This document shows, piece by piece, positions 1 to 36,914 of a stretch of 36,914 bases of DNA (position 1 is its first letter; every line of letters begins with the position of its first letter). Below the pieces are notes generated by a model that saw nothing but the letters and a program-made list of their open reading frames with translations, did no database searches and was not told the origin of the DNA. The translations under genes were made by a program, and so were the position numbers. This DNA comes from Geobacter sp. (lineage in GTDB: Bacteria > Desulfobacterota > Desulfuromonadia > Geobacterales > Pseudopelobacteraceae). The stretch is from NCBI GenBank assembly GCA_025360785.1, contig JANYBN010000227.1, positions 1-36,914 of the forward strand. The letters run 5' to 3'.

Positions 1-154
1 AGCTAATGCCGACGCTCTTGGCAGCTTTAGTGATCGAGCCGAGTTCGTCGATTTTTTCCAGCAAATTGATACGGTCACCTCCGAGAAACTTGTTCTCAGC
101 CCGATTAAGCCAGAGGTTACCGGTAAGACCGATATTGTTCTTATTGCATTTCAT
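1..154 (-). CDS. modE: ModE-type molybdate-responsive regulator, N-terminal part
   Basis: The reading frame starts at an ATG at 154 and runs off the window edge, so only the first 51 residues are visible. They match the N-terminal winged-helix domain of ModE: a GNLWLNRA segment, a FLGGDRINLLEKI segment and the helix-turn-helix core GSITKAAKSVGIS. ModE dimers bind molybdate and then bind DNA, usually repressing molybdate uptake or Mo-enzyme genes. Whether the C-terminal molybdate-binding (MOP) domains are present cannot be seen. No clear ribosome binding site precedes the ATG, so the start is less certain than the identity. It lies downstream of the nifX-like gene on the same strand, and a ModE operator lies upstream of both, which suggests autoregulation. 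Confidence 0.85.
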   Translation of the reverse strand, partial: MKCNKNNIGLTGNLWLNRAENKFLGGDRINLLEKIDELGSITKAAKSVGIS

Positions 155-208
155 TTAGTCACACCATGTTTGACCCGTTACATTATTTGGCAATCTTGCC
201 ACCAACAT

Positions 209-750
209 TTATTTAAAATCTATACCAAAAAATGTTGTGATGTAAAGAAAGACATATAGACTTTCCATGTAAGTTCCCCGTTTTGAATTCAATGACAACT
301 TGGAGAAGCATTCCCGAGGGGCTTCTTCAACAACGTTCCATGGAATTGATACGTTTTTTTGCCACACATGTGAATCGACAAGCATCCAAGGTGTTTCCAA
401 CAACTTATTGCAGAGCCAGGGTGGAGTGTTGCCATTAAGAACTCCTTGCAGACGGCTTATCAGTTCCTCCACCGGAGTATTAACCTTAGTTTTATGGGAT
501 GAATTTTTCGTGCAACCAGTTTTGCGACTGAAGGACCGTTAATTTCACGGGAGTAAATAATTGCGCATTCCCTTATTGCTTCTGCTCTGGCAGCAATTTT
601 ATCATCACAAGCGAATATCCCTTCCGGAGGAAATATTGTATGGACGTAAGAGGAATCATGCGGGCCGATGTCCCAGATAGTGTAACTGTTGGTCTGACTG
701 AAATTCTGGTCTACTTCCAAGCCAGTTGATGTACAGAATGCAACTTTCAT
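209..750 (-). pseudogene. NifX/NafY-like cofactor-binding protein, frameshifted
   Basis: An ATG at 750 follows a strong AGGAGG ribosome site. The first frame encodes MKVAFCTSTGLEVDQNF and later AARAEAIRECAIIYSREI and ARKIHPIK, typical of the NifX/NafY/VnfX FeMo-cofactor carrier domain (an RNase H-like fold that binds cofactor precursors). That frame then stops at 460. The expected continuation (TKVNTPVEELISRLQGVLNGNTPPWL) lies in the next frame. Restoring one base in the four-A run at 490-493 (minus-strand ATAAAACT) joins them. So the gene has lost one base, is misread in a homopolymer, or uses a -1 slip at the A run. After PPWL the frame runs about 65 more residues to 209 without recognisable family sequence. 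The domain identity is well supported; whether the gene is functional is open. Confidence 0.75.
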
Positions 751-798
751 AAAAACCTCCTGCAACACTTGTTATTTGCCTATAGGATCACCACACCA

Positions 799-826
799 AT
801 AGTTATATATTTCTACAGATAACGAT
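799..826. promoter_or_regulatory. ModE operator
   Basis: The published ModE element, as I remember it, is ATCGNTATATA, six bases, then TATATAACGAT. The sequence here has ATAGTTATATA, six bases, then CAGATAACGAT, which agrees at 19 of 21 fixed positions with exactly the right spacing. It ends 49 bases before the nifX-like start codon and overlaps a possible -35/-10 pair (TTAATC, 16 bases, TATAAC) reading towards that gene. Repression of the nifX-like gene and modE by molybdate-loaded ModE is the natural reading. Confidence 0.8.
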
Positions 827-866
827 TAATGAAACCCATTCAGGATCGTACTGCCTAAACTATATC

Positions 867-907
867 CTTGCATGCATTATATAAATTTTTACACAATGCA
901 TGCCAAG
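867..907. repeat. Inverted repeat over a promoter of the nifX-modE unit
   Basis: The arms CTTGCATGCATT (867-878) and AATGCATGCCAAG (895-907) are complementary except for one extra base, with a 16-base AT-rich centre. A minus-strand sigma-70-like promoter lies inside: -35 TTGGCA at 901-906, 17-base spacer, -10 TATATA at 878-883. The dyad could be a second operator, because its arms cover both promoter boxes. No regulator can be named. Confidence 0.45.
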
Positions 908-961
908 TCCACTACGAATAAACAGTCTTTATTTACAGTATGTTACAACAGCACCAAACTA

Positions 962-989
962 GTCTTTATATTTTAAATTACATAACGAA
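962..989. promoter_or_regulatory. Weak second ModE-like site
   Basis: Using the same 11-6-11 pattern as the site at 799-826, GTCTTTATATT and TACATAACGAA agree at about 16 of 21 fixed positions. It sits in the 395-base gap between the divergent nifX-like and kimA-like genes. The rest of this AT-rich gap (751-1145) shows no gene. It could be a low-affinity site or chance in AT-rich DNA. Confidence 0.3.
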
Positions 990-1052
990 ACGCTATCTTA
1001 AAGGCATCTGCTACAAAAACGGGCAGAAGGTATACCCGCAATCCTTGATGTT

Positions 1053-1085
1053 ATCTTGATACTGTCCACCCCCATCTTGACACTC
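1053..1085 (+). promoter_or_regulatory. Shared motif upstream of the kimA-like gene
   Basis: The motif has two parts, ATCTTGATA (1053-1061) and TCCACCCCCATCTTGACAC (from 1065). A near copy lies upstream of the kdp operon at 3195-3237, with spacing between the parts longer by 11 bases, about one helical turn. TTGACA at 1077-1082 could serve as a -35 box, but no convincing -10 follows at 17 bases. KdpE or another potassium-responsive regulator is a candidate binder; this is inference. Confidence 0.4.
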
Positions 1086-1145
1086 CTTTGATATGAAATT
1101 GTCTATCGTAACAGCTGATGGCAAGAGTCACTCAAGGGGAACACA

Positions 1146-3128
1146 ATGGATAACACAGCTTCAAACGAAAAACCGTCACTGCTGCAAAGAATAGTTCGCG
1201 CCGTCATCGGCGGTCCCAAGCAGCTCAAGGACCCGCATCTGTTCCACAAGATGTCTCTTATACCGGTTCTGGCCTGGATCGGCCTGGGTGCCGACGGACT
1301 CTCCTCTTCTGCCTACGGCCCGGAAGAGGCTTTCAGGGCTCTGGGAGAGCATACCTATCTGGCGGTTTTCCTCGGTCTGGCTACGGCGCTGACGGTCTTC
1401 ATCATCTCCTATGCCTATTCGCGCATTATCGAGCATTTCCCTCATGGTGGCGGCGGCTACATCGTAGCCACCCACATGCTGGGGGAGAAAGCCGGGGTGG
1501 TCTCGGGCAGCGCCCTGCTGGTTGATTACATCCTGACCATCACCGTTTCAATCGCATCCTGCGTGGATGCCGTCTTCAGCTACATCCCAAAGGGGTTTCA
1601 TAATTACAAAGTACCGGTGGCCTGTCTGCTGGCCGTGCTCCTGATTGTCCTCAATATCCGAGGCGTCAAGGAATCAATCACCGTCATGGCACCGATCTTC
1701 ATAGTCTTTGTGGCCACTCATCTGCTGATGCTTATCTATGGTGTTATGACCCATACTGATAAATGCGGTCCGCTGGTCTGCGATGTCCAGGCCGGCTTCA
1801 CTCACGATCTCTCAAGCATCGGCATCTTCGGCATCCTCCTGCTGTTCGTGCGGGCCTACTCACTTGGTGGCGGTACCTACACCGGTATCGAGGCGGTCTC
1901 CAACGGTTTGCAGATCATGCGGGAGCCCAGGGTTCAGACCGGCAAACGCACCATGGTTTATATGGCCACCTCGCTGGCCTTCACCGCCGGGATACTGTTT
2001 CTCTGCTATTCACTGGTCGGGGTCAAGCCGGTGGAAGGGAAGACTCTCAACGCGGTTCTGGCGGATGGCCTGTTCGGTAACTGGCCGATGGGGAACGTGA
2101 TCGCCTTCGTTACCATTTTCTCGGAAGGCGCCCTTCTGCTGGTGGCGGCCCAGACCGGATTCGTAGACGGCCCGCGTGTCATGGCCAACATGGCGGTGGA
2201 TTCCTGGTTGCCGCATCGCTTTGCTTCCCTGTCGGTGCGCTTGACCATGCGCAACGGCATTCTTCTGATGGGCGTGGCATCCATCGCCCTCCTAATCTAT
2301 ACCCACGGTTCGGTTTCGGCTTTGGTGGTCATGTACTCGATCAACGTCTTCGTCACCTTCTCCCTCTCTCAGCTCGGGATGTCAAAATTCTTCATCCAGC
2401 GCCGGAAAGAGGACCCGGAGTGGATCCGGCACCTCTCCGTCCACCTGGTCGGACTCCTGCTCTGCGTAACCATCCTTGTCATCACAACCTACGAAAAGTT
2501 CGCCGAAGGAGGCTGGCTGACCCTGGTGATCACCTCTGTGGTGATCGGCTTGTGTTACATGATCAAGTGGCATTATGTCCGGGTCAGGCAGGGGATGAAG
2601 GATCTGGACGAGACCCTGCTGGATGTGCCGCTGGCATCTCACGGGGAGCCACCGGCAATCGATCGCAGCGCCTCCACCGCCATCCAGCTGGTTTCAGGCT
2701 ACAGCGGCTTCGGGGTGCATACGCTCTTCTCGATTCTGACTACCTTTCCCAAGACCTACAGGAATGTCGTTTTTGTCTCGGTGGCTATGATTGATTCGGG
2801 TTCCTTCAAGGGGGCCGAGGAGGTCGAGGCTCTGGAAGCATCAGTTAATGCTGGATTGGAAAAGTACGTAGCCATGGCTCATAAACTCGGCTTTGCCGCC
2901 GAGTACCGGACAGCACTGGCGACCGATGTGGTCGAGAGCGCTGTGGATCTTTGCAAACAGGTGGCTGAGGAGTTCCACCGTTCCACAGTATTCACCGGCC
3001 AGCTTACCTTCCGGTTGGAGAAGTTCTACCACCGTTTCCTGCATAACGAAACCGCTTTCGCCATCCAGCGACGCCTGCAGTGGGACGGCCTGACTACGGT
3101 GATCATGCCGATCCGGGTACGGACCTGA
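1146..3128 (+). CDS. KimA-like potassium importer (APC superfamily)
   Basis: The 660-residue protein has about twelve membrane segments followed by a soluble C-terminal domain of roughly 170 residues. The pattern matches Bacillus KimA (YdaO), a proton-coupled high-affinity potassium importer: LGADGLSSSAYGPEEA near residue 50, HFPHGGGGYIVA near 100, LLVDYILTITVSIA near 125, and TGIEAVSNG near 250. The C-terminal part (VSVAMIDSG, then FLHNETAFAIQRRL near the end) matches the KimA cytosolic domain, where c-di-AMP binds in Bacillus. An AAGGGGAAC ribosome site precedes the ATG. The kdp genes follow downstream, so two potassium uptake systems lie side by side. It could be annotated only as an amino acid permease; the kdp context and the soluble domain favour potassium. 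No c-di-AMP riboswitch was recognised upstream. Confidence 0.8.
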   Translation: MDNTASNEKPSLLQRIVRAVIGGPKQLKDPHLFHKMSLIPVLAWIGLGADGLSSSAYGPEEAFRALGEHTYLAVFLGLATALTVFIISYAYSRIIEHFPHGGGGYIVATHMLGEKAGVVSGSALLVDYILTITVSIASCVDAVFSYIPKGFHNYKVPVACLLAVLLIVLNIRGVKESITVMAPIFIVFVATHLLMLIYGVMTHTDKCGPLVCDVQAGFTHDLSSIGIFGILLLFVRAYSLGGGTYTGIEAVSNGLQIMREPRVQTGKRTMVYMATSLAFTAGILFLCYSLVGVKPVEGKTLNAVLADGLFGNWPMGNVIAFVTIFSEGALLLVAAQTGFVDGPRVMANMAVDSWLPHRFASLSVRLTMRNGILLMGVASIALLIYTHGSVSALVVMYSINVFVTFSLSQLGMSKFFIQRRKEDPEWIRHLSVHLVGLLLCVTILVITTYEKFAEGGWLTLVITSVVIGLCYMIKWHYVRVRQGMKDLDETLLDVPLASHGEPPAIDRSASTAIQLVSGYSGFGVHTLFSILTTFPKTYRNVVFVSVAMIDSGSFKGAEEVEALEASVNAGLEKYVAMAHKLGFAAEYRTALATDVVESAVDLCKQVAEEFHRSTVFTGQLTFRLEKFYHRFLHNETAFAIQRRLQWDGLTTVIMPIRVRT

Positions 3129-3194
3129 TACAAATCACGTATCCGAACCGAATAATTTTCATAAGGGGGAGCCTTCCCGTAACTCCCTTTGTTC

Positions 3195-3237
3195 ATCTTG
3201 ATATAAAATTGACTTTTTCCACCTCCATTTTGACGCC
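3195..3237 (+). promoter_or_regulatory. Shared motif upstream of the kdp operon
   Basis: ATCTTGATA (3195-3203) is followed 14 bases later by TCCACCTCCATTTTGACGC (from 3218). Both parts match the motif before the kimA-like gene, with 11 extra bases between them. It lies about 65 bases before the small reading frame that begins the kdp cluster. A weak palindrome (AAGGGGGAG with CTCCCTT, 3160-3190) just upstream may end kimA transcription. Confidence 0.4.
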
Positions 3238-3300
3238 CAATTTATATTCTCCCTGCTACCCTACATTTATAGAAGATATCGAAGCACGGGGAGCGCAATC

Positions 3301-3534
3301 ATGAAAGCCTATCTGTTCAATACTGAAAACGGTCTCTACGAGGGTGAAACTTTTGAGAATGCTGATATGCTTCAGTATGATGACGGCGTCACAAAAGTTC
3401 AACCACCCGACTACTAACATGGGCAGGTACCGGTGTTCGATCGCAGTAAGAACGAATGGGCCGTGATACCGGTCACAATAGCCAAACAGTTGCTCAATAT
3501 CAGCACGTCGGATCAGCGGAGAGAAAAATTATGA
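3301..3534 (+). pseudogene. Small leader gene of kdp with an in-frame stop
   Basis: An ATG with a GGGGAGCGC ribosome site opens a frame of 38 codons (MKAYLFNTENGLYEGETFEN...) ending in TAA at 3415-3417. The same frame continues without interruption for 38 more codons ([20 protein letters not shown]...) to a TGA that overlaps the kdpA start. The two halves read like one protein of about 77 residues in which a Glu or Gln codon became TAA. The final TGA at 3532-3534 overlapping the kdpA ATG at 3531 suggests former translational coupling. The intact protein is not recognised; it is not KdpF, which is a single hydrophobic helix. Either a 38-residue peptide is made or the gene is broken. Confidence 0.55.
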
Positions 3535-5333
3535 ATACCTCTGAATGGCTGCAAACAATCCTCTTTTTCGTCGTATTAGTGGCCTTGGTCAAACCGCTGG
3601 GCGGTTTCATGGCCAAGGTTTTCCAGGGGGAACACACCTTTCTGTCGCCCGTTTTGGTTCCCTGCGAAAAGTTGCTCTACCGCATCAGCGGAGTAAATCC
3701 GGAAGATGAGATGGGGTGGAAACGGTATGCAGGTTCGATGCTCCTCTTCAACCTGGTGCTCTTCTTCGGTCTCTTCGCCATGTTGATGTCGCAGCATCTG
3801 CTGCCGCTCAATCCGCAAAAGGTTCCGGCGTTCACGTGGCAACTGGCGCTTAACACAGCGGTCAGCTTCACGACCAACACCAACTGGCAGGCCTATGTCG
3901 GAGAGCAGGCGGTCAGCTACTTCACCCAGATGGTGGGGTTGACGGTACATAACTTCGTTTCCGCCGCCACAGGCATAGTGATTGCGATTGCCGTAATCCG
4001 CGGCTTCGTGCGCCGCAAGACCTCGATGCTGGGCAATTTCTGGGTCGATACAACCCGCTGTACCCTCTATATTCTGCTGCCAATATCCATAATCCTCTCA
4101 CTTGCCCTGATTTCCCAGGGGGTGATCCAGAACTTCAGCGCGTACAAGACCGTGCCGCTGATCCAGGCCACCAACTATGACAAGCCCAAAATAGACGACA
4201 AGGGGAACCCGATCAAGGATGCTGCCGACAAGGCGGTAACCGAAAACATAATCGTCAAGGAAGTCTCTATCCCGATGGGTCCGGTGGCTTCTCAGGAGGC
4301 GATCAAGGAACTGGGCACCAACGGCGGCGGCTTCTTCAACGCAAACTCGGCCCATCCCTTTGAAAATCCGACACCGTTCTCCAACTTTATCGAGATTATG
4401 TTGATCCTGCTCATCCCCGGTGCCTTGACCTGCACCTTCGGAGTCATGGTGGGCAACAGTCGCCAGGGGTGGATGCTGTTGGGAGTTATGCTCTTCATCC
4501 TTATCGCCTCCTTCGGCGTCCTGCAATGGGCCGAGAGCAGCGGCAATCCGCTGGTGGCCAAGCTGGGCGTACAGAGTATCAATATGGAAGGAAAGGAAGT
4601 CCGCTTCGGAATGGCGGGGAGCAACCTCTTTACCGTAGCGACCACCGGTACCTCCTGCGGCGCGGTCAACAGCATGCACGACTCGCTTACCCCCATCGGC
4701 GGCATGATGCCGCTCTCCCTGATTCTGTTGGGCGAAATCATCTTCGGAGGAGTCGGTTCCGGTCTCTACACCATGCTCTCCTTCGCCATAATCGCGGTGT
4801 TCGTTTCCGGGCTCATGATCGGCCGCACACCGGAATACCTGGGTAAGAAGATCGAAGTACGTGAGATGTGGATGTCGATCCTCGTCATCCTGACCGCCGG
4901 GGTTACGGTACTTATCCTGTCAGGCATTGCCATGATCACGCCGCAGGCAACAGCTTCGATGGCCAATCCGGGCGCCCACGGCCTCTCCGAGGTGCTCTAC
5001 GCCCTGGCCTCCATGGCCAACAACAACGGCAGCGCCTTTGCCGGCCTGAACGCCAATGTTAATTTCTACAACCTGTTCGGTTCCATGGCCATGACCATTG
5101 GTCGTTATGTTCCGGCCATCGCCGTGCTGGCCATGGCCGGTTCGCTGGCGGAGAAGAAATACATCCCTCCCAGCCTTGGCACCCTGCCGACCGACAAGGC
5201 CCCCTTCGCCCTCTGGCTGACGCTGGTCATCCTGATCGTCGGGGCGCTGACCTTCTTCCCTGCTCTGGCTCTGGGGCCGATAGTGGAACATTTACAGATG
5301 ATGGGGGCGTACCCCCTCCCGGCCTCCCCTTAA
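3531..5333 (+). CDS. kdpA: KdpA, potassium-binding subunit of the Kdp ATPase
   Basis: The 600-residue polytopic membrane protein forms the potassium selectivity pore of KdpFABC. Recognisable parts are [10 protein letters not shown] and [16 protein letters not shown] (first pore loop), [23 protein letters not shown] (second), [15 protein letters not shown] (third) and [13 protein letters not shown] (fourth). The start was placed at 3531 because a GGAGAG ribosome site precedes it and the residues there (MNTSEWLQ) begin the conserved protein; a longer in-frame start at 3456 adds unrelated residues. The last codons and the TAA stop lie inside a palindromic repeat (5314-5390), so the end YPLPASP appears to be encoded by that repeat rather than ancestral. 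Confidence 0.97.
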
Positions 5334-5390
5334 CTTAAGGGGAGGATAAAAGGCTCCCCCTCTTAAGACAAGAGGGGGTTGGGGAAGTTA
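5314..5390. repeat. Double-hairpin intergenic repeat, copy 1
   Basis: Two palindromes stand in tandem: CCTCCCCTT with AAGGGGAGG (5323-5345) and CCCCCTCTT with AAGAGGGGG (5356-5378), followed by TTGGGGAAGTTATGA. Nearly the same unit recurs at 7481-7557, and its second half at 8211-8250. It has the form of a REP or MITE-like element. Here it contains the kdpA stop codon and fills the kdpA-kdpB gap. In RNA it would form two stable stems that may shield or separate message segments. Confidence 0.85.
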
Positions 5391-5413
5391 TGAAAGCACA
5401 AGGAGAACAAGAA

Positions 5414-7480
5414 ATGTCGAAGCATATCCAACAGCCGAAATCGGCTTTCGATGCAGAACTTATGAAGGGCGCCCTGATCGACTCCCTCAAAAAACTTGAT
5501 CCCCGCACCCTCTGGCGCAACCCGGTCATGCTATGCGTCGAGATCGCCAGTGTCATCACCCTGGTCACCTTTGTCATGTCGCTGACCGGCACCAACACGG
5601 AACCGGCCTGGTTTACCGGCAGTGTCACCGCCTGGCTCTGGCTGACGGTTATCTTCTCCACCTTTGCCGAGGCGTTGGCAGAGGGACGTGGCAAGGCCCG
5701 CGCCGCAAGCTTGCGCAAGAGCCGAACCGACATTACCGCCAAACTCGTTACCAAACCCGAGCTCAAAAGCAACTTCACCACGGTCGGCGCCAGCCAGCTC
5801 CGCAAGGGGGATCTGATCCTGATTGAAGCGGGTGAGATGATCGCCGGTGACGGCGACGTAGTGACCGGCGCAGCCCTGGTCAACGAGTCGGCGGTGACCG
5901 GCGAGTCGGCCCCGGTGATCCGCGAATCAGGCGGCGACCGCAGCGCCGTCACCGGCGGCACCTCGGTCATTTCCAGCAGCATCATCGTCAAGATTACCGC
6001 CAATCCGGGCGAAACCTTTCTGGACCGGATGATCTCACTTATAGAAGGCGCCAAGCGGCGCAAGACCCCCAACGAGATCGCCCTGGAGGTATTGCTGATT
6101 GCCCTGACCCTGGTCTTCCTGCTGGTCTGCGCCAACATCAGTCCACTCTCGATTTATAGTGTTAAAGCGACCGGTCACGGCACGCCGGTATCGCTGACAA
6201 TCCTGGTAGCACTGTTCGTCTGTCTGGCGCCTACAACCATCGCGGCACTGTTGCCGGCAATCGGTATCGCCGGTATGGACCGCCTCTTTCAAAAGAACGT
6301 CATCGCGCTCTCCGGTCGTGCCATCGAGGCGGCAGGCGACGTCAACGTGCTGTTACTCGACAAGACCGGCACTATTACCTACGGCAACCGTGAGGCGGTG
6401 GCCTTTGTCCCGGTGGGTGGCCATACAGAGCAGGAACTTGCCGAGGCGGCTCTGATGGCGTCACTGGCCGACGAGACTCCGGAAGGGCGTAGCGTAGTTG
6501 TGCTGGCAAAACAGAAGTACAGCCTTACCAGAGAGACACCGAAGGATGCCGAACTTGTGGAGTTCAGCGCTGACACCCGCCTCTCCGGCATCAACATCGA
6601 GGGGACACGCTACCGTAAAGGCGCCTCCGATTCGATGGTTGCGTTTGTAAAAAAACTGGGCTCTGCGTCCATACCGGATGATCTTGCCGGAGTTGTTGAC
6701 AGGATCGCCAGAGGCGGAGCCACACCGCTGGTGGTATGCAGGGATAGCAAGATCATGGGAGTAATCAACCTTAAGGACATAGTTAAAGCCGGTATCCAGG
6801 AGCGTTTCCTGCAACTGCGCAGCATGGGGATCAAAACGGTGATGATCACCGGCGACAACCCGCTGACCGCTGCGGCAATCGCTGCAGAGGCGCAGGTGGA
6901 TGACTTCCTGGCCCAGGCCAAACCGGAGGAAAAGCTGCGCCTGATCCGCGAGTACCAGGATGCCGGCTACATGGTAGCCATGACCGGCGACGGCACCAAC
7001 GATGCTCCGGCCCTGGCACAGGCAGATGTGGCTGTCGCCATGAACACCGGCACCCAGCCGGCTCGGGAGGCGGCCAACATCATCGACCTGGACAGCAACC
7101 CTACCAAGCTGCTGGATATCGTAGAGGTAGGCAAACAGATCCTGATGACCCGTGGCAACCTGACCACCTTTAGCATCTCGAACGACATCGCCAAGTATTT
7201 CGCCATCATCCCGGCGGCGCTGTTATCGATCTACCCACAGTTGGGCGTGCTCAATGTGATGCATCTGGCCAGTCCGTTCACCGCCATCCTCTCGGCGGTT
7301 ATCTTCAACGCTATCATCATCCCGATGCTGGTGCCGCTGGCCCTGAAGGGAACAAAGTTCCGTCCGATGCCTGCCGAAAAACTGCTGATTCATAACCTGC
7401 TGATATACGGGGTAGGTGGAATTATCGCGCCGTTTGTGGGGATCAAGGCGATTGATATGGTGATCGGGATGATGGTTTAA
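5414..7480 (+). CDS. kdpB: KdpB, catalytic P-type ATPase subunit
   Basis: The 688-residue ATPase energises potassium uptake through KdpA. In order it shows an actuator-domain [12 protein letters not shown], the phosphorylation motif [25 protein letters not shown], and the hinge motif [22 protein letters not shown], then C-terminal membrane helices. The start was placed at 5414 because AAGGAGAAC lies just upstream of that ATG and kdpC has the same ribosome site. An ATG at 5390 lies at the edge of the palindromic repeat and is less likely. Length is normal for the family. Confidence 0.97.
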
Positions 7481-7557
7481 CCCCTCCCTGCCTCCCCTTG
7501 ATTCAAGGGGAGGAGAAAAGCTCCCCCTCTTAAAATAAGAGGGGGTTGGGGGGAGTT
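7481..7557. repeat. Double-hairpin intergenic repeat, copy 2
   Basis: It begins directly after the kdpB stop. The palindromes are CCTCCCCTT, GATTC-type centre, AAGGGGAGG (7491-7513) and CCCCCTCTTA with TAAGAGGGGG (7523-7545), followed by TTGGGGGGAGTTA. The match to copy 1 covers both stems and the tail, with differences mainly in the loops, as expected of a dispersed structured element. Confidence 0.85.
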
Positions 7558-7580
7558 AAAAATCAAAGGAGAACAAAACC

Positions 7581-8144
7581 ATGAAAGACATAAAACCAGC
7601 AATCCTGCTCTTCATAATTTTTACCATCATCTGCGGCGGCATCTATCCGGCAGTAGTTACGGGCTTGGCATATGCCATCTTCCCCAAACAGGCTAAGGGG
7701 AGCTTTATCACTAACAAGAACGGTACGGTAATCGGTTCGACCCTGATCGGACAACCCTTCTCCGACACAAAATACTTCTGGCCGCGCCCTTCCGCGACGA
7801 GCGATTTCGGCTTCAACGCCATGGCCTCGGGAGGCTCTAATGCCGGGCCGACCAACCCAGATTACCTGAAGACCGTAAGTGACCGGGTCAAGATGCTCCG
7901 CGACACAGGAGTAACCGGCAACATTCCGGCCGACCTGGTGCAGGCCTCGGCCAGCGGGCTCGACCCCCACATCACGCCAGAATCGGCCCTGCTGCAAGTG
8001 CCACGAGTTGCCAAGGCGCGCGGCATATCTGAAGATGTGCTGGTAAAAGCTGTCGCACAAGCCACCGAAGAGCACCAGTTCGGCTTTTTGGGAGAGCCAA
8101 GAGTAAATGTGCTTGAATTGAATCTGGAATTAAATAGACTGTAG
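7581..8144 (+). CDS. kdpC: KdpC, accessory subunit of the Kdp ATPase
   Basis: The 187-residue protein has one N-terminal membrane helix (about residues 7-30, AILLFIIFTIICGGIYPAVV) and a periplasmic domain. Family motifs are YFWPRPSA near residue 70, GGSNAGPTNP near 90 and ASGLDPHITP near 130. KdpC stabilises the KdpAB complex and raises its ATP affinity. The start follows AAAGGAGAAC, the same ribosome site as kdpB. Length is normal. Confidence 0.96.
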   Translation: MKDIKPAILLFIIFTIICGGIYPAVVTGLAYAIFPKQAKGSFITNKNGTVIGSTLIGQPFSDTKYFWPRPSATSDFGFNAMASGGSNAGPTNPDYLKTVSDRVKMLRDTGVTGNIPADLVQASASGLDPHITPESALLQVPRVAKARGISEDVLVKAVAQATEEHQFGFLGEPRVNVLELNLELNRL

Positions 8145-8210
8145 TCGTGATGAGTTGTAGGTAGAGGATATTGCTGGGTGGTATTTGAGAATTTGCTTTT
8201 GTTTTTAAAG

Positions 8211-8250
8211 CACCCCTCTTATAAATAAGAGGGACTGGGGAGTTATGAGT
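8211..8250. repeat. Half copy of the kdp intergenic repeat
   Basis: CCCTCTTA with TAAGAGGG (8214-8233) followed by ACTGGGGAGTTATGA matches the second stem and tail of the copies at 5314 and 7481; the first stem is missing. The GGGGAG of its tail sits just before the kdpD start and may serve as its ribosome binding site. The remaining kdpC-kdpD gap shows nothing else. Confidence 0.75.
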
Positions 8251-8255
8251 CTGAC

Positions 8256-10937
8256 ATGACCGATAACTACGATATACGTCCCACTCCTGAGGCGATGCTC
8301 CGACTGGCCCAGGCCGAAGAGGTCACCGCAGAACTGGGTAAACTGAAGATCTTTCTCGGCTACGCGGCCGGGGTCGGCAAGACGTACGCCATGCTGGAGG
8401 CGGCCCGGCAGCGCAAGAAGGACGGGCGCGATGTGGTGGTTGGCTATGTCGAATCCCACGGTCGTTCCGAGACCGATGCCCTGCTTGAGGGATTGGAGCT
8501 CGTGCCGCGCAAGGATGTCCACTACATGGAGGTTGCACTTCAGGAGATGGACATTGACGCCATCTTGTCACGCAAACCCCAGATTGTGCTGGTAGACGAA
8601 CTCGCCCACAGCAACACCCCAGGGTCGCAACATGAGAAACGCTGGCAGGATGTGGAAGAAATTCTGGAGGCCGGGATAGACGTCTACACCACAGTCAACA
8701 TCCAGCACTTCGAAAGCCTGAATGACGTAGTAAGCCAGATCACCGGCATCACCGTACGGGAGACGCTTCCGGATCGGCTGTTGGACCTCGCCTTCGAGAT
8801 CAAACTGATAGACCTCCCTCCTGAAGACCTTCTGCAGCGCCTGCACGAAGGAAAAGTCTACATCGCCGATCAGGCCGCCAAGGCTATCGAAAAGTTTTTC
8901 CGCCCCGGCAACCTGATGGCCTTGCGGGAGCTATCGCTGCGCCGTACCGCCGCCAGGGTGGATGACCAGATGCGCGCCTACATGGAGACCCAGTCGATCG
9001 CCGGTCCGTGGCCGACGGCAGAACGACTGTTGGTCTGTGTCAGCGGCAGTCCCTACAGCGAAAAGCTGATCCGTGCCACCTGCCGCCTGGCAGAAGAGTT
9101 GAAGGCGCAATGGACCACGGTCTACATCGAGACCCCCGGCAGCGGCCGGCATGTCAGGGAAAACCGGGAGCGCATCTGGCGCGACCTCCGTCTGGCCGAA
9201 GGATTGGGAGCCCAGGTTGCTTCCATCACCGCCACCGATGTCACCGACGCGGTCATGGAGTACACCGCACGACACAACATCACCAAGATCGTTATGGGCA
9301 AACCGAACAAACCCCGCTGGCAGGAAATTCTTAATCCCCCTGTCGTCGATCAGGTTATCCGGAGGAGCGGCGCCGTAGATGTCATCATAGTCAGTTTCGA
9401 ACAGGGGGATTTTGCCAAGGCGCCAGCTGCACCGAAGCGCCGTCACCCTTTTGAACTACGCGGCTATGCAGCCAGTTTAACCCTTATCGCCGCCGCCACA
9501 GTGCTGTGCGAACTGCTGCGCCCCTTTCTGGCGCCGACCAACATGGTAATGTTCTACCTGTTGGCCGTGGTTGTCGCTTCGGTGCGACTCGGCCGCAAAC
9601 CTGCCATGGCCACCGCCTTCCTCGGTGTGCTAGCCTTCGATTTCTTCTTTGTCCCCCCCCGCATGACGTTTGTCGTGGCCGACACCCAATATCTGATGAC
9701 TTTTCTGGGGTTGTTCGTGGTGGGGATCGTCATCAGCACTCTGGTGGCCCGATCACGGGAACGGGCAGATGTGATGCGGGCCCGCGAAGTGCAGACCGCA
9801 AGCCTGTATTACCTGAGCCGGGACTTGGCCGCTTCCGTTGATATCACCGCCGTGTTGACGGCGGTTGTCAGGAACGTGGAAGAGGCCTTGATCGCCCAGG
9901 TTGTAATCCTCCTGCCGGAGGGGGAGCATCTCGACATCATGGCGTCCAGCGAGGGGCTCAATCTGGACGTCAAGGAGCAGGCCGTGGCCGACTGGGCATT
10001 CCGAAACAACCACTCGGCCGGGCGCGCCACGGATACACTCGTATCTGCGGATCTGATCTATCTTCCCCTGCAGACCCCGGCCAGTATCCTGGGTGTGATG
10101 GGGATAAAACTGGAGAGTGATCATGAATATCACTCCCAGGAGAACCGCCGGCTGCTGGATGCCTTCGCTACCCAGGCCTCGATGGCAATGGAACGGATCC
10201 AGTTCTCGCGCCAGGCCGAGCAGACCCAGATACTTCAGGCTCGGGAAAATCTGGAAAGGGCGCTGCTCAACTCCATCTCCCATGACCTGCGTTCCCCCCT
10301 GTCCACTGTCACCGGAGTATTGACAAGCCTGAAGGAGGAAGGGGCGCATCTCGGTGACCATGCGCGCCGTGAGCTTCTGGAGACCGCCTGCAGCGAGGCC
10401 GAGCGCCTGAACCGTTTCGTCGGCAACCTGCTGGATATGACACGAATCGAAGCAGGGGCAGTCAAACTCAACCTTGAACCATGCGATGTCCAGGAACTGG
10501 TTGGCTGTGCCCTGGCTGTCCTGGAGACACGTAGCGACACCCGGAAGGTAGCGTTCAAGATGCTGCCGGTAATGCCGCTGATACCCATGGACCTGGTGTT
10601 GATGACCCAAGTGCTGGTCAATCTATTGGAAAACAGTCTGAAATATTCGCCGCCGGGTAGTCCAATCGAGATCATCGCTTCCACCGAGGGCACATGGCTG
10701 CTGCTTGAGGTGGCAGACCGTGGCCCCGGTGTGCCGGAGCAGGATCTGAAACGGGTCTTTGACAAGTTTTACCGCATACCGATCCCCGAAGGAGCTGGCG
10801 GCACCGGGTTGGGGCTGTCAATATGCAAGGGAATTGTCGAGGCACATAATGGGAAGATCAGTGCCGAAAACCGTACTGGAGGCGGCTTAAGAATCACGAT
10901 ATGGTTGCCGTTAGGGGAACAACGTAATGACAGCTGA
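8256..10937 (+). CDS. kdpD: KdpD, potassium-sensing histidine kinase
   Basis: The 893-residue kinase has the full KdpD order. A cytosolic KdpD domain carries Walker-type GYAAGVGKTYAM (about residues 35-46) and VLVDELAHSN (about 112-121). A universal-stress-like domain follows (about 250-370), then four closely spaced membrane helices (about 400-500), a GAF-like region, the phosphoacceptor motif SISHDLRSPLSTV (about 672) and an ATPase domain with DRGPGVP and GTGLGLSICKG. It phosphorylates KdpE under potassium limitation. The start at 8256 was preferred because the ATG at 8245 ends at once in a stop. Its 3-prime end overlaps kdpE by 11 bases. Confidence 0.96.
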   Translation: MTDNYDIRPTPEAMLRLAQAEEVTAELGKLKIFLGYAAGVGKTYAMLEAARQRKKDGRDVVVGYVESHGRSETDALLEGLELVPRKDVHYMEVALQEMDIDAILSRKPQIVLVDELAHSNTPGSQHEKRWQDVEEILEAGIDVYTTVNIQHFESLNDVVSQITGITVRETLPDRLLDLAFEIKLIDLPPEDLLQRLHEGKVYIADQAAKAIEKFFRPGNLMALRELSLRRTAARVDDQMRAYMETQSIAGPWPTAERLLVCVSGSPYSEKLIRATCRLAEELKAQWTTVYIETPGSGRHVRENRERIWRDLRLAEGLGAQVASITATDVTDAVMEYTARHNITKIVMGKPNKPRWQEILNPPVVDQVIRRSGAVDVIIVSFEQGDFAKAPAAPKRRHPFELRGYAASLTLIAAATVLCELLRPFLAPTNMVMFYLLAVVVASVRLGRKPAMATAFLGVLAFDFFFVPPRMTFVVADTQYLMTFLGLFVVGIVISTLVARSRERADVMRAREVQTASLYYLSRDLAASVDITAVLTAVVRNVEEALIAQVVILLPEGEHLDIMASSEGLNLDVKEQAVADWAFRNNHSAGRATDTLVSADLIYLPLQTPASILGVMGIKLESDHEYHSQENRRLLDAFATQASMAMERIQFSRQAEQTQILQARENLERALLNSISHDLRSPLSTVTGVLTSLKEEGAHLGDHARRELLETACSEAERLNRFVGNLLDMTRIEAGAVKLNLEPCDVQELVGCALAVLETRSDTRKVAFKMLPVMPLIPMDLVLMTQVLVNLLENSLKYSPPGSPIEIIASTEGTWLLLEVADRGPGVPEQDLKRVFDKFYRIPIPEGAGGTGLGLSICKGIVEAHNGKISAENRTGGGLRITIWLPLGEQRNDS

Positions 10938-11625
10938 GCGAACTACCGAAAACCTCCCACGCATCCTAATCATCGATGATGAGCTGGCTATCCGCCGCTT
11001 TCTTCATACAGTATTGTCCAGCGAGGACTTTCTGCTGCATGAGGCTGAAAACGGCCATTCCGGACTTGCGGCTGCTGCCGCGTTTCGGCCGGACGTAATC
11101 CTGCTCGACCTGGGGTTGCCTGATCTGGACGGCATTGAGGTGATAAAACGAATTCGTGAATGGTCGCAAGTGCCGATTATTGTGCTCTCGGTGCGTGATC
11201 GCGAAAATGACAAGGTTGACGCTTTGGATGCAGGGGCCGACGATTATCTCACCAAGCCGTTCGGCGTCGGTGAACTGCTTGCACGCATCCGGGCCGCGCT
11301 CCGCCGGTCGCTGCAGGAAATCCCTGAACCTGTTTTTACCAGCAACGACCTGCAGGTGGATCTGGGCAGCAGACGGGTGACTGTCAATAGTGCCGTCATT
11401 TCGTTGACACCCACCGAATACGACATACTCCGGCTTCTGGTCGCCTACGCCGGCAAAGTCATGACACACAGACAGATTCTGAAACAGGTTTGGGGGATTG
11501 CCTATCTGGAGCAGCCGCACGTGCTGAGAGTAAACATCAGCAACCTGCGCCGTAAAATCGAACCCGACCCCTCCCGGCCCAGGCACATTATCACCGAACC
11601 TGGGGTGGGCTACCGCCTGATGTAA
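10927..11625 (+). CDS. kdpE: KdpE, OmpR-family response regulator
   Basis: This is a 232-residue two-domain regulator. The receiver domain begins RILIIDDE, with the phosphorylated Asp in VILLDLGLPDLDG and the conserved Lys in YLTKPFG. The C-terminal winged helix shows LTPTEYDILRLL, LKQVWG and the closing RHIITEPGVGYRLM. It activates kdp transcription when phosphorylated by KdpD. AGGGGAAC precedes the ATG, and the start overlaps the kdpD end, so the pair is translationally coupled. The gene ends 5 bases from the convergent hybrid kinase gene, with no terminator between. Confidence 0.96.
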   Translation: MTAERTTENLPRILIIDDELAIRRFLHTVLSSEDFLLHEAENGHSGLAAAAAFRPDVILLDLGLPDLDGIEVIKRIREWSQVPIIVLSVRDRENDKVDALDAGADDYLTKPFGVGELLARIRAALRRSLQEIPEPVFTSNDLQVDLGSRRVTVNSAVISLTPTEYDILRLLVAYAGKVMTHRQILKQVWGIAYLEQPHVLRVNISNLRRKIEPDPSRPRHIITEPGVGYRLM

Positions 11626-11630
11626 AGTCC

Positions 11631-14600
11631 CTAATCTTTCATCCACTTATCCAGCTTGGCAAGCAGATCGGGTAACAACAACGGCTTGGCGAGATGATCG
11701 TCCATCCCGGCGGCGATGCATCTGTCACGATCCTGCTTCATGGCGTTGCCGGTGAGTGCGATTACCGGAATGTCGTGACGACGTACGGCTGAAGCGGGAT
11801 CACGAATGACTGCGGTGACTTCGTAGCCGCTCATTTCCGGCATCATGCAGTCCATCAGCACCAGCGCATAATCATTTGTCTCAAGTGCCTGCAATGCGGC
11901 CTTACCATCAACCGCCACATCTACCAGATAGCCATAGTTCTTCAGCAGCAGGGGTATTATTTTCTGGGCATTCGGGTCGTCCTCGGTTAGCAGAATGCAT
12001 GTGACGTCCTCTTTCCCCCCTCCGACCTCTCCTTTAGGCCCGCAGCTTAGGTGCTGAGTGGGGGAGTCAGGGAGCGACAAGGTGAGGGGGAGCAAGGAAT
12101 TGCTCTGTTTCTCCATTACAACAGTGAACCAGAATATTGAGCCTACCCCCTCGTTACTCTCCGCGCCGATACGTCCACCCATCAGTGCCGCCAACTTTTT
12201 GCATATCGCCAACCCCAGGCCGGTGCCGCCATATTTGCGCGTGGTGGAGCTGTCTGCCTGGGTGAACGGTTCGAATATTTGATCCAGTTTATCGGCTGCA
12301 ATACCGATACCGCTGTCGGATACCAGAAAGCACAGTGTCGTGTACTGTTCATCTTCAGCATCTTTTCGGATCTGTAGTTTTACAGCGCCATTGAGGGTGA
12401 ACTTGACGGCATTGCCGACAAGGTTGGTAATGATTTGACGCAACCGTCCCGCGTCGCCTTTCAAGGCCATTGGAACTTCGGGATTTATCAACGAGGTAAG
12501 TTTCACCCCTTTTTCGCGAGCATGAAACGACTGGAGGTTTATGACATCTGAAATCACCACCCCCAGGTCGAAATCGGTTAGTTCCAGTTCGATCCTGTCG
12601 GCTTCGACTTTGGAGAGATCAAGAATATCGTTGAGGAGGTGCACCAGTTCGATACCGGCGCTTTTAGCACTTTCAGCATAGTCGTGCTGTTCCTGGGTCA
12701 GTTCGGTATGCTCCAGCAACTCGATCATGCCGATGACGCCATTCATCGGATTGCGAATTTCGTGGCTCATGGTGGCGAGAAATTCGCTCTTGGCACGACT
12801 GGCGGCTTCGGCTGCGGTTTTGGCTTGTCGCAACTCCTCTTCCATCAGCTTGCGCTGTGTGATGTCGTATGCAGTACCGCTTGTGCCGACTATCTCTCCA
12901 TTCTCATCGCTAATAAAAATGGCATTGAACACCAGGTGAATTTCGTCACCGAACTTCCCTATATGCGTCGTTTCAAAGCGATCAATCGAGTCACCCAGCA
13001 TCAATCGCCTGAACGCCTCCAAGTCAAGCGCAGCATTCTCAGGAGATTGAAAGTCGCTGAACTTCCTGCCGAGCATTTCATCCAGTTCGTAGCCGAAGAG
13101 TTGTTCCCAGGCAAGATTGAGATAGGTATATCTTCCCTCGGCATCACATTGCCAGATCAGATCCTGCGAAGTCTCGACCAGTGAGCGATAAAGTGCTTTG
13201 GACTTTCTGAGCGATTCTTCCGCCCGTTTGCGCTCGGAGATATCTCGCACTACGCAGACATGTCTGGCAATTTTCCCAAGATCATCAAGGATGGGGGTGG
13301 GGGTTACCGAATGCTCGGAATCAAAGACCGTACCATCCTTTCTTTTCATGACAAAGGTCGTTTCGTAAAACCCTTTTTCAGCATAGGCCAGCAGCATCTC
13401 ACGACCAAACCGCTCCGACATCTCTTCTGAAATATGGAGAATGGCGGTCGAAGTGCCGATCAGCTCTTCCCTGCTGTAACCGAACATAGTCTCACAGGTT
13501 ATGTTGCATTCCATAATTTTCCGGGTGCCGGACTCGACAACAAAAATCGCCTCATTGAGACTGGATAAAGTTATTTCAAGGAGCAGTTTTGATGCATCCA
13601 GGGCTCTAAGCGTCAGTTTGTGCCTGGCGATCTCGGCAGACAGCACTTCGTTGGTCACATCCAACTCGGTCGTCCGCTCCTCCACCCGCCGCTCCAGTGA
13701 ATCATTGATCTGCCTGGTTTCGTTGAACTGTTCAGACAACGTATTCGCCATGTCCCTGAAATTATTGATCAGGTGATTTGCCTCCTTGATGCCGCTTTCA
13801 GGCCAGACTACTTCCACATTGTCAGTCGCCAGTTTCACCGGCAGCTCATACGTCAGGGTGCGGAGCTCTCCGATTGTAACAACGATCTTGCGGCTGATAA
13901 ATTCCGCCAGCGCCAGCGACCCGAGTAGAATCAGGAACAGCAGGGCCAACTTGTCGCTATAGTGTTCGTAGAGAGTTTTCTGGAAAGGCGCTACAGGCTG
14001 TTCCATGACCAGTTTCCACTCTGCCATGTTGCCGATGCCGGTTTCCGCGACATATATGGTTTTTTGCCAGCGCATTGAGGGAGGGGTGTTGGGAAGCATC
14101 TCAGGCACCCACTGACTGACGCCGCTATCAAGCCTGTTGAGCGTCCCTTTACCGCGCATAAAAGGCTTCATCACCGCTTGATCGATGCGGTTGGTCATTA
14201 TGACAAGGCCGTTTTTATCAAGCAGAGTGTAATTCGACGTATGCCGGCCCACACTCTTGTCGAGGTACTCCTGTATCTGCTCCATGTTCAGGACACCTAC
14301 GACTAAGCCGCCGTATTCTCCGCGAATGACCACGGGCACAAGCATCGCCACAAGCGGCTTGGGAGTACCGATTCTCCCCAGCATCACTTCCGAGAGTATC
14401 GGCTTGAGTGACCGCTTTAGCGTCGGGATGTAGGGACGATCAGCAAAGTTCTTATCGATGTTGTTCTGTCCCAGCTCGTCGACCAGGGGAAAGATAGCGG
14501 TTGTAGTCGCTTCCCTGTCTAGAAGCCCGATATAAAGAAAATTGGCATCCGACTTAGTTGCCAGTTCCAGGAAAGGTTGCATCTGCTGCGGGGATCTCGA

Positions 14601-15317
14601 AACGGTCATCTCTGCCAGATTGATAATGGCGGATTTTCTGTTTGACACCCAGGTTTCCAGTCTTTGTGTTATGCGCTGACTATCGTGCACCAATGACGAG
14701 CGAATGAGGAGATCCGTTTCATTGAAATCGTTTCTGCTTTCTATCGCCAGCGTGATCAGTGCAGGACACAACACGAAAAAGGCCAGCAGGTTGCAGACAA
14801 TCTCACGGTATGAAACAAGAAACTTACGAGATCTGTGCACATATCCGATAAAGATCAATCGTGCTACCAAAGCATTGGCGATACCGTTTACCGCCTGTTT
14901 GCCCATGAAGACATAGGCATTACCGGACGGGACATGCATGGCAAAATGGTAGAAAAGATAGACCAGCGGCATCCCGAGTAAGAGCCAGTAGAGTGTATCG
15001 GCCAGTACCAGCCCGATCTTGCGGCGTTCCATCAGCACGCCTACGACCGCAACCTCGGCGGTCAGGATGATGATGGCATATGGGTGGTTCCAGAGGATCC
15101 AGGTATAACCGGCAATCATGGCAGCCGCCGGAATGCCGCGACCAAGGCCGAAAAACTGCAGCGCCAGCAGGGCAAAGATGCTGCCGAAAAGAAAATCGAC
15201 ACTCAGGAAGATCGGGTATTTGAAATAGTTGCCTGCCAGACCGGCGGCGACAAGAGCGATGTAGAGTGGGATTCCGTATCTGCCGGCTATGGAGGTGATA
15301 GGTGAAGAGGTGGCCAT
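11631..15317 (-). CDS. Membrane-bound hybrid sensor histidine kinase
   Basis: This is a 1228-residue kinase. About six N-terminal membrane helices (residues 10-190) resemble an integral sensor such as MASE1. An extracellular region of about 230 residues with dCache character ([13 protein letters not shown]) follows, then another membrane helix (about 455-475), a long coiled coil, two PAS domains ([23 protein letters not shown]), the phosphoacceptor [14 protein letters not shown], an ATPase domain ([26 protein letters not shown]) and a receiver (ILLTEDDP, Asp in [11 protein letters not shown], Lys in LAKPL). The start was taken at 15317, after AGGAGAG, rather than the upstream in-frame codon, because the extra residues come from a terminator hairpin. 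The linker before the receiver looks repeat-derived. The signal sensed is unknown. Confidence 0.92.
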
Positions 15318-15337
15318 GAACTCTCCTGAACAAACGC

Positions 15338-15374
15338 AAAAAAAACCGGCGCACGGAAAAAACCGCAACACCGG
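15338..15374 (-). terminator. Intrinsic terminator just upstream of the hybrid kinase
   Basis: On the minus strand a hairpin with arms CCGGTG and CGCCGG and an inner CGG, TTTTTT, CCG stem (15346-15374) is followed by eight T residues (15338-15345). It ends 21 bases before the kinase start codon and about 170 bases after the amidotransferase stop. It either ends the upstream transcript or acts as an attenuator in the kinase leader. No ANTAR-like hexaloop was found overlapping it. Confidence 0.7.
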
Positions 15375-15541
15375 ATTTATGGACAGTTACATCAGTTCAG
15401 CGGCTTTGCCGAAAAGACGGCCAATTAATTTTTTACTAAGCAATTTCACAGCTTTTAAAGCCATCCTTACTCAAAATTGTATATTTGAATCTATATCACA
15501 ATTCTTGAGATTATAACAAGCGCTCATATTCAATCTGATCT

Positions 15542-16231
15542 TCAGCAGCTTTCAGGCAGCAGCAGCGACGACCTCAAAAAGTTTATCACAAGCTGCCGGG
15601 CTGTAAAAAGATAGCTATCTGATTCGCTCTTGAACGCTGTAACCAGCTCTTCAGTTTTTCTCAAAGTTTCGTCGTCCCAGGCGCACCAGGCACGGATTAT
15701 CGCCTCCGTTACCTCCGGGTGAAACTGGACGCCCCATGCGCATCTGCCGACACGAAAGGCCTGGTGAGGACATACCTCCGAAGACGCCAGCACTATTCCA
15801 CCGGCAGGAATATCAAAACTGTCGTGGTGCCACTGGAAGGTGGTGAACTCAGCCGGAATCCCTCCGAAAAGGTGATCCGCCCTTCCCTCCTGTGAAAGAA
15901 AAACGCCCATAGTGCCGAGTTCTTCCCAGCGGTGCGAGACAACTGCCGCCCCAAGAGCTGACGCAAGAAGCTGGCCGCCAAGACAGATGCCGAAATACGG
16001 GACTTCCGCTGCGACTACATCACGAATAAGCGCCTTCAGATCGGTAAGAAACGGGTGTTTGAGATCATCATTAGACCCCATGGCGCCGCCAAGCACAATC
16101 AGTGCGGCAATTTCAGCTGCTGCCGGCAGGGTGTCGCCATTATACGGGTGATGCACAATATACGGGACCGTCAGATGTTCGACAATATTGCCGGGAGGCA
16201 CTTCCGGATCATTCTGAATTATATGCAGCAT
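15542..16231 (-). CDS. Class I glutamine amidotransferase-like protein
   Basis: The 229-residue protein has the triad of the GMP-synthase-type glutaminase fold: the nucleophile Cys in YFGICLGGQLLASALG (about residue 84) and the His and Glu in GVQFHPEVT (about 170). The N-terminal MLHIIQNDPEVPPG and LIVLGGAMGSND match stand-alone members that hydrolyse glutamine or gamma-glutamyl compounds. A GAGGAG ribosome site precedes the start. The chemoreceptor gene ends 34 bases upstream, so the two may be one transcript. No synthase partner lies nearby, and the substrate is unknown. Confidence 0.85.
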   Translation of the reverse strand: MLHIIQNDPEVPPGNIVEHLTVPYIVHHPYNGDTLPAAAEIAALIVLGGAMGSNDDLKHPFLTDLKALIRDVVAAEVPYFGICLGGQLLASALGAAVVSHRWEELGTMGVFLSQEGRADHLFGGIPAEFTTFQWHHDSFDIPAGGIVLASSEVCPHQAFRVGRCAWGVQFHPEVTEAIIRAWCAWDDETLRKTEELVTAFKSESDSYLFTARQLVINFLRSSLLLPESC

Positions 16232-16265
16232 GAATAGCTCCTCATTTCAGCATAGAAATATTCTC

Positions 16266-17915
16266 TCAAATCCTGAATTTCCCCACAAGCCGCTTCAAGT
16301 CCTCTGCCTGTTGTGCCAGCGAGTCGGAAGCCTGCGCCGACTCCTCAGCTCCCCGAGCGGTTGCCTGTACAGCATCAGTGATCTGCATCATGTTGCTGGA
16401 GATTTCGCTGGTCGTTGCGGTCTGTTCCTCGGCAGCCGTAGCGATCTGGTTGACCTGCATGGCGACATCATTAATCTGCTCCTGTATCTGCTGCAAGGCC
16501 TGCCCGGATCTGGAAGCTTCTTCTGTGCCGGTTTCAACCTCGCGAACGCCCTGCTCCATAGCATTAACAGCGGCCCTGGTTTCGGTCTGTATCGTCTTTA
16601 TCATTTCTCCGATTTCTCTGGTTGCGCGTGTGGTCCGCTCTGCCAGCGCCCTCACCTCATCGGCAACAACGGCAAACCCCCGCCCCTGTTCACCTGCACG
16701 GGCAGCCTCTATGGCGGCGTTCAGCGCCAGCAGGTTTGTCTGGTCGGCAATATCTTCAATAGTGCCGATAATAGCTCCGATCTGGTCTGAACGATCACCA
16801 AGATTCTGCACGGTGCGGGCAGTTGCACTCACGCGCTCGGCAATCCGGCCCATGACCTGCACAGTGGCATTTACGACCTCCGTACCTCTGGTAGCGGTTC
16901 CGCTCGCAAGCCCAGCGCCATCTGCCGCCATCTGGCAGTTGCGTGCGATGTCTCCGGATGTCGCCGACATCTCCTCACCGGCGGTGGCAGCAGTTGTAGC
17001 TTGGCAGGCTACCTCCTCGCTGCCGGTGGCGATTTGCTCGGCAGAGGCATGCAGCTGCTGCGAGGCCGAAGCGATGTTTTCCGCCGACCGGATGACTTGA
17101 GATACGATTTCACGCAGATTTTCGACCATCTCCCGCATGGCTCCCATGACGCTTCCGGGTCCACCATCCACACGAACGTTCACGGAAAGGTCTCCGGATG
17201 CCACCTGGCGGGCAATAACGGCAACATATGCCGGATCCCCACCAAGATGTTTACCGGTATCGCGGATCAGCAGGATAAATATTGTCACTACCAGTGCAAA
17301 GAACAGGATGCCGCCCGCAATAACCGTGACCTTGGTGGTCTGGAGCATGGCGGCTGCCCGCTTCTCTGTTTCAGCGTTTTCTGCATTACTGAGAGAAACG
17401 ATCTCGTCAATCACCTTGCGATGCGCCTCATATGCAGGCGACAAGGATTCATGGAGCAGCTTTTCCGCAAGAGCCTGGTCTCCGGCCATAAGCGCCGGGA
17501 AATACTGTTTTTCCGCTACGTCATAAAAAGCCACTGCCGGCTTGTACGACTGCTCCAGCATAAGATTTCTGATTTTCCCATCCGGCAGCTCCTTGGTCCA
17601 GTAGGTATGGCGGCCATCATACTCACCGCGAAGCTTCTTCAGGCGCTCCAGATACAAGGGAACTTTTGATTGATCCTGTTCCGCCTTGGCCTGCATCAGC
17701 ACCAGATAGGATTCGAGGATGTACTCCGGGGGAGGGAGAATATCTGCGATCAGGTCTTTTCCCCTGACGATATCCTGATAAACAGGGCCGTTGACCTTAA
17801 TGCGCTCGGTTTTCACGCCCATGGTCACTACAAGGATTATGATACCGAAAGCGATAAGACAGCAGGTGGCAACAAGCTTGGACTTGAGGGTGAGGGTGTT
17901 TCCGGAATCTCTCAT
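16266..17915 (-). CDS. Methyl-accepting chemotaxis protein
   Basis: The 549-residue receptor has an N-terminal membrane helix (about 12-32), a periplasmic helical sensor of about 155 residues resembling a four-helix bundle, a second membrane helix (about 195-217) and a HAMP-like stretch ([21 protein letters not shown]) common in Geobacter-type receptors. The long cytoplasmic signalling hairpin has the near-invariant tip [25 protein letters not shown]. It should signal through CheW and CheA. No C-terminal CheR/CheB-docking pentapeptide is visible. GGAGGTTAC precedes the start. The ligand cannot be predicted. Confidence 0.93.
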
Positions 17916-18006
17916 TTACAGTAACCTCCAAAATTCAGGGTACCTGGAGACTCCATTGTCCAAGGCAGAATAGTTTGGATTCTTATAATTACATTGCTCT
18001 CAATTG

Positions 18007-18435
18007 TCAAGCTGACGATATTATCAGAAAGCGGTCGTCAAAATACGGAGACAGCATCGGGCTTACTTCGCGCCATAAAAGCCCGCCACCGCCGCAGCCG
18101 GGCCTTGGGACGACAACCCGATCCCAGCCTGAACGGTCTGCAAGCAGACGAAGTTCCTGTGCTGAGCGAGAGATTATACTAAGGTCCGGGAGCGACCAGG
18201 GGGTTTCTTCCACCGGAAAGGTGACTATACCGTTGCCGAGGTCAAAGACATGATTCCCCCGGTCCGCAAGCAATCTGCCTAACTTTTCGGCAAGCCCCGG
18301 AAAACGTAGCGCCGCCTGCTTCGCCACTCCTCGTCCAAAAACCGCTCGACCATCCCGGGTCACAGAACCATTCGTTGTGATAACAATAATACCGGTGGCG
18401 GCATACTTCCATATATCGCCTACCGTCTCAAGCAT
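18007..18435 (-). CDS. Macro-domain (ADP-ribose-binding) protein
   Basis: The 142-residue single-domain protein has the macro-fold signature: IIVITTNGSVTRDGRAVFGRGVA near residues 16-38 (ADP-ribose pocket), AALRFPGLAEKLG, and a C-terminal PGCGGGGLLW loop that binds the distal ribose. Such domains bind or hydrolyse ADP-ribose derivatives, including ADP-ribosyl groups on protein side chains. It is the last gene of the run nifV, 77 aa, 96 aa, macro, and its start overlaps the preceding gene by 16 bases, so it is co-translated with nif-linked genes. A DraG-like ADP-ribosylglycohydrolase is about 6 kb away. The nitrogenase connection is inference from position. Confidence 0.8.
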   Translation of the reverse strand: MLETVGDIWKYAATGIIVITTNGSVTRDGRAVFGRGVAKQAALRFPGLAEKLGRLLADRGNHVFDLGNGIVTFPVEETPWSLPDLSIISRSAQELRLLADRSGWDRVVVPRPGCGGGGLLWREVSPMLSPYFDDRFLIISSA

Positions 18436-18710
18436 TCCGTGACCGATCCCTGCAGATAATCAAAAACCTCCCCGCGGGTCATAATGAAGCTCGGCATGTC
18501 GTTAAGGATGTCCTCGACCAGATGCAGCACCTTACCGTCAACGCTCTCCAATTTATCCATGACAGCCGATAGTATCGGCAGAATCTCATAGAGGTCGTGG
18601 CGGTTGAAGGGAGCAGGGTCAGGCAGACCCACAAACTTGGGCTCTTCCCGATTGGCAACGTCTCGCGGGTATCTAAATTTCAAGTCTGATGCTTTGACGG
18701 TGATGGCCAT
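18420..18710 (-). CDS. Conserved nif-linked protein of unknown function, 96 aa
   Basis: GGAGGTATTTCC precedes the ATG at 18710. The product is hydrophilic and probably helical, with notable segments FRYPRDVANREEPKFVGLPDPAPFNRHDLYE and LHLVEDILNDMPSFIMTRGEVFDYL. I recall similar small proteins near nif genes in other diazotrophs but cannot name a function. No membrane helix, signal peptide or cysteine cluster is seen. It lies 21 bases after the 77 aa gene and overlaps the macro-domain gene by 16 bases, which indicates one operon with nifV. Confidence 0.8.
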   Translation of the reverse strand: MAITVKASDLKFRYPRDVANREEPKFVGLPDPAPFNRHDLYEILPILSAVMDKLESVDGKVLHLVEDILNDMPSFIMTRGEVFDYLQGSVTECLRR

Positions 18711-18731
18711 GGAAATACCTCCTAATAAAGG

Positions 18732-18965
18732 TTAATGTCCGCCGCAACCACTGCCACAACCACCGCCGCAGCCCGGCTTGACAATATCTGCGGCCTTCGG
18801 TTTGTTGCAAAGTTGCAGGGAGGAACGGTCCACGTACCAAGACTCATTTTCTTCTTTTCCCTGCAGTTCATTTTTCTTGAGCATCATCAGCACCCGCATT
18901 TCGGTTGTTTCCAGAAGCTGCGCCGCCTCGGCAATCGGTACAAAAGATGTTCCTAATTCACACAT
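18732..18965 (-). CDS. Small HTH-like protein with Cys/Gly metal-binding tail
   Basis: The 77-residue product starts at an ATG preceded by AAGGAGATTATC. Residues 8-55 (FVPIAEAAQLLETTEMRVLMMLKKNEL, then WYVDRSSL) resemble an excisionase or MerR-type helix-turn-helix with wing. The tail PGCGGGCGSGCGGH has three Cys and a His spaced by glycines, which suggests binding of iron, an Fe-S cluster or another metal. It lies between nifV and the 96 aa gene on the same strand. A metal- or cluster-sensing regulator or a cofactor-handling protein are both possible; function is unknown. Confidence 0.8.
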   Translation of the reverse strand: MCELGTSFVPIAEAAQLLETTEMRVLMMLKKNELQGKEENESWYVDRSSLQLCNKPKAADIVKPGCGGGCGSGCGGH

Positions 18966-18984
18966 GATAATCTCCTTGTATTGT

Positions 18985-19011
18985 TTCGACTCCTCTCTGA
19001 GCGGAGTCGAA
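18985..19011. repeat. Perfect 9 bp hairpin between nifV and the 77 aa gene
   Basis: TTCGACTCC and GGAGTCGAA pair perfectly around a 9-base loop. There is no T-run, so it is not a classical terminator. The sequence resembles a widespread intergenic hairpin repeat. It may act as a processing or stability element separating nifV from the small genes. Confidence 0.6.
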
Positions 19012-19018
19012 GGGCTCC

Positions 19019-20173
19019 TTATGCTGCCTTCGGCAGCGTTTCTTCGCCAAGATAAATTGCCATCAGTTCACAGTTGGTCAAGTCGCGTTTCCGTTTGCAT
19101 GACATGGCCCGCGTCTGTCCCAGCAGCAGCTCCGCCCGGCTGCGGTCAACAGCGATACCCATGCAGCGGTAGCGTTCGATCAACCCACCGGTGCCTGAAT
19201 GTTTTCCGATCACGATGCTCCGCGTCAGCCCGACCTCTGCCGGATCAAATCCCTCGTAGTTATGCGGATCCTTGATGACTCCGTCGGCGTGCAGTCCGGA
19301 TTCGTGGGCAAAAACCTTTGATCCGACCACCGGCTTGGAAACAGAAAGCGGCCGGTCTGAGGCTTTGGCTACGAAAAGCGACATTTCCCGGAAACGGTGG
19401 GTGTCAATGCCGGTTTCGATGCCGCAGGCGTGCTTCAGTCCCATGACCACCTCTTCAAGAGCCGCATTTCCCGCCCGTTCGCCCAAGCCGTTAATCGTGG
19501 TATTAACAAATTTCGCCCCGGCGCGGATGCCGGCAATAGCATTTGCGGTGGCCATTCCCAAATCGTTGTGGGTATGTACTTCGATATCAACATCGGGAAC
19601 CGCCCGCCTCAGGAAGGCGACTTTGTCGAACATGGAGAATGGGTCCATGATTCCTAAAGTATCGCAGAAGCGGAAACGATCACCTCCGAGCGAACGTGTG
19701 ATCTCCATCAGCTCCACCAGGAAGCCCATGTCAGCCCGGCTGGCATCTTCGCCCCCCACCGAGACATAGAGGTTGTGCTGCTTGGCAAAGCCGAGCGCGA
19801 CTTTCAATTGTTCCTTGACCGCTTCGCGGCTTTTACGCAGTTTATGAAAGATCATCTGGTCAGAAACAGACAGGGAGATGTCAACCGCCTGCACGCCACA
19901 GGCGATACTTGCCTCAATTTCAGGCACCAGCGCCCGGTTCCAGGTTATCAAGCGGGCGCTCAGACCCAGGTCAACCAGGGAGCGTATGCCAGCCTGCTCT
20001 TCCACGCCCATGGCAGGAATACCGCACTCGATCTCCCCCACTCCGATGGAATCAAGCATGCGGGCAATAACGATCTTTTCCCGTTTCGAGAAGACGACCC
20101 CGGCGGTCTGCTCACCGTCACGGAGAGTGGTATCGTCAATGACAACATCCTGCCTGTTTTCCATGCATCCCAT
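19019..20173 (-). CDS. nifV: Homocitrate synthase NifV
   Basis: The 384-residue enzyme condenses acetyl-CoA and 2-oxoglutarate to homocitrate, the organic ligand of FeMo-cofactor. It has the DRE-TIM metallolyase signature DTTLRDGEQTAGVVF near the N-terminus, the metal-binding HTHNDLGMATANA, and TTINGLGERAGNAALEEVVMGL and ESGLHADGV. The alternative leucine-pathway 2-isopropylmalate synthase is longer and has a regulatory C-terminal domain that is absent here. The start is taken at 20173 after GGGAGG; an internal ATG at 20164 is also possible. The leader carries a terminator with an overlapping hexaloop hairpin and a -24/-12 promoter, so expression should need sigma-54 and antitermination. Confidence 0.93.
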   Translation of the reverse strand: MGCMENRQDVVIDDTTLRDGEQTAGVVFSKREKIVIARMLDSIGVGEIECGIPAMGVEEQAGIRSLVDLGLSARLITWNRALVPEIEASIACGVQAVDISLSVSDQMIFHKLRKSREAVKEQLKVALGFAKQHNLYVSVGGEDASRADMGFLVELMEITRSLGGDRFRFCDTLGIMDPFSMFDKVAFLRRAVPDVDIEVHTHNDLGMATANAIAGIRAGAKFVNTTINGLGERAGNAALEEVVMGLKHACGIETGIDTHRFREMSLFVAKASDRPLSVSKPVVGSKVFAHESGLHADGVIKDPHNYEGFDPAEVGLTRSIVIGKHSGTGGLIERYRCMGIAVDRSRAELLLGQTRAMSCKRKRDLTNCELMAIYLGEETLPKAA

Positions 20174-20189
20174 AACCACCTCCCGGAAA

Positions 20190-20224
20190 CAAAAAACGCC
20201 GCATCCCCAGTGGAGATACGGCGT
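20190..20224 (-). terminator. Leader terminator of nifV
   Basis: On the minus strand a 13-pair stem (arms ACGCCGTATCTCC and GGGGATGCGGCGT, loop ACT, including G-T pairs) is followed by a T-run. It ends only about a dozen bases before the nifV ribosome site. An intrinsic terminator inside a leader, between promoter and gene, is an attenuator. Its upstream arm is shared with the hexaloop hairpin at 20218-20233, so only one of the two can form. Confidence 0.85.
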
Positions 20225-20233
20225 CCTTGCCGT
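20218..20233 (-). promoter_or_regulatory. ANTAR-type hexaloop hairpin in the nifV leader
   Basis: On the minus strand ACGGC, loop AAGGAC, GCCGT forms a perfect 5 bp stem with a six-base loop that has A at position 1 and G at position 4, the signature recognised by ANTAR proteins. Its 3-prime arm is part of the terminator stem. Binding of the ANTAR regulator would hold this hairpin and prevent termination. Known ANTAR targets have two such hairpins; a convincing first one was not found inside the predicted transcript. Confidence 0.75.
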
Positions 20234-20262
20234 TTCTGAACTTTTTTGTTATTTACAACTCT

Positions 20263-20277
20263 GCACAGTATGTACCA
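20263..20277 (-). promoter_or_regulatory. Sigma-54 (-24/-12) promoter of nifV
   Basis: On the minus strand TGGTACATACTGTGC has the invariant GG and GC at the required spacing (consensus TGGCACG, four bases, TTGC). Transcription should start near 20251 and give a leader of about 78 bases that includes the hexaloop and terminator. The rest of the 358-base gap to the divergent gene at 20532 shows no other gene. Confidence 0.65.
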
Positions 20278-20405
20278 AACATAAATCCGTATTTAACACA
20301 GGGGTATGATGCGGAGGGCCGGACCACGTTTTTTATTGAGCTGGCCGGATAATGACTCCAGGTCAGATTGTTACGCTACATGCTTACAGGGCTGCGATTG
20401 CCTAC

Positions 20406-20421
20406 AGGTACAAATATTGCA
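20406..20421 (+). promoter_or_regulatory. Possible sigma-54 promoter of the exported protein and kinase
   Basis: AGGTACAAATATTGCA has GG and GC at the correct spacing and a good TTGCA -12 box; the -24 box is one base off consensus. It reads towards the genes at 20532 and 20898. If real, the small protein and sensor kinase belong to the same sigma-54 regulon as nifV and nifB. Confidence 0.4.
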
Positions 20422-20531
20422 AAATTGGCTGAAAGATGTTGTTTCCGCAAATAAAGCAGTCATTAACCGGAATATTTTATGTTTTCAGCCACTTCTATGT
20501 AGCCAATTGCCACAACTGAGAACCTGAAATC

Positions 20532-20810
20532 ATGCGCCATAAAATTTTTCCCATACTGCTGATTACGCTTTTTGCCATGCTGCTCATGGCAAATTCGTTC
20601 CACCGCCACGCCAGCCTGGCCGGAATGGTCAAGTGCCAGATTTGTTCCGGCATGCACGCAACAGCCAGCACCCATAGCGACATAACAGCTCCGCAAGTCA
20701 TTCAAACGGAAATAACCGCTCTACCGCCCGCCCCCAACAATCATCCACTGGTTCAAAATCCCGTTCCGGATTCAACGCGCAACCGCGCACCACCTGCCAC
20801 ATTAACCTGA
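20532..20810 (+). CDS. Small exported protein with a CxxC motif
   Basis: The 92-residue product begins with a basic residue cluster and a hydrophobic stretch (about residues 6-20, FPILLITLFAMLLMA), an uncleaved anchor or signal peptide. Next come FHRHASLAGMVKCQICSGMHA with closely placed His residues and a CxxC pair, and a proline-rich tail of low complexity. The arrangement resembles small periplasmic metal-related proteins of the DUF2946 kind; metal binding is inference. No clear ribosome site is visible. The sensor kinase starts 87 bases downstream on the same strand. Confidence 0.6.
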   Translation: MRHKIFPILLITLFAMLLMANSFHRHASLAGMVKCQICSGMHATASTHSDITAPQVIQTEITALPPAPNNHPLVQNPVPDSTRNRAPPATLT

Positions 20811-20897
20811 TTTACCGGCGGTGTTTTATTTTGCGCTCAGCGCAGGCACCATGACTGATCGATCCGATATGCACCTGGCCATAAGGGAACTTCTGCC

Positions 20898-22637
20898 ATG
20901 AACCGTAACAATTCTGCCATCCGGATTACCGTTTTCTATCTTGTAATTGGCTGCCTCTGGATTTTATTCTCCGACCGGCTGCTGGATCTGCTTGTCACCG
21001 ACAGCAGTCTGATGGCTCGCATTTCTATACTCAAGGGGTGGGTCTACGTCTGCCTAACCTCGCTACTCCTGTATCTGCTGATACGGCGATCTATAGCAAG
21101 CCAGCTTAAGGCGGATCATGGACTGTACCTGAACAGGGAGACAATCGAGCACTCCGCCGATGAGGTAATCTGGACCGACGAACTGGGAAACATTATCTAC
21201 ACCAACCCGGCGGCAACCGCTATTTTGGGCTATTCGGCCGAAGAGTTGCTAGCCATGACGGTACATGAGCTGGGAGCAGATTTCCCGCCTGAAGCATGGT
21301 CCGGACACTGGCAGAAACTTAAAAAGTGCGGTTCACTGGTGTTCGAAACGGTACAGCGCCGCAAAAACGGCTCACTGCTCGACATTGAGGTCAGCTCCAA
21401 CTATATCCGTCATGGCAACCATGAATATACGGCGGCCTTTATCCGCGATATCAGCGATCGCAAACGCTCCCAGGCAGCGCTCCTGGCATCAGAAAGCCAT
21501 TTCAGAAATCTGCTGAAAACAGTCCATCTGGTGGCGGTCATGCTTGACAGCCACTGCCGGATCACCTTCTGCAACGACTTCCTGCTGACCCTGACCGGCT
21601 GGACAAGTGATGAGATTATCGGCAAGGACTGGTTCGAGGTATTTATACCAGAGGAAGAGCGTATTCACGTGCTGGCGGTCAAAGAATCAATCCAGGCGGA
21701 GAAGATCATTCTTCATTTTGAAAACCATATTCTCACAAAAAAAGGTGAACGGCGCCTGATAGCCTGGAACAACACAGTACTGCGAGCCCCTGAAGGCTCA
21801 GTTACCGGAACCGCTTCCATAGGTGTTGACATTACAGAACACCGCCGTCTTGAACGTGAGCAGCGTCAGATGGAACAGCGGATGCTGCATGCCCAAAAGC
21901 TTGAGAGCCTGGGCACAATGGCGGGGGGGATCGCTCACGACTTCAACAACATCCTTTCTGCGGTGCTTGGTAATGCCGAATTAGCTACCATCCGCCTTAA
22001 TAAGGGGGAACCGGTTGAGGAGTTTCTGGAGAGAATCAAGAAGTCAGCCGGCCAGGCGGCTGATCTTGCCAGACAGATGCTGGACTATTCCGGGAGGAGC
22101 TTCTTTAAGGCGCACCCCCTTGATCTGAATATACTATTTGACGAGATGCGCCCTTTACTGAAAGCATCTGTTTCCAGCACAGTAGAGTTAAGCTTTACCA
22201 CCGGTCTCCCCATACCATTTATAGAGGCCGACGCACTGCAGCTCCAACAGGTCATCACTAATCTGGTAGTTAATAGTTCAGAAGCGATTGGAGATGCATG
22301 CGGCACCATTTCAATAACAACCGGCAGCATGGAATGCGAGCGGCCCTATCTGATGGACGGCTGGCCGCCGGACAGTCAGCTGCCTCCAGGATTGTATGTG
22401 TATTTTGACGTCACGGACAGCGGTTGTGGCATGGACAAACAGACGATTGACCGCATGTGTGACCCATTCTTTACGACCAAATTCATTGGTCGGGGGCTGG
22501 GGATGGCGGCGGCTATGGGGATTGTTAAAGGACACTCTGGATGCATCAAGGTTTTAAGCTTGCCCGGAGAGGGGACCACCATCAGGGTGCTGCTTCCGGC
22601 CTCGACGCTTAAGGCAGAAGCGGACAGAGCGGTTTAA
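20898..22637 (+). CDS. Membrane PAS-domain sensor histidine kinase
   Basis: The 579-residue kinase has two N-terminal membrane helices (about 9-30 and 42-62) with a very short external loop, then two PAS domains (IEHSADEVIWTDELGNIIYTN near 82-200 and FRNLLKTVHLVAVMLDSHCRIT near 202-330). The phosphoacceptor LESLGTMAGGIAHDFNNILSAVLGNAEL (about 342-365) and an ATPase domain (TNLVVNSSEAI, DVTDSGCGM, PFFTTKFIGRGLGMAAAMGIVKGHSG) follow. There is no receiver domain, so a separate regulator is needed. The orphan ANTAR regulator encoded at 25697-26263 is the nearest candidate, which would make this the counterpart of GnfK, but this pairing is inferred only from proximity. An AAGGGAAC ribosome site precedes the start. 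Confidence 0.9.
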   Translation: MNRNNSAIRITVFYLVIGCLWILFSDRLLDLLVTDSSLMARISILKGWVYVCLTSLLLYLLIRRSIASQLKADHGLYLNRETIEHSADEVIWTDELGNIIYTNPAATAILGYSAEELLAMTVHELGADFPPEAWSGHWQKLKKCGSLVFETVQRRKNGSLLDIEVSSNYIRHGNHEYTAAFIRDISDRKRSQAALLASESHFRNLLKTVHLVAVMLDSHCRITFCNDFLLTLTGWTSDEIIGKDWFEVFIPEEERIHVLAVKESIQAEKIILHFENHILTKKGERRLIAWNNTVLRAPEGSVTGTASIGVDITEHRRLEREQRQMEQRMLHAQKLESLGTMAGGIAHDFNNILSAVLGNAELATIRLNKGEPVEEFLERIKKSAGQAADLARQMLDYSGRSFFKAHPLDLNILFDEMRPLLKASVSSTVELSFTTGLPIPFIEADALQLQQVITNLVVNSSEAIGDACGTISITTGSMECERPYLMDGWPPDSQLPPGLYVYFDVTDSGCGMDKQTIDRMCDPFFTTKFIGRGLGMAAAMGIVKGHSGCIKVLSLPGEGTTIRVLLPASTLKAEADRAV

Positions 22638-22661
22638 GATGTGAGTTCATAAAATGACAGA

Positions 22662-23474
22662 CTATCCGCAACTCCCCATCGTGGCCAGTCCGTAAAGCAG
22701 CTCAGGCCGATAGTCAGGCTTTCTTCCCGCATACATCAATGCATTGCTGCCGGCAACGGCCATATTCCTACGCCTGAAAAACCGGGAGGCCGACCGGTTC
22801 GATGCCGGGACATCCGCCAGAATCTTTATCCCACTTGGAACCGATGTTATTGCGGCATCAAAAAGCAACTCCGCGCTGCCGGAGTCAACAGCCGAAAAAG
22901 GGCCGCAATGTACAGAGGCATCGTACGGCTGCAGCACAATAAAGCCTGATTCATTCTTCCAAACAGTGCCGCGACTCGCCGTCACTTCAAGCAGCGCCAT
23001 ACGGCGGTCTCCCCAGGCATGCGCATCCAGATCATGTACAGCCCTTGCCAACTCCTTATTACAATTATTCCCATGCCGCCCGCGCCCGGTTCCGACCCAG
23101 CGGTTGATCGTGTCTATTTGGATAAAACCATATTTTTCATAAAGGTGGACACCTGATTTCGATGCGGTCAGCCAGATGGTTTGTGCACCAGCCAGCCGGA
23201 GAGCTCCCACAGCCTTCTTAAACAACCCATTGCCAATTCCGCCGCCTCGAAACTGTTCCGCAACGATAAGGTTGCCGATCCAGCCGCTCCGTTCATGGAG
23301 CAGTGAGGTCACAAACCCGGCCGCAGCCCCGGAATCATCACGGGCGATAAAACATCCTTGCGGGAAGTTTGACAGAAGAAAATCAAACTCCCACTCACCT
23401 GCCACCCACCCTTCAGCAGCTGCCAGTCTTAAAAAAGACGCTATGTCATCCGTGCCGAACGGTTCAATTATCAT
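22662..23474 (-). CDS. GNAT acetyltransferase coupled to nifB
   Basis: The 270-residue protein has an N-terminal GNAT fold with the acetyl-CoA site in IGNLIVAEQFRGGGIGNGLFKKAV (about 72-95) and HLYEKYGFIQIDTINRWVG at its end. A second C-terminal domain (about 165-265) resembles the Acetyltransf_18 half of two-domain GNATs such as YitH. The start at 23474 is fixed by an ATGA overlap with the nifB stop, which implies translational coupling. The substrate is unknown; its place behind nifB suggests a role in cofactor assembly or modification of a Nif protein, but this rests only on context. Confidence 0.85.
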   Translation of the reverse strand: MIIEPFGTDDIASFLRLAAAEGWVAGEWEFDFLLSNFPQGCFIARDDSGAAAGFVTSLLHERSGWIGNLIVAEQFRGGGIGNGLFKKAVGALRLAGAQTIWLTASKSGVHLYEKYGFIQIDTINRWVGTGRGRHGNNCNKELARAVHDLDAHAWGDRRMALLEVTASRGTVWKNESGFIVLQPYDASVHCGPFSAVDSGSAELLFDAAITSVPSGIKILADVPASNRSASRFFRRRNMAVAGSNALMYAGRKPDYRPELLYGLATMGSCG

Positions 23475-24340
23475 GGTGTCGGGCAGGCCGCCTCGGCAAT
23501 GGTCATATTCAGATCCTGTCCGATGAGGCCGATCGCATCGGCGCGGCACTGTTTGCAGTGGGCAAACTGGCCGATGATCCCTTCATTGGCTTTTTTGGTT
23601 GCAGCCAGATACTCTTCGCTGGGGGGCGTAATATACGCAAGTTCGGCCTGGGGAATAATCGGCATAATGTTCATGACAAAGGCGCCCAGTTCTTTGACCC
23701 GCGCCGCAATCAGCGGTATCTGGCTGTCATTGATGCCGGGCGTCAGCACGGTGTTGACCTTGATCGTCAGCCCAAGTTCACCGGCACGTTTGAGGCCCTC
23801 AAACTGGTTGGCAATCAAAATTTTTGCGCCATCGATACCGCTATAACGTTTGCCGTGATAGAAGACATTGCTGTAAATTTTGGCGCCGACTTCCGGATCA
23901 ATGGCATTGATGGTGACCGTCAGACTGTGCAACCCCATCTCAAACAGACGATCAATCGATTCCGGCAACAGCAGGCCGTTGGTACTCAGACAGAGCATCA
24001 GTTGCGGAAATTCTTTCTTTACCATGGCAAAGGTCTCAAACGTCTCTTCGTTGGCCAGTGGATCTCCCGGTCCCGCGATGCCGATAACCTTGATGATCGG
24101 GCCGACAATCGGACTGGCCATGACTTCTCGTACCTTTTCTATCGCTTCCTGCGGTGTCAGAATACGGCTGGTCACGCCTGGGCGCGATTCGTTGGCGCAG
24201 TCGTGTTTGCGGGAGCAGTAGCCGCACTTGATGTTACATTGCGGCGCCACCGCCAGGTGCATTCGCCCGTTTTTATGATGATTGCCGCCGAAGCAGGGAT
24301 GCCCCTGGATTTTGTTTTTCATCTCACATGCAGTTGCCAT
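23471..24340 (-). CDS. nifB: NifB, radical SAM FeMo-cofactor precursor synthase (short form)
   Basis: The 289-residue enzyme fuses two [4Fe-4S] clusters and inserts carbide to make NifB-co. It shows the N-terminal HPCFGG, the radical SAM cluster motif CNIKCGYCSRKHDC, the family-specific NESRPGV, GIAGPGDPLAN and LSTNGLLLPESIDRL, and a C-terminal CKQCRADAIG that supplies ligands for a second cluster. The C-terminal NifX-like domain of many bacterial NifB proteins is absent. The start at 24340 follows AAAGGAGCG; the frame is open further upstream, but that part comes from the leader hairpins. It is preceded by a sigma-54 promoter and an attenuator and followed by the overlapping GNAT gene. Confidence 0.94.
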   Translation of the reverse strand: MATACEMKNKIQGHPCFGGNHHKNGRMHLAVAPQCNIKCGYCSRKHDCANESRPGVTSRILTPQEAIEKVREVMASPIVGPIIKVIGIAGPGDPLANEETFETFAMVKKEFPQLMLCLSTNGLLLPESIDRLFEMGLHSLTVTINAIDPEVGAKIYSNVFYHGKRYSGIDGAKILIANQFEGLKRAGELGLTIKVNTVLTPGINDSQIPLIAARVKELGAFVMNIMPIIPQAELAYITPPSEEYLAATKKANEGIIGQFAHCKQCRADAIGLIGQDLNMTIAEAACPTP

Positions 24341-24359
24341 ATTAGCGCTCCTTTTAAAC

Positions 24360-24388
24360 AAAAAAACCCGCAGGAGATCTCCCACGGG
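24360..24388 (-). terminator. Leader terminator of nifB
   Basis: On the minus strand CCCGTGGGAG pairs with CTCCTGCGGG (two G-T pairs) at 24367-24388 and is followed by seven T residues (24360-24366), 20 bases before the nifB start codon. The position between promoter and gene makes it an attenuator, as in the nifV leader. Its upstream arm overlaps the hexaloop hairpin at 24384-24400. Confidence 0.85.
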
Positions 24389-24400
24389 CGTCGTTGCCAT
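24384..24400 (-). promoter_or_regulatory. ANTAR-type hexaloop hairpin in the nifB leader
   Basis: On the minus strand ATGGC, loop AACGAC, GCC-C-GT forms a stem with one bulged C. The six-base loop has A1 and G4, and the core GGCAA(C/G)GACGCC is shared with the nifV leader. Its 3-prime arm is part of the terminator stem, so the two structures exclude each other. With the predicted start near 24403 the hairpin lies at the very 5-prime end of the message. Confidence 0.7.
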
Positions 24401-24414
24401 CGACATGGTTATAG

Positions 24415-24429
24415 GCATAATGCGTGCCA
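24415..24429 (-). promoter_or_regulatory. Sigma-54 (-24/-12) promoter of nifB
   Basis: On the minus strand TGGCACGCATTATGC carries a perfect -24 box (TGGCACG) and an ATGC -12 box with the invariant GG and GC correctly spaced. Sixteen bases further upstream is the TGACCGAGATACC element (plus-strand reading, 24446-24458), which recurs before the ANTAR regulator gene. Confidence 0.8.
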
Positions 24430-24445
24430 GTTTGGATTAACAGCG

Positions 24446-24458
24446 TGACCGAGATACC
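24446..24458 (-). promoter_or_regulatory. Conserved promoter-proximal element (nifB copy)
   Basis: The minus strand reads GGTATCTCGGTCA and, nearer the promoter, TCCAA. The same elements occur before the ANTAR gene (26319-26332) as GGTTATCTCGGTCA and TCCAA. It sits closer to the -24 box than a usual sigma-54 activator site. An enhancer-binding protein such as GnfM is a candidate, but no such gene is in the window. Confidence 0.55.
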
Positions 24459-24470
24459 ATTTTTAAATCA

Positions 24471-24607
24471 TTCACCGCAGAGGACGCAAAGTAACGCAGA
24501 GTAAAATCAGAAGGTTAAAACATAAAAGTGCTTCGCTATATTGATGTCGAATTAGTATCAATAAAGCCATCTTCTTCCTCTGCGAACCTTTGCGTCCTCT
24601 GCGGTAA
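24471..24607. repeat. MITE-like element with long terminal inverted repeats
   Basis: The arms at 24473-24500 and 24578-24605 are near-perfect complements (ACCGCAGAGGACGCAAAG in one, CTTTGCGTCCTCTGCGGT in the other, then divergent ends with CGCAGAG). They enclose about 77 AT-rich bases without a reading frame of interest. The element lies between the nifB promoter and the draG-like gene. It belongs to a very widespread CGCAGAGG-type repeat and shows no transposase. Confidence 0.75.
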
Positions 24608-24666
24608 AACAGACTTTCAAACGAATTCCGAATCAGAATATGCACGTTATTTAAGCAGATCGATGT

Positions 24667-24682
24667 CGGATTACTCTTTGCA
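24667..24682 (+). promoter_or_regulatory. Weak sigma-54-like promoter before the draG-like gene
   Basis: CGGATTACTCTTTGCA has GG and GC at the right spacing and an excellent TTTGCA -12 box but a poor -24 box. It lies about 45 bases before the start codon. It would put the gene in the nitrogen regulon, but it may be chance. Confidence 0.3.
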
Positions 24683-24726
24683 AGGATCCACTCTCAGTTG
24701 CTCTCAGTTATATAGTGGAGGATTTC

Positions 24727-25632
24727 ATGTTCAACCAGTATGACCTCGAAGAAATCCGCGACCGCGCCCGTGCCGCCTTCGTCGGCATGGCGATCGGCGA
24801 TGCCCTGGGCGCCACTGTCGAGTTCATGACCGCATCAGAAATTGCCGCAAAATACGGCACCTTTCGGGACATTATCGGTGGAGGATGGTTAAGACTGAAA
24901 CCGGGGCAGGTAACCGATGACACCGAAATGGCGCTCTGCATCGCCCGGGCTATCGTAAAGAATCAAACCTGGTCGCTGTTGGCGGTTGCCGACAATTTTG
25001 CCGCCTGGCTCAAATCCCGCCCGGTCGATTGCGGAGATACCTGCCGCAAGGGGATTCGTGCCTATCTGCTGAACGGACAGCTGGAATCACCGCCAAACGA
25101 ATGGGATGCCGGTAACGGCGCAGCCATGCGTATCTTGCCGGCTGTACTCTTTTCACTTCCCGATGACGAGCTGCTCAAAAAATATGTAATCGAGCAGGCG
25201 CACATTACCCACAACAACCCGGTTTCGGATGCTGCCTGCATCTGCCTGGGGCAGCTCCTGCACCTGGCGCTCTGCGGGGCCGGCAAAACCCGCCTGCGCC
25301 GCCAGGTTGACGGGTTGGTGACAAGATTCCCCACCTTTACTTTTGAGCCGTATCGCGGCCTGGCTACCGGCTATGTCGTAGATACCATGCAGACGGTGTT
25401 TCACTGGTTTTTTCGCGGGAAGAGTTTTAAGGAATGCCTGGTCGGAACGGTCAATCAGGGTGCCGATGCCGATACGACCGGAGCCATCTGCGGGATGCTC
25501 GCCGGGGCCTATTACGGGATGGATGCCATACCAAAACGGTGGCTGAAGAGGATGGATGGCAAGGTTATCGCCGAAATCGAGATCATGGCAGATCGTCTGA
25601 TAACGGCAAGCCCGGCGGGAAGAAGGATGTAG
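24727..25632 (+). CDS. ADP-ribosylglycohydrolase (DraG-like)
   Basis: This 301-residue all-helical hydrolase has the dinuclear-metal motifs of the family: DDTEMALC (about 63-70), AMRILPAVLF (about 122), THNNPVSDAACICLGQ (about 155) and the C-terminal GADADTTGAICGMLAGAYYG (about 242-261). DraG enzymes remove ADP-ribose from Arg101 of nitrogenase reductase and so reactivate it. The start at 24727 follows GGAGG with 5 bases; the GTG at 24715 is less likely. Neighbours are nifB (divergent) and the ANTAR regulator (convergent), which supports a nitrogenase role. No draT partner is in the window. The stop codon TAG lies in the end of a repeat. Confidence 0.88.
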   Translation: MFNQYDLEEIRDRARAAFVGMAIGDALGATVEFMTASEIAAKYGTFRDIIGGGWLRLKPGQVTDDTEMALCIARAIVKNQTWSLLAVADNFAAWLKSRPVDCGDTCRKGIRAYLLNGQLESPPNEWDAGNGAAMRILPAVLFSLPDDELLKKYVIEQAHITHNNPVSDAACICLGQLLHLALCGAGKTRLRRQVDGLVTRFPTFTFEPYRGLATGYVVDTMQTVFHWFFRGKSFKECLVGTVNQGADADTTGAICGMLAGAYYGMDAIPKRWLKRMDGKVIAEIEIMADRLITASPAGRRM

Positions 25633-25700
25633 GGGCGGCCCCGCGTGGCCGCCCACCCCGCTGGCCACCCAGAAGGGTAACCACTCGGGGTTACCCCTAC
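25629..25700. repeat. Repeat with GTAGGGG ends between two convergent genes
   Basis: The 72-base element begins GTAGGGG and ends CCCCTAC, with inner hairpins GGGCGGCC/GGCCGCCC (about 25633-25656) and GGGTAACC/GGTTACCC (about 25675-25696). The TAG within each end is the stop codon of the adjacent gene: draG-like on the plus strand (25630-25632) and the ANTAR regulator on the minus strand (25697-25699). The hairpins may also act as a bidirectional transcription block. Confidence 0.8.
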
Positions 25701-26263
25701 CCTTCCTTCAAAATACCGGCAGCGACCTGCAGCAGCGACTTGCGTTTGTCCATCGCCGTTTTCTGCATGATTCGATAGGCCTCAGCCTCTGACACGCGGT
25801 TCTTTTCCATAAGAACCCCTTTGGCTTTTTCAATGATTTTACGGTTCTCTATGAGTTCCCGCAGATCGTCGATTTTCTCTTTCAGCTCCTCCACCTCTTC
25901 AACATGCTGCAGCGCAATTTCTATCGCCGGCAACAGATCCTGCTGACGGAGCGGTTTGGTTAAAAAAGCGGCAATACCGCTTGCCGATGCCCGTTTTACA
26001 GTCGCGCTGTCACAGGCGCTTGTAAGCAGCATGATCGGAATTTTCAGCTTTTTTCTGATCTCTACTGCGGCGGTTATTCCGTCCATACCAGGCATGGCAA
26101 CATCCAATATCGCCATATCCGGAAAACTCGCCAACGCTAATTCCACGGCTTTTGCGCCGTTTCCACACTCCAGTATTTCATCGAAACCGAGATCAACCAG
26201 CATGCTCTTCAGGTTCATTCTAATAAGCGGCTCGTCATCACAAATCAGTATTGATTTTCCCAT
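25697..26263 (-). CDS. gnfR: ANTAR-domain response regulator, GnfR-like antiterminator
   Basis: The 188-residue regulator has an N-terminal receiver (SILICDDEPLIRMNL; phosphorylated Asp in MAILDVAMPGMDG; Lys in FLTKPLRQ), a coiled-coil linker (VEEVEELKEKIDDLRELIENR) and a C-terminal ANTAR domain (KIIEKAKGVLMEKNRVSEAEAYRIMQKTAMDKRKSL). ANTAR domains bind paired hexaloop RNA hairpins and block terminators. In Geobacter the protein GnfR is described as doing this for nif genes, and hexaloop/terminator leaders precede nifV and nifB here. The start at 26263 (MGKSILICDD) was chosen over upstream codons because AGGGGG lies before it. It has its own sigma-54 promoter. Assignment to the GnfR family is good; orthology is inferred from context. 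Confidence 0.85.
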   Translation of the reverse strand: MGKSILICDDEPLIRMNLKSMLVDLGFDEILECGNGAKAVELALASFPDMAILDVAMPGMDGITAAVEIRKKLKIPIMLLTSACDSATVKRASASGIAAFLTKPLRQQDLLPAIEIALQHVEEVEELKEKIDDLRELIENRKIIEKAKGVLMEKNRVSEAEAYRIMQKTAMDKRKSLLQVAAGILKEG

Positions 26264-26291
26264 GGTTGTTTCCCCCTGTACCATGGAATTA

Positions 26292-26306
26292 GCATGAGGC
26301 GTGCCA
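26292..26306 (-). promoter_or_regulatory. Sigma-54 (-24/-12) promoter of the ANTAR regulator
   Basis: On the minus strand TGGCACGCCTCATGC has a perfect -24 box and ATGC at -12, with GG and GC correctly spaced. It closely resembles the nifB promoter. It lies downstream of the terminator at 26347-26383, so the regulator gene is insulated from the sulfatase-like gene. Confidence 0.8.
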
Positions 26307-26318
26307 CTTGGAATATAA

Positions 26319-26332
26319 TGACCGAGATAACC
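26319..26332 (-). promoter_or_regulatory. Conserved promoter-proximal element (ANTAR gene copy)
   Basis: The minus strand reads GGTTATCTCGGTCA, one base longer than the nifB copy at 24446-24458. It is followed by TTCCAA and then the -24 box; the gap to the promoter is 12 bases against 16 at nifB. Shared sequence upstream of two sigma-54 promoters suggests a common activator or repressor. Confidence 0.55.
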
Positions 26333-26346
26333 ATAAGAACGGGCCC

Positions 26347-26383
26347 AAAAAAAAGCCGCAACGCCATTACATGGCGTTGCGGC
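26347..26383 (-). terminator. Strong terminator after the sulfatase-like gene
   Basis: A perfect 13 bp stem (GCCGCAACGCCAT with ATGGCGTTGCGGC, 3-base loop, 26355-26383) is followed on the minus strand by eight T residues. It lies about 70 bases after the sulfatase-like stop codon and ends the long minus-strand gene run. Confidence 0.92.
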
Positions 26384-26451
26384 GACATTATTCCGCGACT
26401 ACGGAAGTTTCTCAATTCAGGAAATGGTCAGGTTCATCATTTCTTCTGGGC

Positions 26452-27933
26452 TCACTTGGCCTGTGAATCATAAACCGGGTTCAACCCCGGTATCCACTGT
26501 TTGGCGCTGAGATCATGGCCAATAGACTTGAAATGGGCAAAAATCCGCTGTTCCAGCTCGTATGCCCGTCTCGGCTCCAGATCGACAAGATTTTTGGTCT
26601 CATGGGGATCACTCTTCAGATTATACAGCTCACGGTTATTGTTCTCCAGGGTGTAGATCAGCTTCCAGCCGTCTGTCGTCTGGATGCCGCGCTTGTAGGT
26701 ATACTGGCGGTAGTCGGTCTCAAAGAACACATCCTTTGCCACCGGTTTGCCCTTCAAGCCGGCGACGAGGCTGGCGCCGCGCATCTGTTTTTTTGCGTTA
26801 TCCGGCATCTTCACATCCAGCAGGTCGAGAATGGTCGGCATGACGTCAATGCTGCTGACCTGATCCTTGATGACCTTGCCAACCTTCTGCTTGGGCAGTT
26901 TGATGATCAACGGCGTATGAATCAGCTCGTCGTAGAGGCTGAAACCGTGGTCAAAGCGTTTGTGCTCGTGGAACTCGGTACCGTGATCAGAGGTTAAGAC
27001 GAAGATGGTCTTGTCCATCAGACCCATCTTCGCATACTCTTCAAGGAACTTCCTGAATCGTTCGTCGGTTCGCTGGATCTTTTCGTCATAGAGGGCCCGC
27101 CAGAACTTCACATCCTCGTCGCGCAGGGCAACCTTACCTTTTTCCAGACCCTCTTCGCGTAGCGCCTCCTGCTCTGCTGCTGATCCGGTAAACTTTTTAT
27201 CGTATCCTTTGTCGACGAATCGGTAGTCAAACCCTTCTACCGGTATGTTCTGGCCGTGCATGTCATAACCGTGCAGGAACATGAAAAATTTCCTGTCCTT
27301 GTTTTTATGGAGCCATTCCAAGCCTTTGGGGATGCTGACCGACATGCTGCCGAACTTGCCCTTTTCAAAGAAATATTCATCGAATCCCTGGGAGTAGCCA
27401 AAACCACCGCTCACACCCGCATTACCGGTAAAGCCGCCGGTGGCGTAACCATTCTGTTTGAGAACTTCAGCTATTGTTACCAACTCCGGAGACAATTTTT
27501 TCAGGTTGGAAATGACGTTGTTATTGGGCGGATTGAATACAGAAAACTTGTTGGTCAGACGGTGTTCTGAAGGGTAGACGCCGGTGAACCAGGTCATGGA
27601 GGCGGGAACTGTCCAGGAGGCCACAGAAATATTGTTGGTGAAATTAAAGCCCTGCTTTGCCATGGCATCGATGGTCGGGGTGACGTTACCGGGATACCCC
27701 AGCGCCCCCACATGAGCCGCCTGCAGAGCATCAAAACTGACGAATACCACGTTGTAATCCTTGTATTTCATCGGCAGATCGGCCAGATCTACCGCCCCGG
27801 CTTTCCCCAGCATGAAACTGGGCATGGCCATGGTAGCCGCAACCACACCGACACCGACTGCGGTTTTCTTGATGAATTCCCTTCTGTCCATTTTTTCGGG
27901 TTGTGATCCATTAAGATTATCATTCAGTGACAT
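26452..27933 (-). CDS. Tat-exported sulfatase-like (alkaline phosphatase superfamily) protein
   Basis: The 493-residue protein starts after AAAGGAGAT. Residues 15-48 hold a Tat signal (MDRREFIKKTAVGVGVV, then a hydrophobic stretch). The fold is that of sulfatases and phosphodiesterases: VVFVSFDALQAAHVGALGY, TPTIDAMAKQGFNFTN, SWTVPASMTWFTGVYPSEH and the metal-binding SDHGTEFHEH followed by FDHGFSLYDE. At the nucleophile position there is Thr (TVPAS) and not the Cys or Ser of CxPxR, so formylglycine-dependent sulfatase chemistry is unlikely. The usual second Asp of the first motif (RADH) is Ala here (QAAH). It may be a phosphoesterase, a transferase or a variant sulfatase. It is the last gene of the sulfotransferase cluster. 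Confidence 0.85.
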   Translation of the reverse strand: MSLNDNLNGSQPEKMDRREFIKKTAVGVGVVAATMAMPSFMLGKAGAVDLADLPMKYKDYNVVFVSFDALQAAHVGALGYPGNVTPTIDAMAKQGFNFTNNISVASWTVPASMTWFTGVYPSEHRLTNKFSVFNPPNNNVISNLKKLSPELVTIAEVLKQNGYATGGFTGNAGVSGGFGYSQGFDEYFFEKGKFGSMSVSIPKGLEWLHKNKDRKFFMFLHGYDMHGQNIPVEGFDYRFVDKGYDKKFTGSAAEQEALREEGLEKGKVALRDEDVKFWRALYDEKIQRTDERFRKFLEEYAKMGLMDKTIFVLTSDHGTEFHEHKRFDHGFSLYDELIHTPLIIKLPKQKVGKVIKDQVSSIDVMPTILDLLDVKMPDNAKKQMRGASLVAGLKGKPVAKDVFFETDYRQYTYKRGIQTTDGWKLIYTLENNNRELYNLKSDPHETKNLVDLEPRRAYELEQRIFAHFKSIGHDLSAKQWIPGLNPVYDSQAK

Positions 27934-27977
27934 GTGTACGTATCTCCTTTAAATGATGATAGCTGCAGATGATCTTG

Positions 27978-28961
27978 TTAGTAGACATCAAGGTCCCGTC
28001 CCACCACGACTTTACCGGCGTACCCTTTCATCTCCCGCAGCAGGTCTTCGGGTGTTGATGCCAACGGGCGTTTTTCCGGACGGAGTGTAATGGTATTGTG
28101 ATAGGTGATCAACAGGCCGGGTTTGGCTTTGGCAGCCAGCTCAGCCAGCTGTGTCGTGGTGGTGTGGTATTTTGCAACATATGCCTGAATATCATACCCC
28201 TGGGCATTGGGGCGCATCGGATTGTTAAAAAACTTGAGCGTCTGCGCCTCGTGAATCAGTACATCGCAGCCGTGACAGGCATCAATTGTGGTCTGTAACG
28301 GAATGGTGTCACCGCTGATGACGATACTACGGTCGGCGGTATCGAAACGATAGCCGAAACTCTGTTCCCAGTCGCCATGTTTGGTCGGAAAAGCGGTAAC
28401 GGTTACGTTGGAATCCTTGTAGACCACTCCGGCCTTGATCTCATGGGCATTCACCCGCCATCCATCCGGCGAACCGTGCTCCATTCCGCCGGTGCGGATG
28501 GCGATATCCTCCTGATAGGCAGCCAATAAATGTTCTGTCATATTTTTCAGCCCCTTGGGACCGTAGACCTCAAGAGGAACCCTGCGACCCATGACCCACG
28601 GGGTCAGGATAAGGTCCGGATAGCCGGCGGTATGATCAGAATGGAGATGGGTCAGGAAAACTACCCGAAGATTGGTTGGCTCCAGCGCAGCTATACCACT
28701 GTCAAGCTGGGCGGCAGCGGCGCGCCTGACGACACCCGGCCCGAAATCGACGAGATAGGCGTTGCCATTAACAACAATAGCGGTGGCAGAACCCGAGCGA
28801 TCAGGATCCGGTTGCGGAGTGCCGGTTCCGAGCATAACAACCTTGGTTCTGTTTTCCTGCTGGATTGGCGCTTGTGCGAAGATCGGAGAGGTTACTGCCA
28901 ACGGTAAAAACAGTGCGATATGAAACCAGAAGCGACGATGCGACCGGCAATAAATCTGCAT
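27978..28961 (-). CDS. Exported metallo-beta-lactamase-fold hydrolase
   Basis: The 327-residue protein has a signal peptide (hydrophobic core FHIALFLPLAVTSP, likely cleaved after IFAQA). It begins with VVMLGTGTPQPDPDRSGSA, then NAYLVDFGPGVVRRA, the metal motif THLHSDHTAGYPDL (HxHxDH), ISGDTIP and LLITYHN. This pattern is shared by RNase Z-like proteins and the secreted AtsA-type arylsulfatases (type III), and the export signal favours the latter. It lies 44 bases upstream of the sulfatase-like gene on the same strand. Sulfate-ester hydrolysis in the periplasm is a reasonable hypothesis given the two sulfotransferases in the cluster; other ester substrates are possible. Confidence 0.82.
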   Translation of the reverse strand: MQIYCRSHRRFWFHIALFLPLAVTSPIFAQAPIQQENRTKVVMLGTGTPQPDPDRSGSATAIVVNGNAYLVDFGPGVVRRAAAAQLDSGIAALEPTNLRVVFLTHLHSDHTAGYPDLILTPWVMGRRVPLEVYGPKGLKNMTEHLLAAYQEDIAIRTGGMEHGSPDGWRVNAHEIKAGVVYKDSNVTVTAFPTKHGDWEQSFGYRFDTADRSIVISGDTIPLQTTIDACHGCDVLIHEAQTLKFFNNPMRPNAQGYDIQAYVAKYHTTTTQLAELAAKAKPGLLITYHNTITLRPEKRPLASTPEDLLREMKGYAGKVVVGRDLDVY

Positions 28962-29075
28962 TTACTGGACTCCATACTTAGGGGATCGATTGTTGTAGTT
29001 ACTTGGTCAAGAATGATACCACCTGAAATTCAACAGCGTCAATGTGATAATCACGCTTCCTTGCTAGAAATAATC

Positions 29076-29975
29076 TCAAACCGTTTCAGCTTTCCTGCCC
29101 CTGGCCACAATCCCGGTTGCACAGGCCAATCCGCCCGCACCGTTGATTAACTGGGTCAGGTCCAGTTCCGCAGCAATAGTCAGCCCTGCCTTCTGATACA
29201 GTTCCTTTGTCTCCGGACAGCCGGCCGTCATGATGACCATGCGCGGCGCAACCGTGACAATATTCATAGCTTGCCACATTTTCACTTCGCTGTTTTCAGG
29301 AATAGCAACCACTTCGAAATTGTTTTCCTTCAGAAAGGAGATTATCTCACGATCAATAATTTTATGCCGCACCAACGCTAAATCACGGTCAACAATCTGC
29401 ATCGACCCCAACAGATGCTGGGTGATCGCCTGACATGACGAAATAGCGACGCACGTCACCCCCTGTTGTTCCAAAACATACCTGACCTGCTGATATCCCG
29501 CAAGGTTGGTGCGGTTACCGACACCCACCAGCACAAGATCATCCTTGAGCCAGAGCGCATCGGCACCCTCAAAGAGCCCTTCTCCCGAAACGACGTGCAG
29601 CAACGGGATACCAAGCGACTTCAGGGTTCGTGCCGCGTAGAGCGGCTCCTGCCTGCGACCGGTATTGGCCATGTTTGCCAGAATTGCGCCCTTGGGTGTC
29701 ATCAGGAACAGGTCGCGGCAATACATCATATTATGCAGGTATTCGCGCTCGTCATAAATAGGTGTGGGATCGATCAGATTGACCTCGATTCCGAAACCTT
29801 CAAAGCAGGCGATAATGGCACCATATTCCCGCATCAGGGAATGATGGTCGATGGGAGCCAGGTGCTGAATCTTCAGCGGGTCAGGATAATTGTCTATCTC
29901 CACCCCCGGAATGTGGAGCATGACCGAAGAAAGTTTTTCGTATTCCGAGTTAACGCCAAAAGTGGTCACAGCCAT
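29076..29975 (-). CDS. Guanidine-modifying enzyme (arginine deiminase/amidinotransferase superfamily)
   Basis: The 299-residue cytosolic protein shows MYCRDLFLMTPKGAILANM (about 93-111), the substrate-binding FEGADALWL (about 145), a likely catalytic His in THLLGSMQIVDRDLA (about 190-205) and a likely nucleophilic Cys in GAGGLACATGIVARG near the C-terminus. Enzymes of this fold hydrolyse or transfer the amidino group of arginine-like compounds (deiminase, dimethylargininase, cyanobacterial arginine dihydrolase, amidinotransferases). The start at 29975 overlaps the sulfotransferase gene by 10 bases. The upstream alternative at 30008 lies deeper in that gene. A guanidino substrate as part of a sulfated product is inference. 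Confidence 0.78.
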   Translation of the reverse strand: MAVTTFGVNSEYEKLSSVMLHIPGVEIDNYPDPLKIQHLAPIDHHSLMREYGAIIACFEGFGIEVNLIDPTPIYDEREYLHNMMYCRDLFLMTPKGAILANMANTGRRQEPLYAARTLKSLGIPLLHVVSGEGLFEGADALWLKDDLVLVGVGNRTNLAGYQQVRYVLEQQGVTCVAISSCQAITQHLLGSMQIVDRDLALVRHKIIDREIISFLKENNFEVVAIPENSEVKMWQAMNIVTVAPRMVIMTAGCPETKELYQKAGLTIAAELDLTQLINGAGGLACATGIVARGRKAETV

Positions 29976-31333
29976 GACTCCATGTTCTCCGTATTGTAGC
30001 CAAAACAAGCTGCCATGTCGTGAATCCGGGGTGCGGCCAACACCCTGGCGATCATATCCTCACGTTTTTTCCAGCGGTAGAGTTGCGGCGGGAGGGTGGA
30101 TTGCACCACCGGCAACTCGTCAAGCCCCAGCGCCACAACCTCTTCCACCGGAATCCCCATAAAATCCAGCATCCGCTCGAACTCACCTCTCCGTGAAGCA
30201 GCGGAGCGGATGATATCCTCGAAATGAACCCGGCAGTTGGGCCTGTGGCCTTGCGCAAGGTTCTCCAAAATCTCGGCATTGGCTGAGCGCCACTGAAAGG
30301 CACAGACCTCCACCAGCTCACGGTTGGCAAATTCCTGCCACCCTTCCGGGAGGTCGAAGTTCCACCATGTACTGCCAAAGGGATAGATATCGCTGTACCC
30401 CTTGATATTCAGCCGGTCCATACCGCCACCATCAAAGCTGTGCTTCAGATTGTGGGAGAAAAAACCACGATGATGCCAGCCGTCATAAATGCCGTTGATC
30501 GTGGCGGCCGGATTGCGCACCAGATGAATGATACGGATATCGGCATTGGGAAAGAGCCGATCCACCAGATTCATACGGTAACAGTCAACCGTAGCTTTCA
30601 ACAGCAGGGTCTTGCTTGACAGGTCGGCAACCGTCGGCCTGCGGCGTGGCGACAGCAGCACAAAAGGTGGCTCCTCGATGGTAAAACCGGCGGTGGGAGG
30701 ACCAACCGGGATATCAAGAGAGGGGAAGCGCAGGGCGACCTTGTCGGTGCCGATGTCATAATAGAAGGGATTGATCTGAGGCCAGACGGAAGACAGCTTT
30801 TCCAGCAGCCCCAGGTAAAAATCCTCCGCGCAGAAGCGATGGTTCCCGGCTGTATAACACTCTAATACCTGCGTGATGCACTTTCGCACTGTTGCCGGAT
30901 CAAGCGCCACACCCGGCCACTGCAGGAAAAACCTGAGCATCAGGTCTTCAATATAGCCGGCGGCATCGATCTGCCCGTCTGCAGATTCCGCCAGGAACAT
31001 GTCCGATAAAAAGTCCTGTGAAATCCCGGCAAGGTCAATGATGTCGTCGATCCGTTCCGTCGGTATCCGGTCGGACAGGTGGGGATTAAAGCCGTCCAGA
31101 CAGCTGTTGAGCTTATAGAACGGGGCAGCCTCGCCGGTAAGCGCATAGACCTGCGGCAACCTGCCGAGCAGGGCGTACAAAAGACTGGAACCGGAGCGCG
31201 AGGATGAGTTGATGATCACAACCCTTTTAACATCCGCCAGGGAGTGTTGCAAAAGCGCCATATCCCGGCGGCTGTTCAGGATTTCGTTCCGAAATCTTTT
31301 TATCTCGCAGATCTTCCGGGCGATATCATGCAT
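29966..31333 (-). CDS. Sulfotransferase-family protein 1
   Basis: The 455-residue P-loop protein has the PAPS 5-prime phosphosulfate loop SSSRSGSSLLYALL near residues 44-57 and the 3-prime phosphate site IRIIHLVRNPAATINGIYDGW near 280-300, with a conserved VHFEDII near 370 and a C-terminal part resembling bacterial sulfotransferase domains. PAPS-dependent sulfotransferases put sulfate on hydroxyl or amino groups of small molecules, lipids or glycans. Its start overlaps the end of sulfotransferase 2 by 8 bases and its end overlaps the guanidine-modifying enzyme by 10, so all three are made from one message. It is much longer than sulfotransferase 2, with an insertion between the two PAPS motifs. 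Confidence 0.85.
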   Translation of the reverse strand: MHDIARKICEIKRFRNEILNSRRDMALLQHSLADVKRVVIINSSSRSGSSLLYALLGRLPQVYALTGEAAPFYKLNSCLDGFNPHLSDRIPTERIDDIIDLAGISQDFLSDMFLAESADGQIDAAGYIEDLMLRFFLQWPGVALDPATVRKCITQVLECYTAGNHRFCAEDFYLGLLEKLSSVWPQINPFYYDIGTDKVALRFPSLDIPVGPPTAGFTIEEPPFVLLSPRRRPTVADLSSKTLLLKATVDCYRMNLVDRLFPNADIRIIHLVRNPAATINGIYDGWHHRGFFSHNLKHSFDGGGMDRLNIKGYSDIYPFGSTWWNFDLPEGWQEFANRELVEVCAFQWRSANAEILENLAQGHRPNCRVHFEDIIRSAASRRGEFERMLDFMGIPVEEVVALGLDELPVVQSTLPPQLYRWKKREDMIARVLAAPRIHDMAACFGYNTENMESWL

Positions 31334-32357
31334 GGGGTTTAGTCAGTTTTCTTAGCAGGCGGATAGAGGTCATATAGAAGTTCTTGCGCAGACGGGCAAC
31401 GGAGTTTTTGTCCTTGATCAGATGGTTGGTCTCGGCCTTGAGTTTGAGGAGGAATTCTGTAATTCTGTAGTTCAGCTTTTCCTGAATCAAATTGCTGTGC
31501 AGACCTGAAAGCCCCAAGAGCGGATGGGTCAATGGATAGCCCAGTTCACCCAGTTCTTCAAAGGCGATCGCTTCGAAAAGCAGGATTTCCGGTTCTGCCA
31601 GAAAACGGCGAAATTTTTCGGCGTTACCAGCCATGACCGGCTTCGAGGTATTTTCCCACGAGATACTGAGGCGACCTGATTTTTTGGCTTCGCTGGAGCG
31701 GTGGTATTCCAGCATCCCTTCTTCAAAGCCCTCACCCAGAAAGGTGCAGAGTTGCCTTGTGACCGCTGCAGGGTCGGCAATCAGATCCTCGTATTTCAGC
31801 AGAGTGATCTGTTCCAGCGGCAGCTTGGCCAGCCATGACAATCCTAGCCGCTGCTCCCGCTGCCAGCGCAGTGCCGAGTAGTAGACATGAAAGTGGTTAA
31901 AGATGGATTTTTTCGCCGAAACCGCCACGTCACGGCCATCGCGCACCATGAAGATGAAACGGGCATCCGGATAATAACGCAGGATCTCCGCGATATGCTC
32001 GATCATGAAGGTGCTTTTGCAGGCCCAGCGCCGCTTGCCGCTGTACGCAAGGTACTGGTTGTAGACCTCAAAATAGACATTAAGCAGGTTGCGCTCCCGC
32101 ACGTCCCGCAAAACCATGTCCCGATCTGGCTTGAGCTCCCACGAATAGGTGTGCAGATCAACCATCCGGCAGACATCGGCGATCAGTCTTTGAAAGTTAC
32201 GGTCGTCCGCAAGGTTACCGTACCGTGGTTCCAGCGGGCCGAATAACTTCATGATGTGCGGCGGGTGCGGCACGGCGATGGCACTGTGGGCATGAAGCAT
32301 CAGGCGCAGCAGGTTGGTGCCGGAGCGTTCGGTGCCTATGATAAAGATAGGGTTCAT
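31326..32357 (-). CDS. Sulfotransferase-family protein 2
   Basis: The 343-residue protein has the phosphosulfate loop FIIGTERSGTNLLRLML at its N-terminus, a substrate-side WACKSTFMIEHI, and the 3-prime phosphate motif ARFIFMVRDGRDVAVS near 137-152, then LLKYEDLIADP. It matches compact bacterial PAPS sulfotransferases. The ATG at 32357 (MNPIFIIG) was chosen because AAGGTG lies at usable distance; a GTG at 32369 would add four residues. A basic C-terminal tail may contact membrane. Two different sulfotransferases in one operon suggest two sulfation sites or successive steps. Confidence 0.86.
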   Translation of the reverse strand: MNPIFIIGTERSGTNLLRLMLHAHSAIAVPHPPHIMKLFGPLEPRYGNLADDRNFQRLIADVCRMVDLHTYSWELKPDRDMVLRDVRERNLLNVYFEVYNQYLAYSGKRRWACKSTFMIEHIAEILRYYPDARFIFMVRDGRDVAVSAKKSIFNHFHVYYSALRWQREQRLGLSWLAKLPLEQITLLKYEDLIADPAAVTRQLCTFLGEGFEEGMLEYHRSSEAKKSGRLSISWENTSKPVMAGNAEKFRRFLAEPEILLFEAIAFEELGELGYPLTHPLLGLSGLHSNLIQEKLNYRITEFLLKLKAETNHLIKDKNSVARLRKNFYMTSIRLLRKLTKPHA

Positions 32358-32369
32358 TACGTAATTCAC

Positions 32370-32636
32370 CTTCTCGCTTTCAGCACATCAGGTAACGGCA
32401 AGATACAGGGACATGGCTAAACCGGACTAACATTGGCAACCTTTGTCCTAGAAGATTCCTTCGTCGGTCGGATTCATCGGAATACCAAAGTGGCTGACTT
32501 GGTGCAGAATACGCAGTCCGAATGTTCCGGAATAGAAATACGGGATTTCCAAGTTTCCACGTCTCTGGCAATTGAGTGGAAAGTGCTTTGAACAGAATTA
32601 CTTCAGGTTTGAACCTGTTCTCCACTCTACCCTGCG
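32370..32636. other. Intergenic stretch, possibly insertion-sequence remnant
   Basis: No convincing gene is seen. A minus-strand frame of 86 codons starts with a GTG overlapping the acyltransferase stop, but its product has no recognisable domain and has the look of translated insertion-sequence flank (PLWYSDESDRR). The stretch separates the foreign-looking acyltransferase from the sulfotransferase genes. Confidence 0.3.
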
Positions 32637-33761
32637 TCACTTTATTGGAAACAGTGAATCTTTAGCCAGTAAAAGTCGTTTTTCTAATAATTCATAACTA
32701 CAAATGCTTACTAATATAGTTACAGTTAATGACAACACACAAAATATCAAATACGGTTTTACAAGAAAATATGTTCCTAGAATCCAGAGCACTGGGTAAT
32801 GATACACATACAAGCCATATGATATTTTGCCTATATAGCTCAATACGGGATTATTGAAGATACAGCCGATAAAATTTCCAGACTTTACAGCAATCAATAT
32901 TGAAGCGAAAACAATATTAAGCAAAGTATATCCCCAAATATATTTATAAGAATCGCTTAAGTAAGGTTTGTATCCAAGCGATGACAATTCAATACTCCCT
33001 GTCGATATAAATTCCGTTATTGTTCCAATTCCAATAGTAAATATTATTGCCAACCATGCCTTAAAGTTGGCATCCCTTTGACTACAATATAACGCCGCAA
33101 TACCTCCAATGGCAAAAGAATCAAGATAAGAAAACGGAATGACATATATGAATATATCCATTCTGGCAATAAAGTATGGCACAACATATTTGCTATGTAA
33201 AAAAACCTCCATAAAACGTATCACAGGAGCTGATATAGCAACTGCAAACAAGAGGGTTCTAAATCTATTATTATCCACAAAAAATATTATTAACGGATAC
33301 ACAAGATAGAACTGTTCTTCAACTGCAAGTGACCAAAAATGGGACATTAATGCAGTACGCTTGAAGTTGCTTGTAGCGTGAAAGAAATCGTACGTATAAG
33401 TAATACAGTACCATACTTGACTTACAAACGTATCAAGCTGCCCCATTAGATTGAAATTGAAATATCGAGGCAGAATAAAGGCTAAGATACCTACTACAAA
33501 TAAATAAAAATAATACAGTGGAAATATTCGCAGCGCTCTGCGTCCGTAGAAATTAATGAAGTAATCTCTGGGGCGCTGTTTTTCCTTCATTGCGATAAGT
33601 ATTGGGGTAAGAAGAAAACCGGAAAGAACAAAAAAAGCTTGAACACCTAAATAACCACATTTGAGAAAACCTGCATGCACTGCGAATACAGCAAAAAAAG
33701 CGAAGGCGCGGAAAGTGTCAAGGCCAACATTCTTTTGCTGCTTTTTTACATTATCCTCCAT
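32637..33761 (-). CDS. Membrane acyltransferase (OafA/YrhL type)
   Basis: The 374-residue protein has about ten membrane helices and the Acyl_transf_3 signatures: GLDTFRAFAFFAVFAVHAGF (catalytic His), YLGVQAFFVLSGFLL, FYGRRALRIFPLYYF and HFWSLAVEEQFYLVYPLI. Such enzymes transfer acetyl or other acyl groups to sugars or lipid-linked products at the inner membrane. The gene is clearly AT-rich compared with its neighbours and is flanked by long non-coding stretches (267 and 224 bases), while neighbouring genes overlap. It was probably acquired separately. AAGGA precedes the start. It may acylate the cluster product or act elsewhere, for example on surface polysaccharide. Confidence 0.88.
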   Translation of the reverse strand: MEDNVKKQQKNVGLDTFRAFAFFAVFAVHAGFLKCGYLGVQAFFVLSGFLLTPILIAMKEKQRPRDYFINFYGRRALRIFPLYYFYLFVVGILAFILPRYFNFNLMGQLDTFVSQVWYCITYTYDFFHATSNFKRTALMSHFWSLAVEEQFYLVYPLIIFFVDNNRFRTLLFAVAISAPVIRFMEVFLHSKYVVPYFIARMDIFIYVIPFSYLDSFAIGGIAALYCSQRDANFKAWLAIIFTIGIGTITEFISTGSIELSSLGYKPYLSDSYKYIWGYTLLNIVFASILIAVKSGNFIGCIFNNPVLSYIGKISYGLYVYHYPVLWILGTYFLVKPYLIFCVLSLTVTILVSICSYELLEKRLLLAKDSLFPIK

Positions 33762-33985
33762 TAGATATTCCTTGTCTGGGTATGTGGCCTTTTTGATTCA
33801 TTCGCATAAATCCATAATGGCATACCTTATGGATTTTATTAACGAAGAACAACCTCTCTCTGTTAGCCTAACCAGTAGACGCGGCTGTTTCCGGCCATCG
33901 GATGCTTATTGAAGATCCTTCAACAGCCAAAATGCCAGCCTCACTCGTAACTGCCCCCAACAAACTCTATGTTATGTTATTACCT

Positions 33986-34717
33986 TTATTTTTTCCCAGT
34001 CGCGATCATCAGCAGCATGTCATCCAGGATATCGCCATCAGCAAAACGGACATGGTGAATCTGTTTAAACGCCTCATCAGCTGACCGGTACAGCTCCCGG
34101 ATGCCGTCCATGTTCTCCTGGGGGATAGCGCCGTTGTCGATCCACTTGTTGATCGATTCGGGGGTGACATACTCCGTATCCGCCACATCGCAAAAGCCCT
34201 GCTTTTGCAGACAAGTCGAGATGTCATGCGGCATCAGATAGTTGCGCCGGGCCGGATTGCGCAGTTTCTGGATGGCAAAGGTCAATTCCCGATCGGTGTC
34301 GTTGTAGGCTGTCAGGTGGCATAGAGTCACGGTGCCGCCCGGTTTGAGCACCCGGTGAATCTCCGGGATGGCCTTGTCCAGTTCGGCAAACTGCAACCCC
34401 TGACGGCAGACGACGGCATCAAAACTGTTATCAGCAAACGGCATCTGCTCATAGGGAGCAAAGATAATCTCATCCATGCACTCATCAGCATGTTTGGCCA
34501 TATCCGGGCTGATATCCAGACCGGTGACATTTTTGACCCTGCCGTAGAATCGCCTGGCGATCAGCCCGGTGCCGGTGGCTATATCCAGCACCAGCGATTC
34601 CGTACCGACTCCTGACAGCTCAAAAATACGGTTGATCAAGGCCTGATCCTCAACCCAATTGGATGAATGGTTGTATTTCTGCGCCCGGTTTTTGAAATGT
34701 ATCGCTGCATTTTCCAT
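33986..34717 (-). CDS. SAM-dependent methyltransferase (UbiE-like class I)
   Basis: The 243-residue protein has the SAM-binding motif VLDIATGTGLIARRF (about 42-56), GLDISPDMAKHADE, FADNSFDAVVCRQGLQF (about 95-111) and IHRVLKPGGTVTLCHLT. It is typical of the Methyltransf_11 family, so O-, N- or C-methylation of a small molecule is expected; the substrate is unknown. Its ATG overlaps the stop of the upstream radical SAM gene by one base (TAATG), which implies coupled translation. The 224 bases after its stop contain no gene and separate it from the acyltransferase. Confidence 0.88.
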   Translation of the reverse strand: MENAAIHFKNRAQKYNHSSNWVEDQALINRIFELSGVGTESLVLDIATGTGLIARRFYGRVKNVTGLDISPDMAKHADECMDEIIFAPYEQMPFADNSFDAVVCRQGLQFAELDKAIPEIHRVLKPGGTVTLCHLTAYNDTDRELTFAIQKLRNPARRNYLMPHDISTCLQKQGFCDVADTEYVTPESINKWIDNGAIPQENMDGIRELYRSADEAFKQIHHVRFADGDILDDMLLMIATGKK

Positions 34718-36096
34718 TATAAAAACTCCTTCAAGCGTTCCTGGCGAATCCGCAACAGCTCGTCAAAAGCGGCGCGCAACGGAGCTTCCGGCAGGTCGGT
34801 CAGATTGATGATGGCATCGTTAGGATCATTGACCTTGCGTTCGGCAAGGGTTAACAGGTATTCGATGTGGTCGGTGATATAGCCCCGCTCCACCGCAATG
34901 TCATAGATTTTGGTGCCGGGAAAGGGAGTCAGATACTTGATCGAGATCGGAATAACCTCACTCTTCCAACAGAAGTCCATCATCTTCCTGAGCGATTCTT
35001 CACTCTCGCCAGGCAGGCCGACGATCAGATTGGCCGCCACCTTGATACCTGCTTTGACGGTCTCGGCGACGGCATATTCGATCTCTTCCACTTTGGTCAT
35101 CTTGTCAGCCAGATCAAGGACTGTCTGATCCACCGACTCCACACCGTACCAGATATCACGGCAGCCGCAGTCATGCATGTAGCGGAGCAGTTCCGGCTTG
35201 ATCCGTTCCACCCTGGTTGAGCAGGTCCAGGTCAGACCATATTTCTTAAGTACATCGCAGATCTTGTACGTACGCTCCAGATTAGAGGTGAAGGTCAAGT
35301 CATTGATGTAGAAATAGCGGATGCTGTGTTTCTCCACCAGTTCTTTTACCTCACGCTCGAACCGCTCCGGACTCTTGTAAGAGAGCTTCTCCATGTTGAG
35401 GAAACAGAATGAACAGCGGCCGTAGCAGCCACGCGAGGTGGTCAGTCCAAGTTCGGGGATGACCGGGTCCTGTTGAACACTCGGAAACAGAAACAGATCT
35501 GGAATCGGCAGCACATCCAGATCCATCAACTGCTTCCGCTTGGCGGTGAAATGCACCTTGCCGTCCAGGAGCAGGCCAAGACCGGCGATGTTCAGCGCCG
35601 TAGCGGGAGTCCCACCGTTTTCGATATGATCCAGAACCTCCAGCAGCGTCACTTCACCTTCACCAAGTATCGTATAATCAGGCTTGAACGAGTTGATGAG
35701 CGCTTCAGGCAATGAAGAGACCAGCGCCCCGCCGATCAAAGTGATGATCTGCGGGTTCAGCTCACGCACCCGGTTCAAAACCGCCAGATTCACCGGATAA
35801 GAATCGATAAAGGTCGGTGTGGCCATAACACCGCCGCGCCCTGCAGCATCGCGGCAGGCATCCTCGAAATCTTCACCCATGCGCAGATCGCGGATTTTGA
35901 CATCCCACCCGGCCAGCTTGGCGATGGTGGCGATGTGACTGACCCCTTCGGTCGGGGTTTCCAGCAGGAATTCACGATTCGGAGTCGGCACCTGCGGTGA
36001 GGTGGGGAGAATCATGGTAAAGGCCGGCCGTGATTTGGCAGGCCTCGGGTTTGTCGTCAACCCGGCAATTTGCTGTTCATCGACTGTTCTGGTCAT
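34717..36096 (-). CDS. B12-binding-domain radical SAM protein
   Basis: The 459-residue protein has an N-terminal Rossmann-like cobalamin-binding region (TEGVSHIATIAKLAGWDVKIRD, then ITLIGGALVSSLPEAL and DYTILGEGEVTLLEVL), a radical SAM core with RGCYGRCSFC (CxxxCxxC, about residue 204), DLTFTSNLERT, and a C-terminal LPGESEESLRKMM and TPFPGTKIYDIA. This class includes methylases and ring-forming enzymes such as those for hopanoids, chlorophylls and antibiotics. The classic DxHxxG cobalamin motif is not seen, so cobalamin may be bound base-off without His or not at all. It overlaps the second radical SAM gene by ATGA. The reaction is unknown. Confidence 0.88.
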   Translation of the reverse strand: MTRTVDEQQIAGLTTNPRPAKSRPAFTMILPTSPQVPTPNREFLLETPTEGVSHIATIAKLAGWDVKIRDLRMGEDFEDACRDAAGRGGVMATPTFIDSYPVNLAVLNRVRELNPQIITLIGGALVSSLPEALINSFKPDYTILGEGEVTLLEVLDHIENGGTPATALNIAGLGLLLDGKVHFTAKRKQLMDLDVLPIPDLFLFPSVQQDPVIPELGLTTSRGCYGRCSFCFLNMEKLSYKSPERFEREVKELVEKHSIRYFYINDLTFTSNLERTYKICDVLKKYGLTWTCSTRVERIKPELLRYMHDCGCRDIWYGVESVDQTVLDLADKMTKVEEIEYAVAETVKAGIKVAANLIVGLPGESEESLRKMMDFCWKSEVIPISIKYLTPFPGTKIYDIAVERGYITDHIEYLLTLAERKVNDPNDAIINLTDLPEAPLRAAFDELLRIRQERLKEFL

Positions 36097-36914
36097 TCAG
36101 TTCCACCCGGCTTTCTCGTAATGAACTTCTCTGCTTCCTCAAGATAGATGTTGCCGCCATTGCTGTAATCATAGGGGCGCACCTCGATCCGATAGTTGAT
36201 GTCACGGTAGATGCCGCGCAGCTCGTCACTGGTCAGATGCGGCGTGAACTTCACGAAACCGGGCTGCTCGATATCCGCTTCCACCGACTGCTCGCGTGAC
36301 AGCCACTCCAGATGCCGCACTTCGTCAGTGATCAGGCCATCCTGCAGGCATTGGCGGTAAAACTCCGTCCCGGGCAGAGCCGATAGATACTTGACCCTGG
36401 TGACTTCCTTGAATTCGGCACAAAAGGCCATCAGCTCAGCCATGCTCTCGTGATTGTCATTGAGAGCGCCGATAATGAACAGCCCGCCGATCTTTACGCC
36501 GCACTTACGGTGCAGCTGAATGGTATCGATCATGGAATTGCGCGTGATACCTTTGTGATAACTTCCCAGCACCGCCGGCGAGACTGACTCCATGCCGTAC
36601 AGCACGATATCCAGCCCCTTTTCCTTCATCAGCAACAGCGTCTCTTCGTCCATGCCGGTTACCCGGCTGAAGGCGGTCCAGCGAAACGAATGGTTTTCGA
36701 AGATGGTGTTCATCAGACGATGGACATAGGTACGGTCGGTGACAAAGGTCAGGTCGTTCCACCAGGCCCCTTGAAAGCCGCAGGAACTGTAGTAATCGAT
36801 CTCCCGCTTTACCCGCTCTACCGACTTGTAATTCAGTTTCGGAAAGGCTCGATAGCAGAAGGTACAGTTGCAGGCACAGCCACGAGAGTAGGAGAGATAG
36901 ATTTCCGGAATCTG
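36093..36914 (-). CDS. Radical SAM protein, partial at window edge
   Basis: The frame is open to the window end, so at least 273 residues belong to it and the N-terminal part is missing. The first visible codons give IYLSYSRGCACNCTFCYRAF, where C-xxx-C-xx-C binds the radical SAM cluster. Later come GMESVSPAVLGSYHKG, HRKCGVKIGGLFIIGALNDNHESMAELM and LSALPGTEFYRQCLQDG. The pattern parallels the neighbouring radical SAM protein, so the missing N-terminus is probably a B12-binding domain. Its stop overlaps the next start by ATGA. Tandem radical SAM genes with a methyltransferase indicate one pathway. Confidence 0.85.
   Translation of the reverse strand, partial: QIPEIYLSYSRGCACNCTFCYRAFPKLNYKSVERVKREIDYYSSCGFQGAWWNDLTFVTDRTYVHRLMNTIFENHSFRWTAFSRVTGMDEETLLLMKEKGLDIVLYGMESVSPAVLGSYHKGITRNSMIDTIQLHRKCGVKIGGLFIIGALNDNHESMAELMAFCAEFKEVTRVKYLSALPGTEFYRQCLQDGLITDEVRHLEWLSREQSVEADIEQPGFVKFTPHLTSDELRGIYRDINYRIEVRPYDYSNGGNIYLEEAEKFITRKPGGTE

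Follow-up and report, generated by a model that had tools for sequence, protein, structure and literature searches.

Features of the nifB leader

The window, a stretch of 36,914 nucleotides, is one contig of a Geobacterales genome (assembly of 229 contigs, 3.9 Mb); the nif genes, leader elements and regulator gene considered here are listed in Table 1. The promoter of nifB exhibits the arrangement of nif-type sigma-54 promoters, i.e. GG at −24 and GC at −12 at a distance of ten bases, and is conserved in relatives. The hexaloop hairpin downstream of it has a stem of only 3 bp, whose GCC (24389-24387) is at the same time part of the 5' arm of the terminator; the two structures are therefore mutually exclusive. 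The initial annotation had placed the core GGC-AACGAC-GCC at this position, overlapping the terminator arm; its sequence and coordinates (24398-24387, minus strand) proved to be correct, as did the overlap, the GCC lying inside the stem 24389-24366. The matching nifV core, GGC-AAGGAC-GCC, was likewise located (20231-20220, stem of 5 bp). The transcription start, supposed to lie about 3 bases before the hairpin, is indeed close upstream, but its predicted distance is approximately 5 nt (2-6 nt with the usual spread).

A search of the window against Rfam at the gathering threshold yielded no matches. Between nifB and draG, a 34-nt inverted repeat (85%; 24471-24504/24575-24608) with a CTCTGCG/GCGTCCTCTGCGG-type sequence is present; CTCTGTGTCTCCGTG stretches resembling this repeat occur upstream of nifB in many relatives.

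Table 1. Features of the nifB and nifV leaders and of the regulator gene (window coordinates).
Feature	Position	Strand	Basis
nifB, radical SAM FeMo-cofactor maturase	23471..24340, ATG 24340	minus	TIGR01290, E 1e-100
Sigma-54 promoter of nifB, TGGCACGCATTATGCC (-24/-12)	24414..24429	minus	9/11 consensus positions; fixed spacing in relatives
Predicted transcription start of nifB	24403 (~ +/-2)	minus	standard sigma-54 spacing, 12 nt past C of -12 GC
ANTAR-type hexaloop hairpin GGC-AACGAC-GCC with A1 and G4, proposed antiterminator	24387..24398	minus	sequence, alignment, folding
Intrinsic terminator stem, 10 bp	24366..24389	minus	independent terminator scan, folding, covariation in relatives
Terminator T tract (T7)	24360..24366	minus	sequence and terminator scan
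nifB ribosome-binding site AGGAG	24348..24352	minus	sequence reading
nifV sigma-54-like promoter, TGGTACATACTGTGCA	20262..20277	minus	sequence; promoter and core pattern
nifV hexaloop ACGGC-AAGGAC-GCCGT, ~18 nt past predicted start, no P1	20218..20233	minus	sequence, folding
nifV leader terminator overlapping hexaloop	20192..20228	minus	folding, -25.6 kcal/mol, z -4.87
GnfR-like response regulator, REC + ANTAR	25697..26263, likely start ATG 26263	minus	profile search, alignment
Sigma-54 promoter of the ANTAR gene, TGGCACGCCTCATGCT	26291..26306	minus	sequence

Competition between hexaloop and terminator

The hexaloop is the predicted structure of the 5' 20-mer of the nifB leader (−3.6 kcal/mol), and the full-length leader adopts the terminator fold (−19.9 kcal/mol, z −2.59). 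Calculated folds of the growing chain retained the hexaloop stem, unchanged or in a variant form, until a length of 35 nt was reached; at 37 nt and above the terminator was formed. In the nifB leaders of relatives, six of the ten terminator pairs had changed on both sides (89.4% paired); the covariation score was reached by none of 500 shuffles and was better than that of every slid control. In part of this set, position 6 of the loop pairs within the terminator, and the two partners change jointly (C-G, U-A, A-U); this directly supports a competition of both structures for the same bases.

Conservation and chance occurrence of the hexaloop

Taken alone, the 12-mer core was not above chance in the genome (186 matches with at most one mismatch versus 180 for the reversed pattern), and most of its exact matches had no fitting context. 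If combined with a sigma-54 box 8-38 nt upstream, four places in the genome were obtained, including the leaders of nifB and nifV, versus none for the reversed pattern. A similar pattern applied to the sister family matched in 40 of 48 genomes; its reversed control gave four matches in total.

A NifB protein search that was blind to the leader yielded 55 loci, 52 of them with usable upstream sequence after outliers from other phyla had been dropped, and the hexaloop was present in 48 of these 52. The remaining loci (L045, L049, L050 and L056) hold nifB copies that are 69-72% identical, at least two of which are second copies in genomes also possessing the hexaloop element. In the 48 aligned leaders, A1, A2 and G4 of the loop were invariant and positions 3, 5 and 6 varied; the alignment of nif leaders likewise showed invariance at loop positions 1 and 4 (A and G). 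A1 and G4 are the determinants of ANTAR recognition (PMC3369931, PMC8934654); their invariance is not due to the terminator, in which both are unpaired. The distance from promoter to hexaloop amounted to 15-19 nt in most nifB leaders.

Search for a second hexaloop

The literature defines ANTAR targets by a pair of hexaloops (PMC3369931, PMC8164766), P1 and the terminator-overlapping P2. The search for a P1, i.e. an A1/G4 hexaloop on a stem of at least four pairs, covered each leader from 2 nt ahead of the predicted start up to P2, with dinucleotide shuffles as reference. In all 33 nifB leaders of the window's genus, the predicted start is followed at a distance of 4-14 nt by the hexaloop, so that there is no room for a second hairpin; P1 was accordingly found in 0/33, an outcome that depends on the stem and loop rules and refers to starts that are predicted throughout the lineage. 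P1 was also absent from the eight long-leader nifB loci of other genera of the window's family (0/8). The power of the test is shown by the positive control: In the nifB leaders of Geobacteraceae (family f4, including Geomonas limicola and G. silvestris), P1 was detected in 21 of 28 cases (shuffled mean 0.65, maximum 4) and, with other loops allowed, in 26 of 28; its stems differ among the genomes (aggtac/gtatct, agatac/gtatct, cgatgc/gcattg, cggtac/gtatcg) with the pairing kept.

Hexaloops were not in excess within 150 nt upstream of the promoters of 39 short leaders (A1/G4 type: 3 observed versus 6.97 shuffled); a more distal start would thus bring in no P1. The case that had been named as speaking against a single hairpin, a start further upstream with a second hexaloop in the message, is thereby made unlikely.

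The leaders of nifH in the genus contain promoter, hexaloop and terminator in 29 of 30 cases and offer 26-50 nt of room for P1. Nevertheless, P1 was no more frequent there than by chance (1/29, shuffled 0.43), the same applying to any 5-bp hairpin (4/29, shuffled 5.79), and RNAalifold on the nifH leader alignment revealed one hexaloop (P2) only. The nifV leaders of the genus lack P1 as well (0/9). The possibility of a non-canonical P1 in nifH, nifV and the long nifB leaders of the family was rejected as well, since 5-bp hairpins of any kind with a loop of 5-7 nt were not in excess over shuffles. The nifE and nifV leaders of Geobacteraceae that were collected by pattern are also single: P1 occurred in only 4 of 50 segments, one of them nifB, in a set that is a sample, since the P2 sequences are only partly covered by the pattern. 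The minimal single-hairpin version suggested by the initial annotation has hence passed all comparative tests, by spacing in 33/33 congeneric nifB leaders and by the missing P1 in nifH, where room is available, and in the shorter nifV leaders.

With regard to the published dual-hexaloop motif, the nifB leader possesses the hexanucleotide loop with A1 and G4 on a short stem (AACGAC) and the P2 overlap with the 5' arm of the terminator, and the genome encodes an ANTAR protein; the P1 on a short upstream linker is absent (0/33 in the genus, none enriched upstream). Lacking one defining feature on the evidence of its sequence, the leader does not belong among the dual-hexaloop members, although it would act like one.

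The ANTAR regulator

A PF03861 search of the genome revealed a single ANTAR protein (E 9.8e-20), encoded 1.4 kb from nifB; 129 of 141 genomes of the order contain such a protein, mostly in single copy. Both domains are above the Pfam cut-offs, PF00072 (86.5 bits) being followed by PF03861 (70 bits), and comparison with EutV (PDB 6wsh/6ww6) gave an E value of 8e-34. Residues R148, K155, E166, Y170 and M178 (numbered from 26284) correspond to R142, K149, E160, Y164 and M172 of EutV, which have been named as RNA contacts (PMC8934654). The listed open reading frame begins at 26284, upstream of the predicted sigma-54 transcription start (~26280), and ATG 26263, preceded by a GGGGGA stretch, is therefore the likelier start codon. 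The leader of this gene is short and without a terminator.

The aromatic residue that stacks on G4 (Y164 in EutV) is Tyr throughout the window's family (f1) and Phe in the regulators of families f3 and f4. As a marker of single- versus dual-loop leaders this residue had to be rejected: EutV has Tyr with dual loops, single-loop leaders also occur in f4 (G025, G027 and others), and the difference is one phylogenetic split. The nifB leaders of Geobacter argillaceus and of a close relative (L164 of G011, L155 of G012) have remained of the textbook dual-hexaloop type, and an ANTAR protein was not detectable in these two genomes even at E 10; element and protein are thus not perfectly matched.

Distribution of the short leader on the NifB tree

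On the NifB tree the short leader form needs five changes, at least four of which are forced by well-supported branches; it must consequently have arisen or moved more than once. Two Geobacteraceae genomes (G025, G027) possess a short single-loop leader, and their NifB proteins are far from the clade of the window. Among cultured relatives, the short leader is present in Pelotalea chapellei (L015/L131). Window-type nifB clusters with a single-loop leader were also found in metagenome-assembled genomes of other families (L013/L132 of G019, L042/L128 of G006), which may reflect transfer or a binning error or contamination.

Proposed mechanism and alternative explanations

Based on these findings, the nifB leader is probably an ANTAR-controlled transcription attenuator using one hexaloop. 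When nitrogen is limiting, transcription by sigma-54 RNA polymerase would start from the observed box, at a predicted position about 5 nt before the hairpin. By default, the weak hexaloop in the nascent RNA would refold to the terminator at about +37, as computed, and transcription would stop near +44. By analogy with other ANTAR families, a phosphorylated dimer of the GnfR-like protein is expected to bind the AACGAC loop emerging from the polymerase and to keep the GCC in the short hairpin, whereby the terminator would be blocked and nifB transcribed. In a P2-only leader, the loop would have to be captured directly, after it has emerged and before the terminator closes, an interval estimated at roughly a dozen transcribed nucleotides. 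Activator and antiterminator would form a feed-forward loop, as the regulator gene has a sigma-54 promoter of its own and no terminator. The single-loop design appears to be used also at nifV, likewise in the window, and at nifH in another part of the genome. For the order as a whole we moderately favor the view that the leaders of nifH, nifV and nifE, and of nifB in the window's family, are under single-hexaloop ANTAR antitermination with P2 only, P1 being essentially confined to nifB of Geobacteraceae.

Among the alternatives, a leaky switch deserves attention: The single loop would be bound, and the loss of P1 would have left weak antitermination or plain decay of the leader in this lineage. 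The presence of P1 in Geobacteraceae nifB and its absence here would agree with such a loss, as would the behavior of NasR, which binds a single P2 RNA (at ~12 uM) more weakly than the two-hairpin RNA, strong binding needing both hairpins (PMC7496416). However, decay would not be expected to leave a single-loop element with invariant loop positions throughout the genus and at three nif operons, and the NifB tree implies repeated origins of short leaders (at least four changes); this explanation is accordingly rated as unlikely.

Similarly improbable is a terminator attenuator that is read by a non-ANTAR factor (another RNA-binding protein, a small RNA or no regulator at all) with the hexaloop being incidental. 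The weakness of the short hexaloop stem, the chance-level frequency of the core 12-mer alone and the leaders retained in the two genomes without a detectable ANTAR protein would be compatible with it, but it does not account for A1 and G4, invariant though unpaired in the terminator; moreover, the only ANTAR protein of the genome is encoded beside nifB with its RNA-contact residues kept, and the related dual form is a textbook ANTAR target. A standard dual-hexaloop switch, with a different, more distal promoter and a P1 included in the message, is very unlikely: The start is a predicted one and the sequence alone leaves room for other promoters, but there is neither an excess of hexaloops upstream of the short leaders nor a sigma-70-like promoter on the minus strand within 24300-24760, the promoter-hexaloop distance stays within 15-19 nt in most nifB leaders, and a distant P1 would not serve, given the shortness of known P1-P2 linkers and the loss of EutV antitermination upon a 20-nt extension (PMC8934654).

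Relation to known antitermination systems

The attenuator proposed here, with its single loop, joins a known type of regulation. For Geobacter sulfurreducens, control of nif genes through antitermination by GnfK/GnfR has reportedly been described by Ueki and Lovley in 2010; to our knowledge, no RNA motif was defined in that study. Both systems share an ANTAR response regulator under a master sigma-54 cascade and nif promoter regions with terminators; the hexaloop and its single copy, in contrast, were read from the sequence of the present leaders. The nifEN transcript of G. sulfurreducens is RpoN-dependent, and its 5' end has been mapped to the RpoN promoter (PMC2725144).

The eutP-type leaders controlled by EutV in Enterococcus faecalis resemble the nifB leader in the REC-ANTAR regulator with conserved contact residues and in the A1/G4 hexaloop that overlaps the 5' arm of the terminator (PMC3369931, PMC8934654). 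They contain, however, two hexaloops separated by a short, fixed distance, and antitermination in vivo requires both (PMC3369931), whereas nifB has one, near the 5' end and behind a sigma-54 promoter. The NasR/nasF leader of Klebsiella is a further example of ANTAR antitermination in nitrogen metabolism and differs by the NIT sensor domain in place of REC and by the two hairpins for full binding (PMC7496416). The closest counterparts, the nifB leaders of Geobacteraceae (e.g. Geomonas), share the gene, sigma-54 promoter, P2 hexaloop and terminator and differ in a P1 (aggtac-AACGAY-gtatct type) approximately 9 nt before P2.

Dimers of EutV bind isolated hexaloops, and in its structure the dimer engages one loop at a time, P1 being thought to be a recruitment site (PMC8934654). 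This structural work reduced the binding unit to one loop and kept two for antitermination; single-loop sites were proposed to be possible where the time constraint of the polymerase is absent (PMC8934654). Single-loop antitermination leaders have not been described in the accessible literature. As published targets contain two hexaloops and single-loop sites have only been proposed, the single-loop antitermination leader, as judged from sequence, would be new, GnfR antitermination of Geobacter nif genes being already known. If the proposal is true, one loop directly behind a sigma-54 start suffices, and P1 would be dispensable, serving as an aid to recruitment and not as a defining element of the target. 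Dozens of natural leaders have one loop before the terminator, some of them with the loop at the 5' end; searches with the dual motif will have missed them. A ready-made comparison is offered by sister families, in which nifB naturally has two-loop leaders.

Deviating leaders of other nif and associated genes

The nifV leaders of the Geomonas group (L328-L337, L339, L341) have kept the sigma-54 box and a single hexaloop without a subsequent T tract; control may therefore be translational there rather than exerted by termination. The nifB leader L174 (G020) consists of two hexaloop-terminator units in tandem (GGCAACGAAGCC...T8 GGCAAGGGCGCC) with one loop each. In the window's genus, an A1/G4 hexaloop with an overlapping terminator also precedes a fixA/etfB-like gene (electron-transfer flavoprotein beta) at six loci (L172, L185, L209, L211, L212, L215; MLIVVCIKQVPDTTQVQ...); these hexaloops are mostly without a sigma-54 box and possibly represent an intercistronic member of the regulon.
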